Shown here: positions 1 to 64,000 of the stretch, one piece after another | Position numbering within the stretch: position 1 is the stretch's first letter | How the letters are laid out: each line of letters starts with the position of its first letter | NCBI RefSeq assembly: GCF_900101335.1 | Contig: NZ_FNKA01000001.1 | Span: 744,001-808,000, forward strand | Reading direction: 5' to 3' | Length of the DNA stretch: 64,000 nucleotides | Origin: Quadrisphaera sp. DSM 44207 | GTDB lineage: Bacteria; Actinomycetota; Actinomycetes; Actinomycetales; Quadrisphaeraceae | Position numbers and translations under genes: made by a program | The notes under the pieces: generated by a model | Database searches by the model: none | The model's input: the letters and a program-made list of their open reading frames with translations, nothing else | What the model was told of the DNA's origin: nothing

Positions 1-15
1 CAGAGGGAGATCAGC

Positions 16-219
16 ATGGCCCAGGGCACCGTCAAGTGGTTCAACGCCGAGAAGGGGTTCGGCTTCATCACCCCCGACGACGGCGGCGCCGACGTCTTCT
101 GCCACTACAGCGCGATCAACGCCAGCGGCTACCGGTCGCTGGAGGAGAACCAGCGCGTCGAGTTCGACATCACGCAGGGCCAGAAGGGCCCGCAGGCGGA
201 GAACGTCACACCGGTCTGA
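16..219 (+). CDS. cspA: Cold-shock domain protein
   Basis: Small cytoplasmic single-stranded RNA/DNA-binding protein of the CspA family, an RNA chaperone that melts secondary structure during cold or growth transitions. The 67 aa make up a single cold-shock domain. RNP1 is KGFGFI (residues 13-18). RNP2 is VFCHY (27-31), where the usual third residue V is C. A GGGAG ribosome binding site precedes the ATG. The gene is monocistronic and is followed by a perfect 36-bp palindrome. The upstream promoter lies outside the window. The family call is secure; the stress that induces it cannot be read from the sequence. Confidence 0.96.
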
Positions 220-271
220 GCGCACCGAGCGCACCGCGCGCGGTGCTCACCGGCACCGCGCGCACGCACCA

Positions 272-307
272 CGAGGGGGACCCGGCGAGCTCGCCGGGTC
301 CCCCTCG
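272..307 (+). terminator. Perfect 18-bp inverted repeat after cspA
   Basis: Two 18-nt arms (272-289 and 290-307) are exact reverse complements with no unpaired centre, 53 nt after the cspA stop. A T-run is absent, as is common for terminators in high-GC actinobacteria. The next gene starts 26 nt later with its own AGGAGG, so this is most likely the cspA terminator. Confidence 0.8.
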
Positions 308-332
308 TCGTCCCGGCACGAGGAGGTCGGTC

Positions 333-959
333 GTGGGGCGGGTGGCGCACCTGCACGCCGAGCAGGTCGTGCCGCGCGCGATGGTGCTGGCGCTCGGCGG
401 ACGGCGCCTGGCTCCCCTGCGCGCCCGGGCGTGCGCGCCGCTGGCCGGGCACGTCCTCGAGGTCGGCTTCGGCGCCGGCCCGAACGCGCCGCACTACCCG
501 CCGGCGGTCACCCGGGTCAGCGCCGTCGAGCCCTCGGACGTCGCCTGGCGCCTGGCCCGGCGGCGCGTCGCCGCCGCGCCGGTGCCGGTGGAGCGGGTGG
601 GGCTGGACGGCCAGCGCCTGCCGCTGCCCGACGCCTGCGTCGACGCCGCCCTCTCGACGTGGACGCTGTGCAGCATCCCCGACCCCGTCGCGGCCGCGGC
701 CGAGGTGCGCCGGGTGCTGCGCCCGGGCGGGACCTGGCGCTTCGTCGAGCACGGCCTGGCCCCGGACGCGTCGGTGCGGCGCTGGCAGCACCGCCTCGAC
801 CCCTTCCAGGCCCGCCTGGCCGGCGGCTGCCGCCTGACCGTGCCCGTCGCCGAGGTGCTCGCCGCCGCCGGGCTGCGGCTGGAGGAGCTGCGCACCGGGT
901 ACCTGCCGGGGGCGCCGCGGCCGCTGGCGTTCCTCTACGAGGGCAGCACCGGCGCCTGA
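333..959 (+). CDS. Class I SAM-dependent methyltransferase
   Basis: A 208-aa protein with the Rossmann methyltransferase fold of the Methyltransf_11/UbiE-like group. Motif I is VLEVGFGAGP (41-50), an acidic SAM-ribose position follows in AVEPSD, and the post-motif region VLRPGGTWRFVEHG is typical of small-molecule methyltransferases. The reading frame is open upstream into cspA, but GTG 333 has AGGAGG at 321-326 and gives the correct N-terminus. The substrate cannot be inferred. The gene stands alone between the cspA terminator and a convergent DUF2277 gene whose frame runs into its 3' end on the other strand. Confidence 0.85.
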   Translation: MGRVAHLHAEQVVPRAMVLALGGRRLAPLRARACAPLAGHVLEVGFGAGPNAPHYPPAVTRVSAVEPSDVAWRLARRRVAAAPVPVERVGLDGQRLPLPDACVDAALSTWTLCSIPDPVAAAAEVRRVLRPGGTWRFVEHGLAPDASVRRWQHRLDPFQARLAGGCRLTVPVAEVLAAAGLRLEELRTGYLPGAPRPLAFLYEGSTGA

Positions 960-1224
960 GCGCCGTACCGCTGCGCCGCCGGGCGCGGGCCCGGGCGGCC
1001 TCGACCTCCCGGTCCCTCGGCGGCGCGCTCGTCACGAGCTCGGCCAGCAGGCGCGCGGAGGCTGCGGCGACCTCCTCCACGGCGCGCTCGAACGCCGCGG
1101 CGTTGGCGCGCGAGGGCCTCGCGGTGCCGCTGAGCTTGCGCACGCACTGCACCGCGGCGCTGCGCACCTCGTCGTCGGTGGCCGGCGGCTCGAGGTTGGA
1201 GAGGGTGTGGATGCTGCGGCACAC
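935..1224 (-). CDS. DUF2277 family protein with a 3' frame problem
   Basis: From the GTG at 1224 the frame gives MCRSIHTLSNLEPPATDDE and continues through AVEEVAAASARLLAELV to APPRDREVEAARARAR. This matches the whole length of the small DUF2277 family (about 85-90 aa, function unknown). At the expected end there is no stop: the frame stays open, as Arg/Ala/Pro-rich sequence, to 517 on the strand opposite the methyltransferase. In the neighbouring frame a natural-looking tail (AQRYGAQAPVLPS) ends at a TAG at 935-937. A one-base indel in the GGC-rich stretch around 980-990 would restore a normal gene. The coordinates assume that repair. The uninterrupted alternative is 517-1224 (235 aa). Confidence 0.6.
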
Positions 1225-1550
1225 GCCGGCGAGCGTAGCCGCGCGCCGGGCGCCGCGTCAGCGGTCACCTGACCGCCGCCTCGATGCCCGGCACCACGCT
1301 GGCCTCGGAGCAGCTCCTCCGGGGCGGACCACGCGGATGAGCGGGTCCAGGACGTCGCGGACGTCACGGACGTCGCGCCGGGCGGCGTCGACGCCCTGCG
1401 CACAGGCGGATCCGGGCGTCATCGCCACACCCTCCAGGCCGTAGGTCGATCACCGCGATCAGCAGCCTCGCACGCCGTCGGCACGCCCGTTCCGCTCGTC
1501 ACTGCCTGCCACCGGCGGCTGCTGTCGGTGGTCCCTGTCAGGGTCGCCCC
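1225..1550. other. 326-bp gap with no convincing gene
   Basis: The open frames here are shadow frames with no recognisable family and arginine/serine-rich composition. The stretch 1349-1375 contains three close copies of GGACGTCRC. It presumably holds divergent promoters for the DUF2277 gene and the M4 protease, but no clear -10/-35 pair was found. Confidence 0.5.
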
Positions 1551-2597
1551 ATGGTGATCGCGCGCTGCAGCATCGTCCCCCCGTACCTGCTCGACCGCCT
1601 CGAGTCCGCCGGCGCCGCCCCGGCGGAGGCGCTCGCGGAGCCGGCGCGGCGCACCCGCGCGCTCGACGCGCGGCTGCGCCGGCAGCGGCCCGCACGGGCC
1701 AGGGCCAGCGCGGGCGCCGTGGAGCCGGGCCCGCAGCGCACCGTCAGCGACGCCGAGGGCGGCACCGAGCTGCCCGGCCGCACCGCGCGCCGCGAGGGCG
1801 AGGGCCCCACGGGCGACGTCGCGGTCGACGAGGCCTACGACGGCCTGGGCGCCACGTGGCGCATGCTGCGGGAGGCCTTCGAGCGCGACTCCCTCGACGA
1901 CGCGGGGCGGCCCCTGCCGGCGACGGTGCACTACGGGCAGCGCTACGACAACGCCTTCTGGGACGGCGAGCGCATGGTCTTCGGGGACGGCGACGGGCGC
2001 GTCTTCGGCCGCTTCACCGCCTCCGTGAGCGTGATCGGGCACGAGCTGGGCCACGGCGTCGTGCAGTACACCGCCGACCTCGCCTACCGCGACCAGGCCG
2101 GCGCCCTCAACGAGCACGTCGCCGACGTCCTCGGCGTCCTCGTCGAGCAGCACGCCCTCGACCAGAGCGCCGAGGAGGCGAGCTGGCTGGTGGGCGCGGG
2201 GCTGTTCCAGCCCGGCATCCGGGGCGTGGCGCTGCGCTCGATGGCCGCGCCGGGCACCGCCTACGACGACCCGCTGCTGGGCCGCGACCCCCAGCCGGCG
2301 CACTGGCGCGACTACGTGGTCACCGACGAGGACGACGGCGGGGTGCACATCAACTCCGGCATCCCCAACCGGGCGTTCCACCTGGCCGCGACCGCGATCG
2401 GGGGCCGGACGTGGGAGGGCGCCGGACGGATCTGGTACGACGCCCTGCTCGACCCTACGCTGGCCGGGGACGCCGGCTTCGCGGCGTTCGCGGCGCGCAC
2501 GCTGGCCGCCGCGGCCCGCCGCCACGGCGAGGGGTCGGCGCAGGTCGACGCCGTGCGCGCCGGCTGGGACGGCGTCGGGGTGGCGCCGCAGGAGTGA
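1551..2597 (+). CDS. M4 family (protealysin-like) zinc metallopeptidase
   Basis: A 348-aa endopeptidase of the thermolysin family. The zinc motif HELGH is at residues 164-168, the third ligand is E188 in GALNEHVAD, and the catalytic histidine lies in HINSGIPNRAFH. The short N-terminal propeptide begins RCSIVPPYLL, the conserved protealysin-type start, and there is no signal peptide. That is usual for protealysin-like M4 enzymes, which are made in the cytoplasm with a roughly 50-aa prosequence. An Arg-rich segment (about residues 33-55) probably contains the processing site. No good ribosome binding site precedes ATG 1551. The gene immediately downstream encodes an emfourin-like inhibitor, so the two probably form a protease/inhibitor operon. 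Confidence 0.92.
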   Translation: MVIARCSIVPPYLLDRLESAGAAPAEALAEPARRTRALDARLRRQRPARARASAGAVEPGPQRTVSDAEGGTELPGRTARREGEGPTGDVAVDEAYDGLGATWRMLREAFERDSLDDAGRPLPATVHYGQRYDNAFWDGERMVFGDGDGRVFGRFTASVSVIGHELGHGVVQYTADLAYRDQAGALNEHVADVLGVLVEQHALDQSAEEASWLVGAGLFQPGIRGVALRSMAAPGTAYDDPLLGRDPQPAHWRDYVVTDEDDGGVHINSGIPNRAFHLAATAIGGRTWEGAGRIWYDALLDPTLAGDAGFAAFAARTLAAAARRHGEGSAQVDAVRAGWDGVGVAPQE

Positions 2598-2647
2598 GGC
2601 CCCCGGGACGACGTCCCCGGAGCGGGGCCCAGGGGCGAGGAGGGCGC

Positions 2648-2923
2648 GTGCGGATCGCGGTCAGCCGCAGCGGCGGCGTCGCCGGGCTCGTGCGCCGCGC
2701 GGAGGTCGACACCGACGCGCGCGAGGACGCCGACGCCTGGCTGTCCCTGGCCGATCGCGCGGTGCCCCTGCCCGAGCCGCCCGACGGCGGGCCGGTGCGC
2801 GACGCCTTCGTGTGGACCATCGAGCTCGGCGACCAGCGGGCGGTGCTGCCGGACCGCTCGCTGACCGGCCCGCTGCGCACCCTGGCCGAGCGCGCCCTCG
2901 CCGAGGGCCGGCGCCCCGGCTGA
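2648..2923 (+). CDS. Emfourin-like protealysin inhibitor
   Basis: A 91-aa protein starting MRIAVSRSGGVAGLVRRAEV, with a central acidic segment and the motif DAFVWTIELGDQRAVLPD. This matches the small emfourin family, which binds and inhibits protealysin-type M4 metalloproteases. The GTG start at 2648 has GCGAGGAGGG just upstream, and a much longer frame behind it is a shadow of the protease gene. It lies 50 nt after the M4 protease, the arrangement seen for known protealysin-emfourin pairs. The pairing supports the call; the inhibitory role here is inferred from family and context. Confidence 0.78.
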   Translation: MRIAVSRSGGVAGLVRRAEVDTDAREDADAWLSLADRAVPLPEPPDGGPVRDAFVWTIELGDQRAVLPDRSLTGPLRTLAERALAEGRRPG

Positions 2924-3036
2924 CCCCGCCGTCCTCGCGGCGGTGGTGCGACGGTCTCCAGCTCCTGGCGGTCAGCTCCTGGCGAACAGCCGGAGCGGCG
3001 CGGGTTGGGCGGCGCGAGAGCAGGGCACCACCGGGC

Positions 3037-4320
3037 GTGCTCCCCTTCGTGATCTTCGCCGTGGCGGGCGCCAGCGCGCTGCTGGCCGCGATGCTCCCCC
3101 GGGTGGTCCACGACCGGGCCTTCAGCCTGCCGATGGCCTTCCTCGGCGCCGGCGTCCTGCTGGGCCTGGTGCCCGGGCTGCCCGAGGTGGACCCGATGGC
3201 GCACCCGAAGGTCACCGAGCACCTCACCGAGGTCGTGGTGATCATCTCGCTGATGGGCGCCGGCCTGGCGATCGACCGGGTGGTCGGCTGGCGCCGCTGG
3301 GCCTCCACCTGGCGGCTGCTGGCGATCGCCATGCCGCTGACCATCGTGCTGGTCGCGTGGACCGGCAGCGCGCTGGCGGGCCTGCCGCTGGCCGCCGCGG
3401 TGCTGCTCGGCGCGGCGCTGGCGCCGACCGACCCGGTGCTGGCCAGCGACGTCCAGGTCGCCGAGCCGAGCGAGGAGGTCGGGGAGGACGAGGTGCGCTT
3501 CGCCCTGACCAGCGAGGCCGGCCTCAACGACGGCGCCGCCTTCCCCGCCGTCCACCTCGCCATCACGGTGGCCTCCGCCGGGCTCAGCAGCGGCGCGCTG
3601 CTGGGCTGGGCGCTGGAGGACCTGCTGCTGCGCACGGCGGTCGGCGTCGTCGGCGGCCTGGTCATCGGCGGCGTGCTGGGCCGCCTGTTCTTCCACTCCG
3701 CCCGCGACTACCTGCGCCTGTCGGAGGACGTCGAGGGCTTCACGGCCCTGGCCGTGACGTTCCTCGCCTACGGGCTGACGCAGCTGGCGCACGGCTACGG
3801 CTTCGTCGCCGTCTTCGTCGCCGCGTGCGCGTTCCGCGCCGCCGAGCGCGGCCACGGGGCGCACCAGGTCACGCACGGCTTCGTCGAGCAGGTCGAGCGG
3901 ATGCTCACCGCGTGGGTGCTGCTGCTGCTCGGCGCGGCCCTGGCCGACGGGCTGCTGTCGGCGCTGACGTGGGAGCTGGCGCTGGTGGCCGTGCTGCTCG
4001 TCGTCGTGGTCCGCCCGCTGGTCGGCTGGCTCAGCATGCTCGGGGGCCCCGCCGGTCCCCGCGAGCGCCTGGTGATCGGGGTCTTCGGGGTCCGCGGCAT
4101 CGGCTCGCTGTACTACCTGTCCTACGCCACCACCCACGAGGTGTTCCCGTCGGCGCAGCTGTGGGCCGTGGTGGGCCTGGCGGTCGCGCTGTCGGTGGTG
4201 CTGCACGGGATCACCGCGACGCCCGTGGTCACGCGCCTGGACCGGGACCGCGAGCGCGCGGCCCGTCGCCGGTTCGGGCGCGACCCGGACGAGCAGGAGC
4301 TGGCGTCGGTGAACCTGTGA
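3037..4320 (+). CDS. Cation:proton antiporter, CPA1/NhaP type
   Basis: A 427-aa integral membrane antiporter with about 12 hydrophobic segments from residue 1. Signature sites are the ion-binding APTDPVLASD in the middle, FALTSEAGLNDGAAFP a little further on, and a C-terminal GVRGIGSLYYLSYA. All are characteristic of NhaP/CPA1 Na+(K+)/H+ exchangers that expel cations and help set cytoplasmic pH. Longer reading of the frame upstream adds an Arg/Pro-rich stretch with no membrane character, so GTG 3037 (MLPFVIFAVAG) was chosen. It has its own 113-nt upstream gap after the inhibitor gene and ends 29 nt before the aldose epimerase. Confidence 0.88.
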   Translation: MLPFVIFAVAGASALLAAMLPRVVHDRAFSLPMAFLGAGVLLGLVPGLPEVDPMAHPKVTEHLTEVVVIISLMGAGLAIDRVVGWRRWASTWRLLAIAMPLTIVLVAWTGSALAGLPLAAAVLLGAALAPTDPVLASDVQVAEPSEEVGEDEVRFALTSEAGLNDGAAFPAVHLAITVASAGLSSGALLGWALEDLLLRTAVGVVGGLVIGGVLGRLFFHSARDYLRLSEDVEGFTALAVTFLAYGLTQLAHGYGFVAVFVAACAFRAAERGHGAHQVTHGFVEQVERMLTAWVLLLLGAALADGLLSALTWELALVAVLLVVVVRPLVGWLSMLGGPAGPRERLVIGVFGVRGIGSLYYLSYATTHEVFPSAQLWAVVGLAVALSVVLHGITATPVVTRLDRDRERAARRRFGRDPDEQELASVNL

Positions 4321-4337
4321 TCCCCGCAGCCCGGCCC

Positions 4338-4343
4338 TAGGGT
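4338..4343 (+). promoter_or_regulatory. -10 box of a probable leaderless aldose epimerase transcript
   Basis: TAGGGT lies exactly 6 nt before ATG 4350, and no Shine-Dalgarno sequence is present. No strong -35 is visible. Confidence 0.55.
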
Positions 4344-4349
4344 GCTCCC

Positions 4350-5276
4350 ATGCCCGTCCCGCCCTCCGGTGAGCAGCACGAGATCTCCTCGGGGCGCTAC
4401 CGCGCCGTGGTCACGCAGGTCGGCGCCAGCCTGCGGGAGCTGACCGCCGACGGGCGCCCCCTGGTGCGCGGCTTCGGCGTCGAGCAGGTGCGCCCCTTCT
4501 ACCGGGGTGCCGTGCTGGCGCCGTGGCCGAACCGCGTCGGCGACGGGCGCTACCGCTGGGAGGGCCAGGAGCAGCAGCTGCCGCTGACCGAGCCCGAGCG
4601 CGCCACCGCGCTGCACGGCCTGGCGGTGTGGCTGCCGTGGGAGGCGCTCGAGCGCACGGCCTCCTCGGTGGTGCTCGCCACCCGGGTCTGGCCCCAGGCG
4701 GGCTACCCCCACCTGCTGGACCTGCGGGCGACGTGCGCGCTGGACGAGGAGGGCCTGCACTGGTCGCTGCGCGCGGTCAACGCCGGCTCCGCGCCCGCCC
4801 CCTACGGCTGCTCGGTGCACCCCTACCTCGTCGCCGGCGAGGGCCGCGTCGACGACTGGACGCTGGAGCTGGCCGCCGACCGCTACCTGGACGTCGACCC
4901 CGAGCGGCTGCTGCCGCGCGGGGTCGAGGACGCGGCGGGCACGGACGCGGACCTGCGCGGGGGCCGGCCGCTGCGGGGGCTCTCCCTCGACCACGCGCTG
5001 ACCGCGGTGGCCGACGCCCCCGGCCAGCCGGGCCGGCGGGTGGCGACCGTGCGCGCGGCCGACGGCAGCGGGGTGGCGATGCACTGGGACGCCGCCTGCC
5101 CGTGGGTGCAGGTGCACACCGCCGACCGGCCCGAGCCCGAGCACGACCGCGTCGGCCTGGCCGTGGAGCCGATGACCTGCCCGCCGGACGCGTTCCGCAC
5201 CGGCACGGACCTCGTGCGCCTCGAGCCCGGCCAGGCGCACGAGGTGCGCTGGCGCATCAGCGCCGTCGACGCCTGA
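4350..5276 (+). CDS. Aldose 1-epimerase family protein
   Basis: A 308-aa beta-sandwich sugar mutarotase of the GalM/YeaD superfamily. Motifs are APWPNRVGDGRY near residue 55, a conserved histidine in ATALHGL, YGCSVHPYL around 152-160 (catalytic His region), and VEPMTCPPDAF near 275 containing the catalytic Glu. These fit the actinobacterial aldose 1-epimerase group acting on hexose anomers; the exact sugar is unknown. Transcription looks leaderless. The gene converges on guaA with only 3 nt between stops, so transcription termination must occur inside one or the other gene. Confidence 0.88.
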   Translation: MPVPPSGEQHEISSGRYRAVVTQVGASLRELTADGRPLVRGFGVEQVRPFYRGAVLAPWPNRVGDGRYRWEGQEQQLPLTEPERATALHGLAVWLPWEALERTASSVVLATRVWPQAGYPHLLDLRATCALDEEGLHWSLRAVNAGSAPAPYGCSVHPYLVAGEGRVDDWTLELAADRYLDVDPERLLPRGVEDAAGTDADLRGGRPLRGLSLDHALTAVADAPGQPGRRVATVRAADGSGVAMHWDAACPWVQVHTADRPEPEHDRVGLAVEPMTCPPDAFRTGTDLVRLEPGQAHEVRWRISAVDA

Positions 5277-5279
5277 GCG

Positions 5280-6925
<1,646 letters not shown>

Positions 6926-6929
<4 letters not shown>

Positions 6930-7291
6930 CGCGCGACCCCGGAGGCGCGCACCTCGCGCACGATGCGCCGCTCGACGACGAAGGAGAGCACCGGGACGAC
7001 GCCGGCGAGCACCAGGGCGACGAAGCGGCCGAACGGCCAGCGCAGCTTCGACCACAGGTCGAACACGGTGACCAGGTACACCACGTACACCCAGCCGTGC
7101 GCGATCGCGACCAGGTCCCCCGCCCAGGCCCGCCCGCCCAGGAGCCCGTACTTCACGGCCATCTCCGCCACGAGCAGCAGCAGCATCACGCCGGTCACCC
7201 AGGCCATGACGCGGTAGCGGGCCAGGGCCGGGCCGACGCTGCGGCGCACCGCCCCGGCGGGACGGCGGGACCTGTCCTGGACGGAGCTCAC
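6926..7291 (-). CDS. DUF3817 small membrane protein
   Basis: A 121-aa protein with three hydrophobic segments ([17 protein letters not shown], an [17 protein letters not shown] region, and [18 protein letters not shown]). This matches DUF3817, a family of unknown function found in actinobacteria next to guaA. The GTG start overlaps the SURF1 stop by four nucleotides (GTGA), and its own stop overlaps the guaA start the same way. The three genes are therefore probably translationally coupled. Family membership is secure; the function is not known. Confidence 0.88.
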
Positions 7292-8106
7292 CGGCCGGCC
7301 TCCTGGGTCTGCTCGACGACCTGCTGGTCGACCTGCTCGTGGCGCACCGGCCCATCCTCCCAGGTCCCGCCGACGGCGCCGTCCTCCTCGGCGCGCTCCT
7401 CCTGCTCGCCCCGGTGCCGCTCGCGCACCGCGCGCCACCACAGGAACACCGCGAAGGCGGCGAAGAGCCACCACTGCAGCGCGTAGGAGACGTTGCGCAG
7501 GTCCACCTCCGGCTCGGGGGCGGCGCTGGGCACGGCGGCCAGCGGCGCGGGCGCCTCCTCCTGCACGACGTAGCCCGTGTGCAGCGGCGGCTGCCAGACG
7601 TTGACGAGGTCCGCGGAGCTGACGGCGCTCAGCGCCGGGGCGCCGTCCGCGCCGGGCGCGACCCCGGCGGGCGGCTCGCCGGGCTGCAGCCGGCCGACCA
7701 CCTCCACCTCGCCGTCCGGCGGGGCGGGCACCGACGCCTCCTGCCCCGCGGCCACCCAGCCGCGCACCACGGGCAGCAGCGCGGTGCCGCCCGCCGCCTG
7801 CACCTGCAGCGGCGCCAGCACCCAGGAGCCCTCCTCGCCGTCGAGGGCGCGACCGGCCACGAGCAGCTGCTCCTCGGGCAGGAACTGCCCGCGGGCGCTC
7901 ACCCGCTGCCCGACCGCCGTCCCGGGGAAGGTCGTCGCGGGAGCCAGCACCTGCGCCAGCGGCAGCACCTGCTCCGCGGTGGACGGCGGGCCCTGCGAGC
8001 GCGAGCGCGCCAGCTGCCAGTCGCCGAGCGCCGCGAACGCCGTCGCGGCCGCCAGCGCCACGGCCAGCAGCAGCAGCGACCAGGGGCGCAGCGCGGTTCG
8101 CAGCAC
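7288..8106 (-). CDS. SURF1 family protein
   Basis: A 272-aa protein with the SURF1 topology: an N-terminal transmembrane helix (residues about 7-27) followed by the diagnostic [11 protein letters not shown], a soluble middle domain, and a C-terminal helix in [20 protein letters not shown] (about 225-243). SURF1 assists cytochrome c oxidase assembly and haem a insertion in the membrane. A charged 35-residue tail follows the last helix. It is first in the SURF1-DUF3817-guaA operon. There is no ribosome binding site, and a TACCGT box sits 6 nt before GTG 8106, suggesting leaderless expression. Confidence 0.88.
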
Positions 8107-8112
8107 GGGCCC

Positions 8113-8118
8113 ACGGTA
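8113..8118 (-). promoter_or_regulatory. -10 box of a probable leaderless SURF1 operon
   Basis: TACCGT on the minus strand ends 6 nt before GTG 8106; no Shine-Dalgarno sequence and no clear -35 were seen. Confidence 0.5.
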
Positions 8119-8142
8119 CGCGGGCGCGCGCTGGCCTCCGGC

Positions 8143-8589
8143 GTGCCCGCTGCGCCGCCGCCGTCGGTGACCGAGCTCCTGGCCGCCCTGCCCGCCCACC
8201 AGCGCGAGCTGTTCGAGCTGCGCGCGGCCCGCTGGTGGCCGGACCTGCGCGCGGGGCTCGGCGCGGTGTACGCGCCGGAGGTGGCCGCGCGGCTGGAGGG
8301 CTCGCTGCTGCACCTGGCGGCCGCCGCCCACGTCGAGCGCGTGACCGCGACCCCGGACCTCGCGCGCCTGAACCTGGTCCGCACGCTGCAGCCGGACCGG
8401 TTCCAGGCCCCGCGGATGCTCGGGTACGCCGCCTGCGCCGACCGGTCCGCGGGCGACCTGGCCGGGGTCGCGCGCAGGATCCCGTACCAGACCGCCGTGG
8501 CCGCCCTCGCGGGCGCAGCGCCCCGCCGCTGGGACGACGGGGCGCTGCGCCTGGACCCCCACCAGGCCCTGTGGCTGGTCAGGCCCTGA
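8143..8589 (+). CDS. Miniature amylosucrase-like protein lacking the catalytic barrel
   Basis: A 148-aa frame. Its first half (LFELRAARWWPDLRAGLGAVY) resembles the helical N-terminal domain of amylosucrases. The middle (PDRFQAPRMLGYAACADR, then GDLAGVARRIPY) resembles the segment that leads into the GH13 (beta/alpha)8 barrel. Directly after RIPY the sequence jumps to GALRLDPHQALWLV, which resembles the extreme C-terminal strand of the same enzymes. About 500 residues, including the whole catalytic barrel, are missing, so sucrose-polymerising activity is not expected. The frame is intact, so it may be a maintained stub or a decaying remnant. The assignment rests on recalled family motifs and needs a profile search. 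GTG 8143 is a tentative start. Confidence 0.55.
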   Translation: MPAAPPPSVTELLAALPAHQRELFELRAARWWPDLRAGLGAVYAPEVAARLEGSLLHLAAAAHVERVTATPDLARLNLVRTLQPDRFQAPRMLGYAACADRSAGDLAGVARRIPYQTAVAALAGAAPRRWDDGALRLDPHQALWLVRP

Positions 8590-8633
8590 CCACCCGTCGA
8601 CCACCCGTGGGTCAGCCGCGGGTCAGCCGTGGG

Positions 8634-10151
8634 TCACTCGTCGTCCTCGTCGACCCAGTCGAGGGTGCGCTGCACGGCCTTGTTCCACTTGCGGTACATC
8701 CTGTCCGCGACGGCGCGGTCCAGGGCCGGCTCCCAGCGCCTGTCCTCGGCCCACTGCTGCGTCAGCTCCGCCTCGTCGCGCCAGAACCCCACGGCGAGCC
8801 CGGCGGCGTAGGCGGCCCCCAGCGCGGTGGTCTCGGCGATCTTCGGGCGCACCACCGGCACGCCGAGGATGTCGGCCTGGAACTGCATCAGCAGCTCGTT
8901 GGCGACCATGCCGCCGTCCACCCGCAGCTCGGTCAGGTCCACCCCGGAGTCCGCGTTCATGGCCTCCAGCACCTCGCGGGTCTGGAACGCCGTGGCCTCC
9001 AGCACCGCGCGGGCGACGTGGCCGCGGTTGACGTAGCGGGTCAGCCCGACCAGCGCGCCGCGGGCGTCGGAGCGCCAGTGGGGGGCGAACAGGCCCGAGA
9101 ACGCCGGCACGAAGTACGCGCCGCCGTTGTCCTCCACCGACCGCGCCACGGCCTCGACCTCCCCGGCGCCGCCGATGACGCGCAGGTTGTCGCGCAGCCA
9201 CTGCACCAGGGAGCCGGTGACGGCGATCGAGCCCTCGAGGGCGTAGACGGGCTTGCGCTCCCCGAGCTGGTAGCAGACCGTCGTCAGCAGCCCGTTCTTG
9301 GAGGCCACCGCCTCCTCCCCGGTGTTGAGCAGCATGAAGTTGCCCGTGCCGTAGGTGTTCTTGGCCATGCCCTTGGTGAAGCAGACCTGCCCGAAGGTGG
9401 CCGCCTGCTGGTCGCCGAGGGACCCGGCGATCTCCACCCCCGCCAGCGCGCCGGCGCGCCGGCCCTCCCCGTAGACCTCGGAGTTGGAGCGGATCTGCGG
9501 CAGCATCGACACCGGGATGCGCATGTCGGCGGCGATGGACTCGTCCCAGGCCAGGGTGCGGTAGTCCATGAGCATGGTGCGCGAGGCGTTGGAGACGTCG
9601 GTCAGGTGCTGCCCGCCCTCGGCCCCGCCGGTCATGTTCCACAGCAGCCAGGAGTCGACGGTCCCCATCAGCAGCTCGCCGCGCTCGGCGCGCTCGCGGG
9701 CGCCGTCGACGTTGTCGAGGATCCACGTCACCTTCGGGCCGGCGAAGTAGGTCGCCAGCGGCAGGCCGACCCTGTCCTTGTACCGGTCCGGGCCCCCGCC
9801 CAGCTCCCCGAGCTCGGTGACGATCCGGTCGGTGCGGGTGTCCTGCCAGACGATGGCGTTGTAGACCGGCTGCCCCGTGGCCCTGTCCCACACCACGGCG
9901 GTCTCGCGCTGGTTCGTCAGGCCCACGGCCACCAGGTCCGAGGCGACCAGGTCGGCGCGCGCCAGGGCCTGCCCGACGACCTCGCGGGTGTTGCCCCAGA
10001 TCTCCAGCGGGTCGTGCTCGACCCACCCCGCGCGGGGGAAGATCTGCTGGTGCTCCTTCTGGCCCACGGCCGCCACGGAGCCGGAGTGGTCGAAGACCAT
10101 GCAGCGGGTGCTCGTGGTGCCCTGGTCGATCGCGGCGATGAAGTCGGCCAC
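8634..10151 (-). CDS. glpK: Glycerol kinase
   Basis: Phosphorylates glycerol with ATP to sn-glycerol 3-phosphate, the committed step of glycerol use. The 505 aa are a standard-length FGGY kinase. Signatures are the N-terminal [16 protein letters not shown], the substrate region [21 protein letters not shown], and [16 protein letters not shown] near the C-terminus. AGGAGG precedes the ATG. It lies downstream of glpF on the same strand and divergent from glpD, giving a complete uptake, kinase and dehydrogenase set. The C-terminus ends in an acidic VDEDDE. Confidence 0.97.
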
Positions 10152-10221
10152 GGGTCCTCCTCGGTGGGTCGGTGGGCGTCCTGGTTCGCGGGGTCGGTGC
10201 GAGCGCGCGGTCAGGGGCCGC

Positions 10222-10956
10222 TCACACCACGACCTGGTAGAGCAGGCCGGCGACGACGGCGCCGATGATCGGACCGACCACCGGCACCCAGGCGTAGCCC
10301 CAGTCGCTGGTGCCCTTGCCGCGGATCGGCAGCACCGCGTGGGCGATGCGCGGGCCCAGGTCGCGGGCGGGGTTGATGGCGTAGCCGGTGGGGCCGCCGA
10401 GGGAGGCGCCGATGCCGACGACGACGAGGGCGACGGCCAGCGGGCCGAGCTGGCTGGGCGTGTTGCCGGAGACGAGGATCCAGTACAGGAGCGCGAACGT
10501 CCCGACCGCCTCGGTGACGAGGTTCCAGCCGTAGCCGCGGATCGCGGGGCCGGTGGAGAACGTGCCGAGCTGCTCCGCCGCCACCTCGTGGGCGTCGTAG
10601 TGCTGGCGGTAGGCCAGCCACGCCAGCACCGCGCCGAGGAAGGCCCCGAGGAGCTGCGCCGCGAAGTAGACCAGCGTGCTGACGAACCCGACCGCCACGC
10701 CCGGGGCGTACTCGTCGGCCCCCGAGGCCAGCAGGCCCACCGTCACGGCCGGGTTCAGGTGCGCTCCGGAGCGGAAGGCGACGTAGACGCCGACGAAGAC
10801 GCCCAGCCCCCACCCGAAGTTGATCAGCAGCCAGCCGCCGCCCTGGCCCTTGGACCCCGTCAGCAGGACGTTGGCCACGACGCCGACGCCGAACAGGAGC
10901 AGCAGCGCCGTGCCGAGCACCTCCGAGACGAAGACCTGACCCAGCGAGACGTCCAC
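10222..10956 (-). CDS. glpF: MIP family glycerol facilitator
   Basis: A 244-aa channel with six hydrophobic helices. The two pore half-helices carry AHLNPAVT and [11 protein letters not shown]. The aspartate after the second NPA box is typical of aquaglyceroporins rather than water-only aquaporins. It imports glycerol by facilitated diffusion and is the first gene of glpF-glpK; the gap to glpK is 70 nt. GTG 10956 is the start. The promoter must lie in the 163-bp divergent region shared with glpD. Confidence 0.93.
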
Positions 10957-11119
10957 GGCGCGTCCTCCCCGACACCCTCGCGTCCCCGGCCCCGTTGCCG
11001 GGGGTCACCGGCTGTCGGAGGGCAGTCCTACTCTTGAGCGTGTCGCCCCGCAAGGGGATGATCTCGGGGCCGGACGGCGCGGACGGCGCGGACGCCGGCC
11101 CTCGACGGGAGGTTCCTCC
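10957..11119. promoter_or_regulatory. Divergent glpF / glpD control region
   Basis: 163 bp. It contains a 7-bp inverted repeat CCCCGGC-N6-GCCGGGG (10984-11003) and three tandem copies of a 9-nt unit CGGACGGCG (11071-11097, last copy imperfect). A weak -10-like TACTCT sits near 11029 for glpD. No recognisable GlpR operator was found; regulation by glycerol is inferred from gene content only. Confidence 0.4.
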
Positions 11120-12832
11120 GTGAGCTACGACGACGCCCTCAGCCCGCAGCACCGCGAGCGCTCCTGGCACGAGCTGTCGGGCGAGCGCTTCGACGTCCTG
11201 GTCGTCGGCGGCGGGGTGACGGGGGCGGGCGCCGCCCTCGACGCGACGACCCGCGGCCTGCGCACCGCGCTGGTCGAGCAGCGCGACTGGGCGTCGGGCA
11301 CGTCCTCGCGCTCGAGCAAGCTCTTCCACGGCGGGCTGCGCTACCTCGAGCAGCTGAACTTCGCGCTCGTGCACGAGGCCCTGCGCGAGCGGGAGCTGAA
11401 CCTGACCACGCTCGCCCCGCACCTGGTCAAGCCCGTCTCCTTCCTCTACCCCCTCAACCACCGGTTCTGGGAGCGCCCCTACGTCGGCGCGGGCATGGCC
11501 CTGTACGACGCGATGGCGGGCCTGACGAGCACCCGCGCGGTGCCGCTGCACAGGCACCTGACCCGCCACGGCGCGCTGCGCCTGGCCCCGGGCCTGAAGC
11601 CGGGCGCCTTCAAGGGGGCGCTGCGCTACTACGACGCGCAGGCGGACGACGCCCGCCACACCCTCACCGTGGTGCGCACCGCTGCGCACTACGGCGCGGT
11701 GGTGCGCTCCTCGACCGAGGTCGTCGGCCTGCTGCACGAGGGCGACCGCATCGTCGGGGCCACCGTGCGCGACGTGGAGACCGGGGCGCAGACCGAGGTC
11801 CGCGCCCGCGTGGTCGTCAACTGCACCGGGGTGTGGACCGACGACGTGCAGAAGATGGCCGGGGGCCGCGGGCGCTTCCGGGTGCGCGCGTCCAAGGGCG
11901 TGCACATCGTCGTCCCGCGCGACCGGTTCGCCTCCGAGACGGGGCTGATCCTGCGCACCGAGAAGTCGGTGCTGTTCTTCATCCCCTGGGGCACCCGCTG
12001 GATCATCGGGACGACGGACACCGACTGGGACCTCGACCGCGCGCACCCGGCGGCGACCAGGGCCGACATCGACTACATCCTCGAGCACGCCAACGAGGTG
12101 CTGGCCACCCCGCTGACCCACGACGACGTGCGCGGCGTCTACGCCGGGCTGCGCCCGCTGCTGGCCGGCGAGGAGGAGGGCACGAGCGCGCTCTCGCGCG
12201 AGCACGCCGTCGCCCGCCCGCAGCCGGGGCTGATCTCGATCGCCGGCGGCAAGTACACGACCTACCGGGTCATGGCGGCCGACGCGATCGACGCCGCGCG
12301 GGAGGACCTCGGCCCCTCCGTCGCCGACTCCGTGACCGCGAGGGTGCCGCTGCTCGGCGCGGAGGGCTACTACGCGCTGGTCAACCAGGTCGACGCGCTC
12401 GCCGAGCAGCACGGGGTGCCGCCGTGGCGGCTGCACCACCTGCTCGACCGGTACGGGTCGATGGCCCTGGACGTGCTGGCCCTCGCCGAAGACGACCCGT
12501 CGCTGCTCGAGCCGCTGCCCGGCGCGGAGGACTACCTGCGCGCCGAGATCCGCTACGCCGCCACGCACGAGGGGGCGCTGCACCTGGACGACCTGCTCGC
12601 CCGGCGCACGCGCATGTCCATCGAGTACTCCCACCGCGGGGTGGGCTCCGCGCGCGCGGCCGCCGAGCTGGTGGCCGACGTCCTCGGCTGGGATGACGAG
12701 CGGGTGGAGGCCGAGGTGAGCTCCTACACCGAGCGGGTCGAGGCCGAGCGCGCCTCGCAGGAGCTGCCGACCGACGAGGCGTCCGACGCCGCCCGGCGGG
12801 CCGCCCCGGACTCCCGGCCGCTGCTGGTGTGA
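11120..12832 (+). CDS. glpD: Aerobic glycerol-3-phosphate dehydrogenase
   Basis: FAD-dependent membrane-associated enzyme oxidising glycerol 3-phosphate to dihydroxyacetone phosphate and passing electrons to quinone. In the 570 aa, the dinucleotide motif VLVVGGGVTGAGAALDA lies at residues 27-43. The substrate region SSRSSKLFHGGLRYLE follows, then FFIPWGTRWIIGTTDTDW and the C-terminal DAO_C domain. The GTG start is preceded by GGGAGG. The last 35 residues are an unconserved acidic/Arg-rich tail. It is transcribed away from glpF-glpK and converges with the fasciclin gene 10 nt downstream. Confidence 0.96.
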   Translation: MSYDDALSPQHRERSWHELSGERFDVLVVGGGVTGAGAALDATTRGLRTALVEQRDWASGTSSRSSKLFHGGLRYLEQLNFALVHEALRERELNLTTLAPHLVKPVSFLYPLNHRFWERPYVGAGMALYDAMAGLTSTRAVPLHRHLTRHGALRLAPGLKPGAFKGALRYYDAQADDARHTLTVVRTAAHYGAVVRSSTEVVGLLHEGDRIVGATVRDVETGAQTEVRARVVVNCTGVWTDDVQKMAGGRGRFRVRASKGVHIVVPRDRFASETGLILRTEKSVLFFIPWGTRWIIGTTDTDWDLDRAHPAATRADIDYILEHANEVLATPLTHDDVRGVYAGLRPLLAGEEEGTSALSREHAVARPQPGLISIAGGKYTTYRVMAADAIDAAREDLGPSVADSVTARVPLLGAEGYYALVNQVDALAEQHGVPPWRLHHLLDRYGSMALDVLALAEDDPSLLEPLPGAEDYLRAEIRYAATHEGALHLDDLLARRTRMSIEYSHRGVGSARAAAELVADVLGWDDERVEAEVSSYTERVEAERASQELPTDEASDAARRAAPDSRPLLV

Positions 12833-12842
12833 GCCGCGGGCC

Positions 12843-13490
12843 TCACCGGGGAGGGGTCAGGAGCGCGTCGACGACGTAGATCGTGGAGTCGTCGGCCCGG
12901 ATGCCTCCGCACACGATCGACGCCTCGCCGTCGACCGTGTACTCCTGGCCGCTGCCCTCGACCGTGAGGGTGCCGCCCTGGAGGGTCTCGTAGGTCCCGG
13001 CGACCTCCGGGGCCAGCCCCTGCGGCACGACGTGGTACTGCAGCACCTCACCGCGCGAGGCCGGATCGGCCAGGGCGGCGAGGTCGGAGATCCCCAGGGA
13101 GGCGAAGGCGTCGTCGCTGGGGGCGAAGACCGCGCCCGCGGGCAGGTCGTCGAGCCGCTGGCCCAGGCCGGCGGACTCCACGGCGCTCGCCAGGCGCGAC
13201 AGCTGCGGCACGCTCGCCAGCGCCGAGGACAGCGGCTGGTCCGGCAGCTGGCCGCCGGAGGGCAGGGAGGCGCAGCCGGGCCCGAACGGCGCGGCGGCGG
13301 TGGTGCCGGCGCTCGCCGAGCCGTCCGGGGCGGGTGCCTGCGTCGCCGCCGGGTCGGTGCCGGCGTCGGTGCCGGCGTCGGTGCCGGCGTCGGTGCCGGC
13401 GTCGGTGCCACCGGTGCAGGAGAGGGCGCCCGCACCGAGGCAGCACGCGAGCAGGCCGGCCGCGGTGGCTCGGCTGAGGCGAGGGGACAC
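12843..13490 (-). CDS. Fasciclin domain lipoprotein
   Basis: A 215-aa secreted protein. The N-terminal signal (RLSRATAAGLLACCLGAGALSC) ends in a lipobox-like ALSC, so it is probably lipid-anchored. A Thr/Asp/Gly linker with tandem GTDA repeats follows, then a single FAS1 domain (about residues 85-215) with VFAPSDDAFASL and the late motif YVVDALLTPP. FAS1 proteins are extracellular adhesion or matrix-binding modules. The frame extends 69 nt upstream, but GTG 13490 has AGGAGGAG in front and starts the signal peptide, so it was chosen. It ends 10 nt from the convergent glpD stop. Confidence 0.88.
   Translation of the reverse strand: MSPRLSRATAAGLLACCLGAGALSCTGGTDAGTDAGTDAGTDAGTDPAATQAPAPDGSASAGTTAAAPFGPGCASLPSGGQLPDQPLSSALASVPQLSRLASAVESAGLGQRLDDLPAGAVFAPSDDAFASLGISDLAALADPASRGEVLQYHVVPQGLAPEVAGTYETLQGGTLTVEGSGQEYTVDGEASIVCGGIRADDSTIYVVDALLTPPR
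13353..13412. repeat. 12-bp minisatellite in the fasciclin gene
   Basis: Five copies of GTCGGTGCCGGC, four exact and the last with two changes at its end. They encode the GTDA repeats of the linker. The unit is divisible by three, so copy changes keep the frame. Confidence 0.9.
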
Positions 13491-13560
13491 GGGGGGCTCC
13501 TCCTGTCGGGACCGAGCGGGCGGTCGGTCAGGTCGACTGGTCGGACCAGGCGGTCGCATC

Positions 13561-13611
13561 GGCTGGTCGGGTCGGCTGGTCGGGTCGGCTGGTCAGGTCG
13601 GCTGGTACGGG
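13561..13611. repeat. 13-bp tandem repeat running over the guaB3 stop codon
   Basis: Four near-exact copies of GGCTGGTCGGGTC (13561, 13574, 13587, 13600; the last is incomplete). The third and fourth copies encode the guaB3 C-terminus (YQPT) and stop at 13593, and the first two lie in the spacer upstream of the fasciclin gene. Confidence 0.85.
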
Positions 13612-14717
13612 GAGACGACGACGTCGACGCGCTGGAACTCCTTGAGGTCGGAGTACCCGGTCGTCGCCATCGCCCGGCGCAGCGCGCCGACGAGGTTCGT
13701 CGTGCCGTCCGCGGTGCGCCCGGGCCCGAGCAGGATGTCCCGCAGCGAGCCGACGGTGCCCACGTGCACCCTCAGCCCCCGGGGCAGCTCGCCGTGGTGG
13801 GCCTCAGGCCCCCAGTGCCAGCCGCGCCCGGGCGCCTCGCTGGCGCGCGCGAGCGCCGCCCCCAGCATCACGGCGTCCGAGCCGCAGGCGAACGCCTTGA
13901 CGACGTCGCCGGAGCGGCCCATGCCGCCGTCCGCGATGACGTGCACGTACCGGCCGCCGGACTCGTCGAGGTAGTCCCGCCGGGCGGCGGCGACGTCCGC
14001 GACGGCGCTGGCCATGGGCGCGTGGATGCCGAGCGTGGTGCGCGTGGTGTGCGCCGCTCCCCCGCCGAACCCCACGAGCACGCCGGCGGCGCCGGTGCGC
14101 ATCAGGTGCAGCGCCGCGGTGTACGTGGCCGCTCCCCCGACGACGACGGGCACGTCGAGCTCGTAGATGAACTGCTTGAGGTTCAGCGGCTCCACGTCGG
14201 GGGCGGCCACGTGCTCGGCCGAGACCGTGGTGCCGCGGATGACGAACAGGTCGACGCCGGCGTCCACGACCGTCTTCCACAGCTGCTGGGTGCGCTGGGG
14301 GCTGAGCGCCCCGGCGACGACGACGCCGGCGCCGCGCACCTGCGCGATGCGCTCGGTGACGAGGTCGGGGTCGATGGGCGCGGCGTACAGCTCCTGCATG
14401 CGGGCCGTGGCGACCGCGGCGTCGAGCCCGGCGATCTCCGCGAGCAGGGGCTCGGGGTCGGGGTAGCGGGTCCACAGGCCCTCGAGGTCGAGGACGCCGA
14501 CGCCGCCGAGGCGGCCCATGGCGATGGCGGTGGCCGGGGAGACCACGGAGTCCATGGGCGCGGCCATCACCGGCACCTCGAACGCGTACGCGTCCAGCTT
14601 CCAGGAGACGGACACGACCTCTGGGTCGCGCGTGCGCCGGCTGGGCACGACGGCCACGTCGTCGAAGGAGTACGCGCGCCGCCCCCGCTTGCCGCGGCCG
14701 ATCTCGATCTCGCTCAC
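13593..14717 (-). CDS. guaB3: GuaB3 family IMP dehydrogenase-related protein
   Basis: A 374-aa TIM-barrel protein of the IMPDH/GMP-reductase superfamily without CBS domains. Recognisable are the N-terminal YSFDDVAVVPSRRTRDP and APMDSVVSP. The C-terminal flap region is DGGMGRSGDVVKAFACGSDAVMLG. Where GuaB has the catalytic GSICTTR loop, this protein has GGGAAHTTRTTLG, so the catalytic cysteine position is not conserved. Function in actinobacteria is not settled; purine interconversion is likely. GTG 14717 has GAGGAG in front and lies 20 nt after guaB, so the two form an operon. That pairing is the rule in actinobacteria. Confidence 0.92.
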   Translation of the reverse strand: MSEIEIGRGKRGRRAYSFDDVAVVPSRRTRDPEVVSVSWKLDAYAFEVPVMAAPMDSVVSPATAIAMGRLGGVGVLDLEGLWTRYPDPEPLLAEIAGLDAAVATARMQELYAAPIDPDLVTERIAQVRGAGVVVAGALSPQRTQQLWKTVVDAGVDLFVIRGTTVSAEHVAAPDVEPLNLKQFIYELDVPVVVGGAATYTAALHLMRTGAAGVLVGFGGGAAHTTRTTLGIHAPMASAVADVAAARRDYLDESGGRYVHVIADGGMGRSGDVVKAFACGSDAVMLGAALARASEAPGRGWHWGPEAHHGELPRGLRVHVGTVGSLRDILLGPGRTADGTTNLVGALRRAMATTGYSDLKEFQRVDVVVSPYQPT

Positions 14718-14737
14718 GTCGCTCCTCGCCGCGGCCC

Positions 14738-16252
<1,515 letters not shown>

Positions 16253-16322
16253 CCCGCGTGCCCCGCTCGGCCCGGACGCCCGCGGGCGCCTCCCCGGGGC
16301 GCCTCCCCGGGGACCGGGCGGG

Positions 16323-16931
16323 TCAGTGCACCAGCCCCAGCCGGAAGCCCTTGGCGACCGCCTGGGCGCGGTCGGCGGCGCCCAGCTTGCGGAACAGGCG
16401 GCGCGCGTGGGTCTTCACGGTGTCCTCGGAGAGGAACAGCTCCTTGCCGATCTCGGCGTTGCTGCGCCCGCGGCCCATGCCGGTGAGCACCTGCAGCTCG
16501 CGCTCGGTCAGAGTCGGCGCGGTCGCGGCGTCGTCGCGGCGCGAGCCGCGGGCGCGGCCGGCGCCGACGTCCGCCAGGGCGCCGACGACGGCGGCGGCGA
16601 GCTCGGCGCGGGAGGCGTCCTTGACGACGTAGCCGCGGGCGCCGGCGGCGACCGCGCGGGCCACGCCCTCGACGTCCTCGGCCACGGTGAGCATGAGCAC
16701 GGGCGCGCCGGGGTGGCGCGAGAGCAGGCGGCGGGCGGCCTCGACGCCGCCGATGCCGGGCATGCGCACGTCCACGAGGACGAGGGCGGGCCGCTCGAGG
16801 GGCCAGCGGGTGAGCACCTCCTCACCCGAGGAGGCGCCGGTCACGCGGGTCACGCCGGCCACGCCGGCCACCGCGCGACGCAGGTTCTCCCGCACCAGCG
16901 GGGAGTCGTCGCACACCATCACCGTCGACAC
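16323..16931 (-). CDS. bldM: BldM-type response regulator
   Basis: A 202-aa orphan response regulator. The receiver domain has acidic residues D8 and D9, D54 at the phospho-site in VDVRMPG, T82 and K104. The C-terminal LuxR-type helix-turn-helix reads LTERELQVLTGMGRGRSNAEIGKELFLSEDTVKTHARRLF (given in two parts: LTERELQVLTGMGRGRS, then NAEIGKELFLSEDTVKTHA). Sequence and position beside a WhiB-family gene, guaB and groEL match Streptomyces BldM, a developmental regulator that works as a homodimer or with WhiI. No sensor kinase is nearby. The 143-bp upstream gap contains a 20-G tract. Orthology is strong; its regulon here is unknown. Confidence 0.88.
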   Translation of the reverse strand: MSTVMVCDDSPLVRENLRRAVAGVAGVTRVTGASSGEEVLTRWPLERPALVLVDVRMPGIGGVEAARRLLSRHPGAPVLMLTVAEDVEGVARAVAAGARGYVVKDASRAELAAAVVGALADVGAGRARGSRRDDAATAPTLTERELQVLTGMGRGRSNAEIGKELFLSEDTVKTHARRLFRKLGAADRAQAVAKGFRLGLVH

Positions 16932-17053
16932 CAGGACCTCCGGACAGCCGCGCGCAGCGGCCCGGGCGGCCGTGCGTCCTGCTGCTCATCGGCAGGCGGG
17001 GAGGGCGACCTGAGCGCCCCGGCACCCGGAGGGGAGCGGGCGGGCCGGGAGGC

Positions 17054-17073
17054 GGGGGGGGGGGGGGGGGGGG
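17054..17073. repeat. Homopolymer of 20 G
   Basis: An uninterrupted G20 run, directly after the stop of the MerR-type gene (minus strand) and 123 bp before the bldM start. On the transcribed strand it is C20. Such length is exceptional even at this GC content; it is either a slippage-prone regulatory tract or a sequencing/assembly artefact. Confidence 0.85.
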
Positions 17074-17074
17074 C

Positions 17075-18025
17075 TCAGGGGACGGCGGCCTCCTCGAGCG
17101 CCTCCTGCGCGCCCTCCAGGGTCGGGGTGCGGTCGACGACGCGGCCGGCGGGGGTGCGCACGCTCTCCCACCCGGGGCCGGAGAGCACCAGGCGCGAGGG
17201 GGCCCGCAGGCGAGGCAGCACCGACAGCTGCCCGGGGTCGCGCACGGGGTGCTGGGCGTGCAGCAGCACCGCGACGGGGCCCGTGCGGCGCACGGCGGCG
17301 GCGAGCGCCTCGCGCGGCAGCCCGGGGGCGAGCACCCGCGGGGCGATGCCGGACGCGGCGGCGGCAGCCGCGAGCACGTGCAGCGGCAGGCTCTCCGTCT
17401 CGCCGTCGGCCGCCGCGAGCAGGACGACGGCGGAGGTGCGCAGCGGCGGTGCGGGCAGCTCGCGCAGGGCGGCGAGCACGGCCGCGGCCAGCAGCGTCCC
17501 GGTGTCGACGCCGGGACCGGTGGCCTCCCAGCGGCGCCCGAGCGCGCGCAGCGCCGGCTCGGCCAGCTGCTCCCACGCGGGCACGGGCCCGAGGCGCTCG
17601 CAGGCGGTGCGCACGAGGCGGGTGCACTCGGCGGCGTCCAGGGCCAGGGCGGCCCGCTGCAGCAGGTCGCGGCCCGCGGGCGAGGGGCGCCGGGTCAGCG
17701 GCGTGCGGTCGGCGGCCGCGGGGAGCTCCTCCGGCTCCAGCGGCGCGTGCTGCAGGGCGCTGGCGGCGCCGGCGTTGCGCGCGGCGCGGGCGGCCTCCGC
17801 GGGCGGCACCCCCTCGAGGGTGAGGCGGCGCATGACGATCAGGCGCGCGAGGTCCTCCAGCGTGTAGCGGCGGTGCGCGCCGGCCTCGTGGGCGGTGGGC
17901 CCCAGGCCGTAGCGGCGGGCCCACGTGCGCAGGGTGGCGGGCGCCACCCCGAGCCGCCGCGCGACCGCGGCGACGGTCAGCGCCGGCGCGACGGGCTCGA
18001 CCGCGTGCGGCTCGGGCGGGGCCAT
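17075..18025 (-). CDS. MerR family regulator with cobalamin-binding-like domain
   Basis: A 316-aa regulator. The N-terminal MerR winged helix is LTVAAVARRLGVAPATLRTW (residues about 16-35), then YGLGPTAHEAGAHRRYTLED. A helical linker (about 125-195) and a C-terminal Rossmann-like domain resemble B12-binding sensors such as the CarH/LitR group. The cobalamin-coordinating His motif is not visible (GETESLPLHVLAAA instead of the usual E..H..G). Light or B12 sensing is therefore doubtful. ATG 18025 was chosen over a longer frame because it starts the conserved fold. CACACT sits 6 nt upstream. It lies between bldM and whiD, transcribed divergently from whiD. Confidence 0.75.
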   Translation of the reverse strand: MAPPEPHAVEPVAPALTVAAVARRLGVAPATLRTWARRYGLGPTAHEAGAHRRYTLEDLARLIVMRRLTLEGVPPAEAARAARNAGAASALQHAPLEPEELPAAADRTPLTRRPSPAGRDLLQRAALALDAAECTRLVRTACERLGPVPAWEQLAEPALRALGRRWEATGPGVDTGTLLAAAVLAALRELPAPPLRTSAVVLLAAADGETESLPLHVLAAAAAASGIAPRVLAPGLPREALAAAVRRTGPVAVLLHAQHPVRDPGQLSVLPRLRAPSRLVLSGPGWESVRTPAGRVVDRTPTLEGAQEALEEAAVP

Positions 18026-18112
18026 CGCCCCAGTGTGGAGGCGCTCTAGGGGGCCTGCCACCCGTTCCGGAAGGCCGGGGATCCGTCCCGCTGATCTTCC
18101 GTCGAGGGGTGC

Positions 18113-18141
18113 TTGAACAACCTCTGGAGCGGTTGTAGTGT
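18113..18141 (+). promoter_or_regulatory. whiD promoter with embedded inverted repeat
   Basis: TTGAAC (18113-18118), a 17-nt spacer, then TAGTGT (18136-18141): the best vegetative-type promoter in the window. A perfect 6-bp inverted repeat ACAACC-N8-GGTTGT (18117-18136) fills the spacer, in the position of a regulator-binding site. Confidence 0.7.
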
Positions 18142-18250
18142 CGATGTCGACCGAGATCCCGTCCCGCGAGCAGCAGTACCCCCGCGCGGATCGGGACGAA
18201 ACGTGACGCGGCCCCTCGCACGGGCCCTGTGCACCACCGAGGAGGCACCC

Positions 18251-18565
18251 GTGGCTGAGATCTCTCGGCTCCCCGGGCCCGTGGCCGACGTCTGGGAGTG
18301 GCAGCTGCAAGGCGCGTGCCGCGAGCACGACACCAACCTGTTCTTCCACCCCGAGGGCGAGCGCGGCCCGGCGCGGCGCAACCGCGACGCCGCTGCCGTG
18401 GCCGTGTGCGGGAGCTGCCCGGTGATGGACGAGTGCCGGCGCCACTCCCTCGCGGTGCGCGAGCCGTACGGCGTGTGGGGCGGCCTGACCGAGGACGACC
18501 GCGAGCGCCTCTACGCCGCGCAGCGCGGCGACCGGGGCCTGGAGTCCCTGCCGCGCGCCAGCTGA
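18251..18565 (+). CDS. whiD: WhiB-family regulator, WhiD/WhiB3-like
   Basis: A 104-aa Wbl protein with four iron-sulphur cluster cysteines, C23, C53, C56 and C62 (CGSCPVMDEC). The beta-turn GVWGG (74-78) contacts sigma factor, and a basic C-terminal DNA-binding segment follows. Wbl proteins bind region 4 of the principal sigma factor and respond to oxygen or NO through a [4Fe-4S] cluster. Position beside bldM and groEL matches WhiD of Streptomyces and WhiB3 of mycobacteria. GTG 18251 follows AGGAGG; the frame is open upstream but lacks domain sequence. The 5' leader is about 100 nt from the predicted promoter. Confidence 0.9.
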   Translation: MAEISRLPGPVADVWEWQLQGACREHDTNLFFHPEGERGPARRNRDAAAVAVCGSCPVMDECRRHSLAVREPYGVWGGLTEDDRERLYAAQRGDRGLESLPRAS

Positions 18566-18586
18566 CCCGCCGCACCACCCGCACGA

Positions 18587-18628
18587 CGGCGAAGGCCCTC
18601 GGACCCGCAGGTCCGGGGGCCTTCGCCG
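18587..18628. terminator. Bidirectional terminator between whiD and groEL
   Basis: 19-nt arms (18587-18605 and 18610-18628) pair with one G-U-type mismatch around a 4-nt CGCA loop, between the convergent whiD and groEL stops. Confidence 0.8.
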
Positions 18629-18677
18629 TGCTCCAGCGGCTCGGGAGCCGCTCAGCGGCCCAGGAGGGCCAGGAGGC

Positions 18678-20312
<1,635 letters not shown>

Positions 20313-20332
20313 TCAGGGTCTTCACGACGGAC

Positions 20333-20369
20333 GCCCCGGCGGCCCGGCCGAGGGCCGGGGCGCCGGGGC
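20333..20369 (-). promoter_or_regulatory. Hairpin in the groES-groEL spacer
   Basis: 17-nt arms (20333-20349 and 20353-20369) pair with one mismatch around a 3-nt loop. It lies 52 nt after the groES stop and about 40 nt before the groEL start. It could attenuate transcription or stabilise a processed groES message, giving unequal groES/groEL levels. Confidence 0.55.
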
Positions 20370-20420
20370 GCGCCGCTCAGGAGCCGACGGAGCCGCTGCG
20401 CGGCTGCTGCCGGGGGTGGG

Positions 20421-20714
20421 TCACTGGATGACGGCCAGCACGTCGCGGGCCGAGAGCACGAGCAGCTCCTCGCCGCCGTACTTGACCTCGGTGCCCCCGT
20501 ACTTGGAGTAGATGACCTTGTCGCCGACCTGGACGTCGAGCGGCACGCGGTTGCCGTTGTCGTCCACGCGGCCCGGGCCGACGCTCAGGACCTCGCCCTC
20601 CTGGGGCTTCTCCTTGGCGGTGTCCGGGATGACCAGGCCGGACGCGGTGGTCTGCTCGGCGTCGAGGGGCTTGACGACGATGCGGTCCTCGAGCGGCTTG
20701 ATGGAGACCGACAC
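20421..20714 (-). CDS. groES: Co-chaperonin GroES
   Basis: The 97-aa heptameric lid of the chaperonin. Signature N-terminus is [19 protein letters not shown]. The mobile loop is [18 protein letters not shown], and the C-terminus is [10 protein letters not shown]. It is the first gene of groES-groEL. The promoter and CIRCE operator predicted about 135-195 nt upstream imply a long 5' leader. Expression is therefore expected to be repressed by HrcA and induced by heat; hrcA itself is not in the window. Confidence 0.97.
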
Positions 20715-20849
20715 GGGCGGACCTCCCCTTCGCTGTGACTGAGTTCCCTCAGTGAACGGGCACTTGCTTCTGCACTGCTGATGCTCGGTGCCGCGGCCAC
20801 CAGCGCCGTCCGTCGTCGCGGGTGCCGGCCGGCGCTGCCGCCGCAGCGG

Positions 20850-20876
20850 TTGGCACTCTCAGGTGGAGAGTGCCAG
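20850..20876 (-). promoter_or_regulatory. CIRCE operator of groESL
   Basis: TTGGCACTC-N9-GAGTGCCAG: two 9-nt arms with one mismatch, matching the CIRCE consensus (TTAGCACTC-N9-GAGTGCTAA) bound by HrcA. It begins 5 nt after the predicted -10 box, so it covers the transcription start. A further half-site GAGTGCCAG lies at 20915-20923. Confidence 0.9.
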
Positions 20877-20881
20877 CGGCG

Positions 20882-20911
20882 ACTCTAGGACCGCGGTCAG
20901 CACCCGGTCAA
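20882..20911 (-). promoter_or_regulatory. groESL promoter
   Basis: On the minus strand TTGACC (20911-20906), an 18-nt spacer and TAGAGT (20887-20882) stand immediately upstream of the CIRCE element, the expected arrangement for a housekeeping-sigma promoter under HrcA control. Confidence 0.8.
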
Positions 20912-20958
20912 CCGGAGTGCCAGCCGGCCGCCGCGACGTCCCGTGGCACCATCGGCCG

Positions 20959-22164
20959 GTGGACCCGGCCGGCCTCTCCGCCCTGCTCACGCCCGACGGG
21001 TGGGCCCTGCTGGAGGCCCTGCCGCCCTACCGCGAGGACGCCGCCATGGGCCTGGCGCAGCGGCTGCGCGAGCAGGGCGTCGACCCCGTCCTCGTCGCCG
21101 CGGCGCTGACCCAGTCGCGCCTGCGCGCCCGCGCCGCCGCCAAGTTCGGGCCCTTCGCCGCCGGGATGCTCTTCACCCCGGAGGGCCTGGAGCAGGCGAC
21201 CCGGCTGGAGGTCGCCGCCCGGCACGCCGCGCGCTTCGCCGGCGCCGGGGCCCGTCGCGTGGCCGACCTCGGGTGCGGCATCGGCGGTGACGCGATGGCG
21301 CTGGCGGGCCTGGAGCACGAGGTGCTCGCCGTCGACCGCGACGAGGCCACCGCGGCCGTGGCCGCGGTGAACCTGCGGCACTGGCCGGAGGCGCAGGTGC
21401 GCTGCGCCGACGCCCTGTCGGTGGACCTGTCCTCGGTGGGCAGCGCGTGGCTGGACCCCGCCCGGCGCACGGCCGGCGGGCGGCGGGTGCTCGACCCGCG
21501 CCGGGCGTCGCCGTCCTGGGACGACGTGCTGGGGGTCGCGGCGGCGGTGCCGGCGACGGGGGTGAAGCTGGCGCCGGGGATCCCGCGCGACCTGGCGCCC
21601 CCGGGCGCGGAGACGCAGTGGGTCTCGGTCGACGGCGACGTCGTGGAGGCCGCGGTGTGGTTCGGTCCGCTGGCCCGCCCGGGCGTGCGCGCCAGCGCCC
21701 TGGTGCTGCGCGACGGCGCGGCCACCGAGGTCGACGACGTCGGGATGGTGCGCCCGGACGCCGTCGCCGGCGCCGGTGGCCTCGGCGCGTACCTGTACGA
21801 CCCGGACGGCGCCGTGGTGCGCTCCGGGCTCGTGGGCAGGGTGGCGTCGCTGGTGTGCGGCCGCCTGGTCGACCCGACCATCGCCTACGTGACCTCCGAC
21901 GCGCTGGTGCGCACGCCGCTGGCGCGCGCCTTCGCCGTCGAGGAGGTCCTGCCCTTCGGCCTGAAGGCGCTGCGCACGCGGCTGCGCGACCGCCGCGTGG
22001 GGCGGGTGGAGGTGCTCAAGCGCGGCAGCGCCGTGGACGTCGAGCAGCTGCGCCGGTCCCTGCGGCTGTCGGGGCCCGAGGAGCTGGCGCTCGTGCTGAC
22101 CCGGGTGGCCGGGCGGCCGTCGGTGGTGCTGGCGCGGGCGCTGCCGAGGCTTCCGGGAGCCTGA
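20959..22164 (+). CDS. THUMP-like class I SAM methyltransferase
   Basis: A 401-aa protein with a helical N-terminal domain (residues 1-90). A SAM-binding Rossmann core begins at VADLGCGIGGDAMALA, and a DPARR motif follows (SAWLDPARRTAGGRR). The C-terminal THUMP-like segment has FGLKALRTRLRDRRVGRVEV. This is the actinobacterial family of putative RNA methyltransferases often found next to groESL; substrate unknown. GTG 20959 has no ribosome binding site but has CACCAT 6 nt upstream, so leaderless expression is possible. It diverges from groES and is followed 21 nt later by the YihY gene. Confidence 0.82.
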   Translation: MDPAGLSALLTPDGWALLEALPPYREDAAMGLAQRLREQGVDPVLVAAALTQSRLRARAAAKFGPFAAGMLFTPEGLEQATRLEVAARHAARFAGAGARRVADLGCGIGGDAMALAGLEHEVLAVDRDEATAAVAAVNLRHWPEAQVRCADALSVDLSSVGSAWLDPARRTAGGRRVLDPRRASPSWDDVLGVAAAVPATGVKLAPGIPRDLAPPGAETQWVSVDGDVVEAAVWFGPLARPGVRASALVLRDGAATEVDDVGMVRPDAVAGAGGLGAYLYDPDGAVVRSGLVGRVASLVCGRLVDPTIAYVTSDALVRTPLARAFAVEEVLPFGLKALRTRLRDRRVGRVEVLKRGSAVDVEQLRRSLRLSGPEELALVLTRVAGRPSVVLARALPRLPGA

Positions 22165-22185
22165 CGTGCGGGCCAGACTGGCCCG

Positions 22186-23196
22186 GTGCCCGCGCAACCG
22201 GACGGCGCAGCCGTGACCAGGTCCGCAGGCGGCGCGGCCCGCACCGGCCCGCCCGGCGTCGACGCCGGCTCGCCGGTGCGCATCCCCGCCCGCGGCTGGG
22301 GGCAGGTCCTGCAGCGCGCCGGGCAGCGCCTGCTCGCCGAGCGGTTCCCGCTGCTCAGCGCGGGGATCGCGTTCTTCGCGCTCCTCTCCCTCGCGCCCGT
22401 GCTCCTGACGGCGCTGTCGATCTACGGGGCGGTGACCACGCCGGAGGAGGCGCTGGCGCAGCTGTCGGGCGTGGCCGGGGTGCTCCCGCCCGCGCTGCAG
22501 CAGCTCGTGGCCGACCAGCTCACGACGATCACGGCCGCGTCCGCGCAGGTGCTCACCGTGCGCGGGCTCAGCGGCCTCGTCGTGGCGCTGTGGACGGCGA
22601 CGACGGCCGCGACGTACCTCATCGACGCCCTCACGCTGGCGTACCACGAGGAGGAGACCCGCGGGCTGCTGCGCCGCACCGGGCTGGGCCTGGCGTTCGT
22701 GCTCGGGGGCGCGCTGCTGCTGGGCGGGGTGCTCACCGCGGCCGGCGTCGCCTCGCCGGTGGTCGCCGGGGCGCCGCAGTCGCTGCGGGCGGCCGCCGAG
22801 GTCCTCGTGTGGGTGGTGCTCGCCGCGCTCATGGTCGCGGTGCTGTCGGCGCTCTACCGGCTGGCACCGGACCGCCGGCGCGCGCGGTGGCGCTGGATCA
22901 CGGGCGGCGCCGCGGTCGCGACCGCGCTGTGGGTCGCCACGTCGGTGGGGCTGTTCGCGTACGTGCAGGGCCTGGGCACCTACGAGACGACGTACGGCTC
23001 GCTCGCCGGCGTGGCGATCAGCATGTTCTGGGTGTGGGTCACCGTCCTGCTCGTGCTCGTGGGCGCCGTGGTCGACGCCGAGGCGGAGCGCCAGACGGCG
23101 CGGGACTCCACGGTCGGGCCGGAGCGGCCCCTGGGCCAGCGGGAGGCGGTGGTGGCGGACAGCGCACCGCCCTACCCGCAGGACGCGGGGGGCTGA
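22186..23196 (+). CDS. YihY/virulence factor BrkB family membrane protein
   Basis: A 336-aa inner-membrane protein with six hydrophobic segments between about residues 60 and 300. The family motif near the N-terminus is FPLLSAGIAFFALLSLAPVL, followed by LTLAYHEEETRG, a conserved LYRLAPDRR loop and SMFWVWVTVLLVLVGAVVDAE. The family was once called ribonuclease BN by mistake; its real role is unclear, perhaps transport or envelope integrity. The hydrophilic tail (305-336) is unconserved. CAGACT lies 6 nt before GTG 22186. It is followed by an exceptionally long hairpin. Confidence 0.9.
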   Translation: MPAQPDGAAVTRSAGGAARTGPPGVDAGSPVRIPARGWGQVLQRAGQRLLAERFPLLSAGIAFFALLSLAPVLLTALSIYGAVTTPEEALAQLSGVAGVLPPALQQLVADQLTTITAASAQVLTVRGLSGLVVALWTATTAATYLIDALTLAYHEEETRGLLRRTGLGLAFVLGGALLLGGVLTAAGVASPVVAGAPQSLRAAAEVLVWVVLAALMVAVLSALYRLAPDRRRARWRWITGGAAVATALWVATSVGLFAYVQGLGTYETTYGSLAGVAISMFWVWVTVLLVLVGAVVDAEAERQTARDSTVGPERPLGQREAVVADSAPPYPQDAGG

Positions 23197-23197
23197 A

Positions 23198-23262
23198 CCG
23201 GGACGCAGCGGGACGGGTCTCGACCACCGGGTGAGGTCGAGACCCGTCCCGCTGCGTCCCGG
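23198..23262. terminator. 28-bp perfect-stem bidirectional terminator
   Basis: Arms 23198-23225 and 23235-23262 are exact reverse complements (28 nt each) around a 9-nt loop, between the convergent YihY and phosphatase genes. This is much longer than an ordinary terminator stem. Confidence 0.85.
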
Positions 23263-23290
23263 TGCGTCCTGCTGCGTCCCGGTGCGTCCT
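23251..23290. repeat. 20-bp direct repeat beside the terminator
   Basis: Two exact, abutting copies of GCTGCGTCCCGGTGCGTCCT (23251-23270, 23271-23290). The first overlaps the right arm of the terminator, and the second ends 4 nt before the phosphatase stop codon. Confidence 0.9.
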
Positions 23291-23293
23291 GGC

Positions 23294-25156
23294 TCAGGCC
23301 CGCGGGCCGTCGTCCGGCAGCGCCGAGGGACCGGCCTCCGGCGGGCGCGGGCGGTCCTCGGGGTGGGCGCGCACGGCGAGCAGCGCCACGTCGTCCTCGA
23401 CCGCGCCCTGGAGCTCGCCCAGCAGCGCGTCGCACAGCTGCTCCAGCGGCAGCTGCGCCAGGGCCGCCACCGCCTCGCACAGCCAGCTCAGGCCGTCGTC
23501 GAGGGAGGAGCCGCGCCGCTCCACGAGCCCGTCCGTGTACAGCAGCAGCGTCGTGCCCGGCTGCAGCTCGACCTCGTGGTCGACGCGGTCGGTGTCGGGG
23601 TCCAGGCCCAGCAGCAGGTCCGGCTCGGCGCTCAGCAGCTGCGTCGTCCCGTCGGCGGTGACGAGCAGCGGCGGCGGGTGCCCGGCGCTGGACCAGCGCA
23701 GCAGGCGCAGCCCCTGCTCCGCCTGCTCCTCGGACTGCTCCACCTGCGCGAGCACCGCCGTGGCCAGGGAGCCCGGCGTCATGTCCCGCATCGCCCCGTC
23801 CAGCGCGGTCAGCACGTGGCCCGGAGGTGCCTCCAGCACGTGGGCGACGCCCCGGAGCAGGTTGCGCACCTGCCCCATGGCCGCCGCGGCGTCGCGGTCG
23901 TGCCCCGCCACGTCCCCGACCACCACCGACGTCGTGCCGTCCGGGGTGACGAAGGCGTCGTACCAGTCGCCGCCGACCTGGGCCTCCTCGGCCGCGGGCA
24001 GGTACCGCACGGCGATCTGCAGGTGGTCCGGCTGCGGAGGGTCGGTGAGCAGGCTGCGCTGCAGCGCCTCGGACAGCCGTCGCACGGCGGCGGCGGAGCG
24101 GCGCTCGGCCTGCCGGGTGAGGATGCGGTCCAGGCCCTGGGCGCACTGCGCGGCGAACGCCTCGAGCAGCTCGACCTCCGCGCTGGCGAACTCCTGCTCC
24201 TCGCGCCAGCCGACGACCAGGCACCCCAGCACCCGCCCGCCGATGCGCAGCGGCAGCGCGGCCCACGCCTGCATGCCCGTCGCCGCCAGGATGGTGGCCA
24301 TCTCGGGGGCGAAGGCGAGGCTGGCCGCGCGGTCCGGCAGGAGCACCCGCTCCCCGGTGGCCGCCGCGACGCTCGCCGGGAAGGGCCCCCGCAGCGGCAT
24401 CTGCGCGTAGCGCTCGCGCACCTGCGAGGTGAGGCTGGCGCTCGCCGTCATGTCGAGCACGCCGTCCGCCTCGGTGGCGCGCACCCCGACGGCCCCGCCG
24501 TCGGCGCCCAGCACGCGCAGGCCCCGGTCGATGACGACGGTGGTCAGGTCCTCGACGGTCTCGGCGTTGCCCAGCTGCAGGGCGACCTCGGCGAGCGCCG
24601 CGAAGCGGCGCGACGCCGCCGCCTCCGCCTGCCACGCCGCGCGCAGCTCGCGCGCGCGGACGACCAGGTCGGCCTCGGCCTCCTCCACGCGGCGGCGCCA
24701 GCCCTCGCCGCGGGCCCGCTCGGCGTCCCGCTGGTGCTGCTGGCGGACGTAGTCGGTGACGTCCTCGACCCGGTGCAGCAGGAGCGTCGTCCTGCCGGCT
24801 GCGTCCAGGACCGGGACGTTGACCGGGCTCCAGTACCGCTCGACGAAACCGCCGGTCGCCGGGTCGGGGATGTCGTACTTCTGCAGCGCCATCGTGTGCG
24901 GTTCGCCGGTGTCGCGGGCGCGCTCCAGCGAGGCGCGCAGGTTGGCGACGCCGTCCGCGGTCGGGTCCTCGGGGTTGTCCGGGAAGGCCTCGAACATGGG
25001 CCGCCCGACGAGGTCCTCGCGCCGGCGTCCCGTGGCCCGGCAGTACGCGTCGTTGGCCTCGACGATGACGAGGCCGGGGTCCAGCACGAGGAAGGGCGTC
25101 GGGGTGGCCGCGAACAGGCGCGCGTGGTCGATGCCGGGCGTGGGGTCCGTGCTCAC
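23294..25156 (-). CDS. PAS-GAF-SpoIIE (PP2C) serine phosphatase
   Basis: A 620-aa cytoplasmic signalling protein. The N-terminal PAS domain (about 14-125) has [34 protein letters not shown] and [11 protein letters not shown] short coiled coil (135-180) leads to a GAF domain (about 185-325). The C-terminal PP2C/SpoIIE phosphatase (about 370-590) has metal-binding [20 protein letters not shown] and the final [11 protein letters not shown]. Such enzymes usually dephosphorylate anti-anti-sigma factors (RsbU-like). No STAS or anti-sigma gene is in the window, so the target is unknown. GTG 25156 overlaps the tsaD stop by four nucleotides, tying its translation to tsaD. Confidence 0.9.
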
Positions 25157-26202
25157 ACCAGCACCTCCGTCACGGGCAGGGACGAGTCGGCGGGCAGGTC
25201 GAGGTCGGAGGGCCGGCGTCCGCGGGCGAGCAGCAGCGAGCCCAGGGCGGCGACCATCGCGCCGTTGTCGGTGCACAGGCCCGGGCGCGGCACGCGCACG
25301 GCCACGCCCGCGGCCGCGGCCCGCTGCTCCGCCAGCACCCGCAGGCGCGAGTTGGCGGCCACGCCACCGCCCACCAGCAGCGTGCCCACGCCCTGCTCGG
25401 CGCACGCCGCGACCGCCTTGCGGGTCAGCACGTCGACCACGGCCTCCTGGAAGGACGCCGCGACGTCGGCGACGGGCACGTCCTCGCCCGCGGCGCGGCG
25501 CTGCTCGACCCACCGGGCGACGGCGGTCTTCAGGCCGGAGAAGGAGAAGTCGTACGGGTGGCGGGCCAGGTCGCGCCCGGTGCTCAGCCCGCGCGGGAAC
25601 GCGATCGCCGCCGGGTCGCCGTCGCGGGCGGCGCGGTCCACGAGCGGGCCGCCGGGGAAGCCGAGGCCGAGCAGGCGCGCGACCTTGTCGAACGCCTCCC
25701 CCGCGGCGTCGTCGAGCGTCTGGCCCAGCGGCTCCACCTGCGCCGTCACGTCGTCCACCCGCAGCAGGGAGGAGTGGCCGCCGGAGACGAGCAGCGCCAC
25801 GGCCGGCTCGGGCAGCGGGCCGTGCTCGAGCGCGTCGACGGCCACGTGCGCGGCCAGGTGGTTGACCCCGTACAGCGGCACGCCCAGGCCGAGCGCGAGG
25901 GCCTTGGCCGAGGCGACCCCGACCATCAGCGCGCCGGCGAGGCCCGGGCCGGCCGTGACGGCCACGGCGTCGAGGTCGCCCAGCGCGACGCCGGCCTGCG
26001 CGCAGGCGCGCTGCACGGTGGGGACCATCGCCTCCAGGTGGGCGCGGCTGGCGACCTCGGGCACCACGCCCCCGAAGCGAGCGTGCTCGTCGACGCTGCT
26101 GGCGACGGCGTCGACGAGCAGCGTCGAGCCGCGCACGATCCCGACGCCCGTCTCGTCGCAGGAGGTCTCGATCCCCAGCACGAGGGGCTCGTCGGCAGGC
26201 AC
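25153..26202 (-). CDS. tsaD: tRNA threonylcarbamoyltransferase TsaD
   Basis: Catalytic subunit that transfers the threonylcarbamoyl group to A37 of ANN-decoding tRNAs (t6A), working with TsaB and TsaE, both in this window. The 349-aa ASKHA protein shows [15 protein letters not shown] (9-23), the iron-binding H115 and H119 in [16 protein letters not shown], and [23 protein letters not shown]. It lies downstream of rimI and tsaB. TACGCT lies 6 nt before GTG 26202 with no ribosome binding site, so it may also be transcribed independently as a leaderless message. Confidence 0.97.
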
Positions 26203-26208
26203 GCCCTC

Positions 26209-26214
26209 AGCGTA
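26209..26214 (-). promoter_or_regulatory. -10 box of a probable leaderless tsaD transcript
   Basis: TACGCT on the minus strand, 6 nt before GTG 26202; no Shine-Dalgarno sequence. Confidence 0.5.
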
Positions 26215-26218
26215 GGTG

Positions 26219-26262
26219 TCAGCGCAGACGGCGCCGCAGCATCAGCGCAGACGGCGCCGCAG
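26219..26262. repeat. 21-bp direct duplication of the rimI 3' end
   Basis: The 21 nt at 26242-26262 (last six codons plus stop of rimI) are repeated exactly at 26219-26239, two nucleotides downstream of the rimI stop. Confidence 0.9.
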
Positions 26263-26766
26263 GACGAGCGCGTCGACGTCCCCCGGCTGGTAGTAGCGCC
26301 GCCGCACCGCGAGGTGCTCGAAGCCGGCCGCGGCGTACAGGCGCCGGGCCGGCTCGTTGTCAGCGCGCACCTCGAGCAGCACGCTCGCTGCCCCGCGCTC
26401 GCGGGCCCGCTCCACGAGCGCCTCCAGCAGGGCGCGTCCGAGCCCGCGCCCCTGCCCGGCGGGCGCGACGGCGAGCGTCTGGACGTCGGCCTCGCCGCCG
26501 CCCGCGGGAGCGGCCAGGCCCGCGTACCCCACCACCGCGGCGTCCGCGCCCACCTCGACGCCCACCTCGACGCCCGCCTCGACGCCCGCCTCGGCGTCGG
26601 CCTCGAGGACGGCGTACCAGCGGTCCGGCGCCGCCAGCTCGGACCAGAACAGCTCCGGGGTCCACGCCGTCGCGCCGAACAGCTCCCGCTCGAGGGCGAC
26701 GACGGGCTGCACGTCCCACCAGCGCATGCGCCGCAACCGCACCCCGGGCGGCAGCGGGCCGCTCAC
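26242..26766 (-). CDS. rimI: Ribosomal protein S18-alanine N-acetyltransferase
   Basis: A 174-aa GNAT enzyme. The acetyl-CoA motif A is VQTLAVAPAGQGRGLGRALL, followed by LLEVRADNEPARRLYAAAGF and RRRYYQPGDVDALVLRR, the usual RimI C-terminus. The order tsaB-rimI-tsaD is conserved in bacteria. GTG 26766 was chosen because the N-terminus LRRMRWWDVQPVVALERELF is RimI-like; the frame stays open upstream through palindromic repeats that encode no recognisable domain. A stretch EAGVEAGVEVGVEVGAD interrupts the strand before motif A and is encoded by a 12-bp repeat. That insertion is unusual for the family. Confidence 0.9.
   Translation of the reverse strand: MSGPLPPGVRLRRMRWWDVQPVVALERELFGATAWTPELFWSELAAPDRWYAVLEADAEAGVEAGVEVGVEVGADAAVVGYAGLAAPAGGGEADVQTLAVAPAGQGRGLGRALLEALVERARERGAASVLLEVRADNEPARRLYAAAGFEHLAVRRRYYQPGDVDALVLRRRLR
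26551..26598. repeat. 12-bp tandem repeat inside rimI
   Basis: Four copies of CRCCTCGACGCC (26551, 26563, 26575, 26587; the last diverged), encoding alternating Glu-Val/Ala-Gly residues. Confidence 0.85.
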
Positions 26767-26831
26767 ACTCCGCCCGCGGAGTGCGGTCCTGGGGCGGCAC
26801 CGAGGCGCACTCCGCCCGCGGAGTGCGGTCC
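26766..26831. repeat. Paired 24-bp palindromic repeats between tsaB and rimI
   Basis: Two exact 24-nt copies (26766-26789 and 26808-26831). Each contains the palindrome CACTCCGC-CC-GCGGAGTG. The first copy overlaps the rimI start codon. Each can fold into an 8-bp hairpin, and the two copies can also pair with each other. Confidence 0.9.
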
Positions 26832-26836
26832 GGCGC

Positions 26837-27538
26837 TCACGCGCGGACCGGCTTCGGCGCCCCCGGCTCGGCGGCGTCCGGGCGGCGCAGGTACAGCGGC
26901 TCGGGGGGCAGCAGCGCCTCGCCGCGGGCGAGGCGGTCGGCGGCCACCGCCGCCAGCAGGCCCGGGTCCAGGCCCTCGGGGGCGGCGCGCCCGTCGGCCG
27001 CGGCGGGCGGCGGCAGGACGTCGGGGTGCAGCACGGCGCCGCGCCCCACCACGGGCAGGCCGCCCGTCGGGACGTCGGCGGGCGCACCCACCGCCGGGCC
27101 CTGCACCCGCCGCCAGCCGCGCACGGGGTCGCCGGCGTCGACGACGTCGTAGCGCGCCCAGTGCACCTCGCGCCGCCGCGCGTCCGTGGCGACGACGAAG
27201 CCGCCCGCGAGCGCGTCCGGCACCGCGGCGAGCGCCGTGGCGGCGACGGCGTCCAAGCTGCACACCCCGTGCACGGGCGCGTCGAGCACGAGGCCGAGGG
27301 TGAGCGCGGTGACCAGGCCGACGCGCAGCCCCGTGAACGGAGCCGGCCCGACCCCGACGGCGACGGCCGTCAGCTCGCGCCGGGCCACCCCGGCCTCGGC
27401 GAGCACGGAGCGCACCGCGGGCGCGAGCAGCTCCGCGTGCCGCCGCGCGTCGGCCTCGACGCGCGAGGCCAGCACCGCGGAGCCGTCGGAGACGGCGACC
27501 CCCACGGCGGCCGAGGTGTCCAGCGCGAGGAGCAGCAC
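26837..27538 (-). CDS. tsaB: tRNA threonylcarbamoyladenosine complex dimerisation subunit TsaB
   Basis: A 233-aa ASKHA-fold scaffold for TsaD in t6A synthesis. Visible motifs are LLLALDTSAAVGVAVSDG, the RHAELLAPAV helix, and VGVGPAPFTGLRVGLVTA. The C-terminal half is shorter and less conserved, and the protein ends with EPLYLRRPDAAEPGAPKPVR, the common TsaB terminus. GTG 27538 has no ribosome binding site, but TAGCCT stands 6 nt upstream. It therefore seems to head its own leaderless operon tsaB-rimI-tsaD, rather than being read from tsaE, which now lies 3.9 kb away. Confidence 0.95.
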   Translation of the reverse strand: MLLLALDTSAAVGVAVSDGSAVLASRVEADARRHAELLAPAVRSVLAEAGVARRELTAVAVGVGPAPFTGLRVGLVTALTLGLVLDAPVHGVCSLDAVAATALAAVPDALAGGFVVATDARRREVHWARYDVVDAGDPVRGWRRVQGPAVGAPADVPTGGLPVVGRGAVLHPDVLPPPAAADGRAAPEGLDPGLLAAVAADRLARGEALLPPEPLYLRRPDAAEPGAPKPVRA

Positions 27539-27544
27539 GCGGCC

Positions 27545-27550
27545 AGGCTA
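27545..27550 (-). promoter_or_regulatory. -10 box of a probable leaderless tsaB operon
   Basis: TAGCCT on the minus strand, 6 nt before GTG 27538. A poor -35-like TGCGAT lies 17 nt further upstream. Confidence 0.55.
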
Positions 27551-27605
27551 GGGGCCCGCGGCGGCCGATCGCACCGCTCGTGTGCCTGCGGCCACCAAGC
27601 GGACG

Positions 27606-27611
27606 TAGCGT
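27606..27611 (+). promoter_or_regulatory. -10 box of a probable leaderless marR transcript
   Basis: TAGCGT ends 6 nt before GTG 27618; no Shine-Dalgarno sequence. Confidence 0.5.
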
Positions 27612-27617
27612 GGGCGG

Positions 27618-28124
27618 GTGCCCCTCGTCCCCGACACCGTCCCCGCGCGCGCCGGCGCCGCCACGGACGCCGCCCTCGACGCCGATCCCCGCACCGCCGC
27701 CGCGGGCCGGCTCGTGGAGCAGGTGGCGGCCCTGACCCGCATCGTCCACAGCATCAGGGCGGCCGAGGCGCGGCGCTCCGCCCACGGCCTGCTCTTCCCC
27801 CTGCTCGGCCTCGGGCCGCTGCGCGTGACCGCCCTGGCGGACGCCGTCCACGCCGACGCCTCCACGATCAGCCGCCAGGTCGCCGACCTCGTGCGCGAGG
27901 GGCTCGTGCGCCGCGAGCCGGACCCGGTCGACGGCCGCGCCCACCTGCTCGCCGTCACGGACGCCGGCGCCGACCTGGTCGCCCGCACGCGCCGCGAGCG
28001 GACCCGCACGACCGCGCAGGCCCTGCCCGCGTGGACGGCCGAGGAGCTCGACGCCCTCGCCACCGCCCTCACCCGCCTCACCACCGACCTCACCCACCAC
28101 CTGAGCACCCCGGTGGACCGGTGA
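27618..28124 (+). CDS. MarR family transcriptional regulator
   Basis: A 168-aa winged-helix regulator. The DNA-binding part is LGPLRVTALADAVHADASTISRQVADLVREG (two blocks: LGPLRVTALADAVHADAS and TISRQVADLVREG). The wing LVRREPDPVDGRAHLLAVTDAG follows, the usual MarR pattern, with dimerisation helices at both ends. It is divergent from tsaB and convergent with the cell-wall-binding protein gene, from which a strong hairpin separates it. No obvious target gene is adjacent, so its ligand and regulon are unknown. It is the first of four genes inserted into the tsaB/tsaE junction. Confidence 0.9.
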   Translation: MPLVPDTVPARAGAATDAALDADPRTAAAGRLVEQVAALTRIVHSIRAAEARRSAHGLLFPLLGLGPLRVTALADAVHADASTISRQVADLVREGLVRREPDPVDGRAHLLAVTDAGADLVARTRRERTRTTAQALPAWTAEELDALATALTRLTTDLTHHLSTPVDR

Positions 28125-28129
28125 ACGCA

Positions 28130-28159
28130 GGGGGCGGGGCGGCTGCCCGCCCCGCCCCC
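28130..28159. terminator. Bidirectional terminator, marR / cell-wall-binding gene
   Basis: Perfect 13-bp G/C-only arms (28130-28142, 28147-28159) around a CTGC loop, between convergent stops. Confidence 0.85.
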
Positions 28160-28165
28160 GGCGCG

Positions 28166-29743
28166 TCACAGGCCGAGGATCGCCCGGACCTCCGCGAGCA
28201 CCGCGTCCGGCACCGCGGCGTCCCCGCCGAGGACGTAGACGGACCCGATCCGGCCCGCGCCCTCCCGCAGGTACGCGCGCACGGACGGCGGCAGCGTGGA
28301 GCCGACGAGCAGGACCGGGGCGTCGCGCCGCCCGGCGGCGGCCGCGCCGGCGAGCGCGTCCGGGAACGTGGACCCGGTGGCGAGCACGACGGTCGTGGCG
28401 TCGGGGAACAGCGCCCGCGCCACCTGCGCCGACGTCGCGTGGCGGTCCTCGCCCGCGATGCGCTCGACGTCCAGGCCGAGCGCGCGCACCTGCGCCACCA
28501 CCGCGTCGCTGACGGCAGCGGGACCGCCCGGCACCAGCACGGTGGCGCCGTCCAGCTCGGCGAGCAGCGCGCTCACCCGGGGGTCGAGCGCGCCGGGCGC
28601 GGTGAGCAGCACGGGGGCCTGCGCACTGGCCGCGAAGGCGGCACCGGCCAGGGCGTCGGGGAACGCGGCGCTGCTGGCGAGGACGACCTGGTCGACGTCG
28701 GCGCCCGAGTCGAGGAGGAAGCGGGCCATCTGCAGCGCGGTGTGCACCCGGTCCTCGCCGGAGATGCGCACCACCTCGTAGCCCGCGGCCTCCAGCACCA
28801 GCTGGACAGAGGGCGCGATGGCCGCCTCGCCGCCGAGGAGGTAGACGGTGCCGGTGTCGCCGAGCGCGCGCACGACCTCGCGCAGCACGGACGGCGGGAG
28901 CTCGGCGGTGGCGGTCAGGAGCACCGGCGCGTCCTCCAGGACGGCGACGGGCGCGGCCGCGAGCGCGTCGGCGAAGGCGTCGGAGCGGGCCAGCAGGACC
29001 GCGCCGGCCTCGCCGTCGGCCGGGAAGTCCTCGCGGGCGAGGCGGGTGGAGGTCTCGAAGCGGTCCTTCCCGCCGAGCCGGGCGCTGCCGCCGCCGACCT
29101 CGACCACGACGGGGACGCTGGTCGGGCCGGCGCCCTCCGGCGTCGCGGTGACCGTCACCGTATAGCGGCCCGCCCTCGCGTAGGCGTGCTTGCCGAAGGC
29201 CCTGACGTCGTCGTCGTCGCCGCCGCGCGGGGTGAGCTCCTGCGGCGCGGACCCGTCGCCGTAGTCGACGACGAGCGCCACCGCCGCGGCCGTGCGGCGG
29301 CCGTCGGGGCCGGCCGACGGCGACGCGCTCGAGGAGGAGCTCGGCGAGGCGGTGGCCGGAGCGGTGGCCGGAGCGGTGCCCGACGCGGTGCTCGCCGAGG
29401 CGGTGGCCGTGCTCGACGCGCTGGGCGACGCGCTGGGCGACGCGCTGGGTGACGCCGTCGGCGCGGGAGCGGGCGACGGGTCGCTGCCGCGGCGGCCGTC
29501 GCGGCGCTCGTCGTCGTCCCGCTCGTCGTCCGCGTCGTCCGCGTCGTCGTCCTCGTCCGCGTCGTACTCGACGGCGACGGTCACGACGCCGCTCGGGGTC
29601 GCGATGGCCGGGCGCACCTCGACCTCGAGCCCGCCCGACTCGCCCTCGCTCGAGCTGTGGGCGACGGCCGGCGCGCCCAGGCTCGCCACGAGCACCGCGG
29701 CGCCGACGGCGGCAGCGGCTCCTCGACCTCGACTGCTCCGCAC
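28166..29743 (-). CDS. Secreted protein with PKD-like and cell wall-binding repeat 2 domains
   Basis: A 525-aa exported protein. A signal peptide (residues 1-28, cut after PAVA) is followed by a very acidic stretch (DADEDDDADDADDERDDDE). A Ser/Pro/Ala/Thr linker comes next, then a PKD-like segment (VDYGDGSAPQEL, GKHAYARAGRYTVTVT, about 155-215). The last 300 residues hold three CWB2 repeats, marked by RFETSTRLAR, RVHTALQMAR and RHATSAQVAR, each ending in a YLLGG/PGG/VLGG block. CWB2 modules anchor proteins to wall polymers; the acidic and PKD parts may bind Ca2+ or mediate adhesion. GTG 29743 follows GGAGG. Confidence 0.88.
   Translation of the reverse strand: MRSSRGRGAAAAVGAAVLVASLGAPAVAHSSSEGESGGLEVEVRPAIATPSGVVTVAVEYDADEDDDADDADDERDDDERRDGRRGSDPSPAPAPTASPSASPSASPSASSTATASASTASGTAPATAPATASPSSSSSASPSAGPDGRRTAAAVALVVDYGDGSAPQELTPRGGDDDDVRAFGKHAYARAGRYTVTVTATPEGAGPTSVPVVVEVGGGSARLGGKDRFETSTRLAREDFPADGEAGAVLLARSDAFADALAAAPVAVLEDAPVLLTATAELPPSVLREVVRALGDTGTVYLLGGEAAIAPSVQLVLEAAGYEVVRISGEDRVHTALQMARFLLDSGADVDQVVLASSAAFPDALAGAAFAASAQAPVLLTAPGALDPRVSALLAELDGATVLVPGGPAAVSDAVVAQVRALGLDVERIAGEDRHATSAQVARALFPDATTVVLATGSTFPDALAGAAAAGRRDAPVLLVGSTLPPSVRAYLREGAGRIGSVYVLGGDAAVPDAVLAEVRAILGL
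29415..29450. repeat. 12-bp tandem repeat in the linker of the cell-wall-binding gene
   Basis: Three copies of GACGCGCTGGGC (the last ends in T), encoding the Ser/Ala/Pro linker repeats on the minus strand. Confidence 0.8.
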
Positions 29744-29854
29744 GGTGTCCTCCGATCCGCGCGTCCCCCACCGGTCGGGAGGACGTGTGCGGCCAGTAGA
29801 GCCGCGCGGGCGCCGCAGCGGCGGGCGCCACGCCGGAAGGCCCGACCGGTCGGC

Positions 29855-30748
29855 TCACTGCGCCAGGTGCCGGCGTGCTGCGGCGGTGACGGCGGCGGCC
29901 GCGCGGTCCAGCGACGGGGAGCGCAGCTTCCACTGCTGCCAGTGCAGCGCGACGTCGATGGCGCCGGAGGGGTCGACGGCCACCAGGTGGCCGCCGGCCT
30001 CCTCGAGGCGGCTCTGCAGATCGGGCAGCATGCCCCAGCCCATGCCCAGGCGGATCGCGGCCAGGAAGTCCGCCGAGGAGGGCACGTAGTGGACCGGCGG
30101 GCGGGCGGAGCCGGTCAGCCGGCCCCGCAGGTACCGGTGCTGCAGGTCGTCCTTGCGGTCGAAGACCACGACCGGAGCGCGGGCCAGGGCCTGTGCCGTG
30201 GGGCCGTCGGGGAACCAGCGCCGGGCCCGCCCCGCCGCCGCCATCGGCCGGTAGCGCATGGTCCCCAGCCGGGTGACCGAGCACCCGGGCACGGGGTCGG
30301 GGTCGGTGGTGACGGCGGCCACGACGGTGCCCGCGCGCAGCAGCGCCGCGGTGTGCTCCTCGTCGTCGCGGTGGACGTCGAAGCACACCCCGTCCGCTCC
30401 GCCCGCCAGGGGGGCCAGGGCGGGCAGCACCCAAGTGGCCAGGGAGTCGGCGTTGACCGCGACCGGCAGCGTCGGCACGCCCCGTCCCGGGCCGGCGTCC
30501 AGCTCGGCGAGGGCGTCGCCGGCCAGCAGCTCGACCTGGCGGGCCAGGCGCAGCAGGACCTGACCGGACTCGGTGGCCCGCACCGGCCGGCTGCGCACCA
30601 GCAGGACCCGGCCGGTGGCGACCTCCAGGGCGCGCAGGCGCTGGCTGACCGCCGAGGGCGTCACGTGCAGGGCCCGCGCGGCGGCCTCGAGGGTGCCCTC
30701 GGAGACCGCGGCGCTCAGGGCGCGCAGCTGCGCCAGGTCCAGCTCCAC
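29855..30748 (-). CDS. LysR-type regulator, ArgP/LysG-like
   Basis: A 297-aa LTTR. The N-terminal helix-turn-helix is LDLAQLRALSAAVSEGTLEA followed by ALHVTPSAVSQRLRALE. The effector domain contains the region SADFLAAIRLGMGWGMLP typical of the ArgP/LysG subgroup, which senses basic amino acids and activates the adjacent exporter gene. It is transcribed divergently from a LysE-family exporter, the classic lysG-lysE layout. TAGCAT lies 8 nt before GTG 30748. The control role is inferred from family and arrangement. Confidence 0.9.
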   Translation of the reverse strand: MELDLAQLRALSAAVSEGTLEAAARALHVTPSAVSQRLRALEVATGRVLLVRSRPVRATESGQVLLRLARQVELLAGDALAELDAGPGRGVPTLPVAVNADSLATWVLPALAPLAGGADGVCFDVHRDDEEHTAALLRAGTVVAAVTTDPDPVPGCSVTRLGTMRYRPMAAAGRARRWFPDGPTAQALARAPVVVFDRKDDLQHRYLRGRLTGSARPPVHYVPSSADFLAAIRLGMGWGMLPDLQSRLEEAGGHLVAVDPSGAIDVALHWQQWKLRSPSLDRAAAAVTAAARRHLAQ

Positions 30749-30819
30749 GAACAGGGATGCTAACGGCGCGGAAGGACCATGAGATTCCCTTCCGCAGGAG
30801 GGGGTCCTACGGTCGCCCG
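30749..30819. promoter_or_regulatory. Divergent lysR-lysE control region
   Basis: 71 bp. An inverted repeat CGGAAGG-N12-CCTTCCG (30769-30794) and a second AGGACC...GGTCCT pair (30773-30808) overlap the place where the lysE -35 would be. The lysE -35 is poor (TTCCCT, 17 nt before the -10), as expected for an activator-dependent promoter. Confidence 0.55.
30808..30813 (+). promoter_or_regulatory. -10 box of a probable leaderless lysE transcript
   Basis: TACGGT ends 6 nt before GTG 30820; no Shine-Dalgarno sequence in the short gap. Confidence 0.55.
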
Positions 30820-31437
30820 GTGCTCCCCGACCTCCTCGCTGCCCTCTCCGGTCTCGGGCTGGGCCTGTCCCTGATCGTGGCGATCGGCGCGCAGAACGCC
30901 TTCGTGCTGCGCCAGGGCCTGCGCCGGCAGCACGTGGGCGCGGTGGTGCTGGTGTGCGTGGTCTCCGACGTCGCGCTCATCCTCGCCGGCGTGGCCGGTG
31001 CGGGCGCCGTCGTCCAGAGCCGGCCCGGGCTGCTCGACGCGGTGCGCGTCGCCGGCGCCGCCTTCCTGGCCGGGTACGGCCTGATGGCCGCCCGCCGGGC
31101 GCTGCGCCCGCAGGCGCTGGCTCCCGGCGGCGGGGTGGCACCGGCCTCCGCGGCGGCGGCGGTGGCCACGGCGCTGGCGCTGACCTGGCTGAACCCGCAC
31201 GTCTACCTCGACACCGTGGTCCTGCTCGGCTCGATCGCCCAGGGCCATCCGGGGCGGCAGTGGTGGTTCGCCGCCGGGGCCGCCCTCGCCAGCACCGCGT
31301 GGTTCACCGCCCTCGGCTACGGCGCCGCGCTGCTGCGCCCGCTGTTCGCCCGGCCCGGCGCCTGGCGGGTGCTCGACGCGGGGATCGCCCTGGTCATGCT
31401 CGCCCTGGCCGCCTCCCTGCTGCTCGCCGCCGGATGA
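30820..31437 (+). CDS. LysE/ArgO family amino acid exporter
   Basis: A 205-aa membrane protein with about six hydrophobic segments. The LysE signature is LSLIVAIGAQNAFVLRQGLR (residues 19-38), followed by ALTWLNPHVYLDTVVLLG in the middle. It exports basic amino acids such as lysine and arginine and prevents their toxic accumulation, for example during growth on peptides. The frame opens 63 nt earlier, but GTG 30820 starts the first helix and has its own -10 box. The divergent LysG-like regulator is the expected activator. Confidence 0.92.
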   Translation: MLPDLLAALSGLGLGLSLIVAIGAQNAFVLRQGLRRQHVGAVVLVCVVSDVALILAGVAGAGAVVQSRPGLLDAVRVAGAAFLAGYGLMAARRALRPQALAPGGGVAPASAAAAVATALALTWLNPHVYLDTVVLLGSIAQGHPGRQWWFAAGAALASTAWFTALGYGAALLRPLFARPGAWRVLDAGIALVMLALAASLLLAAG

Positions 31438-31455
31438 GCGGCGGCGGGCCGGGGT

Positions 31456-31971
31456 CTACGCGGTCGGCAGCGCCGCGCCGTCCCAGCGGGGGCCCACGGC
31501 GCGCAGGACGGCGGTGCGCTCCTCGCCGTCCCCGCTGCCGGTGCCGCCCGCCCCGCGGTGCAGCTCCAGCTCCAGGCGGTCCTGGGCGAGGCGCTCGACG
31601 AGGCCGCGGCCCCACTCGACGACCGTGACGGACTCCTCCAGCGAGGTGTCGAGGTCGAGGTCGTCGACCTCGGCGAGGGAGCCGAGGCGGTAGGCGTCCA
31701 CGTGCACCAGCGCGGGCCCGCCCGCGGTGGACGGGTGCACGCGCGCGATGACGAACGTCGGGGAGGTGACCGGCCCGCGCACGCGGAGACCCTCGGCCAG
31801 GCCCTGCACCAGCGTCGTCTTGCCCGCCCCCAGGTCGCCGGCGAGGACGAGCAGGTCCCCGGCGCGCAGCAGGCCCGCGAGCCGGCGGCCGAGGGCGCGG
31901 GTGTCGTCGGCCGTCGGCAGCCGCAGGACGCCTGCCGCCCCGTCCGCCGTCCTCTCCGACGGGGCGCTCAC
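31456..31971 (-). CDS. tsaE: tRNA threonylcarbamoyladenosine biosynthesis ATPase TsaE
   Basis: A 171-aa P-loop ATPase that drives the TsaB-TsaD cycle in t6A synthesis. Walker A is LAGDLGAGKTTLVQGLAEGL; SPTFVIARVHP and LVHVDAYRLGS follow, then the late motif TVVEWGRGLVE. The C-terminal 30 residues are variable. GTG 31971 overlaps the alr stop by four nucleotides, so it is the last gene of acpS-nnr-alr-tsaE. In most actinobacteria tsaB follows directly; here four accessory genes intervene. Confidence 0.95.
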   Translation of the reverse strand: MSAPSERTADGAAGVLRLPTADDTRALGRRLAGLLRAGDLLVLAGDLGAGKTTLVQGLAEGLRVRGPVTSPTFVIARVHPSTAGGPALVHVDAYRLGSLAEVDDLDLDTSLEESVTVVEWGRGLVERLAQDRLELELHRGAGGTGSGDGEERTAVLRAVGPRWDGAALPTA

Positions 31972-33149
31972 GGCGCTTCCCCGACGTACCGGCGGGGCAG
32001 GCGCGCCGACATCCGGGTGACGACCTCGTAGCTGATGGTCCCGGCCGCCTCCGCCCACTCCTGGGCGGTGGGCGCGCCGTAGCGCCCGTCCCCGAAGAGG
32101 ACCACCTCGTCACCGGCCCGCGCCGTCCCGGCGCCGGGCAGGCCCGCGAGGTCGACGACGAACTGGTCCATGCACACGCGCCCGGCCACGCGGGTGCGTC
32201 CGCCGGCCACGCGCACCGGGCCGGCGCCGCTGGCGGAGCGCGGCACGCCGTCCGCGTAGCCGAGCGGCACCAGGCCCAGGCGCGTCGGCGCGGTGGTCGT
32301 GTACTGGTGGGCGTAGGAGACGCCGTGCCCGGCGGGCACCTCCTTGACGAGCGCCAGGCGCGCGCGCACCGTCATGGCCGGGCGCAGCCCGAAGCGGGCC
32401 GGTCCTCCGAGGTCCGGCACGGGCGAGAGGCCGTAGACCGCCAGCCCGGGGCGGACGAGGTCGAAGCGGGCGTCCGGGTTCGTCAGCGTCGCGGCCGAGT
32501 TGGCCAGGTGCCGGACGGCGAAGCGGGCGCCCGCGGCCTCGGCGAGCGCGACGGCCTCGCGGAAGAGCGCCGTCTGCCGGTGCACCGTGGGGTGCTCGGG
32601 CGCGTCCGCCCACGCGTAGTGCGACCAGGCGCCGACCACCTCCACGGCGCCCTCGGCGCGGGCGGCCAGGGCGGCGGCGACGAGGTCCGGCCAGGCGGCC
32701 GGGGGCGCTCCCTCGCGGCCGAGGCCGGTGTCGACGAACAGGTGCAGGCGCGCCGGGCGGCCCGCGCGCGCCGCGCCGTCCGCGGCCTGGGCCACGGCGC
32801 CCGGCGACGAGGCCGACAGGTCCACGCCGGCGGCGACGGCGGGCGCGAGGTCCTGGCCCGGGGCGAACAGCCAGCACAGCACCGGCGCGCCGATGCCCGC
32901 GGCGCGCAGGGCCAGGGCCTCCTCCAGCTGCGCCACCCCCAGCCACGACGCCCCGCCCGCGAGCGCCGCGCGGGCGCCGGGCACGAGCCCGTGCCCGTAG
33001 GCGTCGGCCTTGACGACGGCCATGACGGCGGCGCGCTCGGCGCGCTCGGCGAGCGCGGCGGCGTTCTCGCGCACGGCGCCGAGGTCGACGACGACCTCCC
33101 CCGCCCAGCCGGCCGGCCACTCCTGCTCGGTCACGGCCACCGCGGTCAC
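31968..33149 (-). CDS. alr: Alanine racemase
   Basis: A 393-aa PLP enzyme making D-alanine for peptidoglycan. The PLP lysine is K47 in AVMAVVKADAYGHG. A GLGREG motif and a conserved HLANSAATL follow. The second catalytic residue is the tyrosine of GVSYAHQY, and RVCMDQFVVDL is in the C-terminal beta domain. GTG 33149 gives a GTGA overlap with the stop of nnr, and its own stop overlaps tsaE; in-frame GTGs close by cannot be excluded as starts. Coupled translation with nnr, acpS and tsaE is expected. Confidence 0.96.
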   Translation of the reverse strand: MTAVAVTEQEWPAGWAGEVVVDLGAVRENAAALAERAERAAVMAVVKADAYGHGLVPGARAALAGGASWLGVAQLEEALALRAAGIGAPVLCWLFAPGQDLAPAVAAGVDLSASSPGAVAQAADGAARAGRPARLHLFVDTGLGREGAPPAAWPDLVAAALAARAEGAVEVVGAWSHYAWADAPEHPTVHRQTALFREAVALAEAAGARFAVRHLANSAATLTNPDARFDLVRPGLAVYGLSPVPDLGGPARFGLRPAMTVRARLALVKEVPAGHGVSYAHQYTTTAPTRLGLVPLGYADGVPRSASGAGPVRVAGGRTRVAGRVCMDQFVVDLAGLPGAGTARAGDEVVLFGDGRYGAPTAQEWAEAAGTISYEVVTRMSARLPRRYVGEAP

Positions 33150-34693
33150 GGCCACGTCCCGGTGGTCAGCAGGTGCGCGACGACGCCCGGCAGGGCCGCC
33201 GCGACCACCTCCGCGTGCAGGGGCCCGCCGCCGCTGGCCGCGAGGGCGGCGCGGCCGTGGACGGCGGCCGCCAGGGCCCCGGCGTCGAGCGGGGCCAGCC
33301 CGGCCGCGAGCAGGGCGCCCGCCACGCCGGCGAGCACGTCCCCGGCCCCCGCGCTCGCCAGCCACGCGGGCGCGTCGGCCTGCGAGCGCACCCGCCCCCC
33401 GGGCGCGACGACGAGGGTCGCGGCGCCCTTGAGCAGCACGGTCGCGCCCGTGGCCTCCGCCGCGGCGCGGGCGCAGCGCAGCGGGCGCGCCGCGACCTCC
33501 TCGCGGGTCACCGGCCCGGTCCCGCCGTCCTCGGCGTCCAGCGCGCTCAGCAGCCGCGCCAGCTCCCCGGCGTGGGGGGTGAGCAGCAGCGGCGCCCGCA
33601 GCGGGCCGTCGTCCAGCACGCGCTCGAGCAGGGCCGGCAGCGCGCCGGCGTCGAGCAGGCAGGGCAGGCCCTCCTCGACGGCCGCGTCGAGGGCGCGGTG
33701 GACGGCGGGCGCCTGGTCGCCGTCCTGCGGGTCGACGCCGGGGCCGGCCACCCACGCCTGCACCCGGCCCGGCCCGGGCACCGCCTCGGGCCAGCGCTGG
33801 CGCACGAGCTCGGTGGGCCGCGGGGGCCCGAGGTAGCGCACCATGCCGGCGCCCGCCCGCACGGCGGCCCCCACGCACAGGACGGCGGCGCCGGTGTACG
33901 CCTCCCCGCCCGCGACGACGCCCACCACGCCGCGCGAGTACTTGTCGCTGGCGCCCTGCGGCACCGGCCACAGGGCGGCGGCGGCCGCGGCGCCCAGGCG
34001 CTCCACGACGAGCTCGCCGGGCTGCGGCGCCGGCAGGCGCAGACCGATGGGGGCGACCACGACGCGCCCGGCGGCGGGCGCGGCGGGCGGCAGCAGCAGC
34101 GCCGGCTTGGCGGCGCCGAAGGCGACCGTCGCGTCCGCGACCACGTGCCGCCCGTCCGGCGGCACCTCCCCGGTGTCCGGGTCCACGCCGCTCGGCAGGT
34201 CGACGGCCACCACCGGCGCGCGCGGCGGGACGGCGGCCACGAGCGCCGCGGCGGACGGCGCCAGGCCCGGGCGGCCGCCGGCGCCGAGCAGGCCGTCGAC
34301 GACGGCGTCCGCTCCGGCCAGCGCGCCGGCGACCAGCGCCGACGAGGCGTCCGCCGCCGCCACCACCCGACCACCGGCCGAGCGGAAGGCGCCCAGGGCG
34401 CGCTCGGAGGCGTGCTCGGCGGCGAGCAGCGCCGTCACCGCGGCGCCCCGGCCCGCCAGCAGGGCGCCCGCCAGCAGCGCGTCGCCGCCGTTGCTGCCGC
34501 CGCCGACGAGGAGCACCACGCGGCTGCCGTAGACGCGCCCGCTCACCGCCCCGCTGCCGTCGACGCGCCCGCGCAGCACGTCGGCGACGACGGCGGCCAG
34601 CGCCGAGGCCGCCCGTCCCATGAGCACGGGGTCGCCGACCCCGGAGGCGGCCTCGGCGCTGCGGACGGCCGCCACCAGGCGCGCGGTGGTCAC
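33146..34693 (-). CDS. nnr: Bifunctional NAD(P)H-hydrate epimerase / ADP-dependent dehydratase
   Basis: A 515-aa repair enzyme for damaged NAD(P)HX. The N-terminal YjeF_N epimerase domain (about 1-225) has [20 protein letters not shown] and [16 protein letters not shown]. The C-terminal ribokinase-like dehydratase (about 240-515) has [36 protein letters not shown] and [17 protein letters not shown]. The two-domain fusion is usual in bacteria. GTGA overlaps link it to both acpS upstream and alr downstream. Confidence 0.95.
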
Positions 34694-35079
34694 GGCGCGC
34701 CCTCGCCGGCCGGCGGGCGGGGCGGAGCCGCGGCCTCGGCGACGACGACGGCGGAGGCGATGCCCGCGTCGTGGGAGAGGGAGACGTGCAGGGAGGCCAC
34801 CCCGAGCTCGGCGGCGCGCGCGGCGACCGAGCCGGTGACGCGCAGCACCGGCCGCCCGCTGTCCTCCCGGTGCACCTCGGCGTCGTGCCAGCTCAGGCCG
34901 CGCGGGGCCCCGAGGGACTTCGCGAGCGCCTCCTTGGCCGCGAACCGGGCCGCCAGCGAGGCCAGCGGGAGGCCGCGCTCGGCGGCGGTGAAGACCCGCT
35001 CGGCCAGGGCCGGCGTGCGCTGCAGCGCCTCGCCGAAGCGCGCGACGTCGACGACGTCGATGCCGACGCCCACGATCAC
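34690..35079 (-). CDS. acpS: Holo-[acyl-carrier-protein] synthase
   Basis: A 129-aa phosphopantetheinyl transferase that moves 4'-phosphopantetheine from CoA to ACP. Motifs are [12 protein letters not shown] at the N-terminus with the Mg2+-binding Asp, and [13 protein letters not shown] with the catalytic Glu/Lys. A later [17 protein letters not shown] completes the fold. GTG 35079 was chosen; 69 nt of upstream open frame is Arg-rich and unconserved. It is first in acpS-nnr-alr-tsaE and shares the CoA theme with coaA at 40 kb. No strong ribosome binding site is visible. Confidence 0.95.
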
Positions 35080-35185
35080 CGTCGGGTCCCGCTCGCGCTC
35101 ACCCGCCCATCTTGCCCGTCCGCGCCCACCCGTCCACCGCGGGCGCACGGCGCCGTGCCGGAGCGGCGCGCCGGAGCCGACCCGG

Positions 35186-35233
35186 GCGCTGGGCGAGCAC
35201 CAGCACCGGTGCGAGCTAGTGCTCGCCCAGCGC
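35186..35233 (-). terminator. Terminator overlapping the vapC stop
   Basis: Perfect 15-bp arms (35186-35200, 35219-35233) with an 18-nt loop that itself contains GCACCGGTGC. The right arm includes the last codons of vapC, so the toxin end and terminator are one element. Confidence 0.7.
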
Positions 35234-35614
35234 CTCGATCCGGCAGGAGGGTCCGGTCGCGCCCGCGAGCCGCCGGTCGGTGGTGAGCAGGACGGCGTCG
35301 AGCGCCTCGGCCAGCGCGACGTACACGGCGTCCCAGCCGCGCACGGTGTCGCGCAGCTGCCAGGCGCGGTCGAGCAGGAGCCGGTGCCCGAACCGCTCCG
35401 CGGGCCACGCCTCCAGGTCCTCGACCGCCTGGGCGGCCGCGGTGGCGTCCAGGCGTCCCCGCAGGTGCTCGCGCCGGATGACCCCGAAGACCTCGACGTC
35501 GACGGCGTGGGGAGCGGCGTGGTCGCGGTCGGCCGCCAGCCTCTGACGGACCTCCTCGGCGTCCGGCCCGCCGATGATCACCTCGACCAGGCAGGAGGCG
35601 TCAACGACCAGCAC
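35216..35614 (-). CDS. vapC: VapC-type PIN domain ribonuclease toxin
   Basis: A 132-aa PIN-domain protein. The four acidic residues of the Mg2+ site are D5 ([11 protein letters not shown]), E41 (VDVEVFGVI), D95 ([13 protein letters not shown]) and D113 (LLTTDRRL). VapC toxins cleave tRNA or rRNA and are neutralised by the cognate VapB. GTG 35614 overlaps the end of vapB by 14 nt, so the two are translationally coupled, antitoxin first. Longer versions of the frame read through vapB on another frame and are not credible. The cleavage target is unknown. Confidence 0.9.
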
Positions 35615-35846
35615 CGGGCCACCCGCCCCGCTGCTCGTCGAGCGCGTCGAGGACCTGTCGGCGGTCCAGCGTCGAGGAGCGGCGACGCGTGCGCTGGAGC
35701 CACTCCTCGACGCTGGGTCGCGCTGCCAGGCGCGCCGCCTCGACGCGCAGGAGCTCGGGCACGCTCGTCCCGGCTTCGGCGGCGCGCCGGACGAGGCCGG
35801 CGTAGACGTCGTCGTCCAGGTCGCGGATCTGCACGGTCTTCGGCAT
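35601..35846 (-). CDS. vapB: VapB-type (FitA-like ribbon-helix-helix) antitoxin
   Basis: An 81-aa antitoxin. The N-terminal MPKTVQIRDLDDDVYAGL with AAEAGTSVPELLRVEAARLA forms a ribbon-helix-helix DNA-binding domain. The C-terminal part (PSVEEWLQRTRRRSSTLDR, then QVLDALDEQRG) is the toxin-binding tail. It precedes vapC with a 14-nt overlap and should repress its own promoter together with VapC. TATCGT lies 5 nt before ATG 35846 and no ribosome binding site is present, so the message is probably leaderless. An inverted repeat just upstream is the likely operator. Confidence 0.88.
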   Translation of the reverse strand: MPKTVQIRDLDDDVYAGLVRRAAEAGTSVPELLRVEAARLAARPSVEEWLQRTRRRSSTLDRRQVLDALDEQRGGWPGAGR

Positions 35847-35858
35847 CCCCGACGATAA

Positions 35859-35884
35859 CATGCAGAAGTGCATGAGGACATGCA
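35859..35884 (-). promoter_or_regulatory. Candidate vapBC autoregulatory operator
   Basis: Perfect inverted repeat CATGCA-GAAG-TGCATG (35859-35874), followed by a third half-site CATGCA (35879-35884). It lies 7-32 nt upstream of the likely -10 box, where a VapBC complex would block RNA polymerase. Confidence 0.6.
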
Positions 35885-36046
35885 GCACCGCACCACCACG
35901 TCGGCTCCGGTGCGCCCGCGCGCAGCGCACGGGACGCGCCGTGCTGCGGGTGCGCGAGAGCCACGCAGCGCGCAGGCGCATGATGCGGGCACAGCGAACA
36001 CCGCGCCGCGGTCGGCGGCCGGCGCACCGACGAGGTCAGGAACGGC

Positions 36047-38053
36047 GTGGAGCACGGCGCGAGCACCGAGGTGAGCACGACCGACGAGCTGGCGGTCCCC
36101 GCCAGCGTCCCCAGCGCCGCGAGGCGCTCCGGGCCCCGCGGCGGCCTGGCGCGCTGGCTGCTGCAGCACCAGGTGCAGCCGGAGGGCCCTGCCGCGCAGG
36201 AGGACCACGCCCAGCCCCAGGCGTGGTGGAGGGTGATGTGCCTGACGGGGGTGGACTACTTCTCCACCCTGTCCTACCTGCCGGGCATCGCCGCCCTGGC
36301 CGCGGGGGCGCTCTCGCCCCTGGCCACCCTGCTCATCGTCGCCCTCACCCTGTTCGGGGTGCTGCCGATGTACCGGCGGGTGGCGGCCGAGAGCCCGCAC
36401 GGCCAGGGGTCGGTGGCCATGCTGGAGGACCTGCTGCCGTTCTGGCGCGGCAAGCTCTTCGTCCTGGCCCTGCTCGGCTTCGTCGCCACCTCGTGGATCA
36501 TCACCATCACGCTGTCCTCGGCGGACGCGACCGTGCACCTGCTCGAGAACCCCTACGCCCCCGACGTCCTGCACGGCCACGAGGTGGCGGTGACGGTGGG
36601 TCTGCTGGTCCTGCTCGGCGGGGTCTTCCTGCTCGGCTTCACCGAGGCCGTCGCCGTCGCCATCCCGCTCGTGATCGCCTTCCTGTCCCTGAACGCCGCC
36701 GTCGTCGTCGCCGGCGTGCTGGAGGTCGTCGCCCGCCCCGAGGTGCTCCCCGGGTGGACGCGGGCGCTGACCGCGGGGACCGACGGGCCCCTGGACGTCC
36801 TCGGCCCGGCGGTCATCGCCTTCCCCCTGCTGGTCCTGGGCCTGTCCGGGTTCGAGACCGGGGTGAGCATGATGCCGCTGGTGGCCGCCGAGGGCCGCAC
36901 CCGGGCCGAGCGCCTGGCCTCGCGGGTGCGCAACACCCGCAAGCTGCTCACGACGGCGGCCGTGATCATGTCCGGGTACCTGCTGGCCACCACCTTCGTC
37001 ACCACGCTGCTGGTCCCGGCCGAGGAGTTCGAGGACGGCGGCGAGGCCAGCGGGCGCGCCCTGGCCTACCTCGCCCACGAGCTGCTGGGCGAGGGCCTGG
37101 GCACCGCCTACGACGTCTCCAGCATCCTCATCCTCTGGTTCGCCGGCGCCTCGGCCATGGCGGGGCTGATCAACATCGTGCCGCGCTACCTGCCCGGGTA
37201 CGGCATGGCGCCCGAGTGGGGCCGCGCCGTGCGACCGGTGGTGCTCGTCTACACCGCGATCAGCATCGTGATCACCATCGCCTCCGGCGCCGACGTCGAG
37301 TCCCAGGCCGGCGCGTACGCCACCGGGATCCTCGCGATGATGGTCTCCGGCGCCTTCGCCGTCACGGTCTCGGCGGTCCGCCGGCGCCAGCGCAGGAGCG
37401 CCGTCGCCTTCGCCGCGCTGGTCCTGGTCCTGCTCTACGCCCTGGTGGAGAACATCGTCGAGGCGCCCGACGGCATCGCCATCGCGGCGTTCTTCATCGC
37501 CGGCATCGTCACCATCTCCCTGGTCTCGCGGGTCTCGCGCACCACCGAGCTGCGCGCGGACCGCATCACCTTCGACGACGCCGCCCGCCGGTTCGTCACC
37601 GACTCCCTGGCCGCCGACGGGGCCCTGAACCTCATCGCCCACCGCCGGCAGACCGGCGAGCCCGCCGAGTACGCGGCCAAGGAGGCCGCCCAGCGCAGCG
37701 TCAACCCGCTCCCCGGCGCGGCCGACGTGCTCTTCCTGGAGATCGACGTGGTGGACCCGTCCGGGTTCAGCGGAGAGCTCGTCGTGCGCGGGGTGGAGGT
37801 CGACGGGCACCGGGTCCTGCGGGCCGAGAGCGCGGCCGCGCCCAACGCCATCGCCGCGATCCTGCTGGCCCTGCGCGACGCCACCGGGGTGCACCCCCAC
37901 GCGCACTTCGCGTGGTCCGAGGGCAACCCGCTCGTGCACCTGTTCCGGTACCTGCTGCTCGGGCGCGGGGACACCGCCCCGGTGGTGCGGGAGATCCTGC
38001 GCGAGAGCGAGCCCGATCCGCAGCGGCGCCCCTACGTCCACGTGGGAGGGTGA
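36047..38053 (+). CDS. APC family amino acid transporter
   Basis: A 668-aa permease. Twelve or so hydrophobic segments lie between residues about 65 and 500, beginning [21 protein letters not shown], a motif of this large actinobacterial APC subgroup. [21 protein letters not shown] lies in the middle. A 150-residue cytoplasmic C-terminal domain (about 515-668) is typical of the same subgroup. Substrate unknown; amino acids or polyamines are likely. GTG 36047 has AGGA nearby; GTG 36071 is an alternative. It sits between vapBC and glmS, an accessory insertion in the glmS-acpS neighbourhood, and ends 8 nt from the convergent glmS stop. Confidence 0.87.
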
Positions 38054-38060
38054 GGCGGGG

Positions 38061-39929
38061 TCACTCCACGGTCACGGACTTGGCCAGGTTGCGGGGCTGG
38101 TCGACGTCCAGGCCCTTGGCGGTGGCGACCTCCATCGCGAAGACCTGCAGCGGCACGACCGTGACGAGCGGGGCCATCAGCGTGGGCACCCGCGGCACCC
38201 GCAGGACGACGTCCGCGGAGCCGAGCACCGCGTCGTCGCCGTCCTCGGCGATCACGATGGTCCGGGCCCCCCGCGCGCGCACCTCCTGGGCGTTGGAGAC
38301 GACCTTGGCGTGCAGGGAGTCGCGCCCGTGCGGGGAGGGCACGATGACGAAGACGGGCTGGCCCTCCTCGACGAGGGCGATGGGGCCGTGCTTGAGCTCC
38401 CCGGCCGCGAAGCCCTCGGCGTGCAGGTACGCCAGCTCCTTGAGCTTCAGCGCTCCCTCGAGGGCCACGGGGTAGCCGACGTGGCGGCCGAGGAAGAGCA
38501 CCGAGCGGGAGTCGGCCAGCTCGCGGGCGAGCTTGCGCACGTCCTCGGCGCGGTCGAGCACGGTCTGGACGGCGTCCGGCATGGCCTGCAGGTGGCGCAG
38601 CACCTCGCGCACCTCGTCGGCGAACATGTTCCCGCGCAGCTGCGCCAGGTACAGGCCCAGCAGGTAGCAGGCCGTGATCTGGGAGAGGAACGCCTTCGTG
38701 GAGGCGACGGCGACCTCGGGGCCGGCGTGCGTGTACAGCGCGGCGTCGGACTCGCGCGGGATCGTCGAGCCCTGGGTGTTGCAGACGGCCAGCACCTTCG
38801 CGCCCTGCTCGCGCGCGTGGCGCACGGCCATGACGACGTCCATCGTCTCCCCGGACTGCGAGATCGCCACGACGAGCGTGCGCTCGGTGAGGATCGGGTC
38901 GCGGTAGCGGAACTCGTGCGCGAGCTCGACCTCGACCGGGATGCGGCACCAGTGCTCGACGGCGTACTTGGCGACGTGCCCGGCGTAGGCCGCGGTGCCG
39001 CACGCCACGACGATGATCTTGTCGGCGCGGCGCAGCACCGCCTCGTCGATCTTCATCTCGTCGAGCACGAGCGCCCCCGAGGCGTCGCTGCGCCCGAGCA
39101 GGGTGTCGGCCACCGCGCGCGGCTGCTCGTGGATCTCCTTGTCCATGAACCACGGGTGGCCGCCCTTCTCGGCGGCCGCGGCGTCCCAGTCGACGGTGAA
39201 GGGGCGGGCCAGCGCCGGCTCGCCCTCGAAGGTCGTCACCACCGCGGCGCCCGCGGTGATCTCCACGACCTGGTCCTGGCCCAGCTCGAGCGCGTCCCGG
39301 GTGTGCGCGATGAACGCGGCGACGTCGGAGCCGAGGTAGTGGGCGCCGTCCCCGACGCCGACGACGAGCGGGGAGCTGCGGCGGGCGCCGACGACGGTGC
39401 CGGGCGCGTCCGCGGAGACGGCCAGGATCGTGAAGGCGCCCTCCAGGCGCCGGCAGACCGCGCGCACCGCCTCGCCCAGGTCGCCGAGCTCGGCGTGGGC
39501 ACGCCCGAGCAGGTGCGCCGCGACCTCGGTGTCCGTCTGGCTGGTGAAGACCACGCCCTGCGCCTGCAGCTCCGCCTTGAGCACGGCGTAGTTCTCGATG
39601 ATCCCGTTGTGGATGACGGCCAGGCGGCCGTCCTCGCTCACGTGCGGGTGCGCGTTGGCGTCGGTGGGGGCGCCGTGCGTGGCCCAGCGGGTGTGGCCGA
39701 TGGCCGTGGCGGTGGCCGGCAGCGGCGCCACCTCGAGGGCCTCGACGAGGCGGGCGAGGCGGCCGGCGCGCTTGGCGGTCAGCAGCTGCCCGTCCGCGAC
39801 GACCGCGACGCCCGCGGAGTCGTAGCCGCGGTACTCCAGGCGGCGCAGGCCCTCGAGGACCACCGCGAGCCCGCCGCCGTCCGCCTCGCCGCCGGGAACC
39901 GGGCCCGCGTAGCCCACGATGCCGCACAT
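38061..39929 (-). CDS. glmS: Glutamine-fructose-6-phosphate aminotransferase (isomerising)
   Basis: A 622-aa enzyme converting fructose 6-phosphate and glutamine to glucosamine 6-phosphate, the entry to UDP-GlcNAc. C2 is the N-terminal nucleophile (MCGIVGYAG). The glutaminase domain has RRLEYRGYDSAGVAV and HTRWATHGAPTDANAHPH. Two SIS domains follow, the first with VVACGTAAYAGHVAKY and AISQSGETMDVV, and the C-terminus ends NLAKSVTVE, as usual. No glmS ribozyme-like leader is present, and the upstream gap to coaA is only 63 bp. GlmM lies 8 kb away. Confidence 0.97.
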   Translation of the reverse strand: MCGIVGYAGPVPGGEADGGGLAVVLEGLRRLEYRGYDSAGVAVVADGQLLTAKRAGRLARLVEALEVAPLPATATAIGHTRWATHGAPTDANAHPHVSEDGRLAVIHNGIIENYAVLKAELQAQGVVFTSQTDTEVAAHLLGRAHAELGDLGEAVRAVCRRLEGAFTILAVSADAPGTVVGARRSSPLVVGVGDGAHYLGSDVAAFIAHTRDALELGQDQVVEITAGAAVVTTFEGEPALARPFTVDWDAAAAEKGGHPWFMDKEIHEQPRAVADTLLGRSDASGALVLDEMKIDEAVLRRADKIIVVACGTAAYAGHVAKYAVEHWCRIPVEVELAHEFRYRDPILTERTLVVAISQSGETMDVVMAVRHAREQGAKVLAVCNTQGSTIPRESDAALYTHAGPEVAVASTKAFLSQITACYLLGLYLAQLRGNMFADEVREVLRHLQAMPDAVQTVLDRAEDVRKLARELADSRSVLFLGRHVGYPVALEGALKLKELAYLHAEGFAAGELKHGPIALVEEGQPVFVIVPSPHGRDSLHAKVVSNAQEVRARGARTIVIAEDGDDAVLGSADVVLRVPRVPTLMAPLVTVVPLQVFAMEVATAKGLDVDQPRNLAKSVTVE

Positions 39930-39992
39930 GGCTCCGAAGGGTAACGGGGCTGCTGCGCGGCCGGAGGCCTTCGCGCGGCATCATGGACGCCC

Positions 39993-41105
39993 GTGACCAG
40001 CGGCACGACCACCGGCACGAGCACCGGCACGGGCACCGGCACGGGCAGCGGCACGGGCAGCGGCACGAGCACCGGCACGGGCAGCGGCACGAGCAGCGGC
40101 ACGAGCACCGGCACGGGCAGCGCGGGCGCCGGGACGACGGCGCCCCGGCAGCCGAGCCCGTCGCCCTGGGTGGATCTGGACCGCTCGGCCTGGAGCCGCC
40201 TGGCGGCGTCCACCCCCCTGACCCTGACCGCGGCGGACGTGGAGCGGGTGCGCGGCCTCGGGGAGCGCGTGGACCTCGCGGAGGTGGAGCAGGTGTACCT
40301 GCCGCTGTCGCGGCTGCTCACCATGTACGCGGCCGGCGTGCAGCGGCTGCACGCGGTGACCTCGACGTTCCTCGGCGAGACCGGCGCCGGGGAGGCCGGC
40401 GCGCCGCGCACGCCGTTCGTCATCGGCGTCGCCGGCTCGGTGGCGGTGGGCAAGTCGACGACGGCCCGCCTGCTGCGCGAGCTGCTCTCCCGCTGGACCG
40501 AGACCCCGCGCGTGGAGCTGCTGACCACCGACGGGTTCCTGTGGCCGAACGCGGAGCTGCAGCGCCGGGGGCTGCTGCACCGCAAGGGCTTCCCCGAGTC
40601 CTACGACCAGCGCTCGCTGATGCGGTTCGTGGCGGCGGTGAAGTCCGGTGCGCCCGAGGTGCGCGCGCCGCTGTACTCCCACCTGTCCTACGACATCGTG
40701 CCCGGCGCGGAGATCGTGGTGCGGCGCCCCGACGTCCTCGTGGTGGAGGGGCTCAACGTGCTCCAGCCGGCCCGCACCCGCGCCGACGGCCGCCAGGGGC
40801 TGGCGGTCAGCGACTTCTTCGACGTCTCCGTCTACGTCGACGCGCGCACCGAGGACATCCGCACCTGGTACGTCGACCGCTTCCTGCGCCTGCGCGAGAC
40901 GGCGTTCAGCCGCCCGGAGTCCTACTTCCACCGGTACGCGAGCCTGTCCGACGCGCAGGCGGTCGAGCAGGCCACCCGGATCTGGACGGACATCAACGAG
41001 CCGAACCTCGTCCAGAACGTCCTGCCCACGCGCGCGCGCGCCACCATCGTCCTGACCAAGGGCCCCGACCACGCCGTGCGCCGCGTGCGGCTGCGCAAGC
41101 TGTGA
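39993..41105 (+). CDS. coaA: Type I pantothenate kinase with repetitive N-terminus
   Basis: A 370-aa kinase phosphorylating pantothenate, the first step of CoA synthesis. The conserved part starts around residue 56 ([13 protein letters not shown]). It contains the P-loop GSVAVGKST (148-156), [35 protein letters not shown] and the C-terminal [17 protein letters not shown], as in E. coli CoaA. The first 50 residues are a Gly/Thr/Ser repeat encoded by a 12-bp minisatellite and are not found in typical CoaA. GTG 39993 is the first start. If translation began later, no ATG/GTG would suit the conserved N-terminus. Its TGA overlaps the first crcB start. Confidence 0.94.
40001..40120. repeat. 12-bp minisatellite at the 5' end of coaA
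   Basis: Ten tandem copies of CGGCACGRGCAS, beginning 8 nt after the coaA start codon. Copies differ only at positions 8, 9 and 12. They encode TGTG/TGSG-type repeats, and copy changes would alter protein length in steps of four residues. Confidence 0.92.
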
Positions 41106-41530
41106 GCGGCGCGCCGGCGCCGCGGGACCTGCTGCTGGTGGCCGCCGACGGGGCGGTCGGCGTGCTCGCCCGGTGGGCGGGGACGGCGCTCGTACCGCCC
41201 TCCCGGGAGGGGTGGCCGACCGGGACCCTGCTGGTGAACCTGGTCGGCGCGCTGGCGCTCGGCGCGCTGCTGGGCTCGCTGCCGGCCGCGCCGCGCGGCG
41301 GGCGGCTGCGGCTGCTGCTGGGGACCGGCCTGCTGGGCGGGTTCACCACCTACAGCGCCCTGGCCGTCGAGGCGGTGCAGCTCGCCGCGGCGTCGCCCCT
41401 GCTGGCGGTCGGCTACGCGCTGACCAGCGCGGCAGCAGGGGTGCTGGCGTGCGCCGCGGGCCTGGGGCTGGCCCGCGCCGTCGCTCCGGGGCCGGCCCGC
41501 GTCGACCAGCGACCGCCGCGCGCCCGGTGA
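41102..41530 (+). CDS. crcB: Fluoride efflux channel CrcB/Fluc, first copy
   Basis: A 142-aa four-helix membrane protein exporting fluoride as a dual-topology or paired dimer. Family motifs are [19 protein letters not shown] near the first loop, [18 protein letters not shown], and [16 protein letters not shown] (GGxTTxS). GTG 41102 overlaps the coaA stop and its own stop overlaps the second crcB start, both as GTGA. This makes a coaA-crcB-crcB operon. No fluoride riboswitch can precede it because the genes overlap. Confidence 0.92.
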
Positions 41531-41949
41531 GCGCGCTCCTGGTCCTGGCGCTGGCCGCGGCCGGTGGTGCCGGCGCCTGCCTGCGCCACCTCGTCGACAC
41601 CGCCGTCACCGCGGCGTGGGCCCGCCGCGCCACCAGGAGGTCCGGTGCCGCAGCCCGCCGCGGCGCGCGGTCGGCGGGACCGCCAGTGAGCACGCTCGCC
41701 GTCAACGCCGCCGGGTCGCTGCTGATCGGGCTGCTGACCGAGGTCGCGCTGCGCTCCGGCGACCCCGACCCGGGCTGGCTCCTCGTCCTCGGCGCCGGCG
41801 CGTGCGGCGGCTTCACCACCTTCGGCACGCCGTGCTGGCAGGCGCTCGTGCTGCTGCAGCAGCGCCGCCGGGGTGCCGCTGCCGCGGTGGCCGCGCTCAA
41901 CCTGGTGATCAGCACGGCCGCCGCCGCCCTCGGTCTGGCGGCGGCCTGA
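41527..41949 (+). CDS. crcB: Fluoride efflux channel CrcB/Fluc, second copy
   Basis: A 140-aa partner of the preceding protein. Motifs are GGAGACLRHLVDTAV, STLAVNAAGSLLIGLL and GACGGFTTFGTPCWQAL. The serine usual after TTF is G here (TTFGTPCWQ), a small departure from the family. An Arg-rich loop (ARRATRRSGAAARRGAR) lies between helices 1 and 2. Adjacent divergent crcB pairs usually form antiparallel heterodimers. Different loop charge in the two proteins would fit opposite membrane orientation. It converges on the XRE regulator with 2 nt between. Confidence 0.9.
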   Translation: MSALLVLALAAAGGAGACLRHLVDTAVTAAWARRATRRSGAAARRGARSAGPPVSTLAVNAAGSLLIGLLTEVALRSGDPDPGWLLVLGAGACGGFTTFGTPCWQALVLLQQRRRGAAAAVAALNLVISTAAAALGLAAA

Positions 41950-41951
41950 GG

Positions 41952-42809
41952 TCACCGGCGCGACCGGTGGACCGGGGCCTCGGCGTCCCAGCTGGCGACG
42001 AGGGGGAGCAGGCGCGCCGTCGAGGAGTCCGGCCCGGCGGTGTAGACGACGAGCCTCTGCTCCGGCTCGTGAGAGCCGGTGACGATCTCGACGTCGAAGT
42101 GCAGCGGTCCGGTGGCCGGGTGGGCGATGCGCTTGGCCACCGAGGCGTCGTCGCGCACGGCGTGGTCGGTCCACCAGCGGGCGACGTCGGGATCGGCGGC
42201 GCGCAGCTCGCCGATGAGGGCGACCAGCCGCCGGTCGTGCGGGCGCCGGGCGGTCTCTCGGCGCATCGCGGCCACCGCGGCCGCGGCGAAGCCGGCCCAG
42301 TCGACGATGCGCTCGCGGGCCAGCGGGTCGCAGAACAGGTAGCGCCAGAACGACGTCCCCGGCTCCAGCGGGCGGCCGAGCACCGCACGCAGCAGCGCGT
42401 TGCGCGCCAGGACCTCACCGCGGTGGCCGAGCAGGAGGACCGGCAGGTGCTCGAGCGCGTCCATCACCCGCAGCAGCCCCGGGTCGGCTCGCTGGGCCGG
42501 CTTCGGTGCCCCGCTCCGTCGTCGCGGGGCCGGCGCGGCCAGGTCGCGCAGGTGGGCGCGCTCGACGTCGTCCAGGCGCAGCACCCGGGACAGCGCCGCG
42601 AGCACCTCCTCGGAGGGACTGGCCTGGCGACCCTGCTCGACGCGGCTGTAGTAGTCCGGGCTCAGGCCCGCGGCCACCGCCAGCTCCTCCCGGCGCAGCC
42701 CGGGCACCCGCCGCGGCCCGGGGAAGGCGGTGATGCCGGCCTGCGCGGGGGTCAGCCGGTCCCGCCGGGAGCGCAGGAAGGCGCCCAGCGCGGCGCGGTC
42801 ACCCGTCAC
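41952..42809 (-). CDS. XRE-family regulator with MmyB-like ligand-binding domain
   Basis: A 285-aa regulator. The N-terminal helix-turn-helix has LGAFLRSRRDRLTPAQAG and RRVPGLRREELAVAAGLSPDYYSRVEQG, split by a short insertion. The C-terminal MmyB-like ligand-binding domain (about 105-280) carries WRYLFCDPLARERIVDWAG and RWWTDHAVRD, matching the common actinobacterial group that controls an adjacent oxidoreductase. It is divergent from a short-chain dehydrogenase, its likely target. GTG 42809 was chosen because TACCGT lies 6 nt upstream and the domain starts there. Confidence 0.88.
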   Translation of the reverse strand: MTGDRAALGAFLRSRRDRLTPAQAGITAFPGPRRVPGLRREELAVAAGLSPDYYSRVEQGRQASPSEEVLAALSRVLRLDDVERAHLRDLAAPAPRRRSGAPKPAQRADPGLLRVMDALEHLPVLLLGHRGEVLARNALLRAVLGRPLEPGTSFWRYLFCDPLARERIVDWAGFAAAAVAAMRRETARRPHDRRLVALIGELRAADPDVARWWTDHAVRDDASVAKRIAHPATGPLHFDVEIVTGSHEPEQRLVVYTAGPDSSTARLLPLVASWDAEAPVHRSRR

Positions 42810-42815
42810 GCGACC

Positions 42816-42821
42816 ACGGTA
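42816..42821 (-). promoter_or_regulatory. -10 box of a probable leaderless XRE-regulator transcript
   Basis: TACCGT on the minus strand, 6 nt before GTG 42809. A -35-like CCGACC lies 17 nt upstream. Confidence 0.6.
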
Positions 42822-42864
42822 GGAGTGGCACCGGCCTCGGTCGGCCCTCCTGGGTGGTCCTGCC

Positions 42865-43488
42865 GTGACCAGGCAGCACCGGACCTGGCTGCACCCGGGG
42901 ACCGGCGACCTGGCCGGCTCCCACCAGGAGCTGCGCGCCTTCGCCGCGGAGGCGACCCGGGTGCTCGGCGGGCGCGTCGACGTCCTGGTCAACAACGCCG
43001 GCCTGTACCCGGTGCCGGCCACGGAGGACCTGACCGACGCCGACCTGGACGCCTTGCTCGCGGTGAACGTGCGGGCCCCGCACGTCCTGGTCGCGGCGCT
43101 CGCCCCGGCCATGGCCGCGCGCGGCCACGGGGTCGTCGTCACCACGAGCTCGTGCATGGCCCGCGTGGGGTCCCCCTTCGGCGCGATGTACACCGCGACC
43201 AAGGCCGCCGACGAGCAGCTGACCCGGGCCTGGGCGGCCGAGTACGGGCCGCGCGGCGTGCGCGTCAACGCCGTCGCCCCGGGCGTTACCCTCACCCCGG
43301 GCAACGCCGCGCACCACGCGGTGCTCGACGCGATGGCCGCCGCCACCCCGGCCGGTGTCGTCGTCCGGCCCGAGGACGTGGCCGCCGGGGTGGTCCACCT
43401 GGCCTCCGACGACGCCGCGGTGGTCCACGGCACCGTCCTGTCCGTGGACGGCGGCATCGGCGCCACCCGCCTGGACCGCCCCGCCTGA
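42865..43488 (+). CDS. Short-chain dehydrogenase/reductase lacking the cofactor-binding N-terminus
   Basis: A 207-aa SDR. Present are the NNAG motif (VDVLVNNAGLYP), the catalytic Ser region VVVTTSSCMARVG, Tyr and Lys in MYTATKAADEQL, and GVRVNAVAPGVTLTP. VHGTVLSVDGGIG stands at the end. Absent is the first beta-alpha-beta unit with the Gly-rich TGxxxGxG NAD(P)-binding motif, roughly 45 residues that a 250-aa SDR should have. Only 55 nt separate it from the divergent regulator, so no room exists for the missing part. It is probably a truncated, inactive remnant, though the frame is intact. GTG 42865 is tentative. Confidence 0.75.
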   Translation: MTRQHRTWLHPGTGDLAGSHQELRAFAAEATRVLGGRVDVLVNNAGLYPVPATEDLTDADLDALLAVNVRAPHVLVAALAPAMAARGHGVVVTTSSCMARVGSPFGAMYTATKAADEQLTRAWAAEYGPRGVRVNAVAPGVTLTPGNAAHHAVLDAMAAATPAGVVVRPEDVAAGVVHLASDDAAVVHGTVLSVDGGIGATRLDRPA

Positions 43489-43497
43489 GGAACCCGC

Positions 43498-44265
43498 TCA
43501 CCGCCCCCGCCCTCGCGCGCGGCCGTCCCGCGCCACCAGGCGGGCTCGGGCCGGCTCAGCTCCGGCACCGCTGGTGGCAGGCCCGGTGAGCACGGCGACG
43601 GGCGGCAGGGGCGTGGCGGTTCCGGCGCGGAAGCCCTGCAGCAGGTAGGCCGCGAGCCGGCGCGACGCGGCCAGCCGGGTGTCGGGGTCCTCGTGGACGA
43701 TCCCGCGGTTGGCCATGAGCAGCAGGGTGAGGTCGTGCCGGCTGAAGTCCGCGCGCAGCTCCCCCGCGTCCTGGGCCCGTCGGGCCAGGTCGGCGAACGC
43801 GCGCTCGGCCCGTTCCCGCTGGTCCTCGACGTCCACCCTGCCGGGGAAGGCGGAGAGGAAGGCGCCGGTGAAGCCCCGGTCGGCGGCGTCCAGGGCGCAC
43901 AGGCCCTCGACGGCGGCGCAGAACCCGCGCCACGGGTCGGGGTCGCGCGAGGCGTCGAGGACGACGCTCACGCAGGCGGTGACCTGCTCGGTGAACACCT
44001 CGGTGATCAGCGCTTCGCGGGTCGGGAAGCGGCGGTAGAGGGTGGCGGCCCCGACCCCGGAGCGCCGGACGACCTCCAGCACCGGTGCGTCCAGGCCGCG
44101 CTCGGCGAAGACGGCGCGGGCGGCGTCGAGGATGCGCCGGCGGTTCTCCCGCGCGTCGGCGCGCAGCGGCGGCGCGCCGGGAGAGGCGCTCGGCGGGCCC
44201 GGCTTCCGAGAGGACGGAGGAGGCACGTCTCCCACTCCACCGCGAGTGGGCGACGGTGTCCACAT
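43498..44265 (-). CDS. TetR family transcriptional regulator
   Basis: A 255-aa repressor. The TetR helix-turn-helix is RRRILDAARAVFAERGLDAP with VRRSGVGAATLYRRFPTREALI. The rest is an all-helical ligand-binding domain with GFTGAFLSAFPGRV and an Arg-rich tail. ATG 44265 gives a Pro-rich 30-residue extension. GTG 44226 is a shorter alternative that would leave an inverted repeat (44231-44250) just upstream as an operator. It is divergent from a zinc-type (MDR) oxidoreductase, the likely regulated gene. Confidence 0.88.
   Translation of the reverse strand: MWTPSPTRGGVGDVPPPSSRKPGPPSASPGAPPLRADARENRRRILDAARAVFAERGLDAPVLEVVRRSGVGAATLYRRFPTREALITEVFTEQVTACVSVVLDASRDPDPWRGFCAAVEGLCALDAADRGFTGAFLSAFPGRVDVEDQRERAERAFADLARRAQDAGELRADFSRHDLTLLLMANRGIVHEDPDTRLAASRRLAAYLLQGFRAGTATPLPPVAVLTGPATSGAGAEPARARLVARDGRARGRGR
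44231..44250. promoter_or_regulatory. Candidate TetR operator
   Basis: Inverted repeat CCCACTC-N6-GAGTGGG near the start of the TetR gene and about 80 nt upstream of the divergent oxidoreductase. It would be coding if translation starts at 44265. Confidence 0.35.
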
Positions 44266-44330
44266 GAGCCGCTACCGTCGAGGAGCGACGGGCCGACGGC
44301 GCCGTCCGTCCACGAGGGAGGGGCCACGAC

Positions 44331-45350
44331 ATGACCTCACCAGCAGCCTCGACGGAGTCCACGTCGCCGAGGGTGATGCGGCGCGCGCAGTACGACCGGT
44401 ACGGGCCGCCCGAGGTGCTCCGCGTGGCGGAGGTCCCGGTGCCGGTCCCCGGGCCCGGGGAGGTCCTGGTTCGGGTGCACGCCACGAGCGTCAACGGCGG
44501 TGAGCTGCTGGCGAGGTCCGGGAGGTTGCGGTGGGTCACCCGCGGGCCCTTCCCGCGGGGCACGGGAGTCGACTTCGCCGGTGAGGTGGCGCACGTGGAC
44601 GGCTCCCCGACGGGGCCGGGCGACCTCGCCGTCGGCGACCGCGTCTGGGGCGTCCTGCCCCGCCGCCAGTACGCCAGCGGGCGGGCCGGGGCCGCCGCGG
44701 AGCACGTCGCAGTGCCGGCCGGCCACGTGGCCCCGAGCCCCGCGGGGCTGGACCTGGTGCGAGCCGCGGCGCTGCCGGTCGTGGGCACCACGGCCATCAC
44801 CGCGCTGCGTGACCAGGTGCGCCTGCAGCCGGGTGAGCGGCTGCTCGTGCGCGGCGCCAGCGGTGGGGTCGGCAGCGTCGCCGTGCAGCTGGGCCGGGCG
44901 CTCGGGGCTCGGGTCACCGGCCTCGCCAGCCGGCGCCACCTGGACCTGGTCAGGGAGCTGGGCGCCGAGGAGGCGCTCGACCGCGCGCAGGTCGCACCCG
45001 ACGACCTGGGCACCTTCGACGTCGTCCTCGACACCGCCGGCAGTGACCTAGCCGCCTACCGCCGCCTGCTTGGCCCTCGCGGCCGGATGGTGACCATCAC
45101 CCCCGACTTCACCCACCTGGCCGCCTCCGCCGGCTACCTGGCCGGCTCCGTCGTCTTCGGCTCCCGCCGGGTCCGGTTCTTCACGGGCACCCCCACCCGC
45201 CCGCTGCTCGCCGCCCTGACCGCCCACGTGGAGGCCGGGGAGGTCCGCCCGGTCGTCGACACCGTCCACCCCCTCGCCGGCATCGCCGGTGCCCACCGGG
45301 CGGCAGGAGCCGGCGGCAGCCGGGGCAAGCATGTCGTCCGCCTGGTGTGA
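44331..45350 (+). CDS. MDR-family NAD(P)-dependent alcohol dehydrogenase / quinone oxidoreductase
   Basis: A 339-aa medium-chain reductase. The N-terminal GroES-like domain has YDRYGPPEVLRVAEVPVP and GVDFAGEVAHVDG. It lacks the zinc-ligand cysteines, which is typical of the quinone-oxidoreductase branch. The Rossmann domain has GASGGVGSVAVQLGRALGA near residue 182 and VVDTVHPLAGIAGAHRA at the end. GAGGGG lies upstream of ATG 44331. The substrate is unknown. Divergence from the TetR gene suggests inducible detoxification. In tetR, SDR, XRE and MDR form a compact accessory oxidoreductase cluster. Confidence 0.9.
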   Translation: MTSPAASTESTSPRVMRRAQYDRYGPPEVLRVAEVPVPVPGPGEVLVRVHATSVNGGELLARSGRLRWVTRGPFPRGTGVDFAGEVAHVDGSPTGPGDLAVGDRVWGVLPRRQYASGRAGAAAEHVAVPAGHVAPSPAGLDLVRAAALPVVGTTAITALRDQVRLQPGERLLVRGASGGVGSVAVQLGRALGARVTGLASRRHLDLVRELGAEEALDRAQVAPDDLGTFDVVLDTAGSDLAAYRRLLGPRGRMVTITPDFTHLAASAGYLAGSVVFGSRRVRFFTGTPTRPLLAALTAHVEAGEVRPVVDTVHPLAGIAGAHRAAGAGGSRGKHVVRLV

Positions 45351-45668
45351 CGCGCGTGCGAACGAGGAGGTCCTCCGAGACCTCCGCGACGCCGCCCTGC
45401 CAGGCTCGGCCAGCTCGGTGCAGAAGGACATCATCGACCACCACGCGACCGCTGCCTCGATGCGCTCGCGAGCGGACAGCTCCCGCGGGGCCAGGGCGAC
45501 GAGCGCGGCCAGCAGCTCCGGGCCCGGCGCGAGCGCGAGCAGCTCGGCGACCGGTGGGCGCAGCACCGTCGGCTCGGGCACCGCCTCGCCCGGACCGTCC
45601 AGCACCGCCGGATCGAACGCGCGTCCGATCGCACCGGAGACCACTGATGCTCGGTCGCCGCCGTCCAC
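45351..45668 (-). pseudogene. Possible N-terminal remnant of a DUF222 / HNH endonuclease gene
   Basis: On the minus strand from GTG 45668 the frame reads ELLALAPGPELLAALVALAPRELSARERIEAAVAWWSMMSFC. This resembles the opening of DUF222-containing (13E12-type) HNH nucleases. After about 80 residues it becomes Arg/Ser-rich and runs antisense into the MDR gene, with no HNH motif, so only the 5' part survives. The quoted similarity spans ELLALAPGPELLAALVAL and SARERIEAAVAWW. It fills the otherwise empty 375 bp between the MDR and GNAT genes. The assignment is tentative. Confidence 0.4.
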
Positions 45669-45725
45669 AGCCCCAGCAGCCCACAGGCACGACGAGCAGC
45701 GGCACGGCCCGACGGGCCTATCCCG

Positions 45726-46832
45726 TCAGCCAGCGCGCGCGTCCGCCGTCCCTACCGCCCGCAGCACGTCCTCCACCGAACCCTGCCACTCCTCCAGCAG
45801 CTCCGCCGGGCGGAACCCCATCGCCTCGTTGACGGCGATCATCGGCGCGTTGCCCGCGGCGTTGTACGTGCTCACCACCCGCGCCTGCGGCCACCGGGAC
45901 GTCGCCTCCTCCAGCGCGGCGAGCTTGAGCGCCAGGCCGAGGCGGCGCCCGCGGTGCCGTCGCAGCACCAGGGTGTCCCCCTGGTGCAGGCGGTCCGGCG
46001 TCCACCGGCTGTGCACGAGCTGGGTGAAGCCGACCCACTCCCCGGTGGCGTCGACCGCCACAGCCGTGACCGCCTCGCGCCCCTGCGCGGCCGCGCGCTC
46101 CTCACCGGCGACCACGCGCGCCTCGTCCCACACCTCCGGCTCCAGGTGCAGGTCCCCCATCGGCGCGTCCGTGGACATCCGCGCCGACAGCACCGCCATC
46201 CGCGCGCGGTCCTCCGGCGGGGTCGGGCCCGTCCACACCCGCAGCGCGTACCCGCCCGTGCGGGCGCGCACCTGCTGGCGCAGGCGCGTGAGCCGCTCGA
46301 GGTCGGCGGGCAGGGCCAGGTCGCGGCGGACGTCGACCAGCCCTCGCCGCATACCGACCCGCCCGGCCAGCCGCGACCCGGGCCACGTCGGGCCGGTGTC
46401 CTCCGGCGCGGTGCCCGGCTCCAGCGGGCGCGAGATCTCGGCGAGCAGGAGGCTGCGCCCCTCGGCGGCGGCGAGCCGCACGACCTCTCGCACCAGCGCC
46501 GTCCCGACCCCCCGTCCCCTGTACGCGGGCGGCACCGCGACGGCGACGTGGGCCAGGTCGGGATTGTCCCGCTGCGGCAGGTCCACGCGCCCGCCCCCGA
46601 CGACGCGCTCGCCGTCCGTGGCCGCGAGCAGCGTGGTCACCCGCTCGGGGTCGCCGACGCGCAGGGCGGCCAGCTCCTCGGCCGGGTGCCACGCCGTGGC
46701 GCCGTCCAGCCCGGCCGCCTGCCCGGCGTGGACGGCGTCCGCCCACCGCCGGCCCCATCGCTGCAGCTGGTCCTGGCCGGCGGGCCCGTCGGTGCGGGCG
46801 GTGAGGATCTGCACGACGGCATCCGAGCGCAC
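45726..46832 (-). CDS. GNAT family acetyltransferase with two GNAT domains
   Basis: A 368-aa protein with tandem GNAT folds. The first has acetyl-CoA motif VAVAVPPAYRGRGVGTALV (about 113-131). The second has GDTLVLRRHRGRRLGLALKL near residue 290 and TYNAAGNAPMIAVNEAMGF towards the C-terminus. This double-GNAT layout is common in actinobacteria, and several relatives act on antibiotics or small amines, but the substrate here is unknown. GTG 46832 is the start; no good ribosome binding site is visible. It lies downstream of glmM on the same strand, after a 69-nt gap. Confidence 0.88.
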   Translation of the reverse strand: MRSDAVVQILTARTDGPAGQDQLQRWGRRWADAVHAGQAAGLDGATAWHPAEELAALRVGDPERVTTLLAATDGERVVGGGRVDLPQRDNPDLAHVAVAVPPAYRGRGVGTALVREVVRLAAAEGRSLLLAEISRPLEPGTAPEDTGPTWPGSRLAGRVGMRRGLVDVRRDLALPADLERLTRLRQQVRARTGGYALRVWTGPTPPEDRARMAVLSARMSTDAPMGDLHLEPEVWDEARVVAGEERAAAQGREAVTAVAVDATGEWVGFTQLVHSRWTPDRLHQGDTLVLRRHRGRRLGLALKLAALEEATSRWPQARVVSTYNAAGNAPMIAVNEAMGFRPAELLEEWQGSVEDVLRAVGTADARAG

Positions 46833-46901
46833 GCTGGGAGTCGTGGCAACGCGTCTGACGGATGGTCCTGTGCGTGGCGGCCCGGGCGGCAGGGCAGCTG
46901 C

Positions 46902-48248
46902 CTACAGCGCCAGCTCGGCGGCGACCACGGCGGCGAGCCGGTCGGCGACGGCCTGCGCCTGGTCGGCCGCGGAGGCCTCCACCATCACCCGCACCAGCGG
47001 CTCGGTGCCCGAGGGGCGCAGCAGCACCCGCCCCGTCGTGCCCAGCTCCGCCTCGGCCTGCGCGACGGCGGCCCGCACGCCCTCGTGCGAGCTGGCCCGC
47101 GCCTTGTCGACGTCCGGGACGTTGACGAGCACCTGCGGCAGGCGCCGGACGACGGAGGCGACCTCGGCGAGCGGGCGGCCCAGCTCGGCCACGCGCGCCA
47201 GCAGGTGCAGCGCCGTCAGGACGCCGTCGCCGGTGGTCTGGTGGTCGAGCATCACGACGTGCCCGGACTGCTCGCCGCCGAGGCTGTAGCCGCCCTCGCG
47301 CATGGCCTCCAGCACGTAGCGGTCGCCGACGGCGGTCTGCACCACCCGCACGCCCGCCTCCCGCATCGCGAGGATCAGGCCGAGGTTGCTCATCACGGTC
47401 GCGACGAGCACGTCGCCGGCCAGCGCGCCCCGCTCCTTCAGCGCGAGCGCGAGCACGCCCATGACCTGGTCGCCGTCGACGAGCTCGCCCCTCGCGTCCA
47501 CGGCGAGGCAGCGGTCGGCGTCGCCGTCGAAGGCCACGCCGGCGTCCGCGCCCGCGGCCAGCACGGCCTCGCGCAGCGGCCCGGGGTGCGTCGAGCCGAC
47601 GCCGTCGTTGGTGTTCAGCCCGTCGGGCTCGGCGCCGAGGACGGTGACGTCGGCGCCCGCGCGGCGCAGCGCCTCCGGGCCCACCCACCACGCCGCGCCG
47701 TGGGCGCAGTCGACGACGACGCGCAGGCCGTCGAGGCGGTGCGGCGCGGAGGCGACCAGGTGCTCCACGTACCGCTGCGCGCCCGAGCCGTCGGGGCGCA
47801 CGCGGCCCACCGCGGCCCCGGTGGGGCGCTGCCACGGCTCGCGCAGGCGCGCCTCGATCGCGTCCTCGACCTCGTCGGGCAGCTTGTGCCCCCCGCGCGC
47901 GAAGAACTTGATGCCGTTGTCCGGCACCGGGTTGTGCGAGGCCGACAGGACGACGCCGAGGTCCGCGCCGGTGGCGGTCACCAGGTGCGCGATGCCCGGC
48001 GTCGGCAGGACGCCGACGTCCTGGACGTCGACGCCCGCGCTGGCCAGGCCGGCCACCACGGCGGCGGAGAGGAACTCCCCCGAGGCGCGCGGGTCGCGGC
48101 CGACCACCGCGCGAGGGCGGTGGCCGGCGAAGGCCCCGGCGTCGCCGAGGACGTGCGCGGCCGCGACGGACAGGTCCAGCGCCAGCTCGGCGGTGACGTC
48201 GACGTTCGCGAGCCCGCGCACGCCGTCGGTGCCGAACAGGCGTCCCAT
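46902..48248 (-). CDS. glmM: Phosphoglucosamine mutase
   Basis: A 448-aa enzyme isomerising glucosamine 6-phosphate to glucosamine 1-phosphate, the step after GlmS. The N-terminus is [11 protein letters not shown]. The phosphoserine is S104 in VVLSASHNP, the Mg2+ loop is [10 protein letters not shown], and the sugar/phosphate loops are LGGEQSGHV and [15 protein letters not shown] 48248 was chosen over a frame extending through rpsI. It follows rpsI by 29 nt, as in most actinobacteria, so it is probably cotranscribed with rplM-rpsI. Confidence 0.97.
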
Positions 48249-48277
48249 CGCGGGGCCGGTGCCAGACGGGCGGCGGG

Positions 48278-48778
48278 TCAGCGCTTGCTGTACTGGGGCG
48301 CCTTGCGGGCCTTCTTCAGACCGGCCTTCTTGCGCTCCGTGACGCGGGCGTCGCGGGTGAGGAAGCCGGCCTTCTTCAGCGAGGGCCGGTTGGCCTCGAC
48401 GTCCACCGCGTTCAGCGCGCGCGCCACGCCCAGGCGCAGGGCGCCGGCCTGGCCGGAGACGCCGCCGCCGTCGATGCGGGCGACGACGTCGAAGCGGCCC
48501 TCGACCTCGGTCACGCGCAGCGGGTCGCTGACCAGCTGCTGGTGCACCTTGTTCGGGAAGTAGTCGTCCAGCGGGCGGCCGTTGATGCTCCACTGCCCGG
48601 TGCCGGGGACGATGCGCACCCGGGCGACGGCCTCCTTGCGGCGGCCGGTCGCCGCGGCGGGGGCGATGATGCTGGCACCGCCGCTGGCGGCGCCGGGCGT
48701 GGAGGTGCTGTAGCTGCTCGGGGCGTCCTCGGCGTCGTACTCGACGCCGGCGTCCTGGGCGGAGGTGTCGGTGCTCAA
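48278..48778 (-). CDS. rpsI: 30S ribosomal protein S9
   Basis: A 166-aa protein. The conserved part begins at [18 protein letters not shown] (residue 45) and ends APQYSKR, the tail that reaches the ribosomal P site. The first 44 residues are an acidic/Ser/Ala extension not found in E. coli S9 but common in actinobacteria. The start is TTG 48778, preceded by TAGGAGA; no ATG or GTG fits better. It lies 8 nt after rplM and precedes glmM. Confidence 0.96.
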
Positions 48779-48786
48779 CGGATCTC

Positions 48787-49230
48787 CTACTGCGCGACCT
48801 GGGTGAGGGTGTACGGCACGGGCTGCTGCGCCGCGTGCGGGTGCTCCGGGCCCGAGTAGACCTTGAGCTTGCTCAGCATCTGACGGCCGAGGCTGTTCTT
48901 GGGGATCATGCCGCGGATCGCCTTCTCGACCGCCCTCTCCGGGCGGCGGGCGAGCAGGTCGGTGTACAGCTCCGACTTCAAGCCGCCCGGGTAGCCGGAG
49001 TGGCGGTACGCGCGCTTCTTCTCCGACTTGCTGCCGGTCAGCACGACCTTGTCCGCGTTGACGATGATGACGAAGTCACCGGTGTCCACGTGCGGGGCGA
49101 AGACGGGCTTGTGCTTGCCGCGCAGCAGCTGCGCGGCCTGGCTGGCCAGGCGACCCAGGACGACGTCCGAGGCGTCGATGACGAACCAGCGCCGCTCGAC
49201 CGACTCGGGCTTGGGGGTGTACGTGCGCAC
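48787..49230 (-). CDS. rplM: 50S ribosomal protein L13
   Basis: A 147-aa early-assembly protein of the large subunit. Conserved [19 protein letters not shown] at the N-terminus, [37 protein letters not shown] and the signature [20 protein letters not shown] are all present. The frame extends 84 nt upstream, but GTG 49230 starts the conserved sequence and has GAAGG ahead. It heads rplM-rpsI-glmM. Separation from truA by 139 bp makes an own promoter likely. Confidence 0.97.
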
Positions 49231-49369
49231 GCTGGGACCTTCGCTGTCGTGGTGGGACCTGCCGGCTGCTGCGGCCCTGCGCCGGAGGAGTCGACGGCGT
49301 GCGGGGGCGCACAACGCCTGCCACAGTACCTGCGCGCGCCAGGGGCGGTCAAAGCGCGCGGCGGGCGCG

Positions 49370-49903
49370 TCAGAGCGCCTCGGGGTCGGTCGGCTCCGGG
49401 ACGACGTGCATCGCCGCCTCCTCCGCGGAGGACTGGCCGCCGTCCAGGCCGACGTCCTGCGCCACGGCGTCCTTCTCGGTGTCCGTGCCGGCGCCGGCGT
49501 CGGGCTCGACGATGCGACCGGCGCGCTCGTAGCCGACCTGGTCGTCGAGCAGCTCCCCGTCGTCGGGCTCGTCCGCGGGCGTCTCGGGGCCGTCGGCGCC
49601 GATCGCTCCGCCGGAGCCCGCGGGCGCGTCCGGCTCCTCCTGGGCGAGGCGGTCCTCCAGGGTCTCCCCGCGGTGCTCCTCCTCGGCGGTCAGCCCGTGG
49701 CGGAAGAGGGGGCTGGGCCGCTCCTCGGTGGTGTAGCCGCGCTCGAACTCCGCGCCGGTGACCCGGTCGTCGTTGATGTCGCCCGTCTCCAGGACGCCGT
49801 CGTGGTCCTGCGGCTCGGAGGCGACCGTGCGCTCCTCGAGGTCGTCGTCGGTGGCGCGCGGGTCGAACCGCTCGGCGTCGCTCTGGCGGGGCTGCTCGGT
49901 CAT
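49370..49903 (-). CDS. DUF5709 domain protein, possibly translated separately
   Basis: From ATG 49903 the frame gives a 177-aa acidic protein. It contains the DUF5709 core [18 protein letters not shown], then [22 protein letters not shown], matching small actinobacterial proteins of unknown function. A GGAG sits 1 nt before the ATG and AGGG a little further up, so independent initiation is possible despite the lack of a stop codon after TruA. The last 80 residues are low-complexity and acidic. No function can be given. Confidence 0.7.
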
Positions 49904-50692
49904 GCTCCGACCCTGCCACGGCCCCGCAGGCGCGTCGCGGCGGGAGCGGGCCGCGCGGGCCCGCTCGGCCAGCTGCTCGTCGGGCGGGTAGTCCACCGCC
50001 TCCAGGACGAGGCCGCGGGCCGGCGCCACCTGCACCGCGCCGTCGCGGACGCCGGCGCGCAGCACCCGCTCCGGCCACTCCACCGGCCGCCGGGCCTGCC
50101 CCACCGCCAGGAGGGCGCCGACGAGGGCGCGCACCATGGAGTGGCAGAAGGCGTCGGCGACCACGGTGGCGACCACGAGGCCGTCGGCGTCGCGGCGCCA
50201 GTCGCAGCGCAGCAGGGTGCGCACCGTCGTCGCGCCCGAGCGCGGGCGGCAGTACGCGGCGAAGTCGTGCAGCCCCACCAGCGCGGCGGCGGCGCGGTCC
50301 ATCGCAGCGACGTCGAGGGCGCCGGCGGGGGCGCGCACGCCCACCACGTCCCGGCGGCGCAGCGGCGGCACGCCGGCGGGGTCGTCGCCCACGCGGTAGG
50401 CGTAGCGGCGGCGCAGCGCGGAGAACCGGGCGTCGAAGCCCGCCGGGGCGGGCGCGGCGGAGCGCACGAGCACGTCGGGGGGCAGCACGCCGCCCAGGCG
50501 GTCGCGCAGGGCCTGCCCCGGCGGCCGGGAGGAGCGGCCCGGCGCCGCGCGCCACGCCGGCGCGGGCAGGTCGACGGAGCACACCTGACCGGTGGCGTGG
50601 ACGCCGGCGTCCGTGCGCCCGGCCACCGCGGTCGCGGGCGGCGCCGGCAGGCGCAGGACCCGCGCCAGGGCCGCCTCGAGCTCCCCCTGCAC
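49370..50692 (-). CDS. truA: tRNA pseudouridine(38-40) synthase TruA fused in frame to a DUF5709 protein
   Basis: Residues 1 to about 258 are TruA. The catalytic Asp is in [44 protein letters not shown] and [17 protein letters not shown] follow, then LVLEAVDYP. The essential N-terminal strand (LDLSYDGTDFAGWARQPGLRT) is encoded in the same frame directly upstream, up to about 50774, but no ATG, GTG or TTG precedes it. GTG 50692 would remove it, so the true start is non-canonical, mutated or mis-sequenced. At the other end no stop separates TruA from the next gene: [14 protein letters not shown] runs into a DUF5709 protein of 177 aa. Confidence 0.85.
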
Positions 50693-50767
50693 CGTGCGCA
50701 GCCCCGGCTGGCGGGCCCAGCCCGCGAAGTCCGTGCCGTCGTAGGACAGGTCGAGGCGGACGCGGAC

Positions 50768-50801
50768 GAGCCCGCCGCCCCCGGACGGGGGTGGCGGGCT
50801 C
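50768..50801 (-). terminator. Hairpin between rplQ and truA
   Basis: Arms GAGCCCGCC-x-CCCCC and GGGGG-x-GGCGGGCTC (50768-50782, 50787-50801) pair with one internal mismatch and a 4-nt loop, 20 nt after the rplQ stop. It overlaps the codons where truA translation should begin. Confidence 0.7.
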
Positions 50802-50820
50802 GCCGGGCTGGGACCTGGGC

Positions 50821-51489
50821 TCAGGCCCGCTCCTCCGGTGCCGGCACGGCGCCGTCCGCCAGCTGCTCGTCGACCGCGGTCTCCGAGCTGGTGACGGCGG
50901 TGGCCCCGCCGGGCTGCGTGGTCGCGGTGTCCGCGGGCGCGTCGGTCGTCGGCGCGCTCGCCGCCTCGGCGTCGGCGTCCGACCCCGCAGCGTCCGACCC
51001 CGCAGCGTCCGGCCCCGCAGCGTCCGGCCCCGCAGCGGCGGCCGGGACGGCCGCCGGGGCGACGGCGCGGTCGCGGGCGGCGCGGGAGGTGGCGGCCTCG
51101 GCCTCGCGCACGGTGGCGGCGCGGGCGGTCAGCGGCTCGAGCACCAGCTCGATGACCGCCATCGGGGCGTTGTCGCCCTTGCGCGGCCCGATCTTGGTGA
51201 TGCGGGTGTAGCCGCCCTGGCGCTCGGCCATCGCCGGGGCGATCTCGGTGAAGAGCTCGTGGACGACGCCCTTGTCGCGGACGACGGTCAGGACCCGCCG
51301 GCGCGCGGCGAGGTCACCGCGCTTGGCGAAGGTGACCAGGCGCTCGGCCAGCGGGCGCAGCCGCTTGGCCTTGGCCTCGGTCGTGGTGATGCTGCGGTGC
51401 TCGAACAGCTGGCTGGCCAGACCGGCGAGCAGCATCCGCTCGTGCGCCGGGCCACCGCCGAGCCGCGGACCCTTGGTGGGCGTGGGCAT
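50821..51489 (-). CDS. rplQ: 50S ribosomal protein L17 with long acidic tail
   Basis: Residues 1-125 are a complete L17: [39 protein letters not shown], and [24 protein letters not shown] (the block [18 protein letters not shown]). Another 97 residues rich in Ala, Asp, Pro and Thr follow, including [19 protein letters not shown] from a 15-bp tandem repeat. Actinobacterial L17 often has such tails; this one is long (222 aa in all against 118 in E. coli). It is the last gene of the alpha-type cluster rpsM-rpsK-rpoA-rplQ. Confidence 0.96.
50977..51036. repeat. 15-bp tandem repeat in the rplQ tail
   Basis: Four copies of GTCCGRCCCCGCAGC (starts 50977, 50992, 51007, 51022), two of each variant, encoding the five-residue repeat [10 protein letters not shown]. 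Confidence 0.92.
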
Positions 51490-51552
51490 GGTCGTCGATC
51501 TCCTGTGGTCGGTCGGGAGGGGGCCGGCCGACCGGCCGGTCCCCTCCCCGGG

Positions 51553-52569
51553 TCAGTACTGCTCGGTCTCGGCGTAGGCGGAGTCGTCGTCGGCGCCGAA
51601 GCTGTCGACGGCCGCGCCGGGGTCGAACCCGGGCGGTGAGTCCTTCAGCTGCAGGCCCATGCCCTGCAGCTTGACCTTGACCTCGTCGATGGACTTCGCG
51701 CCGAAGTTGCGGATGTCCATCAGGTCGGCCTCGCTGCGCGCGGTCAGCTCGCCCACGGTGTGGATGCCCTCGCGCTTGAGGCAGTTGTAGGAGCGGACGG
51801 TCAGCTCCAGCTCCTCGATCGGCAGGGCGAGGTCCGCCGCGAGCGCGGCGTCCGTCGGCGAGGGGCCCATGTCGATGCCCTCGGCCTCGAGGTTGAGCTC
51901 GCGGGCGAGGCCGAAGAGCTCCATGAGCGTCTTGCCGGCGCTGGCCATGGCGTCGCGCGGGTGCGTCGACGGCTTGGTCTCGACGTCGACGACGAGGCGG
52001 TCGAAGTCGGTGCGCTGCTCGACGCGGGTCGCCTCGACCTTGTACGTGACCTTCAGGACCGGCGAGTAGATGGAGTCGACCGGGATCCGGCCGATCTCGG
52101 CGTCACCGCTCTTGTTCTGGTTGGCCGAGACGTAGCCGCGGCCGCGCTCGACGGTCAGCTCGACCTCCAGGCGCGCGCTCTCGTTGAGCGTGGCCAGCAC
52201 GAGGTCGGGGTTGTGCACCTCCACGCCGGCGGGCGGGGCGATGTCGGCGGCCGTCACGGCGCCGGGGCCCTGCTTGCGCAGGTACATCACGACCGGCTCG
52301 TCGTGCTCGGAGGAGACGACGAGGGACTTGATGTTGAGGATGAGCTCGGTGACGTCCTCCTTGACGCCCGGCACGGTGGTGAACTCGTGCAGGACGCCGT
52401 CGATGCGGATGCTCGTCACGGCGGCACCCGGGATGGAGGACAGCAGGGTGCGGCGCAGGGAGTTGCCGAGGGTGTAGCCGAAGCCCGGCTCGAGGGGCTC
52501 GATGACGAAGCGCGAGCGGTGCTCGGCGACGCTGTCCTCGACCAGGGCGGGGCGCTGTGCGATCAGCAC
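51553..52569 (-). CDS. rpoA: DNA-directed RNA polymerase subunit alpha
   Basis: A 338-aa alpha subunit. The N-terminal assembly domain has [21 protein letters not shown] and [19 protein letters not shown]. The C-terminal domain that binds UP elements and activators has [20 protein letters not shown], then [19 protein letters not shown]. The start is GTG 52569. In many bacteria rpsD sits between rpsK and rpoA; here it is absent, as in Streptomyces. Confidence 0.98.
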
Positions 52570-52693
52570 TTCGGTGCCTTCCTGCCGGGATCCGCCATAT
52601 GACCCCGGCGTGCGGCCCGGGCGGGCTCGGTCCGCCGCCCGGGGTGGTGCTCGGTGGTGAGTCCGGTGGTGCGTTCGGTGGTGAGCTGGGAGC

Positions 52694-53107
52694 TCAGACG
52701 CGGCGGCGCTTGGGCGGCCGGGTGCCGTTGTACGGCGTGGGGGTGACGTCCTGGATCGAGCCGACCTCCAGGCCCGTGGCCTGCAGGGAGCGGATCGCGG
52801 TCTCGCGGCCGGAGCCGGGGCCCTTGACGAAGACGTCGACCTTGCGCATGCCGTGCTCCTGCGCGCGGCGGGCGGCCGCCTCGGCGGCCATCTGCGCGGC
52901 GAACGGCGTGGACTTCCGCGAGCCCTTGAAGCCGACCTGGCCGGCGGAGGCCCACGAGATCACGGCGCCGCTGGGGTCCGTGATCGAGACGATCGTGTTG
53001 TTGAAGGTGCTCTTGATGTGCGCCTGGCCGACGGAGACGTTCTTGCGCTCCTTGCGGCGGGGACGGCGGGCGGCGCCGGCGGCGGCGCGGCGGGTCTGGG
53101 GGGGCAT
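52694..53107 (-). CDS. rpsK: 30S ribosomal protein S11
   Basis: A 137-aa platform protein. Conserved [39 protein letters not shown], and the C-terminal [17 protein letters not shown]. The Arg/Ala-rich first 25 residues are the usual basic extension. ATG 53107 follows AGGAAG. The 124-bp gap to rpoA contains several copies of CGGTGGTG but no clear terminator. Confidence 0.98.
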
Positions 53108-53156
53108 GCGCGGTCTCTTCCTGGAGGGGCTGTCGAGGGGGCGGTGGGGCCGGGGC

Positions 53157-53537
53157 CTACTTGCGCCCGGCCTTCTTCTTGCCGGCGACGGTGCGCTTGG
53201 GACCCTTGCGGGTGCGCGCGTTCGTCTTGGTGCGCTGGCCGCGCACCGGCAGGCCGCGGCGGTGGCGCAGGCCCTCGTAGCTGCCGATCTCCACCTTGCG
53301 GCGGATGTCGGCCGCCACCTCGCGGCGCAGGTCGCCCTCGACCCGGAAGTTCGCCTCGATGTAGTCGCGCAGGGCGACGAGCTCGTCCTCGCCCATGTCA
53401 CGCACCCGCCGGTCCGGGCTGATCCCGGTCGCGGTGAGCAGCTCCTTGGCGCGGGTGCGCCCCACGCCGAAGATGTAGGTGAGCGCCACCTCGACCCGCT
53501 TCTCGCGGGGGAGGTCGACGCCGACGATGCGTGCCAT
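53157..53537 (-). CDS. rpsM: 30S ribosomal protein S13
   Basis: A 126-aa head protein contacting L5 and P-site tRNA. Conserved [53 protein letters not shown] and basic C-terminus [12 protein letters not shown] 53537 starts the conserved sequence. Because the upstream rpmJ frame has lost its stop codon, that frame now runs 140 nt into this gene. Confidence 0.98.
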
Positions 53538-53814
53538 GTGTCCGGGGCCTCTCAGGGGACCGGAGGTTTGGAGCAGCACCGCTCCCGCCGGACCGGCGGG
53601 TCCCCGGCCTCCGGACCGGGGGTGTCGGTCCGCCCGAGGGCGGACCGGGTGCTGCGGGGAGGGGCGGGACGCTCGGCGCCGTCCCGGGGTGCCGGGGAGG
53701 GCAGCCCTGGCGCTGCTTGTGGCGCAGGTTCTCGCAGATCACCATGACCCGGCCGTGGCGGCGGATCACCTTGCACTTGTCGCAGATCTTCTTGACGCTG
53801 GGCTTGACCTTCAT
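53398..53814 (-). CDS. rpmJ: 50S ribosomal protein L36 with missing stop codon
   Basis: Residues 1-37 are an exact-length L36: [20 protein letters not shown] through [10 protein letters not shown], with the zinc ligands C11, C14, C27 and H32. Normal L36 ends here. At 53701-53703 the codon is TGC where the family has a stop (a C in place of the A of TGA). The frame continues for 101 more residues of Pro/Arg-rich sequence to 53398, overlapping rpsM. Either L36 carries a 10-kDa tail, which is hard to accommodate, or the base is a sequencing error. The canonical gene is 53704-53814 plus stop. Confidence 0.85.
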
Positions 53815-53863
53815 CGATCTTCCTCGCGGGGCCGGGGCCCGGAGCGGGGCCCGTGGGGGTGGG

Positions 53864-54085
53864 TCACTTGTAGCGGTAGACGATGCGCCCGCGGGACAGG
53901 TCGTACGGGCTCAGCTCCACCACCACGCGGTCCTCGGGGAGGATCCGGATGTAGTGCTGCCGCATCTTGCCGGAGATGTGCGCGAGCACCTTGTGGCCGT
54001 TGGAGAGCTCCACGCGGAACATCGCGTTGGGGAGCGCCTCCACCACCGAGCCCTCGATCTCGATGACGCCGTCCTTCTTGGGCAT
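53864..54085 (-). CDS. infA: Translation initiation factor IF-1
   Basis: A 73-aa S1/OB-fold protein that occupies the ribosomal A site during initiation. [40 protein letters not shown] and [20 protein letters not shown] cover the whole family length. GGAGG precedes ATG 54085. The 196-bp upstream gap to map is long enough to contain the promoter of the infA-rpmJ-rpsM-rpsK-rpoA-rplQ operon; no clear boxes were identified. Confidence 0.98.
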
Positions 54086-54281
54086 GTCCTCCGCTCACCG
54101 ACCGGCCCGCTGCGCGGGGCGGTCCGCCGTCCTTGGTCCGCGCGCGCGTGGTCGGCGCTCGCGGTCGTGGTCCCGGCCCCCGCTCCACCGCGGCCACCCG
54201 CGCAGCGGGGGCGGTGGCCGCACGAGGCCGACTCCCCAGGGTACGCCACCGGCCCGCGGGATCGGAAATCGCCGGCGCCGC

Positions 54282-55106
54282 TCAGTCCAGCGGCGCGACC
54301 TCCACGCCGAGCTCGGCCAGGCGCGCGCGGCCGCCGTCGGGGGCGGTCAGCACCCACGGCCCGGCGGGGCCGAGGGCGACGGTGTGCTCCCAGTGGGCCG
54401 CGCGCGAGCCGTCGGTGGTCACGACCGTCCACTCGTCGTCCAGGACGTCGGTCTCGGCGGTGCCGCGGGCGAGCATCGGCTCCACCGCCACGCACAGGCC
54501 CGGCTTGAGCCTCGGGCCGCGCGCGGAGGTGCGGTGGTTGAGCACCTCGGGCGCCTGGTGCATGGCGGTGCCGATGCCGTGCCCGACGTAGCCCTCGACG
54601 ATGGCGGCCCGGCCGGCCACGGCGTCCTCGACGGCCGCGCCGACGTCGCCCAGGCGCCCGCCGACCGCCACGGCCGCCAGGCCCGCCCACATCGCCTGCT
54701 CGGTGGCCAGCACCAGCTCCGCGTCGGCGGGGTCGGCCGGGTCCAGCACCGCGGTGAACGCCGCGTCGCCGTGCCAGCCCGCGCCGTCGACCTCCACGAA
54801 CGCGCCGCAGTCCACGGACACGACGTCCCCGGGGGCCAGCACGCGCCCGCCCGGGATCCCGTGGACGACCTCCTCGTTGACGGAGACGCACAGCACCGCC
54901 GGGTAGCCGTGGTAGCCGAGGAAGGAGGGCCGGGCGCCGGCGCTCTCGATCACCCGCGCCGCGACGGCGTCGAGGTCGGCCGTGGTCAGGCCCGGGCGCA
55001 CCGCCTCGCGCACGGCGGCCAGGGCGTCGGCGACCACGAGCCCCGCGCGGCGCATCGCCCGCACCTGCGCGGGGGTCTTGTACTCGATCCGGTCGCGTCC
55101 CAGCAC
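54282..55106 (-). CDS. map: Type I methionine aminopeptidase
   Basis: A 274-aa di-metal peptidase removing initiator methionine. The metal ligands lie in VVSVDCGAFVEVDGAGWHGDAAFT (two Asp; quoted as VVSVDCGAF and GWHGDAAFT), YVGHGIGTAMHQAP (His), VAVEPML (Glu) and WEHTVAL (Glu). The family signature SVNEEVVHGIPGGRVL is present. It follows adk by 17 nt in the conserved secY-adk-map order. Confidence 0.97.
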   Translation of the reverse strand: MLGRDRIEYKTPAQVRAMRRAGLVVADALAAVREAVRPGLTTADLDAVAARVIESAGARPSFLGYHGYPAVLCVSVNEEVVHGIPGGRVLAPGDVVSVDCGAFVEVDGAGWHGDAAFTAVLDPADPADAELVLATEQAMWAGLAAVAVGGRLGDVGAAVEDAVAGRAAIVEGYVGHGIGTAMHQAPEVLNHRTSARGPRLKPGLCVAVEPMLARGTAETDVLDDEWTVVTTDGSRAAHWEHTVALGPAGPWVLTAPDGGRARLAELGVEVAPLD

Positions 55107-55123
55107 GGCGCCGCCGACCGCTC

Positions 55124-55696
55124 TCAGGCCCGGCCGTCGAGGGCGGCGACGACCCGGGCGGTGACCTCCTCGACCGGCCCGATGCCGTCGACGCGGCGCA
55201 GCAGGCCCCGGGAGGCGTACAGGTCCGTCAGCGGGGCCGTCTGCTCCCGGTAGACCTCCAGGCGCCGGCGCACGACGGCCTCGTCGTCGTCCGCGCGCCC
55301 GTCGACGGCGGCCCGCCTGCGCAGGCGCCCCACGACCTCCTCCTCGTCGGCGACGAGCTCGACGACGGCGTCCAGGCCGGCGCCGGCCCCGGCGAGCATG
55401 CCGTCGAGCTCCTCGACCTGCGCCGTCGTGCGCGGGTAGCCGTCGAGGAGGAAGCCCCCGGCGGCGTCCGGCTGCGCCAGCCGGTCGGCGACCATCGCGT
55501 TGACGACCTCGTCCGGCACGTACTCCCCGGCGTCCATGTACTGCTGCGCGCGGCGGCCGAGCTCGGTCTGCTCCTTCGCGTTGCGCCGGAAGATGTCGCC
55601 GGTGGAGATGGCGGGGACGCCGAGCCGCTCGGCGAGCAGGGCGGCCTGCGTGCCCTTGCCGGCTCCGGGCGGGCCGAGGAGGACCAGTCGCGTCAT
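55124..55696 (-). CDS. adk: Adenylate kinase
   Basis: A 190-aa enzyme interconverting ATP, ADP and AMP. The P-loop is LGPPGAGKGTQAALLAERLG (residues 6-25). AMP-binding ISTGDIFRRN and FLLDGYPRTTAQVEELD follow, then a short LID typical of actinobacterial Adk, without zinc cysteines. ATG 55696 overlaps the secY stop as ATGA, so the two are translationally coupled. Confidence 0.97.
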   Translation of the reverse strand: MTRLVLLGPPGAGKGTQAALLAERLGVPAISTGDIFRRNAKEQTELGRRAQQYMDAGEYVPDEVVNAMVADRLAQPDAAGGFLLDGYPRTTAQVEELDGMLAGAGAGLDAVVELVADEEEVVGRLRRRAAVDGRADDDEAVVRRRLEVYREQTAPLTDLYASRGLLRRVDGIGPVEEVTARVVAALDGRA

Positions 55697-57006
55697 CGGA
55701 GGAACCCTTCGTAGTGGCGCTGCTGCAGCTGGGACTCGATCTGCTTCACCGTCTCCAGGCCGACCCCCACGATGATGAGGATGGAGGCCCCGCCGAACGG
55801 GAAGTTCTGGTTGGCGCCGACCAGCACGAGCGCGACGACGGGGATCAGCGCCACCACGCCCAGGTACAGCGCCCCGGGCAGCGTGATGCGGGTCAGCACG
55901 TAGTCGAGGTACTCGGCCGTCGGGCGCCCGGCGCGCACGCCGGGGATGAACCCGCCGACGCGCTTGATGTTGTCCGCCACCTCCTCGGGGTTGAACGTGA
56001 TCGCCACGTAGAAGTACGTGAAGAACACGATGAGGAGGAAGTACAGGGTGATGTAGAGGGGGTGGTCACCGGCCGTGAACGTCTCCTGCAGCCAGACCAC
56101 CCATCCCGCGGTGGGGTCGGCGAACTGCGCGACCAGGGAGGGCAGGTACAGCAGCGAGGAGGCGAAGATGATCGGGATCACCCCGGCCATGTTCACCTTC
56201 ATGGGGATGTACGTGCTCGTCCCGCCGTACATGCGCCGCCCGACCATGCGCTTGGCGTACTGCACCGGCACGCGGCGCTGGGACTGCTCGACGAAGACCA
56301 CGAGCGCGACGACGACCAGGCCGACGGCGATGACGAGCGCCATGACGTCGTAGCCGCGCTCGCGCCCGATGGCCCAGATGGAGGACGGGAAGGTCGCGGC
56401 GATCGAGGTGAAGATCAGCAGGGACATCCCGTTGCCGATCCCGCGCTCGGTGACCAGCTCGCCCATCCACATCACCAGGCCGGTGCCGGCCGTCATGGTC
56501 AGCACCATGAGCAGCACCACGGGCACCGAGCCGTCGGGGATGACGTCGCCGCACGCCGCCGGGGCGCCGGCGCCGCCCCCGAACAGGTTGCCCGAGCGGG
56601 CGACCGCGATGTACGTCGTGGACTGCAGCACCGCCAGCGCGATCGTCAGGTAGCGCGTGTACTGGGTCAGCTTGGCGGTGCCGGACTGGCCCTCCTGGTG
56701 CAGGGCCTCGAAGCGGGGGATCACCACGCGCAGCAGCTGGATGATGATGCTCGCGGTGATGTAGGGCATGATCCCGAGCGCGAACACGGACAGCTGCAGC
56801 AGCGCGCCGCCGCTGAAGAGGTTGACCAGCCCCAGCAGGTCGCCCGTGGTGGAGATCCCCCCCAGGCACTCCTGCACGTTGCGGTAGCTCACGCCCGGCG
56901 TCGGGATGAACGACCCCAGCCGGAAGACGGCCATGATGGCCAGCGTGAAGAGCAGCTTGCGCCGCAGGTCGGGCGTCTTGAACGCCCGCACGAATGCGCT
57001 GAGCAC
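55693..57006 (-). CDS. secY: Preprotein translocase subunit SecY
   Basis: A 437-aa central channel of the Sec translocon with ten transmembrane helices. Conserved FKTPDLRRKLLFTLAIMAVF at the start, GMSLLIFTSIAATFPSSIW in the middle, the cytosolic loop region RRVPVQYAKRMVGRRMYGG, and SQLQQRHYEGFLR at the end. GTG 57006 has GGAGG ahead. A strong hairpin in the 183-bp gap after rplO suggests that secY-adk-map is transcribed from its own promoter rather than only by readthrough from the spc genes. Confidence 0.98.
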   Translation of the reverse strand: MLSAFVRAFKTPDLRRKLLFTLAIMAVFRLGSFIPTPGVSYRNVQECLGGISTTGDLLGLVNLFSGGALLQLSVFALGIMPYITASIIIQLLRVVIPRFEALHQEGQSGTAKLTQYTRYLTIALAVLQSTTYIAVARSGNLFGGGAGAPAACGDVIPDGSVPVVLLMVLTMTAGTGLVMWMGELVTERGIGNGMSLLIFTSIAATFPSSIWAIGRERGYDVMALVIAVGLVVVALVVFVEQSQRRVPVQYAKRMVGRRMYGGTSTYIPMKVNMAGVIPIIFASSLLYLPSLVAQFADPTAGWVVWLQETFTAGDHPLYITLYFLLIVFFTYFYVAITFNPEEVADNIKRVGGFIPGVRAGRPTAEYLDYVLTRITLPGALYLGVVALIPVVALVLVGANQNFPFGGASILIIVGVGLETVKQIESQLQQRHYEGFLR

Positions 57007-57099
57007 CAGTCCTCCATCGTCCGCCCCGCAGGGCGCTCCTGTCCCCCGCACCGGCCGGGCCGGGCGGCCGCGTCGCGCAGCCGGGGCGCGCCGGACGCG

Positions 57100-57138
57100 C
57101 GGACGCGCCCGGGCGAGGTTACCGCCCGGGCGCGTCCG
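57100..57138 (-). terminator. Terminator-like hairpin between rplO and secY
   Basis: Perfect 16-bp G/C-rich arms (57100-57115, 57123-57138) with a 7-nt loop AGGTTAC, about 50 nt after the rplO stop and 94 nt before secY. Confidence 0.75.
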
Positions 57139-57189
57139 GAGTGCGCGGGACGCCGCCTCCGCTGGTCGCGGACGGCGTCCCGGGACCTG

Positions 57190-57702
57190 TCACAGCGTGG
57201 TGGTGCTCCCGCCGGCGGCCGCGATCTTCTCGGCCGCGGAGGCGGAGAAGGCGTGCGCGCTCACCCGCAGCGCCACCGAGACCTCCCCCGTGCCGAGGAC
57301 CTTCACGCGCTGCTTGCGGCGCACGGCCCCCTTGGCGACGAGGTCCTCGACGGAGACGGGCCCCCCGGCGGGGAACAGCTCCGAGAGGCGGTCGAGGTTC
57401 ACGACCTGGTACTCGGTCTTGAACGGGTTGGTGAAGCCGCGCAGCTTCGGCAGCCGCATGTGCAGCGGCATCTGCCCGCCCTCGAAGGCCTCGGGCACCG
57501 CGTAGCGGGCCCGGCTGCCCTTGGTGCCGCGGCCCGCGGTCTTGCCCTTGCTGCCCTCGCCGCGGCCGACGCGGGTCTTCGCGGTGCGCGCGCCCGGCGC
57601 CGGGCGCAGGTGGTGCACCTTCAGGGCGCTGCCGCCCCCGGCCGCGCCCCGGGCGGTGCCCCCGACGGTGGCCGGGGCGGTGCTGTCGGTGCTCTCGCTC
57701 AT
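57190..57702 (-). CDS. rplO: 50S ribosomal protein L15
   Basis: A 170-aa protein. The conserved part begins at [20 protein letters not shown] and includes [36 protein letters not shown] and [19 protein letters not shown]. The first 26 residues (Ser/Thr/Ala/Gly) are an extension beyond the E. coli length of 144. It follows rpmD by one nucleotide and precedes the secY-side hairpin. Confidence 0.97.
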
Positions 57703-57703
57703 G

Positions 57704-57886
57704 TCAGTCGACCTCCTCGACGGCGACCAGGTGGCTCACCGTCACGACCATCCCGCGGATCTCGGGACGGTCCTCCTTCACGACGACGTCGCCGATCCGC
57801 TTCAGCCCCAGCGAGCGCAGGGTGTCGCGCTGGTTCTGCTTGCCGCCGATCTCCGACCGGGTCTGGGTGACCTTCAGGCGTGCCAT
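57704..57886 (-). CDS. rpmD: 50S ribosomal protein L30
   Basis: A 60-aa protein of standard length: [20 protein letters not shown] and [18 protein letters not shown], then [22 protein letters not shown] 57886 shares one base with the rpsE stop (TGATG). It is the middle gene of rpsE-rpmD-rplO. Confidence 0.97.
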
Positions 57887-58518
57887 CAGGCGCTCGCCTC
57901 CGCCCGGGCCCGCAGCAGCGCCGCCGGCGCCACCTCGTCGATGCCCAGGCCCCGGCGCGCCGCCACGGCCTCCGGCTGCTCCAGGCCCTTGAGCGCCGTC
58001 ACCGTCGCCTTGACGATGTTGATGGCGTTGGAGGAGCCCAGGGACTTGCTCAGCACGTCGTGGATGCCGGCGCACTCGAGGACGGCGCGCACCGGGCCGC
58101 CGGCGATGACGCCGGTGCCGGGGGACGCCGGGCGCAGGAGCACGACGCCCGCGGCGTCCTCGCCCTGCACCGGGTGCGGGATGGTGCCCTGGATCCGCGG
58201 GACGCGGAAGAAGCTCTTCTTCGCCTCCTCGACGCCCTTGGCGATCGCCGCGGGCACCTCCTTGGCCTTGCCGTAGCCGACGCCGAGGGTGCCGTCGCCG
58301 TCGCCCACCACGACCAGCGCGGTGAAGCTGAAGCGGCGACCGCCCTTGACGACCTTGGCGACGCGGTTGATGGTCACGACGCGCTCGATGAACTGGCTGC
58401 GCTCCTGGGCGCCGCCGCCGCTGCGGTCGTTGCGGTCACGGCGGTCGCGGCGGTCGCCGCCCCCGCCCGCGGACCCGCCGGCAGCGGGGCCGCTGCCCCT
58501 GCGCTGCTGTCCGGGCAT
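57886..58518 (-). CDS. rpsE: 30S ribosomal protein S5
   Basis: A 210-aa protein. The double-stranded-RNA-binding N-domain has [20 protein letters not shown], followed by [20 protein letters not shown] and the C-domain [19 protein letters not shown]. It takes part in decoding accuracy. The first 40 residues are an unusual Gly/Arg/Asp extension ([11 protein letters not shown] between Gly runs), longer than the E. coli N-terminus. Confidence 0.97.
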
Positions 58519-58576
58519 CAGATGGTCCTCTCGTCCTGGTGCGTGCTCGTCGTGGGTCGAGCCGTCGCTCGTGCGC

Positions 58577-58972
58577 TCACAGGGCCAGCCCGCCCTCGCG
58601 GGCGCCCTCGGCGACGGCGGCGACCCGGCCGTGGTAGCGGTTGCCGCCCCGGTCGAAGACCACGGCCTCGATCCCGGCGGCGCGGGCGCGCTCGGCCACC
58701 AGCTCGCCGACGCGGCGGGCCTTGGCGGTCTTGTCGCCCTCGGCGGCGCGCAGGTCCGCCTCCATGGTGGAGGCCGACGCCACGGTGCGGCCGACGGTGT
58801 CGTCGACGACCTGCACGAACAGGTGGCGGCTGGACCGGGTGACCACCAGCCGCGGCCGGACCGCGGTGCCGGTGACCTTCTTGCGCACCCGCACGTGCCG
58901 GCGCTTGCGGGCAGCGCCCTGCGACTTGCCGCTGCCCCTGCGGAGCAGGGTGCTCCTGCTGGCCAGAGCCAT
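58577..58972 (-). CDS. rplR: 50S ribosomal protein L18
   Basis: A 131-aa 5S-rRNA-binding protein. Conserved [38 protein letters not shown] and [23 protein letters not shown] 58972 shares a base with the rplF stop (TGATG); a GTG one codon earlier is possible but would give MM. Slightly longer than the E. coli protein (117 aa). Confidence 0.97.
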
Positions 58973-59511
58973 CACTTACCAGCCTTCCCGACCTTGCGCC
59001 GGACCTGCTCGCCGGCGTAGCGCACGCCCTTGCCCTTGTACGGGTCGGGCCGGCGCAGCTTGCGGATCTTCGCGGCGACCTCGCCCACCTGCTGCTTGTC
59101 GATGCCCTGCACCGAGAAGCGGTTGGGGGCCTCGACCGCGAAGGTGATGCCGTCGGGGGCCCCGACGAGCACCGGGTGGCTGAAGCCGAGCGCGAACTCC
59201 AGGTCCGCGCCGCGGGCCTGCACCCGGTACCCGGTGCCGACGATCTCCAGGCGCTTGGTGTAGCCCTCGGTGACGCCGACGACCATGTTGGCCAGCAGCG
59301 TGCGCGTCAGGCCGTGCAGCGACTTGGACAACCGCTCGTCGTCCGGACGGGTCACCGCGAGGACGCCGTCCTCACCGCGGGTGACCGCGATGGGGGCGGG
59401 AACGGTGTGCCGCAGCGTGCCGCGGGGTCCCGTGACCGTGACGGCGTCGCCGTCGACGGTCACGTCGACGCCGCTGGGCACCGGGATGGGCAGCTTGCCG
59501 ATGCGCGACAT
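58972..59511 (-). CDS. rplF: 50S ribosomal protein L6
   Basis: A 179-aa protein of usual length. [51 protein letters not shown] and the C-terminal signature [20 protein letters not shown]. It helps form the factor-binding region of the large subunit. Order rpsH-rplF-rplR is standard. Confidence 0.98.
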
Positions 59512-59523
59512 GGGTCCTCCTCC

Positions 59524-59922
59524 TCACCAGACGTAGGCGAGGACTTCCCCGCCCACGCCCTGCTTGGCCGCCTGGCGGTCGGTGAGCAGCCCCGAGGACG
59601 TGGACAGGATCGCCACGCCGAGGCCGCCCAGGACGCGCGGCAGGTTCGTCGACTTCGCGTACACGCGCAGCCCTGGCTTGCTCACCCGGCGCAGGCCGGC
59701 GATGGAGCGCTCGCGGTTGGGACCGAACTTCAGGTCCAGCACGAGCTTCTTGCCCACCTCGGCGTCCTCGACGCGCCAGGCGGCGATGTAGCCCTCGGTG
59801 CGCAGGATCTCCGCGACGCGGGACTTGATCTTGCTGTACGGCATGGTGACCTCGTCGTGGTACGCCGTGTTGGCGTTCCGCAGGCGCGTCAGCATGTCCG
59901 CGATCGGGTCGGTCATGGTCAT
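59524..59922 (-). CDS. rpsH: 30S ribosomal protein S8
   Basis: A 132-aa early-binding protein of the 30S platform; its E. coli counterpart also represses the spc operon by binding its m[62 protein letters not shown] and GGEVLAYVW cover the family. ATG 59922 and ATG 59916 are both possible starts. Confidence 0.97.
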
Positions 59923-59998
59923 CGGGCTCGTCCGCCCTTCCTCGCCGTGGTTTCCGCCGCGCTCAGCGCGGGACCTGCGGCGCAGTCGTTCGTGGTCG

Positions 59999-60184
59999 TT
60001 ACCAGGAGCTCTTGGTGATGCCCGGCAGCTCACCGCGGTGAGCCATGTCGCGCAGGCAGATCCGGCAGATGCCGAACTTGCGGTACACCGAGTGAGGGCG
60101 CCCGCAGCGCTGGCAGCGGGTGTAGGCGCGCACGCCGAACTTCGGCTTGCGGGACGCCTTGACGATCAGCGCGGTCTTCGCCAC
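59999..60184 (-). CDS. rpsN: 30S ribosomal protein S14, zinc-binding (type Z)
   Basis: A 61-aa short S14 with two CxxC pairs, C24/C27 (CQRCGRP) and C40/C43 (CRICLRD), which bind zinc. The C-terminus is [11 protein letters not shown]. The zinc-containing form is the housekeeping type in actinobacteria; a zinc-independent paralogue, if any, lies outside the window. Confidence 0.98.
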
Positions 60185-60185
60185 G

Positions 60186-60766
60186 TCAGCTCTCCTTGAA
60201 GGGGAATCCGAGGAGCCGCAGCAGCGCCCGGCCCTCGTCGTCGGAGGTGGCCGTGGTGACGACGGTGATGTCCATCCCGCGCACCCGGTCGATCCTGTCC
60301 TGGTCGATCTCGTGGAACATCGACTGCTCGTCGAGGCCGAAGGTGTAGTTGCCCCGGCCGTCGAACTGCCGCGGCGAGAGCCCGCGGAAGTCGCGGATGC
60401 GCGGCAGCGCCAGCGACAGCAGGCGGTCCAGGAACTCCCACATCCGGTCGCCGCGCAGGGTGGTGTGCGCGCCGATCGGCATGCCCTCGCGCAGCTTGAA
60501 CTGCGCGATGGACTTGCGGGCCCGGGTCACGGCGGGGCGCTGGCCGGTGATGGCCGACAGGTCGCGCACCGCGCCGTCGATGAGCTTGGAGTCGCGCGCG
60601 GCGTCACCCACGCCCATGTTCACGACGACCTTGACCAGGCCGGGCACCTGCATGGGGTTGGCGTAGCCGAACTGCTCGCGCAGCGCGGGGACGACCTCGG
60701 TGCGGTAGCGCGCCTGCAGCCGCGGCGCGACGCGCTCGGCCCGGGCGGGGGCGTCAGCGGGGGTGC

Positions 60767-60770
<4 letters not shown>
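60186..60770 (-). CDS. rplE: 50S ribosomal protein L5
   Basis: A 194-aa protein linking 5S rRNA to the P-site region. [80 protein letters not shown] and [23 protein letters not shown] 60770 overlaps the rplX stop (ATGA). A 12-residue Ala-rich N-terminal extension is present. Confidence 0.97.
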
Positions 60771-61135
<365 letters not shown>

Positions 61136-61137
61136 GC

Positions 61138-61506
61138 TCACAGCACCTCCGGCGCCAGCGAGATGATCTTCATGAAGCGCTTGTCGCGCAGCTCGCGACC
61201 GACGGGGCCGAAGATGCGCGTGCCGCGGGGGTCGCCGTCGGCGCGCAGGATCACGGCCGCGTTCTCGTCGAAGCGGATGTATGAGCCGTCCGGACGGCGG
61301 CGCTCCTTGGAGGTGCGGACGACGACGGCCTTGACCACGTCGCCCTTCTTGACGTTGCCGCCCGGGATCGCGTCCTTGACGGTGGCGACGATGACGTCGC
61401 CGATGCCGGCGTAGCGGCGCCCGGAACCGCCGAGCACGCGGATGCAGAGGATCTCCTTGGCACCCGTGTTGTCGGCGACCCTCAGCCGCGACTCCTGCTG
61501 GATCAC
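61138..61506 (-). CDS. rplN: 50S ribosomal protein L14
   Basis: A 122-aa intersubunit-bridge protein, exactly the family length. [60 protein letters not shown] and [20 protein letters not shown]. The start is GTG 61506; the gap to rpsQ is 91 nt. Confidence 0.98.
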
Positions 61507-61597
61507 TGCTTCTCTCCTGTCGTCGCGCCGGTCCTCGTTGGGCGCCGGGGGAACCCCGAGCGCCCGGCGAGCCTGGCGGAACCGGTGGTGCTGGTGG

Positions 61598-61897
61598 CTA
61601 CTTGGCCTTCTCGAGGACCTCGACGACGCGCCAGCGCTTCGTCGCCGACAGCGGCCGGGTCTCGACGATGGAGACCAGGTCGCCGATGCCGGCGACGCCG
61701 GCCTCGTCGTGGGCCTTGACCTTGCTGGTGCGCCGCACGACCTTGCCGTACAGCGCGTGCTTGACGCGGTCCTCGACGGCCACGACCACGGTCTTGGTCA
61801 TCTTGTCGCTGACCACGTAGCCGCGGCGGGACTTGCGGTAGCCGCGGGCCGGGGCCGCAGCGCCGGTGGGCTCGGGAGCGGAGCTCTGCTCGCTCAC
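61598..61897 (-). CDS. rpsQ: 30S ribosomal protein S17
   Basis: A 99-aa OB-fold protein. [40 protein letters not shown] and [19 protein letters not shown]. The first 18 residues are an acidic/Ala extension. GTG 61897 overlaps the rpmC stop by four nucleotides (GTGA). Confidence 0.97.
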
Positions 61898-62127
61898 TGG
61901 GTCTCGACCTCCCCGATGCCGAGCTCGCGCTCGCGCATGGTCGTGTAGATCCGGGCGATGTCCCGGCGCACGGCGCGCAGCCGCGCGTTGTTCTCCAGCT
62001 GCCCGGTGGCCGACTGGAAGCGGAGGTTGAACAGCTCCTCCTTGGCCTTGCGCAGCTCCTCGACGAGGCGCTCGTCCTCGAGGCCGCGCAGGGCGGCCGG
62101 CGTGAGGTCCTTCGAGCCCACGGCCAT
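61894..62127 (-). CDS. rpmC: 50S ribosomal protein L29
   Basis: A 77-aa helical protein near the exit tunnel that docks trigger factor and [23 protein letters not shown] and [20 protein letters not shown] are diagnostic. ATG 62127 shares one base with the rplP stop. A 10-residue C-terminal extension (LGIGEVETQ) is common in actinobacteria. Confidence 0.97.
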
Positions 62128-62546
62128 CAGGCGTCACTCCCCTCGCGGGTCACGAACCGGGCCTTCATCGGGAGCTTGTGGATCGCGCGGCGCATGGCCT
62201 CGCGGGCGATCGGCTCCGGCACGCCGGACAGCTCGAACATCACGCGACCGGGCTTGACGTTGGCGATCCACCACTCGGGCGAGCCCTTGCCGGAGCCCAT
62301 CCGGGTCTCGGCGGGCTTCTTCGTCAGCGGCCGGTCGGGGTAGATGTTGATCCACACCTTGCCGCCGCGCCGGATGTGGCGGGTCATGGCGATGCGGGCG
62401 GACTCGATCTGGCGGTTGGTGACGTACCCGTGCTCCACGGCCTGGATGCCGTAGTCGCCGAACGTCACCTCGGTGCCGCCGGTCGCGGCGCCCCTGCGGG
62501 TGGGGTGGTGCTGCTTGCGGTGCTTGAGCCGCCGGGGGATCAGCAC
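62127..62546 (-). CDS. rplP: 50S ribosomal protein L16
   Basis: A 139-aa protein at the peptidyl-transferase side of the A site. [60 protein letters not shown] and [20 protein letters not shown]. The start is GTG 62546, 3 nt after rpsC. Confidence 0.98.
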
Positions 62547-62549
62547 GTC

Positions 62550-63395
62550 TCAGCCCTCCGTCGCGGAGTCGGTCGCGGCGGCCTGCTCGGCCGGCGCGGT
62601 GGGGGTAGCGGTCGCAGCGGCGCCGGAGCGGGCCTCGCCGTCGCCGCGGCCGCGCTGCGGGCGGTCGCCGTCACGGCCGCGCTGCGGGCGGTCGCCGCGG
62701 GGCGGGCGCCCGCCGCCGCCGCGCGGGGCGGCGGCCTGCTGGGCGGCCAGCTCGCGCTGGGTGAGGTCGCCCTTGTAGATCCAAACCTTCACGCCGATGC
62801 GGCCGAAGGTGGTGCGCGCCTCGTAGAAGCCGTAATCGATGTTCGCGCGCAGGGTGTGCAGCGGCACGCGCCCCTCGCGGTAGAACTCCGAGCGGCTCAT
62901 CTCCGCGCCGCCGAGGCGGCCGGAGCACTGCACGCGGATGCCCTGCGCGCCGGCGCGCTGCGCGGACTGCATGCCCTTGCGCATGGCGCGGCGGAAGGAG
63001 ACGCGGCTGGACAGCTGCTCGGCGATGCCCTGGGCGACCAGCTGCGCCTCGACGTCGGGGTTCTTCACCTCGAGGATGTTCAGCTGCACCTGCTTGCCGG
63101 TGAGCTTCTCCAGCTCTCCGCGCAGGCGGTCCGCCTCCGCGCCGCGGCGGCCGATGACGATGCCCGGGCGCGCGGTGTGGATGTCCACGCGCACGCGGTC
63201 GCGGGTGCGCTCGATCTCGACGCGCGCGATGCCGGCGCGGTCCATGCCCTTGGACATGAGCCGCCGGATCGCGACGTCCTCCTTCACGTAGTCGCGGTAC
63301 CGCTGCCCGGACCGGGTGCTGTCGGCGAACCACCGCGACTTGTGGTCGGTGGTGACGCCGAGGCGGAACCCGTGCGGGTTGACCTTCTGTCCCAC
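62550..63395 (-). CDS. rpsC: 30S ribosomal protein S3 with Arg/Gly-rich tail
   Basis: A 281-aa protein with the KH domain (about 38-106: [40 protein letters not shown]) and the S3 C-domain ([37 protein letters not shown]). It forms the mRNA entry with S4 and S5. The last 65 residues are a Gly/Arg/Pro then Ala/Thr tail with a repeated DRPQRGR, encoded by a 27-bp duplication. GTG 63395 shares a base with the rplV stop (TAGTG). Confidence 0.97.
62647..62697. repeat. 24-bp duplication in the rpsC tail
   Basis: Two exact 24-nt copies (62647-62670, 62674-62697) with a 27-nt period, encoding the repeated DRPQRGR block. Confidence 0.88.
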
Positions 63396-63793
63396 TACTG
63401 GCCCCTCCTCGGGGTGCTCGTCTGCTGCTGCGCGCCGGCGCGCTCCGGGGAGGGCGCGACGACGACGGTGATGTGACTGGTGCGCTTGAGGATGCGCCCG
63501 GCCCGGCCCTGCGCCCGGGGGCGGAAGCGCTTCAGGGTCGGCCCCTCGTCCACGTACGCGGCCTCGACCACGAGCGAGCGCTCGTCGAAGGCCTCGCTGG
63601 CCCGGTCCGCCTTGACCCGGGCGTTGGCGATCGCGCTCTCGACCACCTTCAGGACCGGCTCGCTCGCCGCCTGGGGGGCGAAGCGCAGCACGGCCACCGC
63701 CTCGCTGGCGTGGCGGCCCCGGATCAGGTCCACCACCCGGCGGGCCTTCTGGGGCGTGACGCGGACGTACCGCGCCTGCGCCTTGGCTTCCAT
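63395..63793 (-). CDS. rplV: 50S ribosomal protein L22
   Basis: A 132-aa exit-tunnel protein. [40 protein letters not shown] and [20 protein letters not shown] are conserved; the beta-hairpin that lines the tunnel lies in the last block. A 15-residue variable tail follows. ATG 63793 lies 57 nt after rpsS. Confidence 0.98.
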
Positions 63794-63850
63794 CGCTGTC
63801 CTACCTCGTCGCTCGTCGTCGCTGGGCGTGCTGCACCGGACCCCGCCGCG

Positions 63851-64000
63851 TCAGCGGCGGCGGCCCCGGCGGTCGTCCTTCTCGTGGCCGCGGAACGTCC
63901 GCGTCGGGGCGAACTCCCCCAGCTTGTGCCCGACCATCGACTCGGTGACGAAGACCGGGACGTGCTTGCGGCCGTCGTGCACCGCGATGGTGTGCCCGAG
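63851..64000 (-). CDS. rpsS: 30S ribosomal protein S19 (partial, C-terminal part)
   Basis: Only the last 49 codons and the stop are in the window; the gene continues beyond 64000. The sequence [40 protein letters not shown] and a basic KDDRRGRRR end are those of S19, a head protein that contacts the large subunit. It precedes rplV as in the S10 operon. Confidence 0.97.

What the first reader, a model, noticed from the sequence alone, without database searches (positions are those of the whole stretch)
8143..8589. Amylosucrase-like micro-gene with the catalytic barrel removed in frame
A 148-aa intact frame joins an amylosucrase-type N-terminal domain and barrel-entry segment (PDRFQAPRMLGY ... 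RIPY) directly to a typical C-terminal ending (ALRLDPHQALWLV). The roughly 500-residue GH13 barrel is missing. The join keeps the frame. It could be a clean deletion remnant or a retained regulatory or carbohydrate-binding stub.
Basis: partly seen in the sequence, partly recalled or inferred. Interest (0 to 1): 0.62.

Follow-up and report, generated by a model that had tools for sequence, protein, structure and literature searches.

The report
Decaying remnant of an amylosucrase gene
A sugar-polymer enzyme gene (amylosucrase) has lost its whole catalytic core here, and the two leftover ends look like an ordinary dead gene fragment rather than a new small protein.

Summary
The 148-aa frame at 8143-8589 (+) consists of an amylosucrase (GH13_4-type) N-terminal segment (residues 9-115, 64% identical to the closest full-length relative) joined in frame to the last ~29 residues of the same enzyme (59%). 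Relative to that gene, 494 codons (1,482 nt), the whole catalytic barrel, are missing. Best explanation: a deletion remnant, i.e. a pseudogene. Of 77 other genomes of the order with a match, none has such a stub: 76 have an uninterrupted long frame, one a frameshifted long copy. Three of 16 residues invariant in 30 relatives are broken (D77N, W86R, Y98C), and a position always F/Y is Ser (102). No Shine-Dalgarno motif was found, whereas glpK, glpF and glpD have one. The intact frame means little at 76% GC: 42% of 148-codon stretches in the window's six frames are open. Branch dN/dS is 0.38 (background 0.10), not distinguishable from 1. The fragment lies between glpK and SURF1, which are directly adjacent in two relatives; the relatives' amylosucrases lie elsewhere. 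The genome has no second match to the amylosucrase N-terminal segment. A retained small protein is not excluded but has no positive support.

The parts
8143..8589 (+). amylosucrase remnant, 148-aa open frame including stop (possible GTG starts 8143 or 8167)
8167..8487 (+). amylosucrase N-terminal helical domain and barrel-entry segment (stub residues 9-115)
   Evidence: 63.6% identical to G002 18406-18726; PDB amylosucrases E down to 8e-15
8488..8493 (+). deletion junction (codons Q116-T117); 494 codons absent relative to G002
8494..8580 (+). amylosucrase C-terminal end (stub residues 118-146)
   Evidence: 58.6% identical to G002 20215-20301, E 7e-5
7288..8106 (-). SURF1 family gene, divergent neighbour
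   Evidence: Pfam PF02104, E 1e-27; start codon GTG at 8106
8634..10151 (-). glycerol kinase glpK, convergent neighbour
   Evidence: sequence and conserved glpD-glpF-glpK order

Best explanation
A GH13_4-type amylosucrase gene once lay, antisense to glpK and SURF1, in the variable slot between them. A deletion of about 1.48 kb fused the barrel-entry segment to the last ~30 codons, in frame by chance (one in three), removing all catalytic parts. The remnant carries changes at invariant positions, has no visible translation signal, and is a pseudogene with no product of consequence. Shown: homology of both ends, size and frame of the gap, uniqueness in the genomes searched, broken invariant residues, absence of an SD motif. 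Inferred: that a full-length ancestor stood at this site, that one event made the deletion, and that there is no function.
For: Homology and collinearity of both ends. All other matches in the order are long frames or, once, a frameshifted long copy. D77N, W86R, Y98C at columns invariant in 30 relatives, F/Y to S at 102. No SD motif at either GTG, unlike glpK, glpF, glpD. Terminal branch 0.50 against 0.22 for the sister G002; branch omega 0.38 compatible with 1. Open frames are common by chance at this GC.
Against: No stop codon or frameshift, third-position GC still 98.6% as in working genes, and 13 of 16 invariant residues remain, so decay is recent or slow. Omega on the branch is also not significantly above background (2 dlnL 3.04).
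Confidence: 0.9

Rival explanations
1. A retained small protein: the N-terminal helical domain was kept after the deletion as a regulatory, dimerising or glucan-binding stub.
For: Frame intact, GC3 98.6%; helices 9-81 modelled, with pLDDT about 70-90 for residues 10-70; omega 0.38 not proven equal to 1.
Against: Unique among 396 genomes of the order; invariant residues broken; no SD motif; no promoter-like site; residues 81-148 without reliable fold; open frames are common by chance here.
Confidence: 0.05
2. An assembly or sequencing deletion: the organism has a full-length amylosucrase here and the assembly lost the barrel.
For: Nearly all relatives with the gene are full length; reads were not available.
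Against: The site is inside a 1.28-Mb contig of a 4-contig genome; no exact repeat of 9 nt or more joins the two breakpoint regions in G002, so a repeat collapse is not suggested; signs of decay lie outside the gap.
Confidence: 0.05

Closest known systems
Amylosucrase (EC 2.4.1.4, GH13 subfamily 4), e.g. PDB 7esh, 4ays, 3ucq
   Same: N-terminal helical domain, barrel-entry motif and C-terminal end are recognisable and collinear
   Different: The whole catalytic barrel (494 codons relative to G002) is absent, so it cannot be an enzyme of this family
Deletion pseudogenes (gene remnants) of bacterial genomes
   Same: Found in one genome only, both gene ends left, changes at invariant sites, no translation signal
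   Different: Happens to remain in frame and open, as expected one time in three and helped by 76% GC

Membership tests
Amylosucrase (GH13_4) | Sequence homology in N- and C-terminal parts | tested here: met
Amylosucrase (GH13_4) | GH13 catalytic barrel with its catalytic residues | tested here: not met
   No PF00128 match in the stub against E 1e-35 in G002; 494 codons absent
Pseudogene (deletion remnant) | Large loss relative to intact homologues | tested here: met
Pseudogene (deletion remnant) | Relaxed constraint | tested here: inconclusive
   Invariant residues broken; omega 0.38, neither background nor 1 rejected
Pseudogene (deletion remnant) | No expressed product | not testable with these tools
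   Needs RNA-seq, ribosome profiling or proteomics; only indirect signs here (no SD motif; no promoter-like site)

The most novel reading that the evidence does not exclude
The stub is translated and kept as a stand-alone helical N-domain protein with a function of its own, which I know of no precedent for among amylosucrases.
Probability: 0.05. Interest if true: 0.4.

Novelty: new member of a known kind. Interest (0 to 1): 0.1.

Why it matters
Little beyond annotation: an automatic annotator could call it a small protein or 'amylosucrase', crediting the organism with a sucrose-to-glucan activity that this fragment cannot supply. It also shows that intact frames at 76% GC are poor evidence of function.

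Tried and rejected
Pfam and NCBIfam scans of the 148 aa gave no family (a sub-threshold Sigma70_r4_2 match, E 0.086, was dismissed). The genome-contig scan found one further relative, a full-length gene in a MAG labelled Myxococcaceae. The genus holds no other genome. Relatives with a full-length gene at the same place: tested, not found; glpK and SURF1 are adjacent in G001 and G007, and elsewhere the slot holds other DNA or was not resolved by the contigs, while amylosucrase lies on other contigs. The gene divergent from the G002 amylosucrase (DUF222/HNH) gave only a weak match in this genome and no hint of where the window's copy came from. Repeats at the breakpoints: none of 9 nt or more in G002. 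Single-sequence structure model: mean pLDDT 54, not carried into a fold search. Literature search for amylosucrase with pseudogene: nothing relevant by title or abstract.

Full report
What is there. The + strand frame 8143-8589 translates to 148 aa without a stop. phmmer against PDB sequences returns amylosucrases first, best E 8e-15, over residues 17-117 of the frame and residues 26-121 of the chain; in three of the four alignments shown the last residues of the frame also align, weakly, at the C-terminal end of the chain. Against the closest full-length relative found, in genome G002 of the same family, residues 9-115 align at 63.6% and residues 118-146 at 58.6%, collinear and in one frame, with 1,488 nt between them there and 6 nt here. 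So 1,482 nt, 494 codons, are missing. At the DNA level the left side matches G002 exactly over the 13 nt AGGATCCCGTACC and then breaks off.

Is it more than chance? The homology is. The open frame by itself is not: at 76% GC, 42% of all 148-codon stretches in the six frames of the window have no stop, and only 28 of 1,332 single-base changes in the stub would make one. The same frame stays open antisense through SURF1 back to 7339.

Relatives. In the family, 10 of the other 12 genomes have a match, all in long frames of 667-829 aa. Of 396 genomes of the order, 78 have a match including this one; this is the only match that covers both halves in one stretch. Of the other 77, 76 have a frame of at least 600 aa; G118, with a 298-aa frame, is a frameshifted long copy, and a second weak match in G013 (187-aa frame) gave no amylosucrase signal with the G002 protein. 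The stub groups with G002 (support 0.79) on a branch more than twice as long as that of G002, and shares with it a three-residue insertion absent from the other sequences aligned (RVTATPD / RVVETPD).

Place. The family keeps glpD-glpF-glpK and SURF1-DUF3817-guaA, with glpK directly next to SURF1 in G001 and G007 and 3.8-13.6 kb from it in five others. In this window the slot holds only the remnant, antisense to both neighbours. The amylosucrases of the relatives lie elsewhere, and none of 19 order-level amylosucrase loci has these genes within 1.5 kb. How the gene came to this slot is not known.

Constraint. Of 16 columns invariant in the 30 full-length relatives, the stub breaks three: D77N, W86R and Y98C; G002 breaks none, and the most for any relative in a leave-one-out count is two of 18. 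Position 102, F or Y in all relatives aligned, is S. A codon model on 107 codons and 16 sequences (own script, MG94-type, F3x4) gives omega 0.38 on the stub branch against 0.10 elsewhere; neither equality with background (2 dlnL 3.04) nor neutrality (2 dlnL 0.83) is rejected. The branch includes any time before the deletion, so the test has little power.

Signals. Neither GTG (8143, 8167) has a Shine-Dalgarno motif, while glpK, glpF and glpD do; SURF1 has none either. No promoter-like or terminator-like site was found in 7900-8800, though that sigma-70 scan is expected to fit high-GC actinobacteria-like promoters poorly. The SURF1 start at 8106 is 36 nt from the first GTG, leaving little room for a separate promoter.

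Structure. A single-sequence AlphaFold2 model has mean pLDDT 54: helices within residues 9-81, mostly 70-90 over residues 10-70, nothing reliable from 81 on. This fits the leftover N-terminal helical domain of an amylosucrase and says nothing for a function.

Verdict. An ordinary deletion remnant of an amylosucrase gene. The genome has no second match to the amylosucrase N-terminal segment; it has other GH13 genes, which were not assigned to subfamilies. That the organism lacks amylosucrase activity is therefore likely, not proven.

Noticed in passing
8107-8633, between SURF1 and glpK: The glpK-SURF1 gap is a variable slot in this family: 0.04-0.11 kb in two relatives, 3.8-13.6 kb in five others, and here it holds only the amylosucrase remnant.
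   Followed up: partly
L002, 5833-7893: A MAG contig labelled Myxococcaceae carries a full-length amylosucrase 53% identical to the stub's N-part, about as close as those of the window's own family; the label may be wrong or the gene transferred.
   Followed up: no
L112, 999-2643 (genome G118): A long amylosucrase copy broken by a frameshift, so decay of this gene occurs elsewhere in the order; or a sequencing error.
   Followed up: no
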